Translations under genes and position numbers: made by a program | The notes under the pieces: generated by a model | Seen by the model: the letters and a program-made list of their open reading frames with translations, nothing else | The model's database searches: none | Told to the model about the DNA's origin: nothing | From: Deltaproteobacteria bacterium | GTDB lineage: Bacteria; Myxococcota; Myxococcia; Myxococcales; 40CM-4-68-19 | Direction of reading: 5' to 3' | NCBI GenBank assembly: GCA_005879315.1 | Contig: VBLC01000040.1 | Coordinates: 1-64,000, forward strand | Length of the DNA stretch: 64,000 nucleotides | Shown here: piece by piece, positions 1-64,000 of the stretch | Layout: each line of letters starts with the position of its first letter | Numbering within the stretch: position 1 is the stretch's first letter

Positions 1-7
1 CACGTAC

Positions 8-47
8 CCGGCCCCGAGTACGCGCCCGAACCTGGGCCCGGTTTTTT
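8..47 (+). terminator. Candidate intrinsic terminator of a gene left of the window
   Basis: Bases 8-14 (CCGGCCC) can pair with 34-41 (GGGCCCGG) leaving one bulged base, and six T follow at 42-47. This is the layout of a rightward intrinsic terminator. Whatever it would terminate lies outside the window. The loop is long (about 19 bases), so the call is tentative. Confidence 0.35.
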
Positions 48-79
48 GCTCTTTTACATCATCGGACGGCGGATCGCCC

Positions 80-430
80 TCAGGCAAACATCGTCCGCAC
101 GACCCCTACCAGCCGGTCCACATCCCTTTTGCCCAGGTTGTACTTGCGGCAGGCCTCGAGCAGCGGCCGGAACATCGGCTCCACGCCGTCCACCTGCTCG
201 TCGCCGCCGGTGAACAGCTCGGCCATGCGGACGTCGAGCGCGTCGGCGAGCTTGGCGAGGGTCTCGAGGTGGGGCGAGCGCTCGCCGCGCTCGATCATCG
301 AGAGAAAGGACACACTGATGCTGGCCCGCTCGCTCAGATCCTCCTGGGTCATCCGGGGACCTGGGCGAGAGATGCGGAGGTGGCGGATCCGCCGTCCAAC
401 GTCTTTGACGACACTACTGGCCTGTACCAT
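80..430 (-). CDS. XRE-family helix-turn-helix regulator
   Basis: A 116-residue protein with one lambda-repressor-like (XRE/Cro) domain at about residues 12-70. The recognisable core is MTQEDLSERASIS followed by FLSMIERGERSPHLETL, the classic helix-turn-helix with an invariant ER-G-R-P-type turn. The C-terminal 45 residues (about 72-116) have no known motif and may serve dimerisation or ligand binding. It is expected to be a cytosolic DNA-binding repressor or activator; its targets are unknown. It lies 90 bases downstream of lptD on the same strand, so it could be its own unit or the tail of the envelope operon. Confidence 0.85.
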   Translation of the reverse strand: MVQASSVVKDVGRRIRHLRISRPGPRMTQEDLSERASISVSFLSMIERGERSPHLETLAKLADALDVRMAELFTGGDEQVDGVEPMFRPLLEACRKYNLGKRDVDRLVGVVRTMFA

Positions 431-520
431 CGTCTGGGCGCCGGGCTCCCGTTTGGGGCCTGTCCTCGTAGACAGCGCCCAACGGGTTGACCAGATACCG
501 CGAGTGAAGTACCGCGGATT

Positions 521-3073
521 CTAGAAGGTGGCGAAGGAACCGAGCGATTTCAAGTCCAGTACAAAGCGAAGCGTGGGCGTGCGCAAGAGCTTGCCGCCGT
601 GGAGGGGAAAATCCGCCGAGAGCTGAACCCCGGCGCAGTGGCAGGATGTCTCGTAGATGGCGCGCAGGCTGTGGGTCCAGTCGGGGATGTCCTTGGGCAG
701 CTCGGTGGGACTGATGATGTGCGACGCATCATACGCCAGGCGCAGGCCCCTCTGACCCACGGGCAAGGGCGCCGAGGCGCCTGCCCCCGCCGAGCCGGAG
801 AGGTCGCCTCCTTTGCTGGCGAGCCGGACGGCCGCAAAGAGCTCGTCGACGCCGGCGCGGAGGCGTTCGCTGGAGGCGCCGTTGAGGATCGAGCCGCCGG
901 CGTGCACTTCGTCGCCGCGCGCATCGCGCAGCGAGGCGGAGGCGGTGGCGAAGGAGACTGCGCGCTGGCTCCAGTCGAAGCGGAGCAGCCCTCCCAGCCC
1001 GATCGGGCCGAGCTGCGCGGAGAGCGCAGCCGTCGCTTCGCCCAGCCGGGCTTTCGTGCCCGCCGACCAGAGCAGCGCGTCCTGGAGGAGATCGAGCCGC
1101 AGCAGGCGGATGCCGGGCTTGACGAAGAGCGACTGCGACAGCGCCATCGTCGCCTCGATCGCGCCGGTCGAAGGAGCTGCGCCGTCGATCTCGTCGTAAG
1201 GCCGGCGCAACGCGGGCACCCCGGCGGTCAATGTCGAGTCGCGCCGTTGGAGGCCTGGCGAAAGGCCCTGCTCCGCGGCATTGGAATTGGCGAGGTAGAC
1301 CGCCCCGCCCGCGTCGGCAGGATCGCCGATCGGCGCGCCGCCCGACTGCAGCGGCTGGGTGAGCGCGCGCACTTCGATGGCGGGCTCGAGGCGATGCAGC
1401 GCATCGCCGAAGCGCCGCTCGAGGGGCAGCGCGGCGCGCCCTCCGAAAAGCCCGTACAGCCGCGCGTGATTGCGATCGGAAAAACCCTCCATGAACCAGG
1501 CGTCGCCGCGCGCGCCGGCCTCGAGGCGGAGGTCGAGGGGAAGGTCAGCCGGCCCCAGGAGCACGAGGCGCGGCGAGAGATCGAGGCGCAGCGCCGGAGC
1601 GCGCGCGAGGTTGCCCATGGCGGGAGCCGCCGCCGCGGCGGCATTGCGGTCGGTCGGACCGAAGCCGGTGTCGCGCTCCTGCGGCCCGGGGCTGACGAAG
1701 CTGACGAACTGCGCCGCGCTCGCCTCGCCGGAGAAGAGAAGCCGCCCGACCGGCACCGGCGCGAGCTGCGCGAAGAGCGAAGGCAGCCGCTGGAAGGTGG
1801 CGCGCCCCTCGGGACCGAAGAGCCGGCGGTCGGGATAGTCGCTGCGAAAGCGGTCGCGCATGTCCTGCATCAGCGTCGCCTCTGCGCCGGCGGTGAGCGG
1901 TCCCGAGGCGTGCCAGGCGCCCGCGTCGGTGCGGAGGAAATCGAGCGCGCTCTCCAGTGAGGCGGGCTGCGAGTCGGCCAGCACCATCGAGTCGGTGGCG
2001 GCGCTCCCCTGCAGCGCGAAAGTCCCCGACGCCCCTTCGCTGCGGTGGCTCAGGTGGGCCACCCCGCGGACGCCTACGAGGCCGCGGCCGGGATCGGTCC
2101 CGCGCTCGCCCGGATAGGAGGGCGGCACGACCGCGGCCGAGGGGTCGTTCGGATCGCGATATCGCGAATCGTTCCGAGCGAGATCGTAGAAGAGATCGAC
2201 CGAGGCGCTGCCCGAGGTGCCTTCGACGGGCGCGTAGCGCCACTCCGTGCCGAGGCGCGGCCCGCGGATGGTGCGACTGCCCAGGGTGGGAACGCCGGTG
2301 TCCCTGGTGCCGGTGAAGAAGCCGGGCGTGAGCGTCACGTCGTTGCTCGGCCCGAGCGTGAGGAAGACGGGCTGCGCATAGGCGAAGCCGAAGACGCTGG
2401 CGAATCCCAGCTGCGGCGCGAGCAGCCCCGACTGCCGCTGCGTGAGCGGAAGCGAGAGCGGAAAGAGCGGCGTCGTCACCGCGCCGACGCGCAGCCGCGT
2501 ACCGGAGAGGTGCGCGCGGTCCTGGTCGACGCGAGCGGTGTCGGCGAGAAGCTCGTAGTCGGGCGCGCCGGCGCAGTCGCAGGGAGTGAGCGCCACGTCG
2601 TGCGCGAGGATCTCCTCGCCCGGCAGCTGCTGCACGCTCTTGCCGTGGAGGATGAGCGAGTTCTTGCCCGACCTCGGATCGGCGGGATTGGCGGGCTTTT
2701 CTTTGAGATAGAGCACGGCGCCCTGCAGGTCGGCGCTGCGCGAGTCGAGGTTGACGAGCGCGCTGTCGGCGAGAAAGACATTCCGGCCTTGCACGCCGAG
2801 CACGCCGCCCGTGAGCGTGAGCAGGCCGGCCTCGCGATCGAGCGTGCCCGAAGCCGCGCGCAGGACCCCGCTGTCGCGCCGGGCGATGACGTGGCCCTCG
2901 AGCTTGAGGATGCGTTTCTCCCAACCGTAGGTGGCGTGGTCGGCCTCGATCTCCACTTCCTGTCCGGGCGGACCCGCGAGGATCGTGGCCGGCCCTCTGC
3001 CCTGCGGCCGGGCAGGCGAGCCGAGGACGAGCGTGAGGGCTGCCGCGGCGGCGCTGACTCGGAGCCTTCTCAA
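521..3073 (-). CDS. lptD: LPS-assembly outer membrane protein LptD
   Basis: An 850-residue precursor with a signal peptide (MRRLR then an Ala/Leu-rich core). The N-terminal OstA/LptA-like beta-jellyroll (about residues 35-200; for example EIEADHATYG and LEGHVIARRD) is followed by a long beta-barrel region with alternating hydrophobic strands, ending in F as many outer-membrane barrels do. A CDC pair near residue 170 may take part in disulphide formation, as cysteines do in known LptD. The family inserts lipopolysaccharide into the outer leaflet together with LptE. The start is TTG at 3073, 16 bases after the AMIN gene, chosen because it gives the signal peptide. The length fits the family. 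Confidence 0.85.
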   Translation of the reverse strand: MRRLRVSAAAAALTLVLGSPARPQGRGPATILAGPPGQEVEIEADHATYGWEKRILKLEGHVIARRDSGVLRAASGTLDREAGLLTLTGGVLGVQGRNVFLADSALVNLDSRSADLQGAVLYLKEKPANPADPRSGKNSLILHGKSVQQLPGEEILAHDVALTPCDCAGAPDYELLADTARVDQDRAHLSGTRLRVGAVTTPLFPLSLPLTQRQSGLLAPQLGFASVFGFAYAQPVFLTLGPSNDVTLTPGFFTGTRDTGVPTLGSRTIRGPRLGTEWRYAPVEGTSGSASVDLFYDLARNDSRYRDPNDPSAAVVPPSYPGERGTDPGRGLVGVRGVAHLSHRSEGASGTFALQGSAATDSMVLADSQPASLESALDFLRTDAGAWHASGPLTAGAEATLMQDMRDRFRSDYPDRRLFGPEGRATFQRLPSLFAQLAPVPVGRLLFSGEASAAQFVSFVSPGPQERDTGFGPTDRNAAAAAAPAMGNLARAPALRLDLSPRLVLLGPADLPLDLRLEAGARGDAWFMEGFSDRNHARLYGLFGGRAALPLERRFGDALHRLEPAIEVRALTQPLQSGGAPIGDPADAGGAVYLANSNAAEQGLSPGLQRRDSTLTAGVPALRRPYDEIDGAAPSTGAIEATMALSQSLFVKPGIRLLRLDLLQDALLWSAGTKARLGEATAALSAQLGPIGLGGLLRFDWSQRAVSFATASASLRDARGDEVHAGGSILNGASSERLRAGVDELFAAVRLASKGGDLSGSAGAGASAPLPVGQRGLRLAYDASHIISPTELPKDIPDWTHSLRAIYETSCHCAGVQLSADFPLHGGKLLRTPTLRFVLDLKSLGSFATF

Positions 3074-3089
3074 AGCCGTAGGGCCCGGC

Positions 3090-3980
3090 TCAGGGGCTCG
3101 ATGAACTGAAGCTGACGGTGAGGACCGATCCCGACTGGGCGAGCTGATACTCGGCGTGCCGGCGCAGCTCGATGCGCACGTCCGTGCCGCCCGGAACCGG
3201 CAGCGGCACGACCCGCTCCACCGGTCCGCCGAAAAAGCGCGTGTCGAGAGCGCGGCGGTTGTTGGCGATGGGGATCTTCGCGCTGGGCAGATGGAGGAGC
3301 ACCGCGTTGCCTTCCCCGCTGATGCCGTACTCGAGCGGCTGGTCGCTGCGGACGATCACTTCGCCGCCGCCGTTCGGACGGAATCCGATGCCGGTGATGG
3401 CGCGGCGCCCGGAGTCGGCGAGAGCGATGCGGCGAGAAGCCGTCGGGGCGGCCGCGGCGGGCCGCGGACGCCGGCCGACGAGCGCGACCCCCGGCGGCGA
3501 GACTTGATTCGCCTTCGGGACTGCCGAGGGCGCGACCGGCGCAGGCTTCGACTGGGCGACGGCCGCGGGGGGCATCGCGCGCGTCTGGTCGGCCTTGGCG
3601 AGCAAAGGGGCGACGCGCGGCACGCGGACTTCGATGCGCGAACCGTGGGCGCGGACGTCGAATTCGGCGTCGGCCGCCAGCTCGATCACGACCCGCGCGG
3701 TCCGGGCTCCGGCGGGCGCTGCCGCCACGCGGCGGATGGTCCCGTCCTCGACGGTCAGGTCCGCAGGCGTCCCCGACAGCGCGGTCTCGGCGAGGTCCAC
3801 CACGATGCGAGGCGGCGCCGAGAGCTTCAGGGTGGTGAAGCTGAGCGGCCGATCCCCCAGCAGCTCGACAGCCGCGAACCCCGCATCGCCGCCCGCGCTC
3901 ATGCCGAGCAGCCGCCCCTGCTCCTGCGCCTGCGCGGCGCAGATCGAGACGATCGCCAAAGTGAGGCTGCGCACTCTCAC
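3090..3980 (-). CDS. AMIN-domain secreted protein
   Basis: A 296-residue protein with a signal peptide (MRVRSLTLAIVSICAAQAQ) and one or two AMIN-type beta-sandwich domains, seen in the repeated pattern PPRIVVDL and ARVVIELAADAEFDVR. AMIN domains occur in PilQ secretins and amidases and bind peptidoglycan or direct proteins to the envelope. A second beta-rich segment (about 200-290: GIGFRPNGGGEVIVRSDQPLEY) looks like another AMIN copy. A Pro/Ala-rich linker joins them. There is no secretin domain, so this is not PilQ itself. The start is GTG at 3980; an in-frame GTG six bases later is equally possible. It probably forms an operon with lptD. Confidence 0.7.
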   Translation of the reverse strand: MRVRSLTLAIVSICAAQAQEQGRLLGMSAGGDAGFAAVELLGDRPLSFTTLKLSAPPRIVVDLAETALSGTPADLTVEDGTIRRVAAAPAGARTARVVIELAADAEFDVRAHGSRIEVRVPRVAPLLAKADQTRAMPPAAVAQSKPAPVAPSAVPKANQVSPPGVALVGRRPRPAAAAPTASRRIALADSGRRAITGIGFRPNGGGEVIVRSDQPLEYGISGEGNAVLLHLPSAKIPIANNRRALDTRFFGGPVERVVPLPVPGGTDVRIELRRHAEYQLAQSGSVLTVSFSSSSP

Positions 3981-3992
3981 GCTCGGGCGACG

Positions 3993-5135
3993 CTAGCACG
4001 CAGCGCCGTCCTCCCCAAGTGAATGGACCGCCTGCAGCCGCCTCTTGCGCGCGGCGTACTCGACCAGGTCTTTCACGTCGCGGCAGATCTGATCGATGTC
4101 CGAACCCATCGTCAGCTCGAGGTGGCTGTTCTGCTTGACCGCCCGCCAGAGCAGGTACCGGCTGCGAGCGTTGCGGGTGATGCCGCTGGTGCTCTTTTGC
4201 GAGGCGATCCGGTCCAGGTCGCCGAAGATCACCGCCAGGGGGATGTCGATCCTGGGGAAGTGCGCCTTGTAGTCGTAGCCGGTGGCGTAGCACTTCATCT
4301 CGTCGTTGCGGATCCAGCGGGCGAACTGCTCGACTACGCGGCGCGGTTCCTTCTCGCCGCCCTCGCTGAAGAGAAAGCAGAGCTCGTCCTCGGTGACACG
4401 GCTGGGATTGAAGAGCGCCCGCAATGCGTAGCGGAGCTTTCTGTTCGCGGCGAGGCGCAAGAGGAAGTCGACCGGCACGTGATTGAAGCGGACCCTCTTC
4501 CGGGAAAGGCCGCTGGCGGCGTGGCAGGCGGCATCGATGAGCGGCCCGATCAGCGCCGGGCCGAAGCGCGCCGCAAGGCGCAGCCGCAAGAATCCCCGGC
4601 CGAGGTCGCTGGGAGCGCCGATGGTGATCAGCCCAGCCAGGTCGTCGCGGCAGCCGGCATGGCCGTAGCCGAGCATGCCGCCCATGCTCGCGCCCAGGTA
4701 GAAGATCTTCGCGCTCCCCGTCCTCTCCTTCACCGCGCCGATCCCGGCGGGAACGTCGTAGAGGAAGTAGCTGTCCAGGTCCCAGCCCCAGTCGAGATCC
4801 GGGGGATGCAGACCGCGATCGATCTGCAGATTCCTGCTGGAGCGGCCGTGGCCGCGCAATTCCAGGATGTGGATGTCCGCCCCATAGGCGAGGAGCTGCT
4901 TGACGAAGGCGCCACAGGTAAAACAATGCCGGTTTTGCGACCAGCCGGGAACGAGCAGCAGCGGCTCGCCGAAGATCGGCTGCTCCCACGATTGCGGCAC
5001 CGGCCGGTAGCGCGAGATCTGCAGCATCCAGCCGTCGGCCGTCGGCGCGTCGTAGATCTCCTTCGCATAGAGCGACTTGAAGGGGATTTGCGCGAGGTCG
5101 CGCTCGTCGGGTGGCCGGAGATCGAGGCGCCTCAC
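3993..5135 (-). CDS. Alpha/beta hydrolase
   Basis: About 380 residues. The nucleophile elbow is YLGASMGGMLG (G-A-S-M-G), the oxyanion region LLLVPGWSQNRH, and late acidic and His candidates are FGDLDR and NSHLEL. The fold resembles PhaC/lipase-like serine hydrolases; the substrate cannot be told. There is no signal peptide. The start is taken as GTG at 5135, 43 bases after folC ends. The reading frame stays open further upstream, but that part overlaps folC and does not look like protein. It is transcribed with accD and folC. Confidence 0.75.
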   Translation of the reverse strand: MRRLDLRPPDERDLAQIPFKSLYAKEIYDAPTADGWMLQISRYRPVPQSWEQPIFGEPLLLVPGWSQNRHCFTCGAFVKQLLAYGADIHILELRGHGRSSRNLQIDRGLHPPDLDWGWDLDSYFLYDVPAGIGAVKERTGSAKIFYLGASMGGMLGYGHAGCRDDLAGLITIGAPSDLGRGFLRLRLAARFGPALIGPLIDAACHAASGLSRKRVRFNHVPVDFLLRLAANRKLRYALRALFNPSRVTEDELCFLFSEGGEKEPRRVVEQFARWIRNDEMKCYATGYDYKAHFPRIDIPLAVIFGDLDRIASQKSTSGITRNARSRYLLWRAVKQNSHLELTMGSDIDQICRDVKDLVEYAARKRRLQAVHSLGEDGAAC

Positions 5136-5178
5136 GACAAAAAAGTAAGATTCGTCGGCGGATCCGGCAAAGGCGCGC

Positions 5179-6360
5179 TCAGAGCCGCTCGGCGGGCATG
5201 CGGGCCCGCTCTTGCCCGAGGAGCAGCGCGCGCAGCTCCCCGACCAGATAGAGAGAGCCGCAGCAGACGACCACGCCAGAGAGCCGCCGCGCCGCTGCGA
5301 GCGCGGCGGAAGGATTCGCGTGCGCCGTGCCCGGCCAGAGCCGCGCGAGAGCTGCCGGGGAAGCGGCGCGCGGCGAGTCGGGCGCGCAATAATGAACCGA
5401 GGTGGCGAGCGGCCCGAGCTCTCGCAGCATCGCGGCGGCGTCCTTGTCCTGAAGCGCGCCGAAGACGAGATGGAGCGGCCGACCCAGGCCAGGCAGCGCG
5501 CGCGCCAGAGCTCTCGCGGCGTGCGGATTATGGGCGCCGTCGAGATAGACGTTGTCGAACCTCTCGAGGCGCCCGGGCCACGCGGCGCTGGCGAGCCCCC
5601 GCTCCGTGTCATGCGGCAGGGCGCTCAGCTCCAGCATCGCTGCGGCCAGCCCGGCGTTGATGCGCTGGTGCTCGCCGGCGAGCGATAGTCGCCCTGGGTA
5701 CGGCAGCGCGCGGCGCAGCTTCATCCCCAGCGCGGCGGCCTTCTCTTCCAGGACCTGCATCGCCTCGGGCGGCTGCTCCACCGTCGCGGTGGGCGAACCT
5801 CGTTTGAAGATGCCCGCCTTCTCCGCCGCGACGTGGGCCAGCGTCGGCCCGAGATATTCAGTATGTTCCAGTCCGAGCGAGGCGATGCCGCAGGCGGCGG
5901 GCCGCGGCAGCACATTGGTCGCGTCGAGGCGTCCGCCGAGGCCCACCTCGATCACCATGACCTCGACCTCCCGGAAGGCGAGAAAGGCCATCAGCGTGGC
6001 GATCTCGAAGAAGGTCAGCCCCGGATCGCCCAGCGACCCGGGCACGCGACCGATGATCTCCTCGAGCAGCGCGCAGGCCCGCTCTTCGGAGATGGGCTCT
6101 CCGCCGATGCGGATCCTCTCGCAGAAATGATTGAGGTGGGGTGAGGTGTAGAGGCCCGTCCTCAGACCCGCGGCGCGCAGCGAGGCCTCGAGAAAGGCGC
6201 AAGTCGATCCCTTCCCGTTGGTTCCGGCGACGTGCAGGGCGGGGGCCGAGCGGTGCGGGTCGCCCAGGCGCCGGAGCGACTCCTCCATCCGCTCGAGGCC
6301 CAGCTTCATCCCGAAATTGCCGCGGGCGAAGAGCGCCGCCTTCAGCTCTTCGAAGTTCAC
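5179..6360 (-). CDS. folC: Folylpolyglutamate/dihydrofolate synthase
   Basis: A 393-residue Mur-ligase-type enzyme. The P-loop is AGTNGKGST at residues 45-53, followed by YTSPHLNHFCERI, a Mur/FolC signature, and VIEVGLGGRLDATN. The late YLDGAHNPHAARAL motif is the second FolC signature. It adds glutamate to folates and, in the bifunctional form, joins dihydropteroate to glutamate. It starts at GTG 6360, 46 bases after accD, the common bacterial accD-folC order. It is slightly shorter than E. coli FolC but has all the core motifs. folD and metF lie 15 kb away in the same window. Confidence 0.93.
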   Translation of the reverse strand: MNFEELKAALFARGNFGMKLGLERMEESLRRLGDPHRSAPALHVAGTNGKGSTCAFLEASLRAAGLRTGLYTSPHLNHFCERIRIGGEPISEERACALLEEIIGRVPGSLGDPGLTFFEIATLMAFLAFREVEVMVIEVGLGGRLDATNVLPRPAACGIASLGLEHTEYLGPTLAHVAAEKAGIFKRGSPTATVEQPPEAMQVLEEKAAALGMKLRRALPYPGRLSLAGEHQRINAGLAAAMLELSALPHDTERGLASAAWPGRLERFDNVYLDGAHNPHAARALARALPGLGRPLHLVFGALQDKDAAAMLRELGPLATSVHYCAPDSPRAASPAALARLWPGTAHANPSAALAAARRLSGVVVCCGSLYLVGELRALLLGQERARMPAERL

Positions 6361-6406
6361 GGCGGTCCGTGCAGAACCAGGCCGGGCGAGCCGGTCTTCA
6401 CCGGCA

Positions 6407-7246
6407 TCAAGCGAGCAGCCCGAGCAGCTGCGCCAGCCGCTCGCGCATCTCCTTGCGGTGGACGATGGCGTCGATCATCCCGTGCTCGAGGAGGAACTCG
6501 CTGCGCTGGAACCCTTCCGGCAGCTTCTGACGGATGGTCTGCTCGATGACGCGCGGTCCGGCGAAACCGATCAGCGCCTTGGGCTCGGCGAGGATGACGT
6601 CGCCCTGGAAGGCGAAGGAAGCGGCCACCCCGCCCGTAGTCGGGTCGAGCAGCACGGAGATGTAGGGTTTCTTCACGGCGCGGAAGCGCGCGAGCGCGGC
6701 CGAGCTCTTGGCCATCTGCATGAGCGAGAAGATCGCCTCCTGCATGCGCGCGCCGCCCGAGGCGGAGAAGATGATCGAAGGAATGCGCCGCTCGGTGGCC
6801 CGCTCGAAGATGCGCGTCACCTTCTCGCCCACCACCGACCCCATCGACCCGCCCATGAAGTTGAACTCGAAGGCGCCGAGGGAGACCTCGCGGCCGGCGA
6901 TGCGGCCGATGCCGGAGACGAACGCCTCGCCTTCGCCCGACGACTTCTGGCTGGCCTTGAGCCGCTCCTTGTACTTGCGCGAGTCGGCGAACTGCAGCGG
7001 GTCGGTGCTCTCCAGCCCGATGTCGTGCTCCTCGAAGCTGCCGGGGTCGAGGACCAGCTCGAGCCGCCTGCGCACCGGCAGCGGAAAGTGCTCGTCGCAC
7101 TTGGGGCAGACCTCGAGGTTCTTCTCGACGTCGGCCTTGTAGATGATCTCGCCGCAGCCGTCGCACCGGATCCAGAGCCCCTCCATGCGCGACTTGCGCT
7201 GCTCGGAGGGCAGCTTGGGGGCGGGCACGCGGTGGTACCAGGCCAT
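6407..7246 (-). CDS. accD: Acetyl-CoA carboxylase carboxyltransferase beta subunit
   Basis: 279 residues. An N-terminal zinc ribbon has Cys at 28, 31, 47 and 50 (CDGC and CPKC). It is followed by the carboxyltransferase domain with FMGGSMGSVVGEK, FSASGGARMQE and DPTTGGVAASFA, which are diagnostic of AccD. With AccA it transfers carboxyl from biotin to acetyl-CoA to make malonyl-CoA. The ATG lies upstream of the zinc ribbon. It heads the accD-folC-hydrolase group. The 131-base gap to the divergent lipoprotein gene should hold its promoter, but I see no convincing -35/-10 there. Confidence 0.96.
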   Translation of the reverse strand: MAWYHRVPAPKLPSEQRKSRMEGLWIRCDGCGEIIYKADVEKNLEVCPKCDEHFPLPVRRRLELVLDPGSFEEHDIGLESTDPLQFADSRKYKERLKASQKSSGEGEAFVSGIGRIAGREVSLGAFEFNFMGGSMGSVVGEKVTRIFERATERRIPSIIFSASGGARMQEAIFSLMQMAKSSAALARFRAVKKPYISVLLDPTTGGVAASFAFQGDVILAEPKALIGFAGPRVIEQTIRQKLPEGFQRSEFLLEHGMIDAIVHRKEMRERLAQLLGLLA

Positions 7247-7377
7247 CGGACGGCTCTTCTAGCACGGAAAACTGCGCCCGACGCCGGGGCTACGAGCGCT
7301 CGGCCGCAAGGACGAGCCTTTCGCGACTGGGAGCTCAGTGCGCATCGTCGAAACCGGCGATCGCCCTCGAGGTCTCC

Positions 7378-8388
7378 GTGCGCATCCTACTGCCGGTCGT
7401 CTCCGCGGCTGTGTTGATCTTCGTCGCTTGCGACACCACCACCAGCCCGAGCGCCGGGTCCGGCGGCGGCGGTGGATCGGTGGACGGCGGCTCCGGAGGA
7501 GGAGGAGGCAGCGGTGGTGGGGGAGGCGGAGGCGGCGGGGGCGGAGACGGTGGTCAGGATGGCGGCTCCGGCGCAGGTCTCCCGGCGCTGATGGTTCTCG
7601 CCGCCGGCGAGAAACCCTATGCCGTCGCCATCAACGACGGCAACGTCTATTGGGTCGACAAGAACTTCGACGTCCGCACCGTTCCGAAGGGCGGCGGGAC
7701 CCCTGCGACCATCACGCACGCCGGATCGCATCCGCAGTTCATGCTGGCCGACGAGAGCGCCGTCTACTGGACCTACGGCAACAACTACTGGCGCGCTCCG
7801 CTGGGCGGCGGCGGGCCCTCGGACATCGACAACAACCTCACCTCGATCTGGTTCGGCTCTGACGCCAGCACGGCTTACTACGAGAAATGGCTCGGCCCCG
7901 GCCAGCCGAATGCCATCGTCAGCCGCGCCAGAGACGGCTCGGGCGCGGTGACGGTGCACGCAGAGGTGCAGGAAACGAACGGCGCGGTCACCATCGGTCC
8001 CGGCGCCATCTTCTGGGCCGAGCGCGGCAGCATCTACTCGGCCCCCGCGGGAGGCACCGGCCGTAACCTCGTCGCCAGCCTGCCCTCCAGCGGCTACATT
8101 CTCGGCCCCATCAAGGCGAACGATAGCAACGTCTTCTTCCGCAGTATCGATGGCATTTTCTCGGTCCCGCAATCGGGCGGCACGCCGACGCGGCTCGCCA
8201 ACGCAGCAGGCGGGGATCCGCCGGCGCTCGACGCCAACTCCGGCGTCGCCTACTGGAACGACCGTTGCCTGGCCTCCTCCACCAGGGGCTGCATCGACAC
8301 CGGCGGCACCAGTTACGGCTCGGTCAAGGTCGACGACACCGCCATCTACTTCGTCCGCGGCGATGATCTGATGAGACTCACGAAATAG
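7378..8388 (+). CDS. Beta-propeller-like lipoprotein with Gly-rich linker
   Basis: 336 residues from GTG 7378. The signal peptide ends in a lipobox-like FVAC with Cys18, so it is probably lipid-anchored. A low-complexity linker of mostly Gly with some Ser/Asp spans about residues 27-68. The remainder holds repeats of roughly 45 residues with a GNVYWVDK / SAVYWTYG / GAIFWAE / SNVFFRS / GVAYWND / TAIYFVRG core, each followed by a GG-T-P turn. This looks like a six-bladed propeller of the kind found in many myxobacterial secreted proteins. The function is unknown. It is monocistronic and converges on the MscS gene. Confidence 0.75.
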   Translation: MRILLPVVSAAVLIFVACDTTTSPSAGSGGGGGSVDGGSGGGGGSGGGGGGGGGGGDGGQDGGSGAGLPALMVLAAGEKPYAVAINDGNVYWVDKNFDVRTVPKGGGTPATITHAGSHPQFMLADESAVYWTYGNNYWRAPLGGGGPSDIDNNLTSIWFGSDASTAYYEKWLGPGQPNAIVSRARDGSGAVTVHAEVQETNGAVTIGPGAIFWAERGSIYSAPAGGTGRNLVASLPSSGYILGPIKANDSNVFFRSIDGIFSVPQSGGTPTRLANAAGGDPPALDANSGVAYWNDRCLASSTRGCIDTGGTSYGSVKVDDTAIYFVRGDDLMRLTK

Positions 8389-8392
8389 AGCG

Positions 8393-8406
8393 CGGCCCTC
8401 GGGCCG
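8393..8406. terminator. Hairpin between convergent genes
   Basis: CGGCCC-TC-GGGCCG is a perfect inverted repeat with a two-base loop. It lies exactly between the stop of the lipoprotein gene and the stop of the convergent MscS gene. There is no T-run, so if it ends transcription it does so weakly or in a Rho-assisted way. Confidence 0.3.
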
Positions 8407-10167
8407 TCAGGCCTTGTCGTCGTCCAGGCCGAAGAAGGTCTGGATGCTGGAGAGGAGCTGGCTGCGCTCCTCCTTGATGCGCCGCCGCTTGGCCTCGGCG
8501 TCGAGGCCCTCGCGGATGGCGGCCAGCTCCACCCGCCTGCGCGCCATCACCTGCGAGATCACGTCCATCATCTCCGGCCGGTTGCGCAGGACCGACTTGA
8601 AGACGTCCTTGTCGATCCGGTAGCACTCCACCTCGGTGGCGGCGACGACGCTGGCGGTGCGCCGCTCGCCGGTCATCACTCCCATCTCGCCGAAGACGTT
8701 GGGGGCGGTCAGGCGGGAGACGAGCTTCTCCGCGCCGCCCTCGCCGCGGATGCGCACCTCGACCTCGCCTTTGCTGAGCACGTAGAGCCAGTGCGCGGCG
8801 GAATCCTGCCGGGTGATGATCTCGCCGCGGCCGTAGGGGGCCGGGCGCATTCCCTCGGAAAGGCGGACGCGGTCCTCGTTGGTGAGCAGGGAGAACATCT
8901 CGATGTGCTTGAGCGCCTCGACCCGGTGCTGGATCTCGCGCTCCACCTTGCGCTGCCTGTGCTCGGGATCGTCCACCGAGACCCAGAGGGCCTGCCCCGG
9001 GACCGCCAGCGGGATTCCGGCGCGCTTGAGCGCGACGTAGATGCGAACCCGCACGGCGCTCGAAGTCGGGTCGTCGGCCGAGAGGTCGGTGAGCCAGTAG
9101 CGGACGGCGTAGAAGGCGAAGCTGTCCGCCCCCTGGCGGGCGAAGTCGTAGCAGATGCAGTTCGGCGGGGGAAAAGCCGCGACATGCGGAATGGGCGTCG
9201 ATTGCAGCGCGTCCTCGACCACGTTGATGACTTCCTCCGGCGAATAGCGGAAGTCGACGTTGAAGTAGACCCACATACGGTGCTGGTTGGGCTGATCCTG
9301 CCGCTGCCCGAGGATGACGATGTGGTCGCCGAGCAGGCTGGCGTTGGGCACGATGATGGTGTCCCAGTTGCGCGTCTCCACCATCGTGTGCCGCCAGCGG
9401 ATGGCGACGATGCGGCCCTGCTGGCCGCTGGACAGCTGCACCCAGTCGTTGACGTGGATGGAGTCGTCGAGCTGCAGCGCGATGCCGCCGAGGACGTTGC
9501 CGAGAGTGGCCTGCAGCGAGAGGCCGAGCACCACCGTGACGACCGCGCTGGTGGCGATGATGCCGGAGAGGTGCACCCCGCTCCGGTGGAGAATGCCGAT
9601 GAAGGCGAGGATGTACGCCGCGCCCAGCGCCAGGTCGTGGACGATGTTGGCCACCTCGATGCGCAGGGCGAAGAGCACCAGGTCGAAGAGGAGGATGGCG
9701 ACCAGATCGATCACCACCAGCACCTCGAACAGATCGGCGAGGAACCAGACCCGCCGCGACCAGCCTTCGGCGTGCACCATCCCGAGAATGGCGGCGAGCA
9801 TGAAGGTGGTGAGGTAGAGCATGAACAAGATGGTCGCGCGCTTGATCCGCTTGCGTTTGACCGGAGTGAAGCGGCGGATCAGCTCGGCCATCGCCACCAG
9901 CGCCGCCGCCAGCATGAGCAGCGTCCAGGGCGAGGCGTAGCCGAAGAACTGCCGCGCCGCCGGCCGCGGCGCAGGAAAAGCGAACGGGTCCTCGTTGGGA
10001 AGCACGCCTTCCTGGGTGGCGACGATGGCGGCTCCGGCTCCGGCGGCCACCGCTGCGGCGTTGGCGGCCTGGCTCTGCTGCTGCTCGGAGAGGCGCCTCT
10101 GCGCCGGCGGCGGCGCGGCGTGCTCGACGGCCTGAGCGAGGAGCGCGGCGAGAAGAAGGGCCGGCAT
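8407..10167 (-). CDS. MscS-type channel with C-terminal cyclic-nucleotide-binding domain
   Basis: About 586 residues. A signal-like N-terminus is followed by several membrane segments (about 55-205). The MscS pore and beta domain are seen in VVTVVLGLSLQATLGNVLGG then LQLDDSIHVNDWV and TIIVPNASLLGD (about 205-285). From about residue 420 there is a complete cNMP-binding domain. Its phosphate-binding cassette reads FGEMGVMTGERRTASV, with the Glu and Arg expected for nucleotide binding. The C-terminal helix is charged. The family's role is an ion channel opened by tension and, in bCNG members, modulated by cyclic nucleotide. Its ATG overlaps the phosphodiesterase stop (TGATG), which implies coupled translation. 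Confidence 0.88.
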   Translation of the reverse strand: MPALLLAALLAQAVEHAAPPPAQRRLSEQQQSQAANAAAVAAGAGAAIVATQEGVLPNEDPFAFPAPRPAARQFFGYASPWTLLMLAAALVAMAELIRRFTPVKRKRIKRATILFMLYLTTFMLAAILGMVHAEGWSRRVWFLADLFEVLVVIDLVAILLFDLVLFALRIEVANIVHDLALGAAYILAFIGILHRSGVHLSGIIATSAVVTVVLGLSLQATLGNVLGGIALQLDDSIHVNDWVQLSSGQQGRIVAIRWRHTMVETRNWDTIIVPNASLLGDHIVILGQRQDQPNQHRMWVYFNVDFRYSPEEVINVVEDALQSTPIPHVAAFPPPNCICYDFARQGADSFAFYAVRYWLTDLSADDPTSSAVRVRIYVALKRAGIPLAVPGQALWVSVDDPEHRQRKVEREIQHRVEALKHIEMFSLLTNEDRVRLSEGMRPAPYGRGEIITRQDSAAHWLYVLSKGEVEVRIRGEGGAEKLVSRLTAPNVFGEMGVMTGERRTASVVAATEVECYRIDKDVFKSVLRNRPEMMDVISQVMARRRVELAAIREGLDAEAKRRRIKEERSQLLSSIQTFFGLDDDKA

Positions 10168-10934
10168 CAGATGAAGGTATAAACCTCTTCCAGCTCGCAG
10201 ACGTGGAGGAAGTCCATCTTCAGCGACCGCACTTCCGCTTTCACTTCGTCGATGACCGCGGGCTTGAGGTGGTAGAGGTAGATCTTCGCCCCGCGCCGAT
10301 CGAGCTTCTGCAATTCCGAGATCACCGTCTTGGGCGTCAGGTGCCCCGAGACGTCCGCCAGCCACTGCATGCTGGTGGGAAAACTCAGCTCGAGGAACAC
10401 CGCGCGCAGGTTGGGAGTGGCGTTGATGGCGCGCCACAGCTCGTCGGTCGGACCGGTGTCGCCGGAGAAAGCGACGGCGCCGACGCGGCTCTCGAGGATG
10501 TAGCCGACCGAGTAGACCGGATGCTGCACGGGAATGGCGCGGATCTTCAGGCCCTGGCAGGTGACCGGCTTGTGGATGGGGATGGTCTCGAAAGCGAGGA
10601 CCGGCTTCTCCTTGGTGGGGATGACGCGGAAGTCGGGCCATACCCGGTTGTTGAAGACGTCCTTGTCCATCGTCTCCATCGTCTCGGCCGGCCCGTGGAC
10701 CACGACCGGCGTCTTGCGCTTGCCGACGAGGAGGTCGGTCATCAAGGGGACGTCCTTGATGTGATCGAAATGGCTGTGGGTGAGGAAGATGTCGTCGATT
10801 TTGAGGACATCGTCGAGCTGCAGGACGGAGGTGATCGATCCGCCGTCCACGCAGAGCTTCTGGTCGACGAGAAAACAGGTGGTGCGATAGCCGGGAAGCT
10901 CTCCGCCGTGACAACCGAGGACGCGAATCTTCAT
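10167..10934 (-). CDS. Class II cyclic-nucleotide phosphodiesterase-like metallo-beta-lactamase-fold enzyme
   Basis: 255 residues. The metal motif HSHFDH lies at about residues 53-58. Later ligands include AIPVQHPVYSVGY, FSGDTG and YHLKP near the end. The overall pattern, with a short N-terminal strand MKIRVLGCHGG and HLTPKTVISEL, fits PDEase_II-type enzymes, which hydrolyse 3',5'-cyclic nucleotides. Other MBL hydrolases (RNase Z-like) share the core, so the substrate is inferred from its position between two cNMP-binding genes. It starts one base after the CRP-like gene and its stop overlaps the channel start. Confidence 0.75.
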   Translation of the reverse strand: MKIRVLGCHGGELPGYRTTCFLVDQKLCVDGGSITSVLQLDDVLKIDDIFLTHSHFDHIKDVPLMTDLLVGKRKTPVVVHGPAETMETMDKDVFNNRVWPDFRVIPTKEKPVLAFETIPIHKPVTCQGLKIRAIPVQHPVYSVGYILESRVGAVAFSGDTGPTDELWRAINATPNLRAVFLELSFPTSMQWLADVSGHLTPKTVISELQKLDRRGAKIYLYHLKPAVIDEVKAEVRSLKMDFLHVCELEEVYTFI

Positions 10935-10935
10935 G

Positions 10936-11583
10936 CTAGTCCCCGAACCGCTCTTTCATCTCCAGAAACTCGAGGTACTTCTGCATCTTGCCGGTGTCGG
11001 GGACGACGATGCCTTCGGGGACGACGGCGATGATGCGCGCCTTGGCGGTCTTGCCCACCGCCTCTTGCACCTCGGCGAGGGTGAGGCCCATCCGGCCGTG
11101 CAGCTCGCTCGCGTTGACGGCGACCAGCTTGCCCTGCGGCGTCTCCTTGCCGCGCTTGGTGGCCGCCTGCAGCAGGTAATGGACCACGCGGCTGTTGGGA
11201 TCGCGGAGGAGGAGATTTTCGATCTGCTCGTCCGCTTCCTGCAGCCGGTCGGAAAGCTTCTTGATCAGCCGGACGGCGATCTCGACGTTGCCGCGGATCA
11301 TCGCCTCGAAGGTCTTGGGATCGATCACCAGGAGCTTGGCGTCCTCGGCCACCACTGCGCCGGCGGAGCGAGGCTTGTTGTTCAAGAGCGCCATCTCGCC
11401 GAGGAATTCCCCGGCGCCGAGGGTGGCGAGAATCTTCTCCGTTTCCCGGACCTTCTTGGTGATGTTCACCTTGCCGGTCTGGACGACGTACATCTCCTTC
11501 CCCGGCTCGCCTTCGCGGAAGAGGATTTCGCCCCGCTTGAACTCCTTACCGAAGCGCTGGAAGAGGGCGTCCTCACCGGCCAT
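10936..11583 (-). CDS. CRP/FNR-like cNMP-binding protein
   Basis: 215 residues. The N-terminal cNMP-binding beta-roll (about 8-125) has the cassette FLGEMALLNNKPRSAGAV, with the canonical Glu, Arg and Ser contacts. A dimer helix follows (about 115-145), then a Crp-type winged helix (about 165-205; GLTLAEVQEAVGKTAKARII). It could be a transcription factor. The recognition helix is not textbook, so DNA binding is likely but unproven. It lies 90 bases after the cyclase gene and one base before the phosphodiesterase gene, within the cyclic-nucleotide module. Confidence 0.85.
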   Translation of the reverse strand: MAGEDALFQRFGKEFKRGEILFREGEPGKEMYVVQTGKVNITKKVRETEKILATLGAGEFLGEMALLNNKPRSAGAVVAEDAKLLVIDPKTFEAMIRGNVEIAVRLIKKLSDRLQEADEQIENLLLRDPNSRVVHYLLQAATKRGKETPQGKLVAVNASELHGRMGLTLAEVQEAVGKTAKARIIAVVPEGIVVPDTGKMQKYLEFLEMKERFGD

Positions 11584-11673
11584 GGAGAATTCCTATCAGT
11601 GGTCCTCCGGGGGGGTCAATTTCGCGGCCGTGACTCTCGTCACGAGCGAGGCCTGAAGCCTGAGGCCTGAAAA

Positions 11674-14217
11674 CTACTTGTGCGCCATCCGGTAGACCCC
11701 GTCCCACTTCTCGCCGGGCGGGCTCTCCGTCATCTGCTCGCAGCGGCGCACGAAGAGCGCGCTCGGGCCGTCTTCGGGAAAGCGCTGGAGCATGCTCTCG
11801 AACTGCAGCTGCGCCTCAGCGAACTTGCGCGCGCGGTAGAGCCGCAGCCCTTCGGCGTAACCGCTCAAGAGCGGCATCTCGGAGGTCGCGGCCGGTCCGC
11901 GCGAACGAAGCTCGAAGAGGCGCACCGGCTCCTTCTTTCCCTGCACCGCGACGAAATCCAGCTCGCGAACGCAATACGCGCTCTCCTCGTGGAGCCCCTT
12001 GCGCGCCGACTGCAGCGTCTGCTCGGAGATGAGGATGTGGGTGCCGAATTCCTTGTTCAGCCCCTCGAGGCGGCTGGCGGTGTTCACGTTGTCGCCCATC
12101 ACCGTGTAGTTGAAGCGCTGGCTCGAGCCCATGTTGCCCACCACCATCGGGCCGGAGTTGATGCCGATGCCGATGTCGATGTGGGGCATCTCCGGATCCT
12201 CGATCCGCCACCTCTCCCGCAGCCGGGCCAGCGTCTCCATCATCTCCAGCGCCGAGTCGCAGCAGTTGGCGGCGTGCGATTCCGTCGGCACCGGCGCGCC
12301 GAAGAAGGCCATCACCGCATCGCCGATGTACTTGTCGAGCGTCCCCAGGCGGCGCAGGACGATGTCGGTCATGGGCGAGAGATAGGCGTTGAGCAGGTGG
12401 ACCACCTCGGTGGCCGAGAGCGCCTCGCAGATGGCGGTGAAGCCGCGGATGTCGCTGAACATCACCGTCAGCTCCATCTCCTTGCCGCCCAGCGCCAGCT
12501 TCTCCGGCTCGTCGAGCAACTCCTCCATCACTTCGGGATTGAGATAGAGCTGGAAAGCCTTGCGCAGCTGCCGCTTGTCGCGCTCCTCGGTGGCGTAGCG
12601 GTAGACGGTGACGAGGACGAACATCGCGCCCAATTCCAGGAGCGGAAGCGCGGCGAAGGTGTTGTAGCCGGCCCAGAAGGCGAGCGTCACCGCCGCCCAC
12701 ACCAGGGTCGTCGAGACGCAGAGCAGGGGCAGCGAGTAGTTCACCTTCACCTTGGAGAAGAAGAGGGCGAAGAGCAGCGCCATGCCGAAGAGAACGGCGA
12801 TCTCGACCGTCTGCACGAGCGGCCCGCGCACCAGGTAGCGCCGGGAGAGGATGGTCTCGATGGTGTTGGCGTGCGTCTCGATGCCAGGGACGATCTTGTC
12901 CATCGGGGTGACGCGCTGATCGAAGGTGCCCTGGGCGGTGGCGGCGACGAGCACCAGCTTGTCCTTCAGCTCGGCGTCGTACTTGCCGTCCATGATGTCG
13001 GCGATCGACCAGCGGACGAAGGTGTTCTGCGGGCCGAAGTAGTTGATCTCGATCAGCCCGCGGCCGTCGGTCGGCACCAGCCGCTTGCCGCCAATGTCGA
13101 CGGAATCGATCTCGCCGTCCTCCGCGTTGGTGGTCACGGGCGTGATCTCGGAAGGCTTGACTCCGAGCGCGATGGCGGCCATCGCGGCCGAGAGCGCGGG
13201 CAGGTACCGCCCCTTGACCTGCACCGCGAGCGGCTCGTGGCGGATGACGCCGTCGTGGTCGGGCAGCGCATTGAAGAAGCCGAACCACTGGGTCGAGGCG
13301 GCGATGGGCGCGAGCGGCGCGCGCAGGCCGGCGTACTCCTTGATCCAGCTGCGCTTGACGGGCTGCGCTCCCTCGCCGCCGCCCTGCAGCGGATAGCGGA
13401 ACTCCGGATCGTGCAGCCGCGAACGCTCGATGCGCCTGACGTGCTCCTCGGCGTCCTCGGGCTTGAAGTCCTTCATCTCCGGCTCGGTGAGCGCCACCCA
13501 GCCGATGGCGATGCGGGACCCGGCGCGCTTGACCGCCTCGCCCATCACCGTGTCGGGGTCGAGGCCGGTCAGGTCGTGGTCGAGCTCGGCGGCGTACTCG
13601 TGGTGCTCGCGGATCAGCTGATCGAACTGCTCCTTGGAAGCGATGACCTTGCTGCGGCCATCCTCCAGCCGCCCCTTGGCAGTCTTGTAGATGGGCTCGG
13701 CGCCGGGCTTGACCCTGGTCCCAAGAGCGAGCAGCGCGGAGGCGGCGCCGGCCAGGTCCGAGTCGGCCTCGCTGAAGCGCTCCACCGCGGTCTGATTGCG
13801 CGGCGCCGCCAGCGAGATGTCCTCGAACCGCTTGCGGTAGCGCTTGGCGCCGGCGAACTGGCCGCCGAGGTCCTCGTCGGAGAAGGAGATGTCGAAACCG
13901 ATGGCGCTCACGCCCTGCGCGTTGAGCTTGTCGATCAGGGCCGCGTCCACCCGCCGGTCCCAGGGAAAGCGGCCGTATTTGGCGATGGCGAGCTCGTCCA
14001 CCGCGGCGACGACGACGCGGCCAGAAGTCCGCAGGGGATGGAACTGGTAGCGCTGCTTGAAGCGCAGGTCGACGAGCGCGTCCTCCATGCGGGTGAGGAG
14101 CGGGAGCTCCGCGCGGCCGGCGATCTGCAGGACATGGACGGCGGCGAAGACCAGGCCGGTGGCAAGGCCGATGCGGAAGGCGTTGACCGCCTTCAGCCAG
14201 CGGAGGAAGCGGCGCAT
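11674..14217 (-). CDS. CHASE2-domain adenylate cyclase (class III)
   Basis: About 847 residues. One N-terminal membrane helix is followed by a large extracytoplasmic CHASE2 sensor (about 35-440: [33 protein letters not shown]). Three membrane helices (about 465-555) come next. The cytosolic class III cyclase holds the metal Asp residues in MFSDIRGFT (about 588) and [12 protein letters not shown], and the transition-state Asn/Arg in [13 protein letters not shown]. The Lys in KYIGD with Thr in NYTVMGD is the class IIIb adenylate-type pair. A short TPR-like tail ([18 protein letters not shown]) ends it. It makes cAMP in response to an external cue. ATG 14217 was chosen because it places the first membrane helix correctly. 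Confidence 0.9.
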
Positions 14218-14319
14218 CGACAAAGCGTACACCAGGGCGAGGGGTCGACGCCCGGCGCGCGCGCTCGCTCGGTTGCCCGCTTCCCACTGGCGCTGAATCC
14301 ATCTAAGTTGCGCGCCGCG

Positions 14320-15330
14320 ATGGCGAGCTCCGTCACCTACCGCGGCTCCGGCGTGGACATCGACGAGGGCGACGCGCTGGTCGAGCGCATCAAGCCGCAC
14401 GCGCGCCGGACGATGCGGCCCGAGGTGCTGGCCGGCATCGGGGGCTTCGCCGGACTCTTCGAGATCCCGAAAAAGTATCGCGAGCCGGTGCTGGTGGCGG
14501 GCACCGACGGCGTCGGCACCAAGCTCAAGCTCGCGTTCATGGCCGGCAAGCACGACACGGTGGGGATCGATCTCGTCGCCATGAGCGCGAACGACGTGGT
14601 CGTGTGCGGGGCCGAGCCGCTCATCTTTCTCGACTACTTCGCCACCAGCAAACTGAAAGCGGCGGAGGCGGAGCAGGTGATCAAAGGGATCGCCGAAGGT
14701 TGCGCGCGCGCCGGCTGCGCCCTGATCGGCGGCGAGACCGCGGAGCTGCCCGGCTTCTATCAAGGGGGCGAATACGATCTCGCCGGCTTCTGTGTCGGCG
14801 TGGTGGAAAAGAGCCGGATTCTCGACGGCGCGCAGGTCAAGGCCGGCGACGTCGTGCTCGGGCTCGCCTCCTCGGGCCTGCACTCGAACGGCTTCTCCCT
14901 GGCGCGCAAGGTGCTGGAGCGCGAGCTGACGCCCGAGCTGGCGCGCGACCTGCTCGAGCCGACCCGGATCTACGTGAAAGACTGCCTGGCGCTGCGCGAG
15001 GCGGTCCAGGTGCACGCCTTCGCGCACATCACCGGCGGGGGCCTGCCGGGAAACCTGCCGCGGGTGCTGCCGCGCGGGCATCGGGCGGTGTTGCGGCGCG
15101 GTTCCTGGCCGGTGCCGCCCGTCTTCGACCGCATCCAGCGGGCTGGGAACGTCGCGCCCGACGAGATGCTGCGCACCTTCAACCTCGGCGTGGGCATGTG
15201 CGCCGTCGTCGGAAAGAGCGACGCCGCCTCCGCGCTGGAGTTGCTCCGCGCCCGCGGTCAGCCGGCCTGCGAGATCGGCGTCATCGAGGCCGCGCCGCAG
15301 CTGGCCGAGCCGGAAGTGGTCGTGCAGTGA
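14320..15330 (+). CDS. purM: Phosphoribosylformylglycinamidine cyclo-ligase
   Basis: 336 residues. ATP- and substrate-binding motifs are [14 protein letters not shown] and [30 protein letters not shown] and [17 protein letters not shown] follow, all typical of PurM. It catalyses ring closure of FGAM to AIR in purine synthesis. ATG 14320 lies in a 102-base gap divergent from the cyclase gene. It is translationally coupled to purN by a GTGA overlap. Confidence 0.96.
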
Positions 15331-15995
15331 CGAAATTGCGGCTGGGCGTGCTCGCCTCCGGGACGGGCTCCAACTTGCAGTCGATTCTCGACGCTTGCGC
15401 GCAGGGCCGGATCCCGGCGCAAGTGGCGGTGGTCATTTCGAACCTGACTTCCGCCAAGGCGCTCGATCGGGCGCGCGAGGCGGGCGTGCGGGCGATCTTG
15501 TTGCCCCACCAGCTTTCGCCTTCCCGCGAGGCCTATGACGAGCAGCTGGTCAGTGTCCTGCGCGAACATGAAGTGGAGCTGGTCTGTCTGGCGGGATTCA
15601 TGCGGCTGATCACGCCGGTGCTGCTGCGCGCCTTTGAGAATCGAATACTCAATATCCACCCTGCCCTGCTGCCGTCTTTTCCCGGACTGCATGCGGTGCG
15701 CCAGGCGTTGAAGGCGGGCGTGAAGATCTCCGGCTGCACCGTCCATGTCGTCGATGAAGGAACCGACACCGGCCCCATCCTGGTCCAGGCCGCGGTGCCG
15801 GTGCTGGAAGGGGACGACGAGGAGTCGCTCGCCGCGCGCATCCTGGCGCAGGAGCACCGCTGCTATCCTTGGGCGCTTCGCCTCTGGGCCGAGGGCCGCG
15901 TCGCCCTCGAGGGCCGCCGCGTGCGCATCGCCACAGCCAGAGGCGACCCGACCCGGCAGATCCTCTCGCCCGCACTGCAAGGGGAGCAGCCGTGA
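15327..15995 (+). CDS. purN: Phosphoribosylglycinamide formyltransferase
   Basis: 222 residues from GTG 15327, whose GTG shares bases with the purM TGA. The N-terminal [16 protein letters not shown] nucleotide-type loop, the catalytic stretch [15 protein letters not shown] (Asn and His) and [14 protein letters not shown] (Asp) are the PurN signature. It transfers formyl from 10-formyl-THF to GAR. purM-purN coupling is common. The folate cofactor links it to folD, metF and folC elsewhere in the window. Confidence 0.95.
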
Positions 15996-17407
15996 GCTAT
16001 GCAGCAGCAGTGTCCATCACCCCCAAGGTCCTCGCCAAGCGCGTCTACGACGTCGCGGTGCTCGGGCCCGACGTGGGTGGCGCCGCTCTCGCTGCACTCA
16101 CGGCGCGGCGCGGGCTGCGCACGCTGCTCGTCCCGATGGCGCCGGTGGGAACGGCGCGCGAGAGCGACGGTTGGCTCCTGCCGCAAGCGCACCCCGCCAT
16201 CCCGCCTCTGCGCCAGCTCTCCGCGGCGGTCGGCATCCTCGATGAGCTGGGACTCGGCGCCGACATCCACCGGCAGGCCTCGGGCGCACAGGGTGGCTTC
16301 CAGCTCCTGGGTGACAAGCTGCGGCTCTCGCTGCCCGCCGACCCGCTGCGGCGCAAGGCCGAGCTGCGCCGCGAGCTGTCCGCCGCGGGCGCCGACCAGG
16401 CCGAGGCGGCGCTGGAGTCGCTCGATCGGCTCGGCAAACCCTGGGACTCCTTCCTGGCCGAGCCTCCGCCCTGGCCCCCGCGCGGCTTCTTCGAACGCAG
16501 GCGCGCGCACAACACGCTGCCGAAGCCGCCTGAGCTGCCCGAGGGACTGATCGGCGACGCGCTCGCGGCGCTGGCGCCGTTCGCGGCTCATCTGGTGGGC
16601 GAGTCGGCGCCGGAGGCGACCGCCCGCGAGGCGGCCGCGCTCCTGCGAGCGCCCCTGCGGCTCTGGGGAGGTGCGGCGCAGCTCGCAGAGCTCCTGCGCC
16701 GCAAATCGCAGGAGTCGGGCGGCGAAGTGATCCCCGACGAGGCCACCTCGCTGCGGCTCGATCGGAAGGGGGTCTCCTTTCTCGTCGGCGGCGCGGAGGT
16801 GCACGCCTCCTGCGTCGTCCTCGCTTGCGGCCCGGAGCGGATCGGCGCGCTGGTCCAGGACGGCGGCCGGCTGGAGCGGAAGGTCGCGGAGGAGGCGGCG
16901 CTGCCCGTCGAGCGCAAGGTCTCGCTCGCCCACTTCGTGGTCCGCGCCGAAGGCCTGCCCGCAGCGCTCGAGGAAGCCGCGCTCCTGCTCGGCCCGCCGC
17001 CGGCGCCGCTCGTCATCGCCGCCATCCCCGCCCGCCGCGCGCGGGGAGAATCCGGCGGCGAGCGGCTCTTGACGGTGGCGCGCATCTCCGACGCCGGGTT
17101 CTCCGACGCGGAAGGCCTCTTGCAGTCGATCCGCTCCGCGCTCGAGCCGGTGCTGCCTTTCTTCGACCGGCACATCGTCCATCAGACCGCCGACGTGAGC
17201 CCCGCGCAGCTCCACACCGTCCTGCGGCCGCACGACGACGCCTCGCCGATCGGCCTGCGCCCATCGAGCGCCGCGCACGACCGCGTCCTCTTCGCCTCCG
17301 CCGCCACCTATCCGGGCTTCGGGCTCGAAGGGCAGATCCTCGCCGCGCGCGCCGCCGCTGAGCAGGCGCTCGCCCTCTCCGGCCGCAAGGCCGTGGCGGC
17401 GACTTGA
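15992..17407 (+). CDS. FAD-dependent oxidoreductase-like protein
   Basis: About 471 residues from GTG 15992. That GTG overlaps the purN stop and is preceded by a strong AAGGGGAG ribosome site. The N-terminal Rossmann segment YDVAVLGPDVGGAALAAL resembles phytoene-desaturase/amine-oxidase-type proteins but has Asp where the second Gly of GxGxxG is expected. A second conserved region, VVLACGPERIGAL, and a C-terminal YPGFGLEGQILAARAAAEQAL fit FAD contacts. The substrate is unknown. It is the third gene of the purM-purN unit, though a link to purine synthesis is not implied by the family. Confidence 0.65.
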   Translation: MSYAAAVSITPKVLAKRVYDVAVLGPDVGGAALAALTARRGLRTLLVPMAPVGTARESDGWLLPQAHPAIPPLRQLSAAVGILDELGLGADIHRQASGAQGGFQLLGDKLRLSLPADPLRRKAELRRELSAAGADQAEAALESLDRLGKPWDSFLAEPPPWPPRGFFERRRAHNTLPKPPELPEGLIGDALAALAPFAAHLVGESAPEATAREAAALLRAPLRLWGGAAQLAELLRRKSQESGGEVIPDEATSLRLDRKGVSFLVGGAEVHASCVVLACGPERIGALVQDGGRLERKVAEEAALPVERKVSLAHFVVRAEGLPAALEEAALLLGPPPAPLVIAAIPARRARGESGGERLLTVARISDAGFSDAEGLLQSIRSALEPVLPFFDRHIVHQTADVSPAQLHTVLRPHDDASPIGLRPSSAAHDRVLFASAATYPGFGLEGQILAARAAAEQALALSGRKAVAAT

Positions 17408-17431
17408 CAGAGCGCCCGTTCCGCGCAAAAT
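17404..17431 (+). promoter_or_regulatory. Sigma-70-like promoter for rpmB
   Basis: TTGACA at 17404-17409 is a perfect -35 box and overlaps the stop codon of the preceding gene. CAAAAT at 17426-17431 is a 4/6 -10 box after a 16-base spacer. Transcription would begin about 25 bases upstream of the rpmB ATG. An AGAGAGG-like ribosome site lies just upstream of that ATG. Confidence 0.55.
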
Positions 17432-17464
17432 GCGCCGTTTCTTTGGCGTAGAGAGGCCGTCCCG

Positions 17465-17656
17465 ATGGCGTTCAAGTGTGAGCTGTGCGGCAAGGGTCCC
17501 CTGGTGGGCAACCAGGTGAGCCACGCCAACAACAAGACCAAGAAGCGGTCGCTGCCCAACCTCCAGAGGGTGCGGGCGCTGATCGGTGGATCGCACCGGC
17601 GCATCCGCGTCTGCACCCGCTGCCTGAAGGCGGGCAAGGTCACCAAGGCCGCTTGA
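17465..17656 (+). CDS. rpmB: Ribosomal protein L28, zinc-ribbon form
   Basis: 63 residues. [19 protein letters not shown] and [11 protein letters not shown] are the L28 signature. Two Cys pairs (CELC and CTRC) mark the zinc-binding paralogue rather than the Cys-free form. It is a structural protein of the large ribosomal subunit. It has its own candidate promoter, and its stop TGA overlaps the TTG start of the next gene. Confidence 0.96.
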
Positions 17657-19161
17657 GCGGCGACGGTCGCGCTCTTCTCGATGTGCGCGCGGCGCGCAAG
17701 GCCCTGGCCGAAGCGCGCGGCAAGCAGAAGCTCGACGTTCTTCTCGGCGCAGGCCCCCTGGTCCGCTCGCTGCCGGCGGAAGAGCTGTACCTCGCGCTCC
17801 TCGACATCGGCCCCGATGACGCGGCCGACGCGGTCGCGCTCGCCACCCCAGAGCAGTTCCGCCATTTCGTCGACATGGCCGCCTGGCCGGGCCCGGATGC
17901 GGGTCCCTCCGCCTCCGAGGTGCTGCGCTGGCTGCGCCTTGCCCGCGAAGGCGGCGGGGACGGTCCCCGCTTCCGCAGCCAGCTGCGCTCGCTCGACATC
18001 GAGCTGTTGGCCCTGGTCCTGCGCCGCGAGATGCAGGTTCACGAGCTCGGCGAGGACCAGTTTGTCGAGCCGCGCGATCCCGCCCTCGCCTTCTACACGC
18101 CCGACCGCCGCTTCCTCCTCGAGTTCTCCACGGACTACGCGGGGATGCGGCAGCTGATCGACGACCTCTATGCGGAGGATCCCGGCACCGCCGGCCGGCT
18201 GATCGAGGCGGTCCGCTGGGAGGTGCTGACCGAGCTGGAGGAGACCGCCCGCCGCTGGCGCGACGGCCGGCTGCGCGATGTCGGGGTGCCGGAGTTCGAG
18301 GAGGCCCTCTCCTTCTATGCCCGGCCGGCCGCGGCAAAAAAAAATAATAATTTTTTTTCTGCGCCGCCGACCACCTCCCTGACTGCCCCCCAGCGGAACC
18401 TGATCGAAGCCGCGCTGGAGAAGCTCGACGGCGAGGAGTTGCAGCACGCGGAGGAGTCGCTGGTGTACGCCGCGAATGCGGCGCTGGTGGCCAACCGCGT
18501 CCGGCTCGACGACGCCGAGGAAGTGCGCAACCAGCTCGCCGAGGCGCGCGCCACGATCGCGCTGGGTCTCGAGCTGCTCTCCGGCGGCGATGCCGATCGC
18601 GCTGCCCGCGCCCTGGTCGAGACGCCCGTCCGGCAGGTGTTCCAGACCGCGATGGGCGAGGCCTACCGCCTGCAGACGCGCGCGCGAAAGGTAGCCGCCG
18701 CGGCGCGGCTGCCGCAGGCGCAGAGCGCCACCCTGCTCGAGGCGCCGCTCGAGGCTGCCGTCGCGGCGTTGCTGCAAGCGCGGCCGGAATTCCAGGAGCA
18801 GGGGCAGCGCCGGCCGCGCGCCTTCGGCTCGAGGGCAGAGGTGGCGCGCGCCGAGGCGCTGCTCGACGAAGCAGAGGCCGAGGTCGCGCTGCTTGCTTCT
18901 CTTGGTCTCGCGCCGGAAGCGCTGGGTCCGAAGGCGGAAGAGGCCGGCCTGGGACCCGCAGCGCTCAAGGGAAGCGACGCCGTCTACGCGCTCGTCGAGT
19001 CGCAACTGCGCGGCGAGCCCTTTTCGCTCCGGCCCGCGGCAGAGGAGCCGCGCCGCAGGTCGCCCGGCTTTGCCGCGCGGCTGGACGGGCTGTTTCAGAA
19101 CGCGACCCCCCCGGTCCATTCTGAGACCGCCAGCCGGCTGCGCGAGATCCTGCTCCGCTGA
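17653..19161 (+). CDS. DUF6178-like protein with in-frame A/T palindrome
   Basis: About 502 residues. The chosen start is TTG 17653, overlapping the rpmB stop (TTGA) with AAGG upstream. It is alpha-helical, acidic and Ala/Leu-rich, with no membrane segment or catalytic motif. Segments such as [20 protein letters not shown] and [17 protein letters not shown] suggest HEAT/TPR-like helical repeats and resemble the DUF6178 family known mainly from deltaproteobacterial and myxobacterial genomes. Its function is unknown. An A/T palindrome encodes KKNNNFF at residues 229-235. It is the only such segment in the protein and falls between two helical regions, as an insertion into a linker would. Confidence 0.75.
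18336..18358. repeat. A/T palindrome copy 1 (inside a gene)
   Basis: A9-TAATAA-T8 in otherwise very GC-rich coding DNA. It is nearly self-complementary. It belongs to the same family as the copies at 53365, 56315, 59430 and 62802, but is the only one inside a gene, where it keeps the reading frame open. Confidence 0.75.
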
Positions 19162-19211
19162 GAATCAGAGGCGACCCGCTCCGGCACGGATCGTGAACCT
19201 GGAAGGCGCGC

Positions 19212-20234
19212 ATGACCGCGCGCCTCCTCCTTCCCCTTCTCGCTGCCTGCGCCGCCGCGCCTGACATGCCGGCGGCCACGGCCGAGGACCTCTCCCTTGC
19301 AACCAGCATCGGGCCGCAGTCCTTCATGCACGGGACGATCAGCGCCGCGCAGCCGCACTTCGCCTATGCCGTTCGCGGATCGGCGGGCGAGGTGATCGCC
19401 GCCGACGTCTGGCCCACGGGCAAGAGCCCGCTGCAGCCGTGGCTGCTGCTCTTCGGCCCGCGCAGGCCGGACGGACATCGCGCAGTCCTTGCCCACGGCC
19501 AGCCGCGGAACAGCGAGCCGCGCCATCTCGCCATCGACAATTTTCATTTGCCGGAAACGGCCGGCTGTCTCCTCATCGTCGGCGGAGACGGCGGACAGTT
19601 CACGCTGCGATTCTGGATGCAGTCGAGCCATCTGCCCCGGCAAGACGCCTGGCAGGTCGATCTGACGGCCGCGCCGAGCGCCGCCATGGTGGCCGCGACG
19701 CACGCGCACGAGAATGGCGCGCCTTGGACGGACGCCGAGGTCGGGTCGCTCAGCGCCGGCATCGAGCAAGAGCAAGATCTCCGCGTCGCTTTTTCCGACG
19801 CGCATCTCCTGCTCTGGTTCCTGGCCCAGGGCGGAAGCGCTGACCAGATTGCACGCGCGCGCCGCGCGACAGCGCAGGTGGTCGGGGCGCCGCAGCACTT
19901 CCGATCGCTCGAGCGGACGATGCAGGCCTTTGCCCTGTTCACTCTGGAGGGGCTCTTCTTCACCACCGCCGCGGCCGAGGCGCCTCCGTCCATCGAGGAG
20001 CAGATTGCGCGCTTGATCGCAACCTGGCCCGGCGCGAGAGAAGACGCCTCTCTGCGCCGCGTGCGGACGAGATCGTTCGAGGGCGCCCTCTATGGATGGC
20101 AAGTCGACTACGCCGCCGAGCAGCGCGATCTCGACGGCAAGCAGGTCTGGCTCGATCTCTCCACCGAATGGTTCGACTCGCGCACGGCCTGGCTAGGCGA
20201 ATCGAGCGCCGGCGCCGGAGAGCCGGATGACTGA
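19212..20234 (+). CDS. Hypothetical lipoprotein
   Basis: 340 residues. The signal peptide ends in LLAAC (Cys13), a good lipobox. A beta-rich part (about 30-150; LFGPRRPDGHRAVL, HLPETAGCLLIVGGDGGQF) resembles a jellyroll sensor or carbohydrate-binding fold. The rest is helical, with YGWQVDYAAEQRDLDGKQ near the end. I do not recognise the family. It stands alone between the DUF6178 gene and folD, so no function is suggested by its neighbours. Confidence 0.65.
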   Translation: MTARLLLPLLAACAAAPDMPAATAEDLSLATSIGPQSFMHGTISAAQPHFAYAVRGSAGEVIAADVWPTGKSPLQPWLLLFGPRRPDGHRAVLAHGQPRNSEPRHLAIDNFHLPETAGCLLIVGGDGGQFTLRFWMQSSHLPRQDAWQVDLTAAPSAAMVAATHAHENGAPWTDAEVGSLSAGIEQEQDLRVAFSDAHLLLWFLAQGGSADQIARARRATAQVVGAPQHFRSLERTMQAFALFTLEGLFFTTAAAEAPPSIEEQIARLIATWPGAREDASLRRVRTRSFEGALYGWQVDYAAEQRDLDGKQVWLDLSTEWFDSRTAWLGESSAGAGEPDD

Positions 20235-20310
20235 GGCTACCAGCAGTCCCCGAGCGCTCCGAAAAGCTGGCGTGGCGCGCACTTCCCCACAGTGCTAGAT
20301 CGCCCCCGCC

Positions 20311-21162
20311 ATGATCATCGACGGCAAGGCCATCGCCGCCCGGATCCGCGCCGAGGTGGCCGCGCAGGTGCGGGAGATCGAGAAGCGCGCCGGCGTGCGG
20401 CCCGGGCTGGCTCTCATCCGGGTCGGAAACGATCCGGCGTCGGAGATCTACGTGCGCGGCAAGGCGAAGGCCTGTCAGGAGACAGGCATGGCCGGCTTCG
20501 AGCACATCCTCCCCGAGGAGACCACGCAGCCGGCGCTGCTCGAGCTGGTCAGGAAGCTCAACGGCGACCAGACGGTGCACGGCGTGCTCGTGCAGCTGCC
20601 GCTGCCCAGGCAGATCGACGCCGGGGCGGTGCTCGACGCGCTCTCGCCGGAGAAAGACGTGGACGGCTTCGGCCCGATCAACGCCGGCGCGCTCTTCACC
20701 GGCCGCAAGGGGCTGCGGCCCTGCACGCCTTCCGGAATCCTCCGCTTGCTCGACGAGGCCGAAACTCCCCTGCAGGGAGCGCGCGCGCTGGTGGTGGGCC
20801 GCTCGAACATCGTCGGCAAGCCGGTGGCGATGCTGCTGCTCGAGCGGCACGCCACCGTCACGCTGGCCCATTCGCGGACGGCGGCGCTCGACCAAGAGGT
20901 GGGGCGCGCCGACGTCCTGGTCGCGGCCGTGGGCAAGGCGGAGATGATCAAAGGCGCCTGGATCAAGCTGGGCGCCACCGTCATCGACGTCGGCATGAAC
21001 CGCAACGCCGCCGGCAAGCTCTGCGGCGACGTCGAATTCCCCGTCGCTTCGCAAAGGGCGCGCGCCATCACTCCCGTCCCGGGCGGCGTCGGCCCGATGA
21101 CGATCGCGTACTTGCTGTCGAACACGATCCAGGCCGCGAAAGCCCAGCTGGACTTGAGCTAG
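20311..21162 (+). CDS. folD: Methylenetetrahydrofolate dehydrogenase/cyclohydrolase
   Basis: 283 residues. The catalytic Tyr/Lys segment is [10 protein letters not shown] (YxxxK), the substrate Asp lies in [13 protein letters not shown], and the NADP-binding part is [31 protein letters not shown] is the C-terminal FolD signature. It interconverts methylene-, methenyl- and formyl-THF, feeding purN and metF. Its stop TAG converges on the metF stop four bases away. Confidence 0.96.
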
Positions 21163-21171
21163 CGCCCTAGC
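21158..21171. terminator. Inverted repeat holding both folD and metF stop codons
   Basis: GCTAG-CGCC-CTAGC is a perfect five-base-arm hairpin. The two convergent TAG stops (21160-21162 and 21167-21169) sit in its arms. There is no T-run. It may be a minimal two-way stop site or a chance consequence of two facing TAG codons with matched neighbours. Confidence 0.3.
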
Positions 21172-22078
21172 CGTCGTGCCACGGCGCCGAGGCGCGCAGC
21201 GCCGCGAGGATGGCCCGCGTCGCGCTGCTGCGGTTGAGCGTATAGAAGTGCACGCCCGGCGCGCCCTGGCGGAGCAGATCGGCGCACTGCAGGGCAGCGT
21301 ACGCCACTCCCAGCTGCAGGGCAGCCTCGTGATCGTCGCCTCGGGAGCGCAGCGCCGCATCGAGCCCGTGAGGCAAGTGCGCCCCGCAGAGGGCGGTGAA
21401 GCGCTGGATCTGCTCGACGTTGGTGATGGGCATGATGCCAGGCAGGATGGGCACCTCGATGCCCGCCGCCCGCGCGCGGCCGACGAAATCGAAATATTTT
21501 CGGTTCTCGAAAAAGAGCTGGGTGATGAGGAACTCCGCTCCGGCCTCGACCTTGATCTTGCAGTTTCGCAAGTCGCGTACCAGCTCGCGCGTCTCGGGAT
21601 GGCCCTCGGGATAGCAGGCGCCACCGATGCAGAGGCGCACGCCGCGCTTCTCGCTCACCTCGCGCGCCAGCGCGATCAGGTCGCTGGCGTGCCCGAGCCC
21701 CTCGGGATGGACGATGAACTCCCGCTGCCCGCGCGGCGGATCGCCGCGCAGCGCGAGCACGTTGGTGATGCCGGCGTCGCAGATGACCGCGAGCTGCTCC
21801 TCCAGCTCCTTGCGCGAGACGCCGACGCAGGTGAGGTGGGCCATCGCCTCGATCTCGGTCTCGCGCTTGATGCGCGTCACCATCTCCAGCGTGCGGCCGC
21901 GCGACGAGCCGCCCGCCCCCCAGGTGACGCTGACGAACGAGGGCGCCAGGGGCCGCAGCGAGTGCAGCGTCTCGAAGAGCGCGGCCACGCCCGCGTCGTT
22001 CCTGGGCGGGAAGAACTCGAAGGAGAAGACCGGCTCGCCCCGCTCGCCGGCGAAGCGGAGCATGTCGACGATTCTCAT
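21167..22078 (-). CDS. metF: Methylenetetrahydrofolate reductase
   Basis: About 303 residues. FSFEFFPPRND holds the catalytic Glu, and SVTWGAGGSSRGRTLE, LTCVGVSRKEL and LALRGDPP are the MTHFR signatures. AGAEFLITQLFFENRKYFDF follows. It reduces 5,10-methylene-THF to 5-methyl-THF for methionine synthesis. ATG 22078 overlaps the stop of the upstream phosphoesterase (ATGA), so translation is probably coupled. It converges on folD, placing two consecutive one-carbon enzymes on opposite strands. Confidence 0.95.
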   Translation of the reverse strand: MRIVDMLRFAGERGEPVFSFEFFPPRNDAGVAALFETLHSLRPLAPSFVSVTWGAGGSSRGRTLEMVTRIKRETEIEAMAHLTCVGVSRKELEEQLAVICDAGITNVLALRGDPPRGQREFIVHPEGLGHASDLIALAREVSEKRGVRLCIGGACYPEGHPETRELVRDLRNCKIKVEAGAEFLITQLFFENRKYFDFVGRARAAGIEVPILPGIMPITNVEQIQRFTALCGAHLPHGLDAALRSRGDDHEAALQLGVAYAALQCADLLRQGAPGVHFYTLNRSSATRAILAALRASAPWHDG

Positions 22079-23274
22079 GTGCCGCCGTCCTGCTTGTGAG
22101 CCGACGCGAGGGGCGCGCCGCACGCCGCGGCGCAACCGGCGAGCCGGAAGGAATCGATCACCTTGCCGGCGATGTCCTTCACCGAGCCTCGGGCGTGGCA
22201 GCCGCACACCTCGACCACGGCATAGGAGAGCGCCTTCGCAGCCGCCTCGACGCCGCGCGCCTTCGGGTCGGGATCGTCGAGCGGCGCGCCCCCGCCGCCC
22301 AGCACGAAATACTTGAGGCCGTCGATCTCGCCCCGCTCGTAATAGTGCTCGTGCCCGGCGAAGACGGCCTCGATGGGATGCGCCCTGCGCGCCGAGAGCA
22401 GCGCCGTCCTGACGGCCTCGCTGCCGCCGTGGCCCGGCCGCGGATGCGCCGGATGCGCGTAGGGTCCCTGGTGCACCAGCACCCAGACATGGCGGTCGGG
22501 AGGCACCGCGCGCAAGTCTTCTTCGATCCAGGCGCGCTGCGCATCAGAGACGGCGCCGGAATGCGGGCTCGCGCCGGCGGAGCGCTCGAAGGAGTCCATC
22601 ACTATTAGATGCACCGGCCCGTAGTCGGCCGACCAGTACGCGGGACGGTCGCGGCGCTGGAAGTATTTGGAATACGCGACGCCGTCGTCGGTCATCTCGT
22701 GGTTGCCGATGGTGGCGATCAAAGGCATGCGAGTCAAAAGATCGGCCTCCTCGCGAAACCAGTCGCGCCAGAGTTGCTCTTCGCGCGCGTTGACCACCAT
22801 GTCGCCGGTGTGCAGGGCGAGCTGGACCGGCTCGGCGGCGGCCGCGCGGACCACCAGCGCATGGTCGCCGGAGTTCGTGCGGTTGTCGCCGTAGACCAGC
22901 ACCTCGATGGGCCCGCGCGCGCCCGGCTCGGGAGCCGAAGTGAAGCGTCCCGCGGCGCCCCCTTCGATCGAATAGCGGTACTGCGTGCCCGGCGTCAGGC
23001 CATGCAAGAGGACGCGGTGTTCGATCACCTTTGCGCCTTCCTCGCGCGCCAGTCGGTCGGTCAAAGCCTGCCCGTACCAGACGCGGCCGAGCGATGGTTC
23101 ATCGGTCACCCAGCAGACGGTCGCGGCGGTGGGCTGCGGATCGAGGATCCACGGACCCATCGCGACTGCGGGCGGGGCGGGCGCACTGGTGCCCGGGCGC
23201 GGCTGCACGCCGGGAATCGCGCGCAATTTGTCGCACGCCGAGAGCAGGGCGAGCGCAGCGAGGGCCCATCGCAT
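22075..23274 (-). CDS. Metallophosphoesterase lipoprotein (purple-acid-phosphatase type)
   Basis: 399 residues. The lipobox is LLSAC with Cys14 and Asp at +2. A fibronectin-like N-terminal domain (about 40-115; LHGLTPGTQYRYSI) is followed by a calcineurin-like metallophosphoesterase with GDNR, TGDMV, GNHEM, VLVHQGPYA and FAGHEHYYER. The layout is that of PAP-like phosphatases. The C-terminus has four Cys (CGCH and CAAAC) that could form disulphides. It acts outside the cytosol; the substrate is unknown. It overlaps metF by ATGA. Confidence 0.85.
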   Translation of the reverse strand: MRWALAALALLSACDKLRAIPGVQPRPGTSAPAPPAVAMGPWILDPQPTAATVCWVTDEPSLGRVWYGQALTDRLAREEGAKVIEHRVLLHGLTPGTQYRYSIEGGAAGRFTSAPEPGARGPIEVLVYGDNRTNSGDHALVVRAAAAEPVQLALHTGDMVVNAREEQLWRDWFREEADLLTRMPLIATIGNHEMTDDGVAYSKYFQRRDRPAYWSADYGPVHLIVMDSFERSAGASPHSGAVSDAQRAWIEEDLRAVPPDRHVWVLVHQGPYAHPAHPRPGHGGSEAVRTALLSARRAHPIEAVFAGHEHYYERGEIDGLKYFVLGGGGAPLDDPDPKARGVEAAAKALSYAVVEVCGCHARGSVKDIAGKVIDSFRLAGCAAACGAPLASAHKQDGGT

Positions 23275-23348
23275 CGGCGAAACTTACCGCCCTCTCCCCG
23301 GCGTCGCTACTTCCGATCGTGTCAGACCCTCATGATACATGCGAGGGA

Positions 23349-26282
23349 ATGCAGCTCAGTTTCGAGGATGCCCGCCGCCGCCGCGGCCCGAAGCTCGCGG
23401 TGCTGCCCGACGCCGCTCGCGTCGAGGAGCGGCTGGCTGCGCTGGCGCGCGCGCAGGGGATGGTCGCCTTCCGAGCGGCGTGCTCGCTGGCAGAGCTGGA
23501 ACGGGAGCTGGTGCAGGCAGCGCGGCGCGCGGGAAGATGTCCCGCTCCGGCGCCGGCGGAAGCGCTTCTGCTGGCTCTGCGCGAGGCCGCCCGCGAGCAG
23601 AGCGACGGGCCCTTCTTCGCCATCCGCCGCGAGCCCGGCTATGTGCGGGCGCTGGGAGAGCTCCTGGCGCTCGAGCCTTCGGAGCTGAGCGGCTCTGAGC
23701 AGGCGGTCGCGCTCGGCCGCACTCTCGCTGCCGCGCGAGCCACACTCGAGCGCTGTGGATTGTGCGAGCCGCAGCGGGCGCTGCGCATCGCCGTGGAGGC
23801 CCTCGAGCGCGGCCTGCCGCTCCCTCCGCTTCTGGCGCGCGCGGCGGAAGTGGAGTTCGACGCCATCCTCGACTGGACCCCGCCGCGCATCCGGCTGGCG
23901 ACCGCGCTAGGCAAGCGGCTGCCGGTGCGCATCCGCCTGCCTTGGTCCGCCGGCAAGCAGGAGCTGACCGCGCCGCTCGAGCCGGCGCTGCGCGCTTTCG
24001 AGAGCATCGGCGCAGCGGAGGTGGAGCTGTACGATCCGGCGCGCGGCCCTCTCGCGCCCTTCTTGCGGCGGCTCTTCGTCGAGGGCGACGAGCCGCCGCA
24101 GCCTGCGCCGGTGGAGCTGATCGCCTGCGCCTCGCCGCCGGCGCAGGCGCGCGAGGTGGCGAAGAGATGCGCCGATCTGATCGCCTCGGGCGCGCCGGCC
24201 GAGTCGATCGCGGTCGCGGCGCGCGGGCTGGGCGGCGGGGTGGCCGAGGAGCTGGGCGCGGCGCTGCGGAGATTCGGCATTGCCTTTCGGGAGCGGCGCG
24301 GCCGGCCCGTCCTCTCGGCGCCTGCCGTGCGGCTCGCGCTGTCCCTGTTCGAAGCGATCGAGGAAGACTTTCCCCGCGAGCGGCTGATCGAGCTGCTCTG
24401 CTCTCCTTTGCTGACGACGCGGCAGGAAGGCGACCGGCTGCCGCCGCACGTTCTCGCCACGACCCTGCGCAAGGCGCACGTGCGTAATGCGGCGGATCTC
24501 GGCGAGCGGATCGCGGCGCTCGCCCGGCGGCGACCGGAGAGTGACGTCGCAGGCGAGACCTCGCGCCGCTGCGAGCGCCTGGTCACCGCCCTGCGCCAGC
24601 TGCCTGCGCGAGCGACGCTGCGCGGACACGGAACGGCGCTGCTCGAATTGCTCGCCAGCTGGAAGCTGCGCGATCGGACCCTGCAGGAAACCTGCGCCGG
24701 CCTGGCTCGCGCCGGCCAGCTCCTGGGAGAACGGCAATGCTCCCGGGCCGAATGGGCGCAGCTGCTCGGAGCAGCGCTGGCCGAGACATCGCTGCCTTCC
24801 CGCGGCGCGCGCGGCGGAGCGGTGGAGCTTCTCGAATTGCGCGAGCTGCCCGGTCGTAGCTTCGAGCACTTGCTCATCGCCGGCCTGGTCGAGGGCGACC
24901 TGCCGAGAAAGCCCGAGGCGCATCCGCTCCTGCCGGAGGCTTCGGGGCGCGATCGGGAGGCGCTGCTCTTTCATCTGGGGCTCTGCTCGGCGCAATCTTC
25001 GGCCGCTCTCTTCTGGCCGCGCGCCGATGAGAAGGGACGCGAGCTCGTGCGCTCCCCGTTCGCCGACGCGGCCGTGCGCGCTCTCGGCCGCGAGCCGCAT
25101 CAGGTGCCGCTCTCACCGATTCCGGCTGCCGCCGATTGCCGGAGCGCCTCGGAGCTTCTCGCGCGCGCTGCCCTCGACTCCTTCGCCGAGCCGGCCTTTC
25201 GCGTCAGCCGGGAAGGAGAGGGTCGCGCGCTTCTGGCCGCGCTGCGCGAGTCACCGCTGGCCCCGCGCCTGTTGCGCGTCGAGCGCGCCGCCCTGGCCGA
25301 GCGCGAGCGCGTCCGCGCCTTCATCCGCGAGGAGCCGGCGGGGCGATTCTCCGGCCAGCTCTCGGGCGCAGCGCTGCAATTCGCCGAGCAGCTCTTCCGC
25401 TTCGGGAGCGATGCGCCCGTCTCTTCGCGGCAGCTCGAGGACTACGCGACTTGCGCCTTCCGCACGCTGGCAAAGCGGCTCTGGCGCGTCGACCGCGACG
25501 AGGAGGACGATGACGAGCTGGGCCGCCGCGAGCAGGGCAAGCTCCTCCACCGCTGCCTGGAGAGCTACTTCCGCCGCATGGGCGACGAGCGGCGCCTCCC
25601 GCTGCGCGGCGACGCCGGGGAGCTGCAGACGCTGCGCGAAGTGGCCGCCTCCGAGATGGCCGCTTTCGCCGCCGAGGAGCACGTCGGCCACGCCGTCCTC
25701 TGGGAGTTGCAGCGCGCCGAGGCGCTGCGCACGCTCGCGCTGGTGGTCGAGGCGGAGGCCGGCAAGGAGCCGATCGAGCTGGAGCGGAAATTCGGGTTCG
25801 AGGGATCGTGGCCTCCGCTGGTGCTCGGCGAAGTGCACGTGCGCGGCGTCATCGATCGGATCGACCGCGAGCCCGACGGCACGCTGCTCGTGCTCGACTA
25901 CAAGTCGTCGCGACCCGAGTCGCTGCGGCGCAGGCTGCGGGCGCAGACCCTGCTCGCGCCCGAATTCCAGCTCGCGCTCTATGCGGCGGCGGTGCGGCAG
26001 CGCGAGCCGGGCGCGCGGGTCGACGCGGCCTACCTCTCGCTGCAGACCGGCGAGCGCACTGCCACGCTGCGAAAGGCGGCGGGCCGCGACGCCGTGGACG
26101 TCGATTCGCTTCTCGCGCAAGAGCTGCCGCGCGCGGTGCAAGAGCGCGCCGGACAGATGCGGCGCGGCTTCTTCGAGGTGCGGCCGCTCAGCTGCGACTT
26201 CTGCCAGCTCGCGCCGGCCTGCCGGCTGCCTGCGCTGCCCACCGATCCCGACGAGAACGGCGGCGAGGTGTCGCGTGGCTGA
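23349..26282 (+). CDS. addB: AddB-like helicase-nuclease subunit
   Basis: About 977 residues. The N-terminus lacks a Walker A, so the helicase-fold half is probably structural, as in some AddB proteins. A PD-(D/E)XK nuclease lies at about 834-860 (RGVIDRIDRE, LLVLDYKSS). Four Cys (about residue 701 in YATCAF, then CDFC and C at 948-957) match the AddB iron-sulphur staple. With AddA it should resect double-strand breaks. ATG 23349 begins a plausible N-terminus; its ribosome site GAGGGA is unusually close. It overlaps addA by 8 bases. Confidence 0.82.
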   Translation: MQLSFEDARRRRGPKLAVLPDAARVEERLAALARAQGMVAFRAACSLAELERELVQAARRAGRCPAPAPAEALLLALREAAREQSDGPFFAIRREPGYVRALGELLALEPSELSGSEQAVALGRTLAAARATLERCGLCEPQRALRIAVEALERGLPLPPLLARAAEVEFDAILDWTPPRIRLATALGKRLPVRIRLPWSAGKQELTAPLEPALRAFESIGAAEVELYDPARGPLAPFLRRLFVEGDEPPQPAPVELIACASPPAQAREVAKRCADLIASGAPAESIAVAARGLGGGVAEELGAALRRFGIAFRERRGRPVLSAPAVRLALSLFEAIEEDFPRERLIELLCSPLLTTRQEGDRLPPHVLATTLRKAHVRNAADLGERIAALARRRPESDVAGETSRRCERLVTALRQLPARATLRGHGTALLELLASWKLRDRTLQETCAGLARAGQLLGERQCSRAEWAQLLGAALAETSLPSRGARGGAVELLELRELPGRSFEHLLIAGLVEGDLPRKPEAHPLLPEASGRDREALLFHLGLCSAQSSAALFWPRADEKGRELVRSPFADAAVRALGREPHQVPLSPIPAAADCRSASELLARAALDSFAEPAFRVSREGEGRALLAALRESPLAPRLLRVERAALAERERVRAFIREEPAGRFSGQLSGAALQFAEQLFRFGSDAPVSSRQLEDYATCAFRTLAKRLWRVDRDEEDDDELGRREQGKLLHRCLESYFRRMGDERRLPLRGDAGELQTLREVAASEMAAFAAEEHVGHAVLWELQRAEALRTLALVVEAEAGKEPIELERKFGFEGSWPPLVLGEVHVRGVIDRIDREPDGTLLVLDYKSSRPESLRRRLRAQTLLAPEFQLALYAAAVRQREPGARVDAAYLSLQTGERTATLRKAAGRDAVDVDSLLAQELPRAVQERAGQMRRGFFEVRPLSCDFCQLAPACRLPALPTDPDENGGEVSRG

Positions 26283-29200
26283 GCCCTCCGTCGTCATGCT
26301 CGCCGGAGCAGGAACGGGAAAGACGCACAGCCTGGTCGAGCTCTGCGTCGAGCTGCTGCGCGGCGGCCTCGAGCCGGCGCGGCTCTGCGCCGTGACCTTC
26401 ACCGAGAAAGCGGCGGCGGAGCTGAAGGGGCGGCTGCGGCAGCGCATCGATCGGCTGGCCGGAGAGGACGCCGCCTTCCGCTCCGTGCGGCGCGACCTCT
26501 CCCTGGCGCAGGTGGGGACGATTCATTCTCTCTGCGGACAGATCCTTCGCCGAAACGCCGCAGCGGCGGGAGTCGATCCCGGATTTCGCGTGCTCGACGA
26601 GGACCAGGCCCGCGCGCTGTTGCGCCCCTCGTGCGAGGCCGCGGTGCTGCGCGCGCTCGAGGAGAGCTCGGATGCGGCGCGGCGGCTCTGCGCGGAGATG
26701 GGCTTTCGCGGGCAGGGAAAGTTCGGCAGCGGCGTGGTCGATGAGCTCGCCGCGCTGCTCTCTTCGCTGGCCGAGAGCGGCCGGGCACCTGCTCTGCCAC
26801 CCGAGTGCGACGACGCGGCCGAGAGGGCGGCTCTGCGCCGCGCGATGGCCGAAGTGGAGCGCGAGGGGAAATCCCCCACGGCGGTGGCGGCATTTCGTGG
26901 CGCGCGCCTCGACCATTCTCCCGGCGAGCTCGACTGGAAAGCGCTGCGCGGGGCCTACGCGGCGCTGCGAGGAGCAGCGCGGGGTCCTTTCGAGGCGCTG
27001 CTCGAGGCCGACGCTGGCGTGCGCGCCGCGCGGCTGTCGCGCGACCTCTGGCAACTGGCGACGCTCGCGGAGGAGCGCTATCGCGAGGCCAAGTCGCGCG
27101 CAGGCGCGCTCGACTTCGACGACCTGACGCGGATGTCTCGCGATCTGCTCGCCGGGAACGAAGCAGCGCGCGCGTTCGAACGGGCTCGCATCGGCGCGCT
27201 CTTGATCGACGAATTCCAGGACACCAGCCGCGCGCAGCTCGAGCTCTTCGCGCTGCTCGCCGACCGGCTGGCCATCGTCGGCGACCGCAAGCAGTCCATC
27301 TACGATTTTCGCGGCGCCGAGCCGGCCGCGGCGGAAGCCTTTGCGGCGCGCGCCCTTTTGGCCGGGGCCGAGCGGCGGGTCCTGCGCGAGTCGCGCCGGT
27401 CGCGCCCGGCGCTGGTCGAATTCGCCAATCTCCTCTTCTCGCGCGCGCTCGACGACTTCACCGCCGACGACGCGCTCGTCGCCCAGCGGGAGCAGACGGA
27501 AGCGGGGCCGTGCGCCGAGCTGCTCGATGTCTCCGGCGCCGGAGTCGAGGCCGAGGCGGAGATGGTCGCCCGCCGCCTCGCGGCCCTGCTCGCTTCCGGC
27601 GTGCGCGGCGGCGATGTCGCCATCCTCTTGCGGCGGACGACGAACCTCGACGCCTTCCGGCGCGCCCTTCTCAGGGCGCGCATCCCGCATCTCGTCCACC
27701 GAGGGCGCGGCTTCCATGAAGCGCGCGAGGTGCTCGATCTGCTCGCGCTGCTCGCCGCCGTCGTCGAGCCGGACGATGCGCTCTCGTTCGCGGCGCTGCT
27801 GCGCTCGCCGCTCGGGCCGGTCTCCGACGACGGCATCACGCTGCTGGCCCAGAGCGGCGGCCTCGACCAGCGCGCGCTCCGTGGAGCCGCAGCGCTCGCC
27901 GCCGATGACGCGGAGGCCGCGCAGCGGATCGCGCGGCTGCTCGCGCGGTTGCAGCGCGAACCGCCCTCCTCTGCGCAGCTGCTCGAGATCGCGCTGGCGG
28001 AGACCGACTACGTCGCCGCCTGCGCCGGCGGTCTGTACGGCGAGCAGGCCGCGGCCAACGTCGAGAAGCTGCTCTCGCTCGCTCGCGTCGCAGAGCTCCG
28101 CGGCGAAAGCGTGCGCGCTTTCCTCGCCTCGCTGCGCGCGCTCGCCGGCGAGGAGGCTCGCGAGAGCGAAGGCGGCGTGGTCGAGGAGCGCGACCCGCAG
28201 GCGGTCCGCATCCTCACGGTCCATGCCGCCAAGGGGCTCGAGTTCCCCATCGTCTTCGTGCCGGAGTGCGCCAGCTTCTCGGTACAGCCCTACACCAGGC
28301 GCGTCCTGGTCGACCGCGACCTGGGGCTCGCCCTCAAGATCCGCGCCGCTGACGGCGGCCGGCGGTGGGGCCCGCACGGCGCTCTTCTCCATGCGCGCAA
28401 GCAGGACCGCGAGCTGCGCCAGTCGCGCCGCCTTCTCTACGTCGCCGTGACTCGCGCGCGCGACCTGCTCGTTCTCTCGGGGCGGGCGGCGAGCGAGAAA
28501 GAATCATGGCGAGGCTTGATCGACCGCGTCGCCGGCGAGGCCGAGGAGCGCGGCCTGCTTCGCATCGTCCGCGAGGTCGAATTGCCCACCCGCCCGGCCG
28601 AGCTTCCCTCGCCCGAGGTCCTCGCCACCGACGAGATGCGCGCGCTTTTGCGGCGCGTCGAGGCTCCCCTCGCCTCCGGGCGCTCGACCATCTCGGCTGC
28701 GGTGACACAGATCGCCGACGCGGCCGTCTGCGCGCGGCGTTACCAGCTGCTGCACGAGCAGGGCCTTCTCGAGCGGCCGGGCGCCGAGCCGGACCTGCCC
28801 GATCCGCTCGGCCCCGATCGGCCGGCCGCCGATCGCGGCACGCTGGCCCATCGGCTGCTGGAAATTGCCCCCTTGCGCTCCGACCGCGCCGAGCTGGGAC
28901 GGCTCCTCGCGCTCGAGGGGGCGGACGACCCGGAGGTCATCGACGCCGCCTGCGCATTTCTCCAGACGCCGCTTGCGCAGCGGATGGCCGCCGCACCCGC
29001 CGATCGACTGCACCGCGAGCTGCCCTTCGTGCTCCACCTGCGCGGCGAGACCGAGCTGCTGCTGCGCGGGCAGATCGACGCCCTGCTCCTCGATGACGGC
29101 GCGGCGACGGTCGTCGACTACAAGTTCTCCGAGACGCGCGACCTGGAGCGCTACGCCGCCCAGCTCGACGCCTACGCGCTGGCGGCAGAGGAGCTGGTGA

Positions 29201-29448
29201 AAGGCGCGGTGCCGGTGCGCGCGGGCGTCGTCTTTCTCCGCTCGCGCGGAGCGCCGTTCGCGGAGCGCGCTCCGGGCGCTGCCGATCGCACCCGCCGGGA
29301 GCTTCTCGGCGCCGCCGCCGCCATCGCGCACGGCCGCCGCAGCGGCAGCTGGCCCGGCGTCGAGGTGTCGCGTTGCCGGGAGCTCGGCTGCGGCTTCATC
29401 CGCCGCTGCCACCCCGAAGAATCGCCACCCACGTCGCAAAGAGAATGA
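26275..29448 (+). CDS. addA: AddA-like UvrD/Rep helicase-nuclease
   Basis: About 1057 residues from GTG 26275. Walker A is GAGTGKT (11-17), and TFTEKAAAELKGRL, LIDEFQDTSRAQ, VGDRKQSIYDFRGAEP, LTVHAAKGLEFP and YVAVTRARDLL are SF1A motifs. A C-terminal PD-(D/E)XK nuclease (about 930-955; RGQIDALLLDD, VVDYKF) makes it AddA rather than plain UvrD. It is an ATP-driven helicase and nuclease in recombination repair. The start overlaps addB by 8 bases. The last 53 bases overlap a small convergent gene. Confidence 0.93.
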   Translation: MAEPSVVMLAGAGTGKTHSLVELCVELLRGGLEPARLCAVTFTEKAAAELKGRLRQRIDRLAGEDAAFRSVRRDLSLAQVGTIHSLCGQILRRNAAAAGVDPGFRVLDEDQARALLRPSCEAAVLRALEESSDAARRLCAEMGFRGQGKFGSGVVDELAALLSSLAESGRAPALPPECDDAAERAALRRAMAEVEREGKSPTAVAAFRGARLDHSPGELDWKALRGAYAALRGAARGPFEALLEADAGVRAARLSRDLWQLATLAEERYREAKSRAGALDFDDLTRMSRDLLAGNEAARAFERARIGALLIDEFQDTSRAQLELFALLADRLAIVGDRKQSIYDFRGAEPAAAEAFAARALLAGAERRVLRESRRSRPALVEFANLLFSRALDDFTADDALVAQREQTEAGPCAELLDVSGAGVEAEAEMVARRLAALLASGVRGGDVAILLRRTTNLDAFRRALLRARIPHLVHRGRGFHEAREVLDLLALLAAVVEPDDALSFAALLRSPLGPVSDDGITLLAQSGGLDQRALRGAAALAADDAEAAQRIARLLARLQREPPSSAQLLEIALAETDYVAACAGGLYGEQAAANVEKLLSLARVAELRGESVRAFLASLRALAGEEARESEGGVVEERDPQAVRILTVHAAKGLEFPIVFVPECASFSVQPYTRRVLVDRDLGLALKIRAADGGRRWGPHGALLHARKQDRELRQSRRLLYVAVTRARDLLVLSGRAASEKESWRGLIDRVAGEAEERGLLRIVREVELPTRPAELPSPEVLATDEMRALLRRVEAPLASGRSTISAAVTQIADAAVCARRYQLLHEQGLLERPGAEPDLPDPLGPDRPAADRGTLAHRLLEIAPLRSDRAELGRLLALEGADDPEVIDAACAFLQTPLAQRMAAAPADRLHRELPFVLHLRGETELLLRGQIDALLLDDGAATVVDYKFSETRDLERYAAQLDAYALAAEELVKGAVPVRAGVVFLRSRGAPFAERAPGAADRTRRELLGAAAAIAHGRRSGSWPGVEVSRCRELGCGFIRRCHPEESPPTSQRE

Positions 29449-29671
29449 CCAGGAGCACCAGCACGACCGTCCAGAGCGCCCGCGGGTCGGGCCGCGTCCG
29501 GTCTAGCAGCCGCTGCGCCTCCTCGCGCTCGCCGGGCGGGCCGGACTCGATCGCCTCCTGCAACATCCGCCGCGCGCTGCGCACGTCGCCTCTCTCCAGG
29601 GTCACGCGGGCGCGCGCCAGGAGGGAGGCAGGCGCTTGTTCGATCCGCGCTTCTGCTTTCTTCCTCGCCAT
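29396..29671 (-). CDS. Small C-terminally anchored membrane protein
   Basis: About 91 residues from ATG 29671; an in-frame ATG at 29686 would add five. A helical TPR-like stretch (ARVTLERGDVRSARRMLQEAIE) is followed by a single membrane helix (WTVVLVLLVILFATWVAIL) and a Gly-rich tail. The C-terminal 53 bases overlap addA on the other strand, and both codings look real. It is a tail-anchored protein of unknown function. Confidence 0.6.
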   Translation of the reverse strand: MARKKAEARIEQAPASLLARARVTLERGDVRSARRMLQEAIESGPPGEREEAQRLLDRTRPDPRALWTVVLVLLVILFATWVAILRGGSGG

Positions 29672-29733
29672 TCGACGCGCGCACATTATCACTGCCGCTG
29701 AGATGGAGCGGCGCTGGTGATAAGACGAGAGCG

Positions 29734-31167
29734 ATGGCCCAGACTTCGGAGCTGATCGAATTCCGCCGCGCCTTCGTCTGGCTGCTCTGCGGCATGCTCC
29801 TGCCCAGCGTGGCGCTGGTGGCCTTCGGCGTGGTGGCCGTGGCCAACGAGCGGGCGGCGGTGGAGCAGCGCCTCTCCGAGGACTACAGCGCGCGGCTCCA
29901 GGCGCTCGACCGCGATCTCTCGTCGCGCCTCGATCGCGCCGTCGATGCCGCTGCCCGGGGCGAGAACGACCCGCTGCTCTTCTCCCTCAGCGAGCGCATC
30001 CCCGAAGACCTCTCCGAGGCGCAGCGGCGCGCCGAGGCGCTGCCCGTGGGCAGCCACCTCCTGCTCGGCTTCGACGCGCAGGGCGAACGGCGCGCCGGCG
30101 CGCTCTTGCACGCTCCGGCGCGCGTGCTCCTTGTGCAGTTCGACCTCGGCCGGGTGATCGCCGAACTGCCTTCTCTGGCCGCCGCGCGCTTTCCCCGCGA
30201 GCGCGCCCGCTTCCGCATCGTTCCGCCGGTGGCCGGCTTCGCGGCGCTGCGCCGCTTCGTCGCCGAGGTCGCCCCCGCCGGCGCGACGGCCACCATCGTG
30301 GCCCGCATCCCGCTCGGCCCGCCGCTCGACGGATCCGCGCTCGCCGCCGAGCTGCCCGGCGACGATCCCGCCGCCACCCTGGCCTTCCGCAACCGCACCC
30401 TCTACATCGCGCTCCTCGTGCTCCTCTACCTGGGCATCGGCGTCGGCTTCGGCCTCACCATCCGCGAGATGCGCCGCGCTTACCAGGTCTCGCGGATGAA
30501 GACCGACTTCGTCGCCAACATCTCCCACGAGCTGCGCACGCCGCTCACCAGCGTACGCATGTTCGCCGAGACGCTGCGGGCGGGCCGCGCCGAGAGCCGG
30601 CAGGAGGTGAGCGAATGCGTCGAGCTGCTCGCTTCGGAAGCCGAGCGGCTCTCCAAGCTGGTGGAGAAGCTGCTCGACTGGTCGCGGGTGGAGAGCGGCC
30701 GGCGCATGCTGCAGAAGGAGCCCATCGAGGTGCCGCGCCTGCTCGAGCAGATCGGCGACGCCTACCGCGCGCAGCAGCTGCCCGCCACCTACCAGATCGA
30801 GCTGGAGCCGGGACTTCCCAGCATCTCGGTCGATCGCGACGCCATGGCGCAGGTGGTGCTCAACCTCCTGCACAACGCCGTCAAGTACACCGGCCCGCAC
30901 AAGCTCATCCGCTTGCGCGCCCGCCGCGCCGGACAGTCGGTGGCCATCGAGGTGGAGGACAACGGCCCGGGCGTGCGGCCGCAGGACCGCAAGCGCATCT
31001 TCGAGCGCTTCTACCGCGCCGACGACTTGCTCTCGCGCAAGACCGAGGGCACCGGGCTGGGGCTGGCCATCTCCAAGAAGATCGTCGAGGCGCACGGCGG
31101 CAAGATCGAGCTGGAGAGCAAGCCGGGCGAAGGCAGCACTTTCCGCGTCATCCTTCCGGCGGCGTAG
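29734..31167 (+). CDS. PhoR-type sensor histidine kinase
   Basis: 477 residues. Two membrane helices (about 13-38 and 222-247) enclose a roughly 185-residue periplasmic sensor. The H-box is [15 protein letters not shown] with His265. N-box [11 protein letters not shown]1 [16 protein letters not shown] and G2 [12 protein letters not shown] follow. No HAMP or PAS domain is evident. It phosphorylates the adjacent OmpR-type regulator three bases downstream. The signal is unknown. Confidence 0.92.
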
Positions 31168-31170
31168 CGC

Positions 31171-31851
31171 ATGGCCCGCATCCTCATCGTCGAAGACGAC
31201 CGCGCCATCGCCCTGGGGCTACGGCTCAACCTGCGCAAGGAAGGCCACGACGTCTGGATGGCCCAGGACGGCGAGGAAGGGCTGCGCCTGGCGCTCGAGC
31301 CGGAGGTCGACCTCATCGTCCTCGACGTGATGCTCCCCGCCCGCAACGGCTACGACGTGCTCAAGGAGATCCGCCGCCGCGGCAACTCCGCGCCGATCCT
31401 GATGCTCACCGCCAAGGGGCTGGAGGGCGACAAGATCCTCGGCCTCAAGCTGGGCGCCGACGACTACCTGGCCAAGCCCTTCGGCCTGGGCGAGATGCTG
31501 GCGCGGGTCGAGGCGCTGCTCCGGCGGCGGCCGCCGCCCAAGGCGGAGCGGGAGCGGATCCGCTTCGGAGAAGTGGAGGTGGACCTCGACGCACAAACCG
31601 TCCAGCGCAAGGGCGAGCCGGTCGAGGTGAGCGCGCAGGAGTTCAAGGTGCTGCGCCTCTTCTTGACCTCCCCCGGCCGCGCGCTCAGCCGCGAGGACAT
31701 CCTTGCGCGCTGCTGGGGAGCGGAGTACGAGGGCACGCCGCGCACGGTGGACAACTTCGTCCGCTCGCTGCGGGTCAAGCTGGAGGGGAACGCGGAGGAG
31801 CCGCGCCACTTCCTCACCGTGCGCGGGCACGGCTATCGATTCGAGAGGTGA
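31171..31851 (+). CDS. OmpR/PhoB-family response regulator
   Basis: 226 residues. The receiver has acidic EDD at 8-10, phospho-acceptor Asp52 in VLDVMLP, Thr in LTAK and Lys102 in AKPF. A Trans_reg_C winged helix covers about 130-226 ([35 protein letters not shown]). It is the output of the kinase just upstream. Its stop overlaps the rmlC GTG (GTGA), so the epimerase is translationally coupled to the regulator. Confidence 0.94.
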
Positions 31852-32399
31852 CCTTGAAGTTCCACCCGACCGAGCTTCCCGGCGTGCTGCTCATCGAACC
31901 CGACGTCTTCCGCGACGGGCGCGGTTTCTTCCTCGAGACCTTCCACGCGCGCAAATACCGCGAAGGGGGGATCGCTTTCGATTTTGTCCAGGACAACCAC
32001 TCGCGCTCGGAGCGCGGCACGCTGCGCGGGCTGCACGCGCAATTGCGCAAGCCCCAGGGCAAGCTCGTCCGCGCGGTGCGCGGGGAGATCTTCGACGTCG
32101 CGGTGGACCTCCGGCCCGGCTCGAAGACTTTCGGCCGCTGGACGGGCGCGACGCTGTCCGCAGAAAACTTCCGCCAGATCTGGGTGCCGCCCCTCTTCGC
32201 GCACGGCTTCTGCGTGCTCAGCGAGGCCGCCGAGGTGGAGTACAAGTGCACCGACTTCTACGACAAGGCCGACGAAATCGGCATCGCCTGGAACGATCTC
32301 GAGATCGGCATCGCCTGGCCGCTGCGCGAGCCGCTGCTCTCCGCCAAGGACGCCGCTCTGCCGCGGCTCAGCGAGGTCCGCAAGCTGCTGCAGGGCTGA
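31848..32399 (+). CDS. rmlC: dTDP-4-dehydrorhamnose 3,5-epimerase
   Basis: 183 residues from GTG 31848. The RmlC cupin signature is clear: [32 protein letters not shown] (with the catalytic His), [16 protein letters not shown] and [13 protein letters not shown]. It makes dTDP-4-dehydro-L-rhamnose for surface sugars. rmlA, rmlB and rmlD are not in the window, so the pathway is split. A TTG six bases further on is a less likely start. It converges on fadJ with no gap. Confidence 0.93.
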
Positions 32400-34588
<2,189 letters not shown>

Positions 34589-34592
<4 letters not shown>

Positions 34593-35884
34593 GTCCGCTC
34601 CAGGATCACCGCCGCGCCCAGCCCGCCCGCGGCGCAGACGGAGATGAGCGCCGTGTTCTTGTCCTTCTCCTCCAGCTCGCGCAGCGCCTGGTGGACCAGG
34701 CGCGCGCCGGTGGCGCCGAAGGGATGGCCGAGCGCGATCGAGCCTCCGCGCGGATTGAGCTTCTCCTCCGGCACTTCCCCGATGGGCGCCGCTCCGCCCA
34801 GGTACTCGTCGGCGAACTTCTTCGACGCCCAGGCCTGCAGATTCGAGAGCACCTGCGCGGCGAAGGCCTCGTGGATCTCGACGAGATCGATCTCGTTCAG
34901 GGTCAATCCGGCGCGCCGCAGCGCCTTGGGCGCGGAGAAGGCGGGCGCCTGCAGGAGCTGCCAGGCGGGATCGACCGCGGCATAGGCATAGGCGCGCAGG
35001 AAACCGAGCGGGCGCAATCCCAGCTCGCGGGCGCGCTCCTCGGCGCAGAGGACCAGCGCGGCGGCGCCGTCGGTCAGCGGCGAGGAATTTCCCGCGGTGA
35101 TCGAGCCGTACTTCCTGTCGAAGACGGGCTTGAGCTTGGCGTATCCTTCCAGCTTGGAATCCTTGCGAACGATGTTGTCCTCGCCGACGACGACATCGAA
35201 ATTCTTGCCGGTGAGGACGCGCATCACTTCCTTGCCGAACTTGCCCTTCTCCCACGCCTGCGCGGCAAGAAAATGCGAGCGGTGGGCAAAAGCGTCCTGC
35301 GCCTCGCGGCTGATGCCGTTCTCCTTCGCCATCTTCTCGGCGCTCTCGCCCATCGACAGCCCGGTGGAGTACTCGGCGATCGCCGGCGGCACCGGCAGGA
35401 GGTCCTTGGCGCTCACCTCGGTGAAGGCCTGCAGCTTCTCCATCAGATTGCGGCCGCGCGAGGCCGCCACCACCGCCTGCGCCACCGGGCGCGAGTACAT
35501 GATGGGGACGTCGCTCATCGCCTCTGCGCCGCCCACCAGCGCGAGGTCCACTTCGCCGAGAGCGATGGCATCGGCCGCCGAGGTCATCGCCTCCAGACTC
35601 GTGGCGCAGGCGCGCACCACCGAATAGGCGTCGACGTTCTTGGGCAGCCCCGCGGCGAGCCCCACCTCGCGGGCGATGTTGGAGAGCTGCACCGAAGGGA
35701 TCACGGTGCCGAAGACGATCTGGTCGATGGCGGAGGTCGGGATCTCCGCGCGCTGCACCAGCTCGGCGACCACTCTCTTGCCCAGCTCCAGCGCGGAGAG
35801 ATCCTTGAAAGCGGTGCCGGCTTTGACGAAAGGAGTGCGCAGGCCGGCGACGATGGCGACGCGGCGGCCGGGACGGGTGGCCAT
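34589..35884 (-). CDS. fadI: Acetyl-CoA acyltransferase (thiolase)
   Basis: 431 residues. Nucleophile Cys93 lies in VRACATSLEAM, EIHEAFAAQ and GGSIALGHPFGATGAR give the two His, and SVCAAGGLGAAV has the second Cys. It cleaves 3-ketoacyl-CoA in beta-oxidation as partner of FadJ. It is longer than anabolic thiolases, which fits FadI/FadA. The upstream 39 bases to the next gene may hold the operon promoter, but nothing clear is visible. Confidence 0.94.
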
Positions 35885-35923
35885 TCGAGGGAACCTCCAG
35901 AAGAGTCGCGCGGTATATCGGCG

Positions 35924-36712
35924 TCAGCGCTGCTTTTCAACCGCCGATTGCCAGACGGCGCGCGACACCTCGCGCACGGCGGCCGCCCCTTGCTCCAACG
36001 TGGCGAAGCCGCGGGTCATCACCACCAGTACGTAGGGCTTGCGGCCGGGCGGATAGACGAGCGCGGCGTCGTGGTAGATGCGGTCGATGTCGCCGGTCTT
36101 GTGCGCGACGCGCGTGCCTTTGGGGAGCGCGGCGGGGATGCCTTCGTTGAATTCCTGCCGGGCGAGCAACTCGACGATCTCCGGCTGCGCCGCGCTCGCC
36201 TCGAGCAGGACGGCCAGGTCGTGGGCGGTGGTGGTGTTGTTCAGGCCCTTCGCAAAGGCCTTGCCGTCCTCGACGCCGCGGAGGACCTCGATGTCCCTGG
36301 CGCCCAGCTCGCGGCACACCTGCGTGATGCGCGCGGCGTCGAGGCGCTGCAGGACCAGATTCGTGGCCAGGTTCGAGGAGCGGATGATCATCCGCTCGAG
36401 CAGGACCCGGAGCGGGACCTCGCGGCCCAGCTGCGTGTAGGGCCAAGGGTCGCCGTCATCCTTGGGATCGACGGAGAAGTCGCTCCCGTCGGCGAGGCTC
36501 TTGAACTTGTTCTCCACGCGCACCGGCTGGTCGAGGTCGAGCTCGAGCCGGTGCGCCGCCAGCAGCACCGCCAGCTTCATGGTGCTCGCCGCGTGCATCC
36601 GCTCGCCCGCCGCGAGCTCGACGCGCTGTCCGGTCTGCAGATCGTGAAACGAGATCGCGATGGTCTGCGCGGCGTGCGCCGCGAGGATGATCTTGAGCAT
36701 CTGCTCGAGCAT
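35924..36712 (-). CDS. Class A beta-lactamase-fold serine hydrolase without signal peptide
   Basis: About 262 residues. Ser43-x-x-Lys46 (ASTMK), an SSN in place of SDN (IRSSNLATN) and KTG (AHKTGDIDR) are present in order, as in class A enzymes. The omega-loop Glu needed for penicillin deacylation is not obvious; the region reads GKAFAKGLNNTTTAHDL. No signal peptide is seen from the ATG at 36712, which overlaps the DUF971 stop (TGATG). Cytosolic Beta-lactamase2-type hydrolases of unknown role are the best match. Drug resistance should not be assumed. Confidence 0.72.
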   Translation of the reverse strand: MLEQMLKIILAAHAAQTIAISFHDLQTGQRVELAAGERMHAASTMKLAVLLAAHRLELDLDQPVRVENKFKSLADGSDFSVDPKDDGDPWPYTQLGREVPLRVLLERMIIRSSNLATNLVLQRLDAARITQVCRELGARDIEVLRGVEDGKAFAKGLNNTTTAHDLAVLLEASAAQPEIVELLARQEFNEGIPAALPKGTRVAHKTGDIDRIYHDAALVYPPGRKPYVLVVMTRGFATLEQGAAAVREVSRAVWQSAVEKQR

Positions 36713-37044
36713 CAGGGCTCGTCGCGCAGCTTGAGCAGGTAGTCCCAGGAGTAGATGCCGGTCGAGTGCTGGTCGCTCCATTGGATCTGGATCGCGTAGC
36801 GCCCTACCTGCTGCATGCCGCGAGGCTTCACGCCCTCGGCCACCTGGGCATCGCCGACCACGCGATTGCCGCTCCACTCCTCGACGCACTCGGCGCAGGG
36901 ACAGCGGGCGCGCAGCCAGCGGGGCGCGAACTTCGATTCCTTGCCGTCGTCCCAGCGGACGACGAGGTTGCCTTCGCCATCGAAGCCGAGATCGATGGGC
37001 TTCGGCTGCGGCTTGTGCGGCTTGAGCTTGTCGAGCAGTCCCAT
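36712..37044 (-). CDS. DUF971 domain protein
   Basis: 110 residues. The DUF971 core is WDDGKESKFAPRWLRARCPCAEC plus GRYAIQIQWSDQHSTGIYSW, the fold found at the N-terminus of gamma-butyrobetaine hydroxylase and in Fe-S assembly-linked small proteins. The CPCAEC Cys cluster could bind metal. It overlaps the hydrolase gene by one base (TGATG). Confidence 0.85.
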   Translation of the reverse strand: MGLLDKLKPHKPQPKPIDLGFDGEGNLVVRWDDGKESKFAPRWLRARCPCAECVEEWSGNRVVGDAQVAEGVKPRGMQQVGRYAIQIQWSDQHSTGIYSWDYLLKLRDEP

Positions 37045-37096
37045 CGCCTCATCCTCCTCCCCCCTGTGCGGCCGCGCAATCTGCTATGCAGCGCGG

Positions 37097-37720
37097 ATGC
37101 TCCATTCCGGCGCCCTGTTCGACGCCGTCGCCCTTCCCTACGATCTGCTCACCCGCCATCCTGTCTGGGAGCGCCACTGCGCGCTGATGGCCGGGCGGCT
37201 CCCCCGCGGAGCGAAGCGGGTGCTCGACCTCGGCTGCGGGCCGGGGAACTCCACCGTGCACCTGCGCCGTGCGGTGGGGAGCGGCGCGCTGGGCGGGGAT
37301 TACGCGATGTCGATGCTGCGCCGCGCGCGGCGGCGAGCGCTGCCGGTGGTTTGTCTCGATGCGGGCACGCTGCCCGTGCGCGATGCCAGTCTCGACGCGG
37401 TCACGATGCACAGCGTGCTCTATCTCTTGCGCGACCAGCCGGGCGCGCTTGCGGAAGTGCGCCGCGTGCTCCGACCCGGCGGCCGCGCGCTGCTCCTCGA
37501 GCCGCAGGCCGGGCACCTCAACACCGCGCGGGGACTTGCGCGCGCGCTGCGCACTCCGCTCTGGGCCGGCGTCGCCCTGCTCTGGCGAACGATGAGCGCG
37601 CTCTACGGCCGCTTCACTCCCGAGCGCCTCCGCGCCGCGCTGGAGTCGGCCGGCCTGCGCGTCCTTACGATCGACGAAACGCTCGGCGGGCTCGGCCTTC
37701 TGGCGGTGGCCGAGAGGTGA
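37097..37720 (+). CDS. SAM-dependent methyltransferase
   Basis: 207 residues. The SAM-binding motif I is VLDLGCGPGNST, with later CLDAGTLPVRDASLDAV and VLRPGGRALLLEP, the UbiE/class I pattern. The substrate is unknown. It is divergent from DUF971 and coupled by a GTGA overlap to the following phosphoesterase. Confidence 0.88.
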   Translation: MLHSGALFDAVALPYDLLTRHPVWERHCALMAGRLPRGAKRVLDLGCGPGNSTVHLRRAVGSGALGGDYAMSMLRRARRRALPVVCLDAGTLPVRDASLDAVTMHSVLYLLRDQPGALAEVRRVLRPGGRALLLEPQAGHLNTARGLARALRTPLWAGVALLWRTMSALYGRFTPERLRAALESAGLRVLTIDETLGGLGLLAVAER

Positions 37721-38538
37721 CGCTGCGCCTCTTGCACTTCTCCGACCCGCACGTGCAGCTGCCTCGCTGGCGCGAGCGCAGCCTGCGCGAGCTGGGGCCC
37801 CTGCGCGCGCTCGCCACCGTCGAGCTGTGGAAGGGCCGCGGCCGCGACTACGACGGCGCCCTCGACAAGCTGCGCGCCATCGTCCGCGACGCCGATGCGC
37901 TGCGCGCCGACTTCTGCATCCTCACCGGCGACCTCACCCAGCTGGCGCACGAGGAGGAGTTCGCGCTGGCCCGCCAGGCGCTCGAGCCGATCGTGCCGCG
38001 GCTCTTGTGCATCCCCGGCAACCACGATCGCTATCCGCTCGGGACGACCGCCAACAAGCTGTACGAGAAATACTTCCCCGAGGCCTCGCTCTTGCCGCGC
38101 GCGATCACCGACCAGGTCGCGGTGGTGCCGGTCGATACGGTCGGCGAGCTGAGCTGGCCGGTCCTCTCGCACGGCCGGGTCGAGCGCCCCCAGCTGCGGC
38201 AGCTCGAGCGCACTCTGGGCGATCCCGCCTGGGCGGCGCGCTGCAAGCTGGTGCTCACCCATCATTCGCCGACGAGGCGCGGAGCGAGGCGAGACTGGCC
38301 GCTGCACGACCTGCGCGGCGCGGGCGCGCTCTTGCGTTCCTGCGCGAGCGGCGCCGACGCCATCCTTTGCGGTCACGTCCACGACCGCTTCGACGATGCT
38401 GCCCGCGCCGGCAGGCCGCGGGTCATCTGCGCCGGCTCGGCGACCGAGCGGAACAAGGAAGGATACTGGCTGATCGAGATCGAGCGCGGCCGCATCGCGG
38501 CGGTCACCCGGCGCAGGTTGGGGGGCGCGACGGCCTGA
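37717..38538 (+). CDS. Calcineurin-like metallophosphoesterase
   Basis: About 273 residues from GTG 37717. HFSDPHVQ, LTGDLTQLA, IPGNHDRYP, LTHHSPT and LCGHVHDRFD are the metal-binding motifs. It resembles the CpdA/Icc-type cytosolic phosphodiesterases, and a role in cyclic-nucleotide breakdown is possible but unproven. It starts in the stop of the methyltransferase gene and converges, with a four-base gap, on the ABC permease operon. Confidence 0.85.
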   Translation: MTLRLLHFSDPHVQLPRWRERSLRELGPLRALATVELWKGRGRDYDGALDKLRAIVRDADALRADFCILTGDLTQLAHEEEFALARQALEPIVPRLLCIPGNHDRYPLGTTANKLYEKYFPEASLLPRAITDQVAVVPVDTVGELSWPVLSHGRVERPQLRQLERTLGDPAWAARCKLVLTHHSPTRRGARRDWPLHDLRGAGALLRSCASGADAILCGHVHDRFDDAARAGRPRVICAGSATERNKEGYWLIEIERGRIAAVTRRRLGGATA

Positions 38539-38542
38539 GATT

Positions 38543-39844
38543 CTACTCATCCCGCAGCGCCACCGCCGGATCGAGCCGCGAGGCGCGCGCCGCAGGATAG
38601 ATGCCGGCGAGCAGGCCGATGCCGCAGGAGACGCCCAGGCCCAGCGCGATGGCCCACGCCGGCACCTCGGCCGGGAAGGTGAGGAAGTGCGCAACCGCCG
38701 TGCCGGCGAACCCGAGGAGGACGCCGATGATGCCGCCGAAGCAAGCCAGCAGCACCGCCTCGATGACGAACTGCATGAGGATGCGCGTCCGCCGCGCGCC
38801 GAGCGCCTTGCGCAGGCCGATCTCCCGGGTCCTCTCGGCGACCGCCACCAGCATGATGTTCATGACGCCGATGCCGCCCACCAGGAGCGAGAGCGCGCAG
38901 ATGAAGAGGCTCGCGGCGGTGACGGTCCCGGCCAGCTGATCGAAGGTGGCGCGCGCCGAGTCGTTGGAGAACATCTCGAAGTCGTTGTCGGCGGTGGCGG
39001 CGAGCCCGCGCGCGCGGCGGAAGGCGCCGATGGCGAGGTCCTGCAGCTTCTGCATCTCGTCGTGCTTCTTCGCCATCACGGTGATGTTCACCGAGCGGCC
39101 GGTGCCGTACAGCTCGAGGAAGAGCGTGATGGGGATGGCGATGAGGTTGTCGGGATTTCCTCCGCCCAGGGGCCCGCCGCCCAGCCGCTCGACGGAGCCG
39201 ACGACTTCCAGCTCGAGCCGCCCCAGCCGCACTCTCTGCCCGATGGCGTCGCCGTTGGGGAAGAGCACGTCGACGGCGCCGGCGCCGAGCACGCAGATGC
39301 GGCTGGCGCTCATCGCCTCGGCCTCGCTGAAGCCGCGCCCCGAGCCGATGGGGAGGTTGTTGTTGGTGAAGAACTCGGCGGTGCCGCCCGCGACGGCGCC
39401 GCCCTGATCGATCTGCTTCCCGGCGGAGATCTCCTTGCCGAACTCCCACACCTCCGCGCCCACCTGCTTGGCCTGGGGCAAGAGGTCGCGCAGCTGGAGC
39501 GCCTGCGTGACGGTCAGGTTCTTGCGCCGGAGGATCTCCGGCGAGAGCGCGCCGAAGTTGAAGTTGGGGAATTTCTGGATCTGGAAGACGTCGGCGCCGA
39601 GGCCGCCCATGTTCTTGTCGATCGAGTTCTGCAGGCCGTGCAAGAGCGACATCATCGAGACCACGGTGAAGACGCCGATGACGATGCCGAGCAGCGTGAG
39701 GCCCGAGCGCAGCTTGTGGCCGGAGAGCGAAGCGAAAGCGAGCCGCAGGTCGTCGAGGCGCGCGATGGCAACCCGCCGCGCCCGCTCGCTCCAGGCCGAG
39801 GCCCGCAGCCTGACGCCCGAGGCCTGCGCCGCGATCTCACTCAT
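38543..39844 (-). CDS. MacB-like ABC transporter permease 1
   Basis: 433 residues. An N-terminal membrane helix (about 45-70; [22 protein letters not shown]) is followed by a large periplasmic MacB_PCD domain and a C-terminal FtsX-type four-helix region ([34 protein letters not shown]). It is one half of a tripartite export pump. It overlaps permease 2 by 8 bases and is the last gene of the operon. Confidence 0.9.
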
Positions 39845-41144
39845 ATCGGAGCGCCTCGATCGGATGCAGGAACGCGGCGGTCAGCGCCGGCCAGAGCCCG
39901 AAGATCGCTCCCAGCACCGCCGAGCCGACCACCCCGCCCACCACCACGCGCGGATCGATGGCCGCCGGCATGGGACTCAAGATGTCGATCAGCGCCGCCC
40001 CTCCCGCGCCCAGCGCGATGCCGAGCGCGCCGCCCACCGCGGCTACCATGATCGCCTCGCAGAGGAACTGCATGAGGATGGTCATGCGCCGCGCTCCCAG
40101 CGCGCGGCGGATGCCGATCTCCCGCGTCCGCTCCTTCACCGAGACGAGCAGGATGTTCATGATGCCGATGCCGGCGACGATGGCGGTGATGATGCCCACC
40201 AGGATTCCCACCACGTTGGTGGCCATCATCATCTGGTTGAAGCCCTGGAGGATCTTGTCCTGGCGGTTGACCGAGAAGGTGTCCTCCTGCTCGGGACCCA
40301 GGCGGCGCGAGTTGCGCAGCACCGAGATGATCTCGTCCTCCGTCTCCATCACCTTTCCGGCCGGCGCGACCACGGCGATCACCAGGCCGCGCTTGGAGCC
40401 GAAGGAGCGGAGGAAAGAGCTGAGCGGCATCACCAGCCGCAGGTCCTGCGACTGGCCGAAGGCGTTGCCCTTGCGCATCAAGGTGCCGACCACCGTGCAG
40501 CGGGCCATCGGCCCGACTTTCAGCGCCTGGCCGAGGGGATCGCCGTTCTTGAAGAAGGCGTCTTCCAGGTCCGCGCCGATGACGCAGGCGTCGGTCCCCA
40601 GCTCGTGATCGAGATCGCTGATGAAGCGCCCGCGCTTGAGCTGCCAGCTGCCCGCGTCGAGGAAGGCCTCGGTGGTGCCGACGACGTTGACGGACTTGAG
40701 GTCCTTGTCACCCTGGCCGGGGATTCCCACCACCGCCGTGGTGTTGGTGCTGGGCGCGATGGCGACTGGCCAGGTGGCGTTTTTCTGCAGGGCGCGCCAG
40801 TCGAGCTGGGTGACGACCGGGCGGTTCTTGTACTTCCACCAGTCGTTTCCGCCGACGCCCCACTTCCACTTGTGCACATAGAGGGTGTTGGGGCCGAGCG
40901 AGTTGAGCTGCCGCGCGAAGCTCGCCTGCATGCCCGACTCGACCATGAAGATGGTGATCACCGTCATGATGCCGATGGAAATGCCGGTGATGGTCAGGGC
41001 CGCGCGCAGCTTGTGGCTGGCGATGGAGATGGCGGCCTGGACGATCGCTTCGCGCAGCTCGGCGAAGAAGCGCAGCACCTTGCGGAAGAAGCCGAGGTCG
41101 CGCGGTTTCATCGCGAGGGGGATGCTGAGGGCCGATTCGGTCAT
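39837..41144 (-). CDS. MacB-like ABC transporter permease 2
   Basis: 435 residues with the same layout as permease 1: N-terminal helix ([20 protein letters not shown]), periplasmic MacB_PCD domain, then FtsX-like helices ([35 protein letters not shown]). The paired, non-identical permeases probably form a heterodimer. The start overlaps the ATPase stop (ATGA). Confidence 0.9.
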
Positions 41145-41908
41145 CGCTGCACCGTGGCCGCCTGGGCGGCGAGAAGCTGCGCCACTGCTTCGGCGCCGAG
41201 CGCCTCGGCGTTGCCCATCGCGACCTTGACGCCGGGGCCGTCGGCGATGACGAGCCCGTCGACCAGCCGCACCGCCCGCGGGCAGCGCGCCGCCAGCTTC
41301 GGCTCGTGGGTGACGAGCACGATGGTGTTCTTGCGGCCGTGCAGGTCGTGGAAGAGCCCGACGATCTCCTCGCCGGTCTTGCTGTCGAGGTTGCCGGTGG
41401 GCTCGTCGGCGAGCAGCAGCGAGGGCTGCGTCACCAGCGCCCGGGCAATGGCCACGCGCTGCCGCTGGCCGCCGGAGAGCTCGGCGGGCTTGTGGGTCAT
41501 CCGGTCGGCGAGGCCCACCAGATCCAGCGCTCCCTGCGCGCGAGCGCGCCGCTCCTTCTTCGAGACGCCGCGATAGATGAGCGGCAATTCCACGTTCTCC
41601 AGCGCGGAGGCGCGCGGCATCAGCTGGAAGCTCTGGAAGACGAAGCCGATCTCCAGATTGCGCACGTCGGCCAGCTCGTCGTCGGACAGCTCGCTCACGT
41701 CCCGGCCGGAGAGGCGATAGCGACCCGCGGTCGGCACATCCAGGCAGCCAATGATGTTCATCAGCGTGGACTTGCCCGAGCCCGACTGGCCGACGATGGC
41801 GACGAACTCCCCGCGGTCGATCTGCAGATGGATGTCGCGCAGCGCCGGCACCTTGGAGAGGCCCAGGTCGTAGGTCTTGACGATGTGCTCCAGCTCGATC
41901 AGCGCCAT
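41141..41908 (-). CDS. MacB/LolD-type ABC ATPase
   Basis: About 255 residues. Walker A is [13 protein letters not shown], the signature is [15 protein letters not shown], Walker B is [15 protein letters not shown], and the switch His lies in LVTHEP. The family powers MacB- and LolCDE-type exporters. A C-terminal tail of about 40 residues beyond the ABC domain is unusual. ATG 41908 was chosen over an upstream extension that lacks conserved features. Confidence 0.93.
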
Positions 41909-41939
41909 TCGATTCTCCCGGCCGTAACCGCCAGCTCGC

Positions 41940-43271
41940 TCAGCTACGGCCGCCCTGAGGGCCCGGCTTGTCGCCGCCCTTCTGGTCCTTCGTCTGCGGC
42001 TTGACCTTCTGCCCCTCCTGCAGCTCGCGGGCGAGCGTGCGATAGGGTCCGTCGACCACCGTGTCGCCGTCGGTGATGCCGTCGAGGATCTCCACGTCGG
42101 TGCGGCTGGCGATGCCGGTGTGCACCTCGCGCATCTGGGTGGCCCCGTCCTTGTCGACCACGAAGACGACCTTGACCGGCTTGGGCTTGCCGGTGGCGGC
42201 CTTGGTGGGTGGATCATCGGCCTTGGCCGGTGCGCCGGTTGCGCCGCCGGCCTCGGCGACCTTGATTTCTCCCTCGCGCTGGGCCTTCTGCTCCTTCTTC
42301 TTCGCCTCGCGCGAGGTGACCGCCTGGATGGGCACCATGATGACGTTCTCGTGCGTCGCGGTGGCGATCGACACCGCCGAGGACATGCCCGGCAGCGCGC
42401 CCTCGGGCGGCGAGTCCAGCGCTACGCGGACGAAGAAGGTGGTCACCTCGGCATCGGTGCCGGGGTTCTTGATCTGCGCGTTCTTCTGCACCGAGAAGAC
42501 GTGGCCCTTGAACTGCTTGTCGGGGATGGCGTCGATGTCCACGGTCGCCTCGTCGCCGACATGGATCCCGACCACCTCGTGCTCGCCCACCTCCGCCTTG
42601 ACCTCCATCTCGTTGAGGCCGCCCATGATCATGACGACGTCCTCGGAGAGATCGGACCCGCGGATGCGCTCGCCCACCTTGTGGTCGAGCTCGAGGATGG
42701 TGCCGTCGATGGGCGCGGTGAGCGTGGCGCGCGAGAGGTTGTAGAGCGCCGTGCTCAGCTGGCCCTGGTTCTGCGCCACCATCTCCTTCTGTTGATCGAG
42801 CCGGCTGACGTCGAGCTTGAGCGCCGTGTCCGACTTCTCCAGATCGGAGGCGCTGGCCAGTCTCTCCCGCACCAGCGTCTTCACCCGCTCCAGGTCGCGG
42901 CGGTCCTGGGCGATGCTCGCTTCGATCTGCACGATCTGCGCCCTGGCGGACGCCACTGCGCCGCGGAACTGCGCCACCTGCGCCTCCTGCAAGCGCTTGT
43001 CGATCTGCCCGAGCATCTGCCCGCGCCGCACCAGCTCGCCCTCCTTGACCGCCAGCGAGAGGAGATCGCCGGTGACGTTGCTGCTCACCTTGACAGTCTC
43101 GCGCGCTTGCAGGTGGCCGGCCGCCGTCACCACCCGGGTGACGCTGCCCTTCTTGGCCACCGCAGTGGTCACCTCGACGGGCGGCGGAGGATGGGGCTTG
43201 AGCCCCTGCCAGGTGGCGAAGCCCACCCCTGCGATGATGATGCCAGTCAGAATCCAGCGTCCGGTCGTCAC
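41940..43271 (-). CDS. HlyD/MacA-type periplasmic adaptor
   Basis: About 443 residues from GTG 43271, six bases after a GGGAGG ribosome site. One N-terminal helix, then lipoyl, coiled-coil (about 85-180; [18 protein letters not shown]) and beta-barrel domains ([20 protein letters not shown]). A Lys/Pro/Gly-rich low-complexity insert (about 320-360) precedes the membrane-proximal domain. It bridges the ABC permeases and TolC-type channel. It starts two bases after that gene. Confidence 0.9.
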
Positions 43272-43273
43272 TC

Positions 43274-44587
43274 TCAACCTCCCTGAGCGCGGCGCAACGC
43301 CGCTTCTGCTTCGCGTCCGTCGACCAGCGCGCCCACTCGCGCCAGGGCCGCCTGGGTCACTTTCAACTCCGCGTCGCGCACTTCCAGCTGCGTGCCGACG
43401 CCGACTTCCTGTCGGGTGCGCGCAAGGCGCAAGGTCTCGTTGGCGTTCTGCTCGGTCTGCACCGCCACCCGCGCCTGGGCGCGAGCGGCAGCGAGCTGCG
43501 CGACCGCCTTCTCCACGTCGGAGGCGACGCCGCGCCGGCCGGCGAGCAGGTCGGTCTCGCTCATCAGCGCGGTGAGCTCGGCCTTGCGCACGGTCGCGTC
43601 GGTGGCGAAGCCGCCGAAGATGTTCCAGGTCAGGTTCACGCTTCCCGACAGCTGACTGGAGTTGCCCAGATTCGGGTCGTCGAACTGCGAAAAGATGGGC
43701 GCGTTGCGGCCGTAGCTCCCGCTCAGGCTCACCACCGGCCAGTAGTCGCCTTTCGCCGCCGAGACCAGCTTGCGGTTCGAATCCAGAGTCAGGGCGAAGG
43801 CCTTCAGGCTGGGCCGGTTGGCGAGCGCGCGCTGCACCGCCGGGCCGGTCTCGGGAGGCGCGGCCGGCTCGGAGAACATCCGCGACCCCTCGACCACCGC
43901 CAGCGGCTCGCCCGGGTCGAGCCCGATGGACGCGGAGAGATCGGCCCGGGCCAGCTCCACCGCTCGCTCCTGCCCGAGGCGGATGATCTCGTCATTGTCG
44001 CGGTTGGCGCGCGCGGCGTAGACATCGGCCTGCGTGGCGCGGCCGCCCTCGAAGAGCCGCTGGGTGAAGTCGGCTTGATCGCGGCTCCGCTGGGCGGCAT
44101 CGGCCAGGACCTGGAGCTGCCGCTGAGCGCGCACCAGCTCGTAGAAGCGCTGCTCGATCAGATAGGTGATCTGCAGCCTCTGCTCGTCCACTTGCGCCTG
44201 GCTCGCGGCCACGCCGAGGTCGGCGGCGGAGAGATTGTTCCACCACTTGCCCCCGTCGAAGACGAGCTGTCTCAGATTCAGGCCGGCCGTGTAGTTGTTG
44301 CTGAAGGTGAGCGAGGAGGGAATGGTGACGGCTCCGATGCCGGGGATGACCCGCTCGCCCTCCGGCGTCTGCGCCCGCGTGCGGCTGGCGCTGGCGTTGA
44401 AGTCGAGCCTGGGGAGGATGTTGGCCCGCGCCAGCACGCGGTCCTGCTCGGCGGAGAGCGAGAGCAGGATCTGCTTGCGCAGATCGGTGTTGCGTTCGAG
44501 ACCGAGCTTGAGGGCATCGTCGAGCGTGAGCTGCCGCGCCAGCGCCGCGCTGGAGAAGAGCAACGCAAGAATCAGAGCGCGAGCCAC
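43274..44587 (-). CDS. TolC-family outer membrane efflux channel
   Basis: 437 residues from GTG 44587, with signal peptide ending ALA. Two internally repeated OEP halves of coiled-coil and barrel strands are seen (NNYTAGLNLRQLVFDGGKW and LSGSVNLTWNIFGGFATDA). It is the outer-membrane exit of the export system encoded by the next genes. Confidence 0.93.
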   Translation of the reverse strand: MARALILALLFSSAALARQLTLDDALKLGLERNTDLRKQILLSLSAEQDRVLARANILPRLDFNASASRTRAQTPEGERVIPGIGAVTIPSSLTFSNNYTAGLNLRQLVFDGGKWWNNLSAADLGVAASQAQVDEQRLQITYLIEQRFYELVRAQRQLQVLADAAQRSRDQADFTQRLFEGGRATQADVYAARANRDNDEIIRLGQERAVELARADLSASIGLDPGEPLAVVEGSRMFSEPAAPPETGPAVQRALANRPSLKAFALTLDSNRKLVSAAKGDYWPVVSLSGSYGRNAPIFSQFDDPNLGNSSQLSGSVNLTWNIFGGFATDATVRKAELTALMSETDLLAGRRGVASDVEKAVAQLAAARAQARVAVQTEQNANETLRLARTRQEVGVGTQLEVRDAELKVTQAALARVGALVDGREAEAALRRAQGG

Positions 44588-44590
44588 TGT

Positions 44591-45325
44591 CTAGCCTCCC
44601 ATCGCCACTTGCGTGAGGAGCCTCACGCAGACCCAGCCGATCATTGTCCCCCACATCGCACGCTTGAGCGCCACCTGCCCCGCGTGAGCGACTCCGTAGC
44701 CGAGCATCAGCGCCGCCCAGAGGGAGAAGAAGTCGAAGGTGTTGCCGAGCTTGAGCCAGGGGCCCATCAGAGGATGCCCGAGGACGGCGAAGATTCCGCT
44801 CAGGCTTCGTGGCGAGAGCTCCGCAGGGCCCGGCGGCAGGACGGCATGCTGCAAGGCGGCCACGGCGTCGAGCAGGTTGGCGAGCGCGCCCGGCAAGAGC
44901 GTCGCGGCCGCGACCGGCGCAACCGCGCTCCCCTTGACGCGGCCCTTGAGGAACCAGCCGAGTCCCAGCACCGCCAGGCAGGTGAGGCCGAGCTGCAGCG
45001 GCGCCTCGAACGCCCCGCGCGCGACCCTCGCCACCACGAAAATGCGCTCGGCGGTCCTGGTCTCGTCCTCGATCTGCCGGTCGCTCATGTTCTGCAGCCC
45101 GCCCTGCTTCTCCAGGCGCTGCAGGGTGGCGTCCTTGGCGTCGACGCGGAGGGAGTGCGCGCCGCCCGCCAGGAGCGCGCAGACGAAAGCGATGATGAAG
45201 GCGAGCTTGACCCCGCCGGTGCGCGCCTGCCGCTCCATGCCGGCATCGGGCGCGACCAGGGCCAGCAAGGCAGGCGGCAGGGCCCTTCCGGCCGCAGGCA
45301 GCTCGGCTTCGCTGGTCACGATCAC
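44591..45325 (-). CDS. Yip1-type membrane protein
   Basis: 244 residues with about five membrane helices (LAFIIAFVCALLAGG, LGLTCLAVLGLGWFL and others) and PFAM-Yip1-like layout: PLQLGLTCLAVLGL, LLPGALANLLDAV and a long loop before WLKLGNTFDFFSLWAALMLGYG. The role is unknown. It begins the operon ahead of the TolC-type gene, three bases away, so it may assist assembly of the exporter. Confidence 0.75.
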   Translation of the reverse strand: MIVTSEAELPAAGRALPPALLALVAPDAGMERQARTGGVKLAFIIAFVCALLAGGAHSLRVDAKDATLQRLEKQGGLQNMSDRQIEDETRTAERIFVVARVARGAFEAPLQLGLTCLAVLGLGWFLKGRVKGSAVAPVAAATLLPGALANLLDAVAALQHAVLPPGPAELSPRSLSGIFAVLGHPLMGPWLKLGNTFDFFSLWAALMLGYGVAHAGQVALKRAMWGTMIGWVCVRLLTQVAMGG

Positions 45326-45410
45326 TCGATACCTCCGCGGACGCCCCTGCTACGGCGGGCGCACCGCGCTATTTCGTCCCCATGTGACTTCGGCGGCCGG
45401 CGGAGTTAGC

Positions 45411-45563
45411 ATGACTGGGATGCGCCGACTTCTTCCCCCCCGGCAGACCATCTGGCTTCTCGTCGCCGGGCTCCTCTGCCTGATGGCGGCTGGGGTGGCG
45501 AGCATGCGAAAGTTCGGGCCGCCGCGCGGACACGTGTACGCGGCGCTGCAGAAGAACCACTGA
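45411..45563 (+). CDS. Possible small single-pass membrane protein
   Basis: 50 residues: a basic start (MTGMRRLLPPR), one membrane helix (TIWLLVAGLLCLMAAGVA) and a short polar tail. It sits alone, convergent with a minus-strand gene ten bases beyond. The hydrophobic helix speaks for it being real. There is no recognisable family. Confidence 0.4.
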   Translation: MTGMRRLLPPRQTIWLLVAGLLCLMAAGVASMRKFGPPRGHVYAALQKNH

Positions 45564-45573
45564 GCGACGGCCT

Positions 45574-46371
45574 CTATCGAAGTGCGCCATCGCCCGCCGG
45601 CCCGGCGAGGTGCCGCAGGATGTTCTCCAGCAGAGGGCCGCCCGGCAATTCGGACACCGCTTCCTCCAGCCGCCGGGCGAAAGCGCGCGCCGCGCGGGTG
45701 CGGTCGACCTTGAATCCACCCCGCTCCAGCTCGTCGAGCAGCGGCTTGGCGGCGAGCAGCGCGCGCGTCGCGGCGGTGACGAGCCTGGTGCGGAATTTCC
45801 ACAGACGGGCGCCCGAGAGATCGCCGAGAACTTCGGCGGCGAGCTTGCGCGCCTCCGCGCTCCGCGGCGCATCGACGCCGCGCAGGCTTTGCAGAAGCGC
45901 CTGGAGCGGCGGATAGGTCAGGCTGCGCGCGAGCACCTCCTCGATCTGCGGCACGATCGCTTCGCGGACGATCAGGCTGCAAGCCGAATCGAGATCGTCG
46001 TCCTGCGCTTTGAAGAGCTGCGCCAGGCTATAGAGCGCCTCGGGGGGTTGGCGCTGCGCCGCGGCCGGAAAGCGCTCGCGGAAAAAGATGTAGAGGTCCA
46101 TCCACGCTGCCGCTCGCCGCGAGCGCAGCCGGAAGTGCTCGACTGCGCCGCGCGGCAGGCGGAGAAAGCCGTCGGGATCGATCACCGCCTGCTCGCTGCA
46201 CAAGAGCGCCGGCGCGGGGAGGAGCGTCGCGGCGGCGTGCTCGACGTGGAGGAGGAAGGAGAGCGCGGAGCAGGTCGCCTCTTGCGCCACCGGCGCCGTC
46301 TCGAGCGCCCAGCGAGCGAGCGCTTCGGGGGGGACGCGGATGTCGGCGAGCTCTTCTTGCAGGCGGCGCAT
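45574..46371 (-). CDS. Hypothetical helical protein
   Basis: About 265 residues, almost all alpha-helical and Ala/Leu/Arg-rich, without signal peptide or motifs I know. ATG 46371 is preceded by a good GGAGG ribosome site. A longer reading frame upstream has no support. It is divergent from the diiron protein gene, sharing a 105-base gap that holds an inverted repeat. Confidence 0.6.
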   Translation of the reverse strand: MRRLQEELADIRVPPEALARWALETAPVAQEATCSALSFLLHVEHAAATLLPAPALLCSEQAVIDPDGFLRLPRGAVEHFRLRSRRAAAWMDLYIFFRERFPAAAQRQPPEALYSLAQLFKAQDDDLDSACSLIVREAIVPQIEEVLARSLTYPPLQALLQSLRGVDAPRSAEARKLAAEVLGDLSGARLWKFRTRLVTAATRALLAAKPLLDELERGGFKVDRTRAARAFARRLEEAVSELPGGPLLENILRHLAGPAGDGALR

Positions 46372-46388
46372 CGATCGCCTCCGTTCGA

Positions 46389-46401
46389 GTACCGATGGTA
46401 C
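46389..46401. promoter_or_regulatory. Inverted repeat in divergent promoter region (candidate operator)
   Basis: GTACC-GAT-GGTAC is a perfect five-base-arm inverted repeat in the shared upstream region of two divergent genes. The core ACCGATGGT recurs at 54317-54325 in another divergent region of this window. That shared core suggests a common regulator, but two sites are weak evidence. Confidence 0.3.
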
Positions 46402-46476
46402 GCGACCTGCCAATGTTCGCAAGTGTGCAGTCCCTTTTCGCCGACGGGGACGACGCAGCGTGCTAACTTTGCCGCG

Positions 46477-47325
46477 ATGCTGCTGACGCGGGAGGAGATG
46501 ACCTTCGACTTCGGCGGCGGGCGGCTGCGCGCCGACCGGGACCGGAAAGTGCTCGCCTGGATGATGAACCAGTTCCTCTACGGCGAGGTCTCCGGCATCC
46601 AGTGCGGCCACTGGCTCTACCAGGCGCCCGACCTGGAAGCGGCCCGGTTCTTCGCGCGGCAGGCGGTGGAGGAGTTCCAGCACGTCGACAACTTCGTCCG
46701 GATTTTGCAGCTGCTCGGCGAGGAGCCCGCCCCCGCGCACCCGCTGGTGCGCTTCCTCAGCACCGGGATGATGCCCGGCAGCTTCGAGGAGCACGTCTGC
46801 CTGGAGATGGCCGTCGGCGAGGGGCTGGTGTTGATGGCGCTCTACGGGGTCATCGATACCGTCGACCACCCCGAGATCCGCGCCGTCCTCGAGCGCGCCG
46901 TGAAGCAGGAGGAGCGGCACGTCGACTTCGGTGAAGAGCGGACGGTGCGCGCGCTGCGCGAGCGGCCGGGGCTGCGCCGGCGCCTTCTTGGATTGTCGCT
47001 GGTCTCGCTCTGGGCCGTGCGCCGGTTGACGTCCTTCATGCGCAAGCGGCTTCCGGTGGATCACGAGGTGTTATCGAAATTACCGGATTTTTTGCAATTC
47101 ACCGTCGAGTGCGCGGAGAAGCGGCTCTTGCGGATGGGGGTTTTGGACCAGCCCCTCGCGCAGATGTCAGCCCTTTCGAAGGCGACCGCAGTGGCCGAAG
47201 CGTACCTCTCGACGGCGGCGTCGCTGCCGCTGCGCCTTTTGCCGCGCAAGCGCCTCACCGACACGTACCTGCGCGACCCGGCCATGCGCCACGGCGAGGA
47301 GCAACCGATCCGCCTGGTCCGGTAG
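46477..47325 (+). CDS. Ferritin-like diiron protein
   Basis: About 282 residues, helical. Two ExxH motifs (AVEEFQHVDNF and KQEERHVDFGEE), with extra Glu in LEMAVGEG and an early Glu, are the ligands of a carboxylate-bridged diiron centre, as in ferritin-like oxidases. A C-terminal extension of about 90 basic residues follows. The substrate is unknown. It lies next to the molybdoenzyme genes but on the opposite strand, ending two bases from them. Confidence 0.7.
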   Translation: MLLTREEMTFDFGGGRLRADRDRKVLAWMMNQFLYGEVSGIQCGHWLYQAPDLEAARFFARQAVEEFQHVDNFVRILQLLGEEPAPAHPLVRFLSTGMMPGSFEEHVCLEMAVGEGLVLMALYGVIDTVDHPEIRAVLERAVKQEERHVDFGEERTVRALRERPGLRRRLLGLSLVSLWAVRRLTSFMRKRLPVDHEVLSKLPDFLQFTVECAEKRLLRMGVLDQPLAQMSALSKATAVAEAYLSTAASLPLRLLPRKRLTDTYLRDPAMRHGEEQPIRLVR

Positions 47326-47327
47326 TT

Positions 47328-48299
47328 TCAATCCTGGAGCGCTCGCGACACCGTCCGTCTGACCAGCACCGGCAGCACCTCGCGGCGCCACTCGGGATCG
47401 ACGCCGATGTTCGTCAGCGGCTTGCACTGCTTCTGCGCGCGTCTGGCCAGCTCCTCGGCGACGCGCGCGTCAGCCGGGCGGCCAGCGAGGTCTTCCAGTC
47501 CTCGGATCAGCGCTGGCCGGGCGGCGATGGCGCTCACGCAGAGCGCGACGGATTTGACTGCGCCCTGCGCGACCTCCAGCGCGACGGCCAGATTGAGCGC
47601 CGGGAAGTCGATCGCGGCGCGCATGCGCAGCTTGCCGAAGGCCTGCTTGAGCGATCTGGCCCGGACCGGCACGCGCACCTCGACGAGAAGCTCGTCGGAC
47701 TGCAGCACCGTATTGTGCACGCCGTCCTGGAGGTAGAAGTCGCGGAGCGGCAAGATGCGCTCGCCGCGCGGCGAGACCAGGCGCACCGAAGCGCCGAGCG
47801 CGAGCAGCACCGGGGCGGTGTCGTTGGAGGCCGCCGCCACGCAGCGCTTTCCACCCTTGACCACGTGGCAGAGGGTGCCGTCCTTCTTCAGGCAGAAGCC
47901 GAGCGCGCTGCGCCAGAAGTAGGTCTGGTTGATGTAGACGCAGCGCGTGTCGAGGCAGAGATTGCCGCCGAGCGTGCCCATCCGCCGCAGCTGCGGGCCG
48001 GCGATCTGCGCGCAGGCATCGGCCAGCGCCGGGAGCATCGAAGCTTCGCGGGAGAGCTGGTCGATGGAGCAGAGCGCGCCGAGCTTGACGAAGTCGTCCT
48101 CCTCGCGGACATAGCGCAGCTCTTTCGATAATCCCCGCAGCGCGACCAGGTGCTGGGTCTCGTACATTCCATATTTCAAATTTGGAACGATGTCGGTGCC
48201 GCCGGCCAGGACCCGGGCGCCGGGTTTGTCGCGCAAGAGCTCCACCGCCTCGGCGACCGAGCCGGGCCGCAGCACCTCGACGGCAGGGAGCGTCATCAT
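47328..48299 (-). CDS. 4-Hydroxybenzoyl-CoA reductase beta-like FAD subunit
   Basis: 323 residues of the CoxM/FAD_binding_5 type: VLAGGTDIVPNLKYG and PQLRRMGTLGGNLCLDTRC. An added Cys-rich loop follows at about 117-157 (RCVYINQTYF, GFCLKKDG, TLCHVV, GGKRCVAAASND). In 4-hydroxybenzoyl-CoA reductase this loop binds an extra 4Fe-4S cluster that lets electrons flow toward reduction. That is the best clue to function, though the substrate is not proved. ATG 48299 overlaps the stop of the large subunit (ATGA). Confidence 0.82.
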   Translation of the reverse strand: MMTLPAVEVLRPGSVAEAVELLRDKPGARVLAGGTDIVPNLKYGMYETQHLVALRGLSKELRYVREEDDFVKLGALCSIDQLSREASMLPALADACAQIAGPQLRRMGTLGGNLCLDTRCVYINQTYFWRSALGFCLKKDGTLCHVVKGGKRCVAAASNDTAPVLLALGASVRLVSPRGERILPLRDFYLQDGVHNTVLQSDELLVEVRVPVRARSLKQAFGKLRMRAAIDFPALNLAVALEVAQGAVKSVALCVSAIAARPALIRGLEDLAGRPADARVAEELARRAQKQCKPLTNIGVDPEWRREVLPVLVRRTVSRALQD

Positions 48300-50506
48300 G
48301 CGGCTCGCTCCTTGTCGCGGCGCTCTCGCAAGAGCTTGAGGATGCGCTGCGGATAGAAGGGCAGCTCGCGGATGCGGATGCCGCAGGCGTCATGGAGGGC
48401 GTTGGCGATGGCGGGAATGGCGGGGTGCAAGGGACCCTCGCCCGCCTCCTTGGCGCCGTACGGCCCGCCCGGATCGTTGCTCTCGACGATGAAGGACTCC
48501 AGATCCGGGGTGTCGAGCGAGGTGGGAATTCGATAATCGAGCAGCGAAGGACCGAAGAGCAGGCCTCGCTGGTCGTAGACCATCTCCTCCATCTGTGCCT
48601 CGGCCGCGCCCATGTAGACGGACCCTTCGATCTGGCCTTCGACGAGGGTGGGGTTGAGGGCCTTGCCGCAATCGTGAGCCGCCCAGATCTTGCTGACCTT
48701 CCAGATGCCGGTCTCTTCGTCGACCTCGACTTCGGCGACGTGGGCAGTGAAGGAATACGCCGGCGAGGCGCCGATGGTGCCGCCGCGATAATCGCCACCG
48801 AGCTTCTGCGTCCGATAGCCGCCGGCCGCTGCCAGGGGCGCTCCCTCGATCGCCTCGGCGCGCTGGCAGGCCTCGGTGAAGTTCGCGCCGCCGGCAACGC
48901 GCAGCTTTTCGGCGAGCTTCAGGCAGGCCTCGCGCGCGGCCAGACCGACCATGAAGGTGACGCGGCTGGAGTAGGCCCCGAGATCGACCGGCGTCAGATC
49001 GGTGTCCGCCGCCACGATGGTGACGTCGCGCGGATCGCAGCCGAGCTCCTCGGCCGCGATCTGGCAGAGCAAGGTGTTGACGCCCTGCCCGATGTCGGAA
49101 GCGCCGGAGAAGATGGCCACGCGCCCGGAGCGGTCGAGCTTCACCAGCACGCCGCTCTGGGGCATCTCATTGGGATAGACGGGATAGGCCGTGCCCGTGA
49201 TGTACATCGAGCCGGCCACACCGAGGCCGCGGCCCGGGCCGAGCTTGCCGTGCCGCGTGCGCCAGCCGGAGGCCTCCTCGACCAGCTCCAGGCATTTCAA
49301 GAAACCATTGGAAGTGATCTTCTGGCCGTTGACCGTCTCGACGAACTCGCCGATGAAATTGCGGCGCCGCACCTCGATGGGGTCGATGCCCAGCTTCTCC
49401 GCGGCCTCGTCGAGCGCCACTTCGAAAGCGAAGCGCGGCTGCACCGAGCCGTGGCCGCGCTTGGGGCCGCAGGGCGGCTTGTTCGTGTACATCCGCTTGC
49501 TGTCGAATCGATAGGTCCCGAACCGGTAAGGCCCGGTGAGCAACTGCCCGGCATAGTAGGCGGTGACCAGGCCGAAGGAAGCATAGGCGCCGCCGTCGAT
49601 GAGGATCTTGTTGTCGACCGCCGAGATGCGGCCCTCGCGGTCGAGCGCGACGGTGACGTCCATCTTCATCGGATGGCGACCGCGATGGGCATAGAAGACC
49701 TCTTCTCGGGTGAAGAGGATCTTGACCGGCCTGCCGGTCTTCAAGGCCAGCTTGGCCACGCAGAATTCCAGAGAGAAAGGATCGCTCTTGCCGCCGAAAG
49801 CTCCGCCGAGCAGCGGCTGGATGACGCGCACTTTCGCCTGCGGCAGTCCCAGGACGCGGGAGAGCTCGCGCTGCAGGTAATGGGGGATCTGCGTCGAGCT
49901 CCAGACCGTGAGATTGCCGTCCGCGTCGACGCGCGCCACCGCGCAGTGCGGCTCGATCGGCGTGTGCGTCGAGCCGGCATAGAAATAGGTCTGCCGCGCG
50001 ATGGTCGCCGCGGAGGCGAGCGCTTCGTCCACCGGTCCGAACTCGAGCTGCACCTGCTTGGTGATGTTGCCGACCTTCGCCCTTTCATTGACCTTGATCT
50101 CGGGATGGGCGAGCGCGTCCTCGGGTGTCAGGATTGCCGGCAAGACCTCATACTCGACTTCGATCAGCTTCAATGCCTCTTCCGCGGTGCGCTCGTCGAG
50201 CGCGGCCACGCAGGCGACCTCGTCGCCGACGAAGCGGACGTGGTCGGTGGCCAGCGCCTGCTCGTCGTGCGTCCAGGGGATGACGCCGTACTTCTCCGGC
50301 ATCTCCGCGCCGATGAGCGTCGCGACGACCCCTGGGACTTGCAGAGCGGGGGATGGATCGATGCGGCGGATGCGCGCATTGGCATGCGGCGAGCGGAGGA
50401 TCTTGGCGTGCAGCATGCGAGGCAAGGAGATGTCGTCGGCGTAGATGCCCGAGCCGTCCGCCTTCGACGCTCCATCCACCTTGGGGAAGCGCTTGCCGAC
50501 GCTCAC
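48296..50506 (-). CDS. 4-Hydroxybenzoyl-CoA reductase alpha-like molybdopterin subunit
   Basis: About 736 residues of the xanthine-oxidase family. Substrate-side features include GGAFGGKSDPF, RGHGSVQPRFAFE and GASDIGQGVNT, and the conserved catalytic Glu lies in AKEAGEGPLHPAIPAIANAL. It binds molybdopterin cytosine dinucleotide. GTG 50506 overlaps the iron-sulphur subunit stop (GTGA). The order small, large and FAD subunit is that of an operon. Confidence 0.88.
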   Translation of the reverse strand: MSVGKRFPKVDGASKADGSGIYADDISLPRMLHAKILRSPHANARIRRIDPSPALQVPGVVATLIGAEMPEKYGVIPWTHDEQALATDHVRFVGDEVACVAALDERTAEEALKLIEVEYEVLPAILTPEDALAHPEIKVNERAKVGNITKQVQLEFGPVDEALASAATIARQTYFYAGSTHTPIEPHCAVARVDADGNLTVWSSTQIPHYLQRELSRVLGLPQAKVRVIQPLLGGAFGGKSDPFSLEFCVAKLALKTGRPVKILFTREEVFYAHRGRHPMKMDVTVALDREGRISAVDNKILIDGGAYASFGLVTAYYAGQLLTGPYRFGTYRFDSKRMYTNKPPCGPKRGHGSVQPRFAFEVALDEAAEKLGIDPIEVRRRNFIGEFVETVNGQKITSNGFLKCLELVEEASGWRTRHGKLGPGRGLGVAGSMYITGTAYPVYPNEMPQSGVLVKLDRSGRVAIFSGASDIGQGVNTLLCQIAAEELGCDPRDVTIVAADTDLTPVDLGAYSSRVTFMVGLAAREACLKLAEKLRVAGGANFTEACQRAEAIEGAPLAAAGGYRTQKLGGDYRGGTIGASPAYSFTAHVAEVEVDEETGIWKVSKIWAAHDCGKALNPTLVEGQIEGSVYMGAAEAQMEEMVYDQRGLLFGPSLLDYRIPTSLDTPDLESFIVESNDPGGPYGAKEAGEGPLHPAIPAIANALHDACGIRIRELPFYPQRILKLLRERRDKERAA

Positions 50507-51078
50507 GGCACGATCTCCTTCACCGGATGCGCAACCGAATCGCTGGGCGCGGCTCGCTCGGCCTGCACCGGCGCGCGCGCGCTCGGTTTGCGCATGCCCG
50601 CCGCCACCTGGACCGCCTGATAGATCTGCGAGTATCCGGTGCAGCGGCAGAGATTGCCGCTGAGCGCTTCCTTGATCTGCGGCAGCGAGGGCTTGGGACA
50701 GTTGTCGAGCAGCGCGCGCGCGGAGAGCATCATCCCCGGCTGGCAAAATCCGCACTGCAGCGCGCCGCAGTCGACGAAGGCGCGCTGGACGACATCGAGC
50801 CCCTGCGGACCGGCCAGCCCTTCGATGGTGGTGACGGCGAGGTCCTGCGCGTCGGCGGCCAGGGTGATGCAGGAGAGGATCGGCTCGCCGCGGCCGCTGC
50901 CTTGGCGCGGCCGCGCCAGGACCGTGCAGGCCCCGCAGTCGCCCTTGTCGCAGCCTTGCTTGGAGCCGATCAGGCCGAGGTCGTAGCGGAGCGCCTCGAG
51001 CAGCGTGCGCTGCACCGGCACCGCCAGCGAATGCTCTTCGCCGTTGACGAAGAGCTTGATCAGCTCGGTCTTGCGCAC
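50503..51078 (-). CDS. [2Fe-2S] small subunit of the molybdoenzyme
   Basis: About 191 residues. A plant-type [2Fe-2S] domain (GCDKGDCGACTV) and a second [2Fe-2S] domain (CGFCQPGM and CRCTGY) are typical of HcrC/CoxS. A Pro/Ala-rich tail of about 30 residues follows. GTG 51078. It passes electrons between the molybdenum subunit and the FAD/4Fe-4S subunit. Confidence 0.93.
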   Translation of the reverse strand: MRKTELIKLFVNGEEHSLAVPVQRTLLEALRYDLGLIGSKQGCDKGDCGACTVLARPRQGSGRGEPILSCITLAADAQDLAVTTIEGLAGPQGLDVVQRAFVDCGALQCGFCQPGMMLSARALLDNCPKPSLPQIKEALSGNLCRCTGYSQIYQAVQVAAGMRKPSARAPVQAERAAPSDSVAHPVKEIVP

Positions 51079-51117
51079 GAGCGTTGATTAACCCCGAACG
51101 GCAACCGGCTCAAGGCT

Positions 51118-51987
51118 TCACGTCCAGAACCGACAGATGGGCTTCAGCGCGCAGCCTGCGCAGCGGCGAGCGTCCTTCCGAGCGGCGCAGGTCCCGCTGA
51201 TGCCCAGGTGCGAGAGGGCAAAGTCGTAGCGGACTGGGTCTGCCGGATCGAGCGAGCGCAGCCGGCGGGTGACCTCTTCCGCCGTGCGCCAGGAGAGATC
51301 CTTCCGCCTCGTCAGGCCGATGAACCGGCCGATGCGGTGCACGTGGGTGTCGAGGGGCACGACCAGCTCGGAGACCGGCACTTCTCTCCACAGCCCGAAG
51401 TCGACGCCGTCGGGGCCGCGGACCATCCAGCGCAGGAACAGATTGAGCCGCTTGCAGGCGCTCCCCCTGCCCGGATGAGGCAGGAGGTGCTTGAGCCGCC
51501 GGGTCGGCGCGCGCCTGCCGGTGATGGGGCGGAAGTCGGCCGCGCACAGCTCATCGACAAAAGCGCCCAGCGCCGTCTTTATCGAAACCGAATTTCGATA
51601 ATGTTTTGCAAACGAGGCGCCCAGCGAGCCGTGGGCGCGCAACATCGCTCCCGCGCCGTAGAGGAGGCAGGCGACGTCGCGCGCGTCGGTCATGCGATAG
51701 GCGAATCCGCTCGCGCGCTCGAGCAGCTCGGCCGGAGACGAGTCGCTCGCCGTCGCCGCCGGGGATGGACCGAGCCGATCGAGCAGCGCCGACAGCCGTG
51801 GCTTGAAGAGATCGACGCGGCCGTACGCCAGCGCGGACGAAAGCAACGCCGCCACCTCTACGTCGCGCGGATCGGAATAGCGATGCGGCAGCTCGACAGG
51901 GTCGCCGCGCACGCGCGCCGCGGCGTCGGTCCCTTCGAGCAGCCGCTCGAGCGCCGGCCGGAGCAGCGCGGCGCGCTTCCAGGTCAT
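51118..51987 (-). CDS. DUF2400/TIGR02757 family protein
   Basis: 289 residues. SDPRDVEVAALLSSALAYG near the start and LVVPLDTHVHRIGRF then DPVRYDFALSHLGI match the TIGR02757 family, which shares an HhH-like helical core with DNA glycosylases. The C-terminus has a Cys cluster (GTC, ARRCAGC, PIC) that probably binds a 4Fe-4S cluster. Function is unproven. It starts in the MoaB stop (ATGA). Confidence 0.85.
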   Translation of the reverse strand: MTWKRAALLRPALERLLEGTDAAARVRGDPVELPHRYSDPRDVEVAALLSSALAYGRVDLFKPRLSALLDRLGPSPAATASDSSPAELLERASGFAYRMTDARDVACLLYGAGAMLRAHGSLGASFAKHYRNSVSIKTALGAFVDELCAADFRPITGRRAPTRRLKHLLPHPGRGSACKRLNLFLRWMVRGPDGVDFGLWREVPVSELVVPLDTHVHRIGRFIGLTRRKDLSWRTAEEVTRRLRSLDPADPVRYDFALSHLGISGTCAARKDARRCAGCALKPICRFWT

Positions 51988-52505
51988 CGGGCGAGCTCCT
52001 CGAGCAGATGCCCCAGCTCAGGGAGGATGAGCTTGTCGCAAGCCAGCTCCACGGCCGCGGGGCTGCCCGGCATGGCGAAGACGAGAAGACCCTCGCGCGT
52101 CACGCCTGCGGCCGCGCGCGAGAGCATCGCCGCCGCTCCGATCTGCGCGTACGAGAGCATGCGGAAGAGCTCGCCGAACCCCGGCAGCGGCCGCGCCAGC
52201 ACGCCGGAGATGGCTTCGAAGGTGCTGTCGCGCGAGGAGAGCCCCGTCCCGCCGGTGACGAGAGCGACCTGCGCTCCCGAGGCACGGGCGCGGCCGAGCT
52301 CCTCGAGAATGCGGGCCGGATCGTCGGGCACGATCGCCGAGCCGGCGAGGATGTGCCCGCGGTCGGCCAGCCGCGACTTGATCAGCTTGCCTCCTTCGTC
52401 GGTCGCGGCGGTGCGCGAGTCGGAGCAAGTGACGACGTAGACCCGGGCGGAAGCGGGGGCCCTCTCCTTGTGCTGCTCCGGGACGCTCTTGTGGTGGTGG
52501 GCCAT
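51984..52505 (-). CDS. moaB: Molybdenum cofactor biosynthesis protein B (MoaB/Mog family)
   Basis: 173 residues. VVTCSDSRTAATDEGG, VPDDPARILEEL, LVTGGTGLSSRD and FAMPGSPAAVELA match the MoaB/MogA fold that adenylylates molybdopterin. Its position four genes from the molybdoenzyme supports a supply role. It lies one base after the Rieske gene. Confidence 0.88.
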   Translation of the reverse strand: MAHHHKSVPEQHKERAPASARVYVVTCSDSRTAATDEGGKLIKSRLADRGHILAGSAIVPDDPARILEELGRARASGAQVALVTGGTGLSSRDSTFEAISGVLARPLPGFGELFRMLSYAQIGAAAMLSRAAAGVTREGLLVFAMPGSPAAVELACDKLILPELGHLLEELAR

Positions 52506-52506
52506 C

Positions 52507-52821
52507 TCAATCTCCCACGCGGATCATCACCCGCCCCTTCTCGACGCGCACTTCGAAGGCGGGCTGGTCGCCGCACAATCGGGGAAAAGTGACGTTGCGG
52601 CCCGATCCCAGCTCGAAGGCGTACTCGTGGCAAGGGCAGACCACGGCGGACTTGGCGGCGTCGATCCAGCCGCCCGAGAGCAGACAGCCGGCGTGCACGC
52701 AGGAGTCGTCGAGCGCGCCGATCCGGCCCTGGTGGCAGGTGAGAAGGACCAGGCGCTCGCCGGCTTCCAGCCCGCGCAACTCGCCCTCGGTCAGGTCGGC
52801 CGGGCCGACGTCGATCCACAT
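52507..52821 (-). CDS. Rieske-type [2Fe-2S] protein
   Basis: 104 residues. CVHAGC and CPCHEYAFEL supply the Cys-x-His and Cys-x-x-His of a Rieske cluster. It is a small ferredoxin-like form, soluble and without signal peptide. It may shuttle electrons for a nearby enzyme, such as the molybdoenzyme or diiron protein, but that is inferred from position only. Confidence 0.88.
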   Translation of the reverse strand: MWIDVGPADLTEGELRGLEAGERLVLLTCHQGRIGALDDSCVHAGCLLSGGWIDAAKSAVVCPCHEYAFELGSGRNVTFPRLCGDQPAFEVRVEKGRVMIRVGD

Positions 52822-52878
52822 GAAGGAAACTCGCTATCACAAATTGACCCGCCTGCCGTTCGGCCTTACATCCCCGTC

Positions 52879-53337
52879 ATGTCGAGAACTGCCCTGTTGC
52901 TCTTGCTGCTGGCCGGCTGTTCGCATGCCACCATCCCCGGAACGCAGATTCCAGACGAGCCGAAGACGCGCGCCGTCCTCGACGTGTTCGGCCGCTACAA
53001 ATCGGCGCTCGAGTCGCGCGACGCGACAGCGCTCTATGGCCTGGCTTCGCCCTCCTACTACGACCCCGGCGACCCCGGCCGCGGCGTTGGTCCGACCGAC
53101 TACCAGGCGCTGCAGGGCAAGCTGCAGCACGACTTCGACAAGGTGGCGGGCGTCAAGCTCGAGGTCACCCTCAAGGACGTGCAGGTCAAGGGCGAGGAGG
53201 CCCACGTCGACTACTTCCAGGTGCTTCGCTACGCGGTCAACACGCCCTCGGGCGAGCGTTGGAAGAGCGAGAGCGACGACGCCCGCATGAAGATGGTCAG
53301 GGTGGGCGGCGAGTGGAGAATCTCCTCAGGGCTGTGA
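52879..53337 (+). CDS. Small NTF2-like lipoprotein
   Basis: About 152 residues. Lipobox LLLAGC with Cys14, then a fold of helices and strands typical of SnoaL/NTF2-like domains (FGRYKSALESRDATALYGLAS and KMVRVGGEWRISSGL). Ligand unknown. TTGACC at 52844-52849 with TTACAT at 52866-52871 is a possible, weak promoter. It converges on the kinase-like gene with an A/T palindrome in between. Confidence 0.75.
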   Translation: MSRTALLLLLLAGCSHATIPGTQIPDEPKTRAVLDVFGRYKSALESRDATALYGLASPSYYDPGDPGRGVGPTDYQALQGKLQHDFDKVAGVKLEVTLKDVQVKGEEAHVDYFQVLRYAVNTPSGERWKSESDDARMKMVRVGGEWRISSGL

Positions 53338-53364
53338 CCTGCGCGGACGGGTCTCGCGCCTCTG

Positions 53365-53388
53365 AAAAAAAAATAATTATTTTTTTTT
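53365..53388. repeat. A/T palindrome copy 2
   Basis: A perfect 24-base palindrome, A9-TAATTA-T9, between the stops of two convergent genes. Its right end supplies the first two positions of the stop codon of the minus-strand gene. Its flanks are GC-rich. Confidence 0.8.
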
Positions 53389-54250
53389 AGCCCGCCGCCG
53401 CGCGGACCTCCGCCTCGCCGATCGAGTCCGCCGCCTGCAGGGCGGCGAGGGGCTGGGGGTGTCGCATCCCGGCCTGCCGCGCGCCCTCGCGGGCCGCGGC
53501 ATAGCGCAGCACCCTCCAGAGGGCCTGCGACTCCTCCGGGAGGAGCCGTCGCATCGCCTGGTATCCCGAGACCAGCGCGCGCAGCGCCGCTACCGGCCGC
53601 GAGGCCGGCAGCGCCCAGCCCACCGCCGCATCGGCCAGGTCGAGAACGAGCGACGCCGAGCAGGACATGCCCGAGGGCAGGATTGCGCTGCAGCGGTCGC
53701 CGATGAACAGGGCGCGCGAGGGCCGCAGCCCGCCGTGGACGGCTCCGGAAGGCAACGGCGGCAGACCAGGCTCGAGCACCGCTGCGAGCGCGTCGCGGTC
53801 GGCGCCCACCGCAACCTTGGCCAGCGCGTCCTTCTGCCAGGAATCTCCCACGGAGGCGGGATGGGCCTCGCCGAGCTGGTGCAGCCGCGCCAGGAGCCGC
53901 CCGATCTCGAGCAGCTGCGGCACGGTGGCTGCTGCCGGCGCCAGCTCCTCGCCTGGCGGCCAGGGATAGCAGGCCGCGGCGGTGCCGGGCCTCTCGAGCT
54001 GGACGATGAACGATCCGCCCTTCGACCGCCGCGGCCGCGGCGCGGGATAGCGCGCCTCCGCCAGCAGATCGAACAGCGTCGCCTCGAAGGCGAGCCCGAG
54101 GGCCATGTCCGAGATGAGCAAGAGAAACCGGCCTGCCGGGGCATGGACGCGGCAGGCATCTGCGCCCGGAATGGCCGCGGAAAGCTCGTCGATGCGGGCC
54201 GGCGCTGCAGGCAGGTCGAACTGCAGCAGCGCCTGGGCGCGCAGCGACAT
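53387..54250 (-). CDS. APH/homoserine-kinase-fold protein, probably inactive
   Basis: 287 residues with the C-lobe order of APH-type kinases: PWPPGEELAPAA, LLARLHQLGEAHP, AVHGGLRPSRALFIGD and VLDLADAAVGWAL. The catalytic HxD loop reads HGGLRPSRALF, with Gly where the Asp should be and Arg where the Asn should be, so phosphotransfer is unlikely. The N-lobe is short (AARYPAPRPRRSKGGSFIV). I read it as a pseudokinase, perhaps a homoserine-kinase relative that now binds a partner. Confidence 0.6.
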   Translation of the reverse strand: MSLRAQALLQFDLPAAPARIDELSAAIPGADACRVHAPAGRFLLLISDMALGLAFEATLFDLLAEARYPAPRPRRSKGGSFIVQLERPGTAAACYPWPPGEELAPAAATVPQLLEIGRLLARLHQLGEAHPASVGDSWQKDALAKVAVGADRDALAAVLEPGLPPLPSGAVHGGLRPSRALFIGDRCSAILPSGMSCSASLVLDLADAAVGWALPASRPVAALRALVSGYQAMRRLLPEESQALWRVLRYAAAREGARQAGMRHPQPLAALQAADSIGEAEVRAAAG

Positions 54251-54315
54251 ACGCTCTCTCTATCAGAGCGCCCCCAAGCCCCGGAAGGCCTCCGGCGAGC
54301 GGCGGTCATCCTGCT

Positions 54316-54347
54316 GACCGATGGTCCTCTCTGCTGGCATCGGTACC
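54316..54347. promoter_or_regulatory. Candidate operator pair in divergent region
   Basis: GACC-GAT-GGTC (54316-54326) is a perfect four-base-arm inverted repeat with the same GAT spacer and ACCGATGGT core as 46391-46399. About 23 bases on, GGTACC (54342-54347) is flanked by CAT and ATC, reading as a shifted form of the same unit. They lie between the divergent kinase-like and lipoprotein genes. Confidence 0.3.
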
Positions 54348-54369
54348 ATCGCCCGGCCTCTGTCCCGGG

Positions 54370-56295
54370 GTGTCGATGCCTGCCTGTCATCGCTTTCTTG
54401 CCGCCTCGCTCTTCCTCGCAGCCTGCAGCAATAGCAGCAGCGCCGATGGAGGCGGCGGCTTCGCACTGACTCTTTTGGGGAATGCGGACGTCGTGCTCCA
54501 CCCCGGCGACCAGCGCACGCTTCAGGTCGTCCTCTCGGAGGATCAGGCCGGCCCCGTGGTGGGCGCCTCCGTTCGCTTCGATGTTCAAGGCGGCGAACCC
54601 GCCGGCGCGGTCCTCGACATGCAGGCCGCGCAGACAGACGACAGCGGCGTCGCGACAGTCCGCTTCACCGCCGGCAAGAGCGGCCAGCGGTTGAAGGTGG
54701 TGGCGAGCGCGTCGACCTTCGGGGTCCCGCCGGTCGCCTTCAGCTTCAATGTCATTCCGCTCCGGCGCTTGCTCCAGATCCTCGCCACCCCCACGACGAG
54801 CGTCTCCGCCGACGGGGCGAGCGCCACGGTCGCCGCGGGACTCTCCTCCTCGACCGCCCTCAAGGTCCGCGAGGTCGATCAAGACATCGGCAACGCCATC
54901 GCCGGCGACGCCATCAGCTTCACGCTGCCGCCGGTGGCCAAGGCGAGCTGGAGCGAGTCGAGCACGCGCACCGCCAGCGCGCAGACCGGAAGCGGCGGCG
55001 AGGCGCAGGTCCTTCTGCTCTCGACACAATCGGCAGAAGGCCCCTGGCTGGTCACCGCGCAGTCGGCCGCTGGCGGTGCGGCCGTCGACTTCAGCGTCAC
55101 CGTGCAACCAGCCGCGGCTTGCACCTCCAGCCAGCAGTGCAGCCCCGGCCAGACGTGCGTCGGCGGCCACTGCGTCGACGGTGGCGGGGACTGCACCTCC
55201 GGCTGCGGCAACGGCACGACGCCCGACGCCAGCGGCGTTTGGCTCACCAAGCACACCTACAGCATCTACGAAGCGCTCCCGCCCGCGCTGCGCACCGCTT
55301 TCGATCTGATCAAGTACGTCGACCAGGGGCTGCTCGGAAAGCTGGCCATCCCCGGACTGCCCAAGCCGGTGCAGCAGTGGCTCAACAAGCTCGTCTCTTC
55401 CATCCTGCGCCAGTACCTGCCCGACTGGCTGCAGCAGGTCGTTCACATCGCCGACGACGTCGTCACCGTCCTTTCCGACTTCCGCGCCGAAGGCTCGATG
55501 CGGCTGACGAAGGGCGCCGACCTCGCGCACCTGAAAGGAACCGAGGTCTGGACCAGCCTGGTCTTCTACTGGCTGCCGCTCTGCAATGGCGACATCGGCG
55601 GACCGGCCTACCCGCCTCCCGACTGCGCCCGCATCGACGTCGCCACCACCGACTCCGACAACCCCGGCGAGATCGGCCAGTGCAAGGGACAGTCGCTTTT
55701 GCCCATCAGCGTCCAGGCCATGCCCTTCACCGCCGGCGTCGTCGCGAAGGGGCCGAACAACGGAGCGCCCTTCGTCCTCGAGGTCGATCAGCGGCAGGTC
55801 TCGGTGAAGATGGGCAAGGTCATCCTCGCGCTGATCGATCAGCTCATCTCCTACGTCTCGCCCTACCGCTGCATCGACGAGATCACCGACTGCAAAGCCG
55901 GCCCGGGAAACTGCCCGCTCATCGATTGCTACGGCCTCGGGCAGGACGCCGACAAGCTCATCGGCGGTATCGGCACCACCGTGGAAGGGATCTGTGACGC
56001 CGTCGTCACCGGAGCGGGCCAGGGAGCGACGCAGGCCCTGACGGGACCGTGGCCGATCAATACCGAGCTGCTCGACTTCAGCGGCCACGCCGGGCTCTCG
56101 GGCAGCGCCGATGGCCCCGCCTGTGACTCCGGGACGAACTGCGCCGTCCAGCTGGGCAACGACAGCTACGATCCCGACCTGCACAGCGCAAACGACGCCG
56201 CCAAGACCAACCGGGACGGCTACTGGAGCGGCGACTACTTCTTCAAGCTCGTCCACAAGCTGCCGGGTGCCTGGGAGGCCAAGCGCCCGCAGTGA
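54370..56295 (+). CDS. Large mosaic lipoprotein with Big-like domain and Cys-rich module
   Basis: About 641 residues; GTG 54370 or ATG 54376 may start it. Lipobox SLFLAAC with Cys19 and a Ser-rich tether are followed by a Big-1-like Ig domain (about 35-125: DQAGPVVGASVRFDVQGG), a second Ig-like domain, and a Cys-rich segment (CTSSQQCSPGQTC, GGHCVDGG, CTSGCGNG) common in myxobacterial outer proteins. The C-terminal 330 residues are unlike anything I know and hold many Cys. Surface-exposed and of unknown role. Confidence 0.75.
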   Translation: MSMPACHRFLAASLFLAACSNSSSADGGGGFALTLLGNADVVLHPGDQRTLQVVLSEDQAGPVVGASVRFDVQGGEPAGAVLDMQAAQTDDSGVATVRFTAGKSGQRLKVVASASTFGVPPVAFSFNVIPLRRLLQILATPTTSVSADGASATVAAGLSSSTALKVREVDQDIGNAIAGDAISFTLPPVAKASWSESSTRTASAQTGSGGEAQVLLLSTQSAEGPWLVTAQSAAGGAAVDFSVTVQPAAACTSSQQCSPGQTCVGGHCVDGGGDCTSGCGNGTTPDASGVWLTKHTYSIYEALPPALRTAFDLIKYVDQGLLGKLAIPGLPKPVQQWLNKLVSSILRQYLPDWLQQVVHIADDVVTVLSDFRAEGSMRLTKGADLAHLKGTEVWTSLVFYWLPLCNGDIGGPAYPPPDCARIDVATTDSDNPGEIGQCKGQSLLPISVQAMPFTAGVVAKGPNNGAPFVLEVDQRQVSVKMGKVILALIDQLISYVSPYRCIDEITDCKAGPGNCPLIDCYGLGQDADKLIGGIGTTVEGICDAVVTGAGQGATQALTGPWPINTELLDFSGHAGLSGSADGPACDSGTNCAVQLGNDSYDPDLHSANDAAKTNRDGYWSGDYFFKLVHKLPGAWEAKRPQ

Positions 56296-56314
56296 CTCGG
56301 CTTCGGGTCCGCGC

Positions 56315-56335
56315 AAAAAATAATTATTTTTTTTT
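56315..56335. repeat. A/T palindrome copy 3
   Basis: A6-TAATTA-T9 between convergent genes. The T-run provides part of the stop codon of the minus-strand gene. GC arms (CGGGTCCGC left, GCGGCCCG right) flank it, so a longer hairpin with an A/T loop could form. Confidence 0.8.
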
Positions 56336-57161
56336 ACTTCTGCGGCCCGCCTGGGATGGGCTGGGCGGCCTGGGCCGGGCCGAAGAGCTCGCCTTCTCGC
56401 GAAAGGAGCGCTGCGGCCTCCGCGGCGGCGGCGGGGTCGCGGCCGTTGGCAACCACTTGCAGCTGTGTTTCGAAGAGCTCGCGATCCTGCGCCTTGACGG
56501 CGACGGCCCGCGCCATCGCCAGCCGGTTGCGCGGATCGTCCGGCGCGCGCTGCACTGCGGCCTCCAGCTGCTTGCGCGCCTCGGTCAGATCGCCTCCCGC
56601 GTAGGCCGGAAGCGCCGCGAGCAGCGCGCCCAGCTCGCGCTCGGGCCCGCCGCCATCGAGATCGGGAGCGAGTCGAGCGGCGCGCTTCAGTTCTTCCGTC
56701 AGCTCCTCGCGCCGATCGATGAGCGGCGTGAACCCTTGCGTGCGGGCCCAGGCCGCGCTGCACAGCGCCTCGAGGTACAGCGCCTCGGCGGCCGCCCCGC
56801 CCACCTGCGAGTAGACCTCCGCTGCCGGCCGGGTTCCGTCGAGCGCCACAGGAAACTGCAGCGTCCACGATCGGTGCGCGTCCGCCGCGCAGGCGAGCGC
56901 CTCGCGAGCGGCGCCCTCCAGCGCCTCAGGATCTCGCAGATCCTTCTCGGCCCTCGCGCGCCGCGCCCTGGCGGCCTTGAGAAACGGCTCGACAGGATCG
57001 AGACTGCGCAGCGCTAGCTCTTCCAGCCCCGGCGCATCGTCGTCGCGGACTGCAGGACGCGGCGCAGGCGCCGCCGCGGCAGGAGCGGGAGCGGGCTTCT
57101 GCGGCTCGGGTGCAGATCGGCAAGCCGCCAGGAGCGCCGCGGCCGCCCAGAAGCGCCTCAC
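56334..57161 (-). CDS. TPR-type lipoprotein (TatT-like)
   Basis: About 275 residues from GTG 57161, which overlaps the HadB-like stop (GTGA). The lipobox is LLAAC, followed by a Pro/Ala-rich tether. Helical repeats (EALYLEALCSAAWARTQGF, GGGPERELGALLAALPAYA, LTEARKQLEAAVQRAPDD) resemble TRAP-transporter T-component or TPR lipoproteins. It is the last gene of the 59.4-56.3 kb operon. No transporter genes are adjacent. Confidence 0.65.
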   Translation of the reverse strand: MRRFWAAAALLAACRSAPEPQKPAPAPAAAAPAPRPAVRDDDAPGLEELALRSLDPVEPFLKAARARRARAEKDLRDPEALEGAAREALACAADAHRSWTLQFPVALDGTRPAAEVYSQVGGAAAEALYLEALCSAAWARTQGFTPLIDRREELTEELKRAARLAPDLDGGGPERELGALLAALPAYAGGDLTEARKQLEAAVQRAPDDPRNRLAMARAVAVKAQDRELFETQLQVVANGRDPAAAAEAAALLSREGELFGPAQAAQPIPGGPQK

Positions 57162-57949
57162 CTCTTGCGGGACGGCGGTTTGTGCGGCTCCGGCCTGCGC
57201 TGCGAGGGCAGAGGGGGGAGCGCGGGCGCGGTGTTCTGCAGCGCGAAGAGCAGCCCGCCGTTGTCTCCTCCGCCCGCCTGCGGCGACTCGTACAGCTCGC
57301 AGCTCGCCTGGCCGCGCAGGACCAGCTCGCCCCTCTGGTTCTCCGCCCAGAGCTCGACATCCGCGTAGCAGGCGCCGTGCTCCTTGCGCAATTCCGCGAT
57401 GCGGCCGCGGCAGGTCAGCTCGTCGGCCGGCCAGACGATCTTGATGAAGCGCGCCGAAAGCTTGCGCACGTGCCCGCGCCGCAGCCAGGCGGTGAGAAGC
57501 TGACCGACGAAGGCCATCGCCAGCATCCCCGGCGCGAACATCCCCGGGAAGCCGAGCGAATGCGCGTACGGCTCGTCGAGGTGCAGCCGATTGAAGTCTC
57601 CCGAGGACGAGGCATAGCGGACGATCTGCACGCGATCGATGGCCGGCTTGGTCAACGGCGGGAGGTCGTCGCCAACCCGCAGCTCGCTCCAATAGAACGA
57701 GCGCGCCAGGCTCTGCTTGGGCTCCTGCACCTGCTTGGGCGCGGTCAGCGGCGGCAGCTGCGGGTGATGCTGCGGCTTCTTCGCCAGCGGCTGCGGCGCT
57801 TTCTTCGCGGGCGCGAGCGGCTTGCGCAGCTTGGAGGCGGGGAACTTGGTCACCTTCGCGAGCTTCTTCTTCTGCGGCCTCGCCTTGGCGGCCGCCTTGG
57901 GCGCCGCCCGATGGTGGCCCAGCCTCTTGGCTGTGCTTCTGCTACTCAT
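57158..57949 (-). CDS. MaoC-like hydratase (HadB-type) with basic N-terminal tail
   Basis: About 263 residues. The hotdog core (about 90-215) has the catalytic hydratase motif ASSSGDFNRLHLDEPYA with Asp and His. An N-terminal tail of about 75 residues (AAPKAAAKARPQKKK, KPLAPAKKAPQPLAKK) is Lys/Ala/Pro-rich, like histone-H1 or AlgP tails, and is rare for this family. The C-terminus has another basic, Pro-rich stretch. It should pair with the HadA-like protein overlapping it by 8 bases to dehydrate 3-hydroxyacyl thioesters. ATG 57949. Confidence 0.78.
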   Translation of the reverse strand: MSSRSTAKRLGHHRAAPKAAAKARPQKKKLAKVTKFPASKLRKPLAPAKKAPQPLAKKPQHHPQLPPLTAPKQVQEPKQSLARSFYWSELRVGDDLPPLTKPAIDRVQIVRYASSSGDFNRLHLDEPYAHSLGFPGMFAPGMLAMAFVGQLLTAWLRRGHVRKLSARFIKIVWPADELTCRGRIAELRKEHGACYADVELWAENQRGELVLRGQASCELYESPQAGGGDNGGLLFALQNTAPALPPLPSQRRPEPHKPPSRKR

Positions 57950-58412
57950 GGATCTCTCCCGGCGCGTGCTTGGGCGCCATCCGCACCACCCAGAGCTGGC
58001 GGGAGCGGTAAACGACTTCGCCGGCATCGTCGCGCCCTTCATCCTCGATGATGACCACGTCGGTGGGGCCGCTGGGCGTCTGCCGCTGCTCGATGCCGGC
58101 GATCTTGCTGCGCACCGACAGCCGGTCGCCGGCGACGATCGGCCGGGCATACTCGAAGTTCTGCTCCGCCTGCAGAAGGTGCTTCCCGGAAGAGAGCATC
58201 AGACCTTCGCGCAGATCGCTGCCGGCGCGCAGCGTGGTGGGGAACGTCGGGGGCGCGACCACGCTGCGGTATCCGGCGGCGCGCGCCGCTGCCTCCTCGA
58301 AGTAGATGGGATTCGTCTCGCCGATGGCCTCGGCGAAGCGGCGGATGGCGCCCTTCTCCACCTCGTTGATTGCGGGCTTTGCCTCCCGCCCTGTGGCGTT
58401 GCGATCGACCAT
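57942..58412 (-). CDS. FAS1-type dehydratase subunit (HadA-like)
   Basis: About 156 residues of hotdog fold. AEAIGETNPIYFEEAAARAAG stands where the active subunit has Asp and His, so this subunit is likely non-catalytic, as in HadA. VAPPTFPTTLRAG and EQNFEYARPIVAGDRL follow the family pattern. It should form a heterodimer with the next gene product. It begins 8 bases after the DapB-like gene. Confidence 0.8.
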   Translation of the reverse strand: MVDRNATGREAKPAINEVEKGAIRRFAEAIGETNPIYFEEAAARAAGYRSVVAPPTFPTTLRAGSDLREGLMLSSGKHLLQAEQNFEYARPIVAGDRLSVRSKIAGIEQRQTPSGPTDVVIIEDEGRDDAGEVVYRSRQLWVVRMAPKHAPGEIHE

Positions 58413-58420
58413 GCTGCTCC

Positions 58421-59404
58421 CTATCTGCCCGCGGGCAGATCCAAGACGCTGATCAATCCGGGCTCGGAGCCGGCCACCAGCGGCACCGCGTGGACCACCG
58501 TCCACGAGGTGGCGCGATCGCCCTGCGTGCCGCCCGGGATGAGAACTCTGATGCCGGGTTCTCCGATCAATTCGATCTCATCGCGCGGCGAAGGCGCGCC
58601 GAGCGCGATGGTCAGGTCGAGGTGGGCGATCTCCTTGCCGCTGTGGAAGGCTCGCGCCACCTGCTTGATCCCGACGATGCCGCCCTTGGGAACGGTGAAG
58701 CCCTCGCCCTGCATGTCGTCGTCGGCTTCGACGGGGTCGATCGACTCGTCGACTTCGTCGACTTCGAGACCCACTCCGAGCGCCGCGAGCGCGGCCGACT
58801 CCATCAGGCCGACGTGCCCGATGGTGCCGTCGTCGACGCCGCGGTCGAACTCCTCCTCGTTCATGCCCGCGCCGGTCTTGCGCTGCAGCTGGACGCGGCG
58901 TGTCCGCGAGTCCACCACGCGGACGACGTTCACGCGGTCGACCCGGCCGCAAACTGCGCCGAGCGTGGCGGGCAGGCGGTCCATGACGAACCCTGGATTC
59001 ACGCCCGTCCCGAGGATGGCGACCTTGCGCTTCTGCGCGAGCTTGTCGAGGCGCTCGGCGATCTCGGGATTTCGCAGCCAGGGATAGGACAGCTCTTCGC
59101 AGGTCGAGACCACCGAGAGCCCTGCCGTGATCGCTTGCGCCAGCTCCCCTTCGACCTGGTCGAGCCGGCTGCCGGTGGCATGGAGGAGCACGCCGCCCTG
59201 CGCTTTCTTCATCTCGGCCGTGGCATCGCTGCTGATGATCACTTCCGGGGCGGGCGCGTCGACGACGTCGGAGAGCTTCCTTCCCACCCGGGAGGGGTCG
59301 AGGTCGACGGCAGCGACGATCTCCAACTCGCCCTTTTGCAGGGCGCAGCGGGCGATCCCGCGGCCGATGGCGCCGAGGCCCATCAGTGCGACCTTGATCG
59401 GCAA
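58421..59404 (-). CDS. DapB-like / 2,4-diaminopentanoate dehydrogenase-like NAD(P) enzyme
   Basis: 327 residues. The N-terminal Rossmann motif is VALMGLGAIGRGIAR, followed by AAVDLDPSRVGRKL, VLLHATGSRL and ILGTGVNPGFVMDRLP, the pattern of DapB-type and diaminopentanoate dehydrogenases. DapB's dihydrodipicolinate-binding motif is not clear, so it is unlikely to be true DapB. It begins an operon with the HadA/B-like pair. GAGGAGG lies upstream of the ATG and an A/T palindrome 26 bases away. Confidence 0.7.
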   Translation of the reverse strand: MPIKVALMGLGAIGRGIARCALQKGELEIVAAVDLDPSRVGRKLSDVVDAPAPEVIISSDATAEMKKAQGGVLLHATGSRLDQVEGELAQAITAGLSVVSTCEELSYPWLRNPEIAERLDKLAQKRKVAILGTGVNPGFVMDRLPATLGAVCGRVDRVNVVRVVDSRTRRVQLQRKTGAGMNEEEFDRGVDDGTIGHVGLMESAALAALGVGLEVDEVDESIDPVEADDDMQGEGFTVPKGGIVGIKQVARAFHSGKEIAHLDLTIALGAPSPRDEIELIGEPGIRVLIPGGTQGDRATSWTVVHAVPLVAGSEPGLISVLDLPAGR

Positions 59405-59429
59405 GACCCCTTGCCTCCTCGCTGGCGCA

Positions 59430-59448
59430 AAAAAAATAATTTTTTTTC
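59430..59448. repeat. A/T palindrome copy 4 (between divergent genes)
   Basis: A8-TAA-T8, nearly palindromic. It lies 26 bases upstream of the minus-strand ATG and 65 bases upstream of the plus-strand ATG. Flanks GCTGG and CCAGC can pair around it. It may act as a promoter-upstream element rather than a terminator here. Confidence 0.75.
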
Positions 59449-59512
59449 TGCCCAGCCCGCCGCTTATAGCCCGACGCTCGGAGGGGGGACAAGGAAATGC
59501 TAGAGTGAAGCG

Positions 59513-60013
59513 ATGGGCAGGCGCTATCTCGAGGAGCCGCCGGCGGCCGCCCGCTCGGCTGTCGACCAGGCTCGCAAGGCCGCGAATGATCTAGGTTCTT
59601 TCTTCCGTAGCCTGGGCGTCTGGGACCGGTGGGCGGCTGGCTCAACCGCACTGCTTTTGCTCATGCTGGCCCTCCCTTGGCGGTGGACCAGGGAGGACGA
59701 TGAAATCATCGGCCTTGTCGCCGCCTGGCCGGTCGCCTTGATGGCGGGCGGCACATTGTTTTTCATCTATTTGCGCGCGCGAAAGGCCGACCTCGTCCAG
59801 GACCGCCGGCTTCGGCTGGCGCAGCTCGGGACATCGGCGCTCGCCACCATTTTCACTGGGTTGTTTCTGCCCTGGACGATGCAATCGCATGCGTTCCGCG
59901 GCGCGGGACACACGGTGGCCATAGCTTTGTCGACACCGCTCGGCGGTGCCTACTTGGGATTGGTCTGCGCCGCGGCAGCGCTCTTCGCATCCGTGCCGGC
60001 GCTCAAGGAATAG
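59513..60013 (+). CDS. Four-helix membrane protein
   Basis: 166 residues: a basic cytosolic N-terminus, then about four membrane helices (AAGSTALLLLMLALPW, IGLVAAWPVALMAGGTLFFIY, LGTSALATIFTGLFLPW, LGGAYLGLVCAAAALFA). Unknown family. Its last 64 bases overlap the TlpA-like gene on the opposite strand. Confidence 0.65.
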   Translation: MGRRYLEEPPAAARSAVDQARKAANDLGSFFRSLGVWDRWAAGSTALLLLMLALPWRWTREDDEIIGLVAAWPVALMAGGTLFFIYLRARKADLVQDRRLRLAQLGTSALATIFTGLFLPWTMQSHAFRGAGHTVAIALSTPLGGAYLGLVCAAAALFASVPALKE

Positions 60014-60582
60014 CGCGCGCCGTACGCCTCGAAGAGCGTCCGGAAGTTCGGGTCCATCCAATCGCGCGGGCCGACGAACTTGAGCCGCAGCCCGCCTCGG
60101 GCATCGACCAGGTAGCTTTCGGGAAACTTCGTCGTGCCGTAAGTCTGCGACCACCTCGCGCCCTGATCGAGCACGACCTTGAAGGGCGGCGGCGAGGGGA
60201 AAAATTTGTTCACCGGCTCCCAACTCTCGTCGACGGTGACGGAGAGGACCTCGAACGTCTTCGCATCGAAGCTGCGAGCGAGCTGCATCAGGCTCGGCAT
60301 CTCCTCGCGGCACGGCGGGCACCAGGTCGCCCAGAAGTTCACCAGCACGAGCTTGCCCTTCCGCTCGGCCAGCTCCTTGAACAGCGGGGCCGGCCGCCCG
60401 TCGAGCTCATCGGCTTCGACGGCTCCCTTGGCGCGATCGGTGCTGCCGCCGAAATGCTGGAGGCCCTTGGAGATGCCCACCGCCAGCACGGCGATGGCCG
60501 CGAAGGCGACGAAAGCCTCCTTGAGCCAGCGCGGCACCACCCAGGTGCGCTTCTGATCGACGGGAATGCCTGAGTAGCTCAA
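59950..60582 (-). CDS. TlpA-like thioredoxin, membrane-anchored
   Basis: About 210 residues from TTG 60582, which shares bases with the stop of the penicillin-binding gene (TTGA). One N-terminal helix (FVAFAAIAVLAVGI), then a thioredoxin fold with active site WCPPC in NFWATWCPPCREEMPSL and cis-Pro in TKFPESYLVD. Reducing partner of periplasmic or cytochrome-biogenesis proteins. It overlaps a convergent gene by 64 bases. Confidence 0.88.
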   Translation of the reverse strand: MSYSGIPVDQKRTWVVPRWLKEAFVAFAAIAVLAVGISKGLQHFGGSTDRAKGAVEADELDGRPAPLFKELAERKGKLVLVNFWATWCPPCREEMPSLMQLARSFDAKTFEVLSVTVDESWEPVNKFFPSPPPFKVVLDQGARWSQTYGTTKFPESYLVDARGGLRLKFVGPRDWMDPNFRTLFEAYGARYSLSAGTDAKSAAAAQTNPK

Positions 60583-61928
60583 TGCCGCTTCCGCCGCCGC
60601 CAGTGTTTGATGCGCGCGAAGGGCGGATTGCCCAGCGGCCCGCCGACCAGATACGCCTTGAGCGCCTCGCGCGCCACGTAAGGGGCGTGGACGCGCCACT
60701 TGAGACCGTTCACCACCACCACCGCGACGGCGATCTTGGGATCGTCGGCTGGGGCGAAGCCGACGAACCAGGAATAGTCCTTGAAGTGCGCGCCGTGGTC
60801 GCTCAGAGAGCCGGTCTTTCCCGCCACCTCGATGTCGCCGAGGACGTTGCGGTGCCGCTCGCGGAAGGACGACGTGGCGGTGCCGGCGGAGACGGTCAGC
60901 TTCATCATGTCGCGCAGCGCGGCCGCCGTCTCCTGGTTGAGAAGGCGCGTCTCACCGTTCGGCGCGACGGGCTCGCCGTCGATGGCGTCGACCAGCGACG
61001 GCTCGACTGCCACTCCTCCGTTGCCGACCGCCGCCGCGATGAGCGCCGCATGCAGCGGAGAGAGATGCACCTGCCCGAAGCCGGAGGCGCTCTTGGCGAA
61101 GTCGAGCGCCTTGTCTCCTTTGTCGGGGATCTGCGCGGTCGACTGCTCCACCGGCTGATCCCAGATGGGACGGTTGAAGAGGAACTTCTCCGCCTCCTTG
61201 CGCAGTGCGTCCGCGTCGAGGTGCTTCACCGCCATCTTGGCGAAGACCACGTTGGCGCTCTTGGCCAGCGCCATGCTCAGGGAGAGGCAGCGGCGGTCGA
61301 GCCGGGGGGCATCCTGCAACAGCTTCTCCTTCAGCCGATGCCGGCCGCCGTGGTAGCAGATCTCGTCGTCGGGCGAGATGCCCGACTCGATCAGCGCCGC
61401 GCCGGTGATGATCTTGAACACCGAGGCGGCGGGATAGAGGGGTTTCGTCGCCTGCCCCTCGCCGTATTGGGCCAGCGCGAGCAGCTTCCCGCTCTTCGGG
61501 TCGATCGCGACCACCGCGGCGCCCACCGGTTTGTACATTTTGAGCAGCTTCTGCATCTGCGACTGCAGATGCGGATCGATGCTCAGTCGCGCTTCCTTTC
61601 CGTCTTCGGTGCGGGCGACGTAGGCGTCGTCCTTGAGCCTGGCGCTGCGCCAGAGCGAAAGGCCCTGCAGGTGCTCGATGTGCTGCACCACCGCGTTCGT
61701 CGCGGCGGCAGGCACCTGCTTGACCTCGGCGGGAGGCTCGAGGTCCGGCTCTACGGCCGCGCTTTCGTCAGGCTCGAGCGGAACGTCCGAGTCGTCCTGC
61801 GGGACCGGCAGCGCGGGAGGGGGCTGCCCCGGCCGCTGCTGCGCGCGCGCAGCGAAGCAGAGCCCGGCCGCGGCGCAGGCCGCGACCAGCCAGGCGGGGC
61901 GGATGTGGCAGCCTCGTCGCTCTTTCAC
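60579..61928 (-). CDS. Penicillin-binding transpeptidase
   Basis: About 449 residues from GTG 61928, with an N-terminal helix and a Pro/Glu-rich linker. Transpeptidase motifs are in order: SVFK (SxxK), SAN (SxN, in LAKSANVVF) and KTGS (in VAGKTGSLSD). It lacks the N-terminal dimerisation domain of full FtsI/PBP2, so it is a small monofunctional class B-like or D,D-transpeptidase. It is coupled to tlpA. Confidence 0.85.
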   Translation of the reverse strand: MKERRGCHIRPAWLVAACAAAGLCFAARAQQRPGQPPPALPVPQDDSDVPLEPDESAAVEPDLEPPAEVKQVPAAATNAVVQHIEHLQGLSLWRSARLKDDAYVARTEDGKEARLSIDPHLQSQMQKLLKMYKPVGAAVVAIDPKSGKLLALAQYGEGQATKPLYPAASVFKIITGAALIESGISPDDEICYHGGRHRLKEKLLQDAPRLDRRCLSLSMALAKSANVVFAKMAVKHLDADALRKEAEKFLFNRPIWDQPVEQSTAQIPDKGDKALDFAKSASGFGQVHLSPLHAALIAAAVGNGGVAVEPSLVDAIDGEPVAPNGETRLLNQETAAALRDMMKLTVSAGTATSSFRERHRNVLGDIEVAGKTGSLSDHGAHFKDYSWFVGFAPADDPKIAVAVVVVNGLKWRVHAPYVAREALKAYLVGGPLGNPPFARIKHWRRRKRH

Positions 61929-61977
61929 CGATGCTCCATCTTGACGGATCCGCGCCGGGGATCAACCTTCGGGCGCG

Positions 61978-62802
61978 GTGGTCCCTTCCCCGCCCGACGC
62001 AGGACAGCCTACTTTCCTTACCTCGCTGCTCGCCGACCTGCGGCCGCGCCACATCATCACCGCGGTCGTTCTCCTGGCGCTGGCCACGGTCTTGAATCGG
62101 GCCATCCATCTCGCCTTCCGTCGTGCGGTCGAGCGGCACCGCGCCCGCGGCACGCTCCTCCCCGAGACGATGACCCAGTTCGCGCTCGCTCGCCGGCTCC
62201 TGAGCGCCGCGACCTGGCTCGTGGCGCTGGGCATCGCGCTCACCCAGTTCACCGAGCTGCGCGTGCTCTCGACGGGGCTGCTCGCCTCTGCCGGCCTCTC
62301 GGGTCTGATCGTCGGCTTCGCGGCTCGCGGCACTCTGGGAAATGCCATCGCCGGGCTGACCATCTCACTGGCGCAGCCCGTCCGCATCGGCGACGACATC
62401 GAGCTTCGCGGCGAGCGCGGGGTGGTGGAGGACATCCACCTCATCTATACCGTGCTGCGCCTGGCGGACGGCAAGCGGCTCATCATCCCCAACGACACCC
62501 TCGCCAACGAGGTGATCAAGAACCTGACCATGGGTGGGGTGACGAAGGTGGCGCGCGTCGAGGTCAAGGTCCCGCCGGCAGGCAATCCGCAGCAAGTGCA
62601 GGAGGCGATGGCGTCCGTGGCCCGCGGCTTCGAGAGCCTCGACCGGCAAGCCGCTGAGCCAGAAGTCTACTGGGTGAAGATTGACGAGACGGGAACGGTG
62701 CTGCGGCTGGTCGCGACCTGCACCGACGCCGTCTCGGCCGACCGGCTCGCCCAGAAAGTGCTGGCTCGCGCGGCCCAACTGGTACACCGCGCGAGCCCGT
62801 GA
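61978..62802 (+). CDS. Small-conductance mechanosensitive channel (MscS type)
   Basis: 274 residues from GTG 61978. Three helices, with the pore helix in GLLASAGLSGLIVGFAARGT, then the MscS beta domain ISLAQPVRIGDDIELRGERG and KRLIIPNDTLAN. It releases osmolytes under hypo-osmotic stress. It differs from the cNMP-linked MscS at 8.4 kb in having no extra domain. An A/T palindrome begins at its stop codon. Confidence 0.93.
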   Translation: MVPSPPDAGQPTFLTSLLADLRPRHIITAVVLLALATVLNRAIHLAFRRAVERHRARGTLLPETMTQFALARRLLSAATWLVALGIALTQFTELRVLSTGLLASAGLSGLIVGFAARGTLGNAIAGLTISLAQPVRIGDDIELRGERGVVEDIHLIYTVLRLADGKRLIIPNDTLANEVIKNLTMGGVTKVARVEVKVPPAGNPQQVQEAMASVARGFESLDRQAAEPEVYWVKIDETGTVLRLVATCTDAVSADRLAQKVLARAAQLVHRASP

Positions 62803-62821
62803 AAAAAATAATTATTTTTTT
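62802..62821. repeat. A/T palindrome copy 5
   Basis: A perfect 20-base palindrome, A7-TAATTA-T7, starting on the last base of the MscS stop and ending 6 bases before the stop of the convergent gene. Flanks GCGCG and CGCGC can pair around it. Confidence 0.8.
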
Positions 62822-62827
62822 CGCGCG

Positions 62828-63037
62828 CTACTTGGCGGGGGGAGTGGTGCTGGGTGTCGTGGTGGTGTCGCCCGTCTTGGCCCCCATGTCCTTCTTCATC
62901 TTCTTGCCCTTCTTCTTCATCTTCTTGCCGGCCTTCTTGGTGTCGCTCTTCATGGCGTCGCCGGTCTTCTCCTCCGCCCTGGCCTGGGCGGCAGCGAGGA
63001 AGGCGAATGCACAGAGCGCGAGCAAGAGCTTCTTCAT
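62828..63037 (-). CDS. Lys-rich secreted small protein
   Basis: 69 residues: a clear signal peptide (MKKLLLALCAFAFLAAAQA) and a mature part rich in Lys (KKAGKKMKKKGKKMKKDM) with a Thr/Pro-rich end. Similar small secreted Lys/Met-rich proteins are common in this lineage. The function is unknown; the strong positive charge suggests binding to LPS, DNA or metals at the cell surface. Confidence 0.7.
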   Translation of the reverse strand: MKKLLLALCAFAFLAAAQARAEEKTGDAMKSDTKKAGKKMKKKGKKMKKDMGAKTGDTTTTPSTTPPAK

Positions 63038-63195
63038 TGGGCACCTCGGCGGGGGGCGGGCGAGATGCCCGCGCGGGGGTGGTTGAAGCCTACGCCGGGC
63101 GTACTGTCAAGCGCTCCCCTTGCCGTCTGCAATCGGCGGAGTGAAATTCAGGGTCCGTGTGTTAGATGTGCGCCGCCAAACGAGGGAGTGGTGAC

Positions 63196-64000
63196 GTGAA
63201 AAGCAATTGGAACGTGTTCATCGGCGTCTGCGTGGGCGCCGTTCTCGGTTTTGCCGTCGGCCAGCATCTGGGCGCCAAGGCCCCCTTGGCGACGCCGATC
63301 AAGGGCGCGCAGGCCAATAGCCCCACGGCCCCCGCCGCGGCGCTGCCGCCGGGCTCCGACACCATCTACAAGGTCATCCTCGGCGATGCGCCGATGAAGG
63401 GCGAGGCCGAGGCCAAGGTGACCATCGTCGAATGGTCCGACTTCCAGTGTCCCTACTGCGGTCGCGTCATCGACACCCTGAAGCAGGTCGAACGAAACTA
63501 CGGCTCGGACGTGCGCTTCGTCTTCAAGCACAACCCGCTCCCCATGCATCCCGACGCACCAGGCGCGGCCAAGGCGTCCATCGCAGCCTGGCGGCAGGGC
63601 AAGTTCTGGGAGATGCACGACAAGCTCTTCGAGGCCAACGTCGCGCGCGGCTCGCTGTCGCGCGCTGCAGTCGAGAAGATGGCGGCCGACATCGGCCTCG
63701 ACCTGGAACGCTTCCGCACGGACCTGGAGGCGTCGGAGACGCAGGACATCCTCCGCTCCGACCAGGCGCAGGCGGCCAAGCTGGGCGCGACCGGCACGCC
63801 CTTCTTCTTCGTCAACGGCGCGCGCATCTCCGGCGCGCTGCCGTACGAGAGCTTCAAGGCAGTCATCGACCTGCAGCTCAAGCGCGCCGCACAGTCGCTG
63901 GCGAGCGGCGTCTCGCGCAAGGAGCTCTACGACGACCTGATCAAGAACGGCATCGATGCGCCTCCGGTTCCGCCGCAGCAGGCGCCGCCGCCCCCGCAGG
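63196..64000 (+). CDS. DsbA-like thiol oxidoreductase, cut by the window end
   Basis: At least 268 residues from GTG 63196 with ribosome site GAGGGA eight bases upstream. An N-terminal helix (VFIGVCVGAVLGFAVG) anchors it, followed by a DsbA/thioredoxin_4-like domain with CPYC in SDFQCPYCGRVID and cis-Pro in ATGTPFFFVNG. The C-terminal part is Pro/Gln-rich and runs out of the window. It introduces or isomerises disulphides in the periplasm. A weak TTGCCG/TGAAAT promoter lies at 63120-63147. Confidence 0.85.
   Translation, partial: MKSNWNVFIGVCVGAVLGFAVGQHLGAKAPLATPIKGAQANSPTAPAAALPPGSDTIYKVILGDAPMKGEAEAKVTIVEWSDFQCPYCGRVIDTLKQVERNYGSDVRFVFKHNPLPMHPDAPGAAKASIAAWRQGKFWEMHDKLFEANVARGSLSRAAVEKMAADIGLDLERFRTDLEASETQDILRSDQAQAAKLGATGTPFFFVNGARISGALPYESFKAVIDLQLKRAAQSLASGVSRKELYDDLIKNGIDAPPVPPQQAPPPPQ

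Follow-up and report, generated by a model that had tools for sequence, protein, structure and literature searches.

On the minus strand of the window, the 64,000-nucleotide stretch of DNA analyzed here, four consecutive genes encode a CHASE2 class III nucleotide cyclase (14217–11674, 847 aa), a CRP-like cNMP-binding protein (11583–10936, 215 aa), a predicted MBL-fold class II-type cyclic nucleotide phosphodiesterase (10934–10167, 255 aa; hereafter the MBL protein) and an MscS-type channel of the bCNG type with a C-terminal cNMP-binding domain (10167–8407, 586 aa). The cyclase was assigned by Pfam (CHASE2, E = 1.2e-45; Guanylate_cyc, E = 2e-27), the CRP-like protein by cNMP_binding (E = 2.3e-25), an AF2 model and fold matches in the PDB, the MBL protein by PDEase_II (E = 3.7e-16; Lactamase_B_2, E = 9.2e-17) and its similarity to PDE1, and the channel by Pfam (MS_channel_2nd, E = 5.4e-10; cNMP_binding, E = 1.3e-19) and PDB matches. 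A sequence-only reading of this DNA had described the four genes as following one another on one strand, the last three with a one-base gap and a one-base overlap, and both the order with its Pfam domains and the coordinates bear this out: a single base separates the CRP and MBL genes, and the MBL stop codon and the channel start codon share one base (TGATG). The source genome is 4.4 Mb long in 125 contigs and belongs to an order that includes Myxococcus, Corallococcus and Anaeromyxobacter.

The cyclase and CRP genes are separated by an intergenic region of 90 bases (11584–11673, minus strand), which contains a putative separate promoter for the CRP, MBL and channel genes. A −35-like hexamer, TTGACC (11614–11619, minus strand), is located 36 nt before the CRP start codon and is identical in all seven members of the genus, and TTGAC occurs within 120 nt upstream of the CRP gene at 71 of 79 loci, mostly 36–41 nt before the ATG, versus 6.5% of shuffled sequences. 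A general sigma-70 scan identified no full promoter. The conservation of TTGAC near the start codon suggests a near-leaderless promoter distinct from that of the cyclase; the three downstream genes seem to possess a promoter of their own, by which they could be uncoupled from the cyclase. A putative CRP box, GTGA-CGAGAG-TCAC (11630–11643, minus strand), is perfect as GTGA-N6-TCAC in all seven genomes of the genus, where it lies 10–12 nt before TTGACC; its arms are 100% identical, compared with 36% for the N6 spacer and 26% for the upstream flank. At the other end of the cluster, a terminator-like hairpin (8393–8406, minus strand) lies directly 3′ of the channel stop codon, with one found versus 2.5 expected in shuffled sequences, and is weak if taken alone. 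A gene for a 336-aa lipoprotein-like protein (7378–8388, plus strand) is positioned on the opposite strand between accD and the channel gene; the relatives compared lack it between the channel gene and accD, and it looks like an insertion in the window's genome.

Conservation of the gene order in Myxococcota

The MBL protein was found in 130 of 156 Myxococcota genomes. The CRP gene is directly upstream of the MBL gene at 68 of the 73 named loci with enough sequence and at 14 of 16 loci outside the order, and the junction between them is mostly 0–4 bases or an overlap of 4 across families. A cyclase gene is located upstream of this pair at 37 of 63 named loci; outside the order it still adjoins the pair (13 of 15), although accD and purM are mostly gone. 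The gene order thus recurs in relatives far beyond chance: an order unique to this strain is rejected by its recurrence, and a chance neighborhood by the synteny. The arrangement had been called uncommon by the sequence-only reading, which is wrong for Myxococcota, since the three-gene core is widespread there and it is the channel alone that a single family has added.

This position lacks a cyclase gene at most loci of Myxococcus and of Anaeromyxobacter and at several of Corallococcus; some Corallococcus, Citreicoccus and Hyalangium have the gene. Myxococcus has the CRP and MBL genes, as at the M. xanthus AM003 locus (L126), where no cyclase adjoins them. The CRP-like protein occurs without the MBL protein in some genomes of one genus (g15; G022, G037, G039), and the MBL protein occurs without the CRP-like protein in G016 and G018.

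In almost all of the window's family (12 genomes), purM is followed by the order cyclase-CRP-MBL-channel-accD, the exceptions being contig breaks and one genome, G008, in which other DNA replaces the cyclase gene and all but about 18 CRP codons while the MBL and channel genes are retained. This remnant of the CRP gene lies before the MBL start (L046:4697–4760), and an unrelated gene occupies the place of the cyclase and CRP genes. The channel gene adjoins the MBL gene in 11 of the 12 family genomes, the twelfth being interrupted by a contig end. Among the named loci across the order and phylum, a channel at this position was found only in the window's own family, and outside that family the next gene after MBL is mostly accD or folC. 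Because the core order extends across the phylum and the channel is confined to one family, cyclase-CRP-MBL is an old, ancestral module of Myxococcota, to which the window's family has added a channel gene, inserted downstream of the phosphodiesterase gene.

Cyclase, predicted phosphodiesterase and channel

The residues D589, K629, D633, D709, N712 and R716 of the cyclase, which cover the class III catalytic positions (two metal-binding Asp, the adenine-specifying Lys and Asp, and the transition-state Asn and Arg), are invariant in 14 of 14 orthologues from five families of the order, and the best PDB relatives of the protein are bacterial class III adenylate cyclases, including CyaB. The protein would make a cyclic nucleotide, most likely cAMP. 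Seven further Guanylate_cyc matches are present elsewhere in the genome; the cyclase of the locus is therefore not the only source, and the circuit is not isolated.

The MBL protein scores 59.6 bits against PDEase_II (PF02112), for which the gathering cut-off is 23.7, and all 50 of its orthologues match this family at E ≤ 0.001. Its metal ligands (H53, H55, D57, H58, H138, D159 and H222) are invariant or nearly so in the orthologues. Yeast PDE1 is its best PDB relative by profile (E = 3.7e-15) and ranks first by fold for the AF2 model (TM 0.82; pLDDT 96.5), and the two proteins have in common the motifs HxHxDH, FN..WPD, GHL[ST]P and a final H-x-K. An RNase Z identity was rejected, as all RNase Z models fell far below their cut-offs and PDE1 came first by fold. 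The PROSITE-type signature of class II phosphodiesterases is HxHLDH-x-x-G; the window protein instead has HSHFDHIKD, and some orthologues have HSHLDH followed by VKD. With NF041851 (cyclic nucleotide-degrading phosphodiesterase), which we take to represent the Rv1339 type, it scores 38.6 bits against an NCBIfam equivalog cut-off of 400. Since it departs from the strict signature and falls below this cut-off, the MBL protein is best placed in a subgroup of its own among predicted class II-type phosphodiesterases. It resembles yeast PDE1 and the class II phosphodiesterases (PF02112; CpdP in bacteria) in its MBL fold and three of these motifs, but is about 100 aa shorter and, unlike them, has an equal score with Lactamase_B_2 (PF12706), to which “atypical” class II enzymes such as Rv1339 are assigned (PMC9293780).

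PDB matches of the channel are to YnaI/MscS in the pore part and to PKG/PKA/SthK in the binding domain. Bacterial cyclic-nucleotide-gated (bCNG) channels belong to the MscS superfamily (Caldwell, 2010; Malcolm, 2012; both cited in PMC4560390), and the window protein has the MscS beta domain and pore helix and the C-terminal cNMP-binding domain of this type, with MS_channel_2nd and cNMP_binding both over cut-off. It differs from the bCNG channels in that its gene stands directly behind a phosphodiesterase gene, which it overlaps; its gating is predicted. Relatives with 40–52% identity were found at other loci in three genomes of other families, and the neighbors tested there (methyltransferases, a histidine kinase, YebC and others) included no cyclase or phosphodiesterase.

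The CRP-like protein and the CRP box

The phosphate-binding cassettes are canonical in the cNMP domains of both the CRP-like protein (GEM...R-S) and the channel (FGEM...R-T), and in the canonical pocket of the former E63 and R72 are invariant in 52 orthologues. Its AF2 model adopts the full CRP fold including the wHTH, and its fold matches in the PDB are MtbCRP and GlxR. HTH_Crp_2 scores 15.7 bits in the window protein, below the 27-bit cut-off, and is matched by 50 of the 52 members at E up to 1 (best 3e-10). Averaged over pairs, identity in the cNMP domain is 67%, but in the recognition helix it is 29% (27% at the level of the order), whereas two CRP/FNR families from the same genomes that served as controls, with cNMP-domain identities of 67% and 66%, show 80% and 96% identity in this helix. 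R180 is retained in one of the 52 CRP-like members and R185 in none, the latter position being acidic in 30; the mean charge of the helix is −0.9, versus 0 and +1.7 in the controls, of which family X1 retains SRETV..R. The dimer helix is conserved (68% identity), as is the C-terminal tail (54%). The protein is therefore like the CRP/FNR factors E. coli CRP, MtbCRP and GlxR in its cNMP pocket, dimer helix and wHTH fold, but does not keep R180, E181 and R185, and carries instead the conserved C-terminal tail LEFLEMKxKFGD. The unconserved recognition helix, with R180 lost and R185 mostly acidic where the controls keep theirs, makes a role as a classical transcription factor doubtful; the CRP-like protein is probably in the main a cAMP receptor that would work through contacts with proteins and not as a reader of DNA.

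A paralogue in the window's genome, X1 (L199, G000:C70:54800–56100; gene at 55.2–55.8 kb), is a canonical CRP with an SRETV helix; it is conserved in several of the order's families and is likely the cAMP-CRP of these bacteria. The contacts between CRP and DNA are established and allow the X1 helix to be judged against the box. Because the box at 11630–11643 fits the SRETV helix, which is absent from the local CRP-like protein, X1 appears to be the better candidate for its binder. In the window's own genome, a strict search for TGTGA-N6-TCACA gave no match, and a search for the box plus TTGAC, whose fixed spacing misses the 11–12-nt variants of sister species, returned only this site, so that no wider regulon is readable from it.

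Readings of the locus

The reading that we favor, with moderate confidence, is that of a cyclic-nucleotide signaling locus in which the cyclase is the source, the CRP-like protein and the channel are the binders and the MBL protein is the sink, with a separate promoter under another CRP. The membrane cyclase, with its CHASE2 sensor outside and its class III cyclase domain inside, would produce a cyclic nucleotide, most likely cAMP, to be bound by the CRP-like dimer and the channel through their canonical pockets and removed by the class II-type phosphodiesterase. The CRP, MBL and channel genes would be co-transcribed from their near-leaderless promoter, and in the genus would be controlled through the CRP box, where a different and canonical CRP encoded in the genome probably acts, while the local CRP-like protein would serve mainly as a cAMP receptor through protein contacts and probably not as a classical DNA-binding CRP. 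The sequence-only reading had proposed a complete circuit with production, sensing, removal and an effector in one place. Production, binding and removal together are well supported as a prediction by the intact cyclase residues and cassettes, an MBL protein nearest to PDE1 and the deep conservation of gene order; the proposed completeness is uncertain in two respects, in that the CRP-like protein probably lacks CRP-type DNA reading, and the CRP-MBL-channel unit seemingly has its own promoter and survives without the cyclase. Points that count against a signaling locus are the diversity of MBL proteins together with the SpdA precedent described below, the other cyclases, the separation of the CRP and MBL genes in a few genomes and the retained wHTH. 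We tentatively advance a narrower proposal: having lost the ability to read DNA, the CRP-like protein, a cAMP receptor of CRP fold, would be a “pseudo-CRP” that regulates the other products of its operon by touching them, in the simplest case the phosphodiesterase (or else the cyclase). The module would then be a self-limiting cAMP device conserved in Myxococcota, and in one family this device would directly gate an MscS-type channel.

One rival reading takes the CRP-like protein for a cAMP-dependent transcription factor of the ordinary kind whose binding site has merely changed from lineage to lineage. This is rather unlikely: HTH_Crp_2 is still recognizable in 50 of 52 members, the model keeps the CRP fold with its wHTH, the helix is more alike inside families (52% in the window's family) and the gene is closely preceded by a perfect CRP box, but in that same family the cNMP domain reaches 82%, the control CRPs show the reverse (helices at 92–95%), R180 is lost from 51 of 52 members with R185 replaced by an acidic residue in 30, and the GTGA-N6-TCAC box suits the SRETV helix of X1 rather than the local one. 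It is also unlikely that the MBL protein acts on a 2′,3′-cNMP, a cyclic oligonucleotide or another phosphodiester instead of a 3′,5′-cNMP, in which case there would be no closed cAMP circuit. The structural neighbors of the protein also include RNase Z, YhfI, Apyc1 and PhnP, the NF041851 cut-off is missed, and there is a precedent in Sinorhizobium meliloti, whose cyaD1-clr-spdA locus likewise combines a receptor-type cyclase, the CRP-like Clr and a putative phosphodiesterase: SpdA hydrolyzed 2′,3′- and not 3′,5′-cAMP (PMC4222275), and a phosphodiesterase adjoining a cyclase and a CRP therefore need not hydrolyze 3′,5′-cAMP. SpdA is a class III metallophosphoesterase that hydrolyzes 2′,3′-cNMP, in contrast to the predicted class II-type MBL protein, and no channel is described in that cascade (PMC4222275). 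Against this alternative, PDE1 is the best relative of the MBL protein by both sequence and fold, with the WPD and GHL[ST]P motifs in common, and a cyclase and a cNMP-binding protein are its constant neighbors. That the genes merely share a stable housekeeping neighborhood (folC-accD ... purM-purN) with no functional link is improbable; the frequent absence of the cyclase and the occurrence of CRP or MBL alone in some genomes would agree with this, whereas the tight or overlapping CRP-MBL junction in most genomes, across families, and a cyclase kept beside them at loci outside the order, most of which have lost accD and purM, argue against it.

A search of a literature collection for a cyclase-CRP-phosphodiesterase module in myxobacteria returned no match. 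Within myxobacterial cAMP signaling, cyclases have already been described, among them CyaA and CyaB of M. xanthus, which are osmosensing receptor-type adenylyl cyclases (Kimura, 2002, 2005; cited in PMC7643160). The window cyclase resembles them as a receptor-type cyclase in a myxobacterium, and the link to osmotic stress is that of CyaA and CyaB (PMC7643160); the osmotic control proposed by the sequence-only reading is accordingly a guess by analogy, drawn from this literature and the MscS fold. If the favored reading and the contact model are correct, the locus would represent a cAMP device that is compact, phylum-wide and present in bacteria that can be cultured. It would provide bCNG-type channels with a natural source of their ligand and a natural sink for it, and its CRP would be one that may have given up DNA. 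The greater interest lies in the phylum-wide core of cyclase, “pseudo-CRP” and predicted phosphodiesterase rather than in the four-gene cluster. A second, distant MscS-CNBD channel, with 31% identity, is encoded elsewhere in the window's genome (L098, G000:C28:44817–46235).
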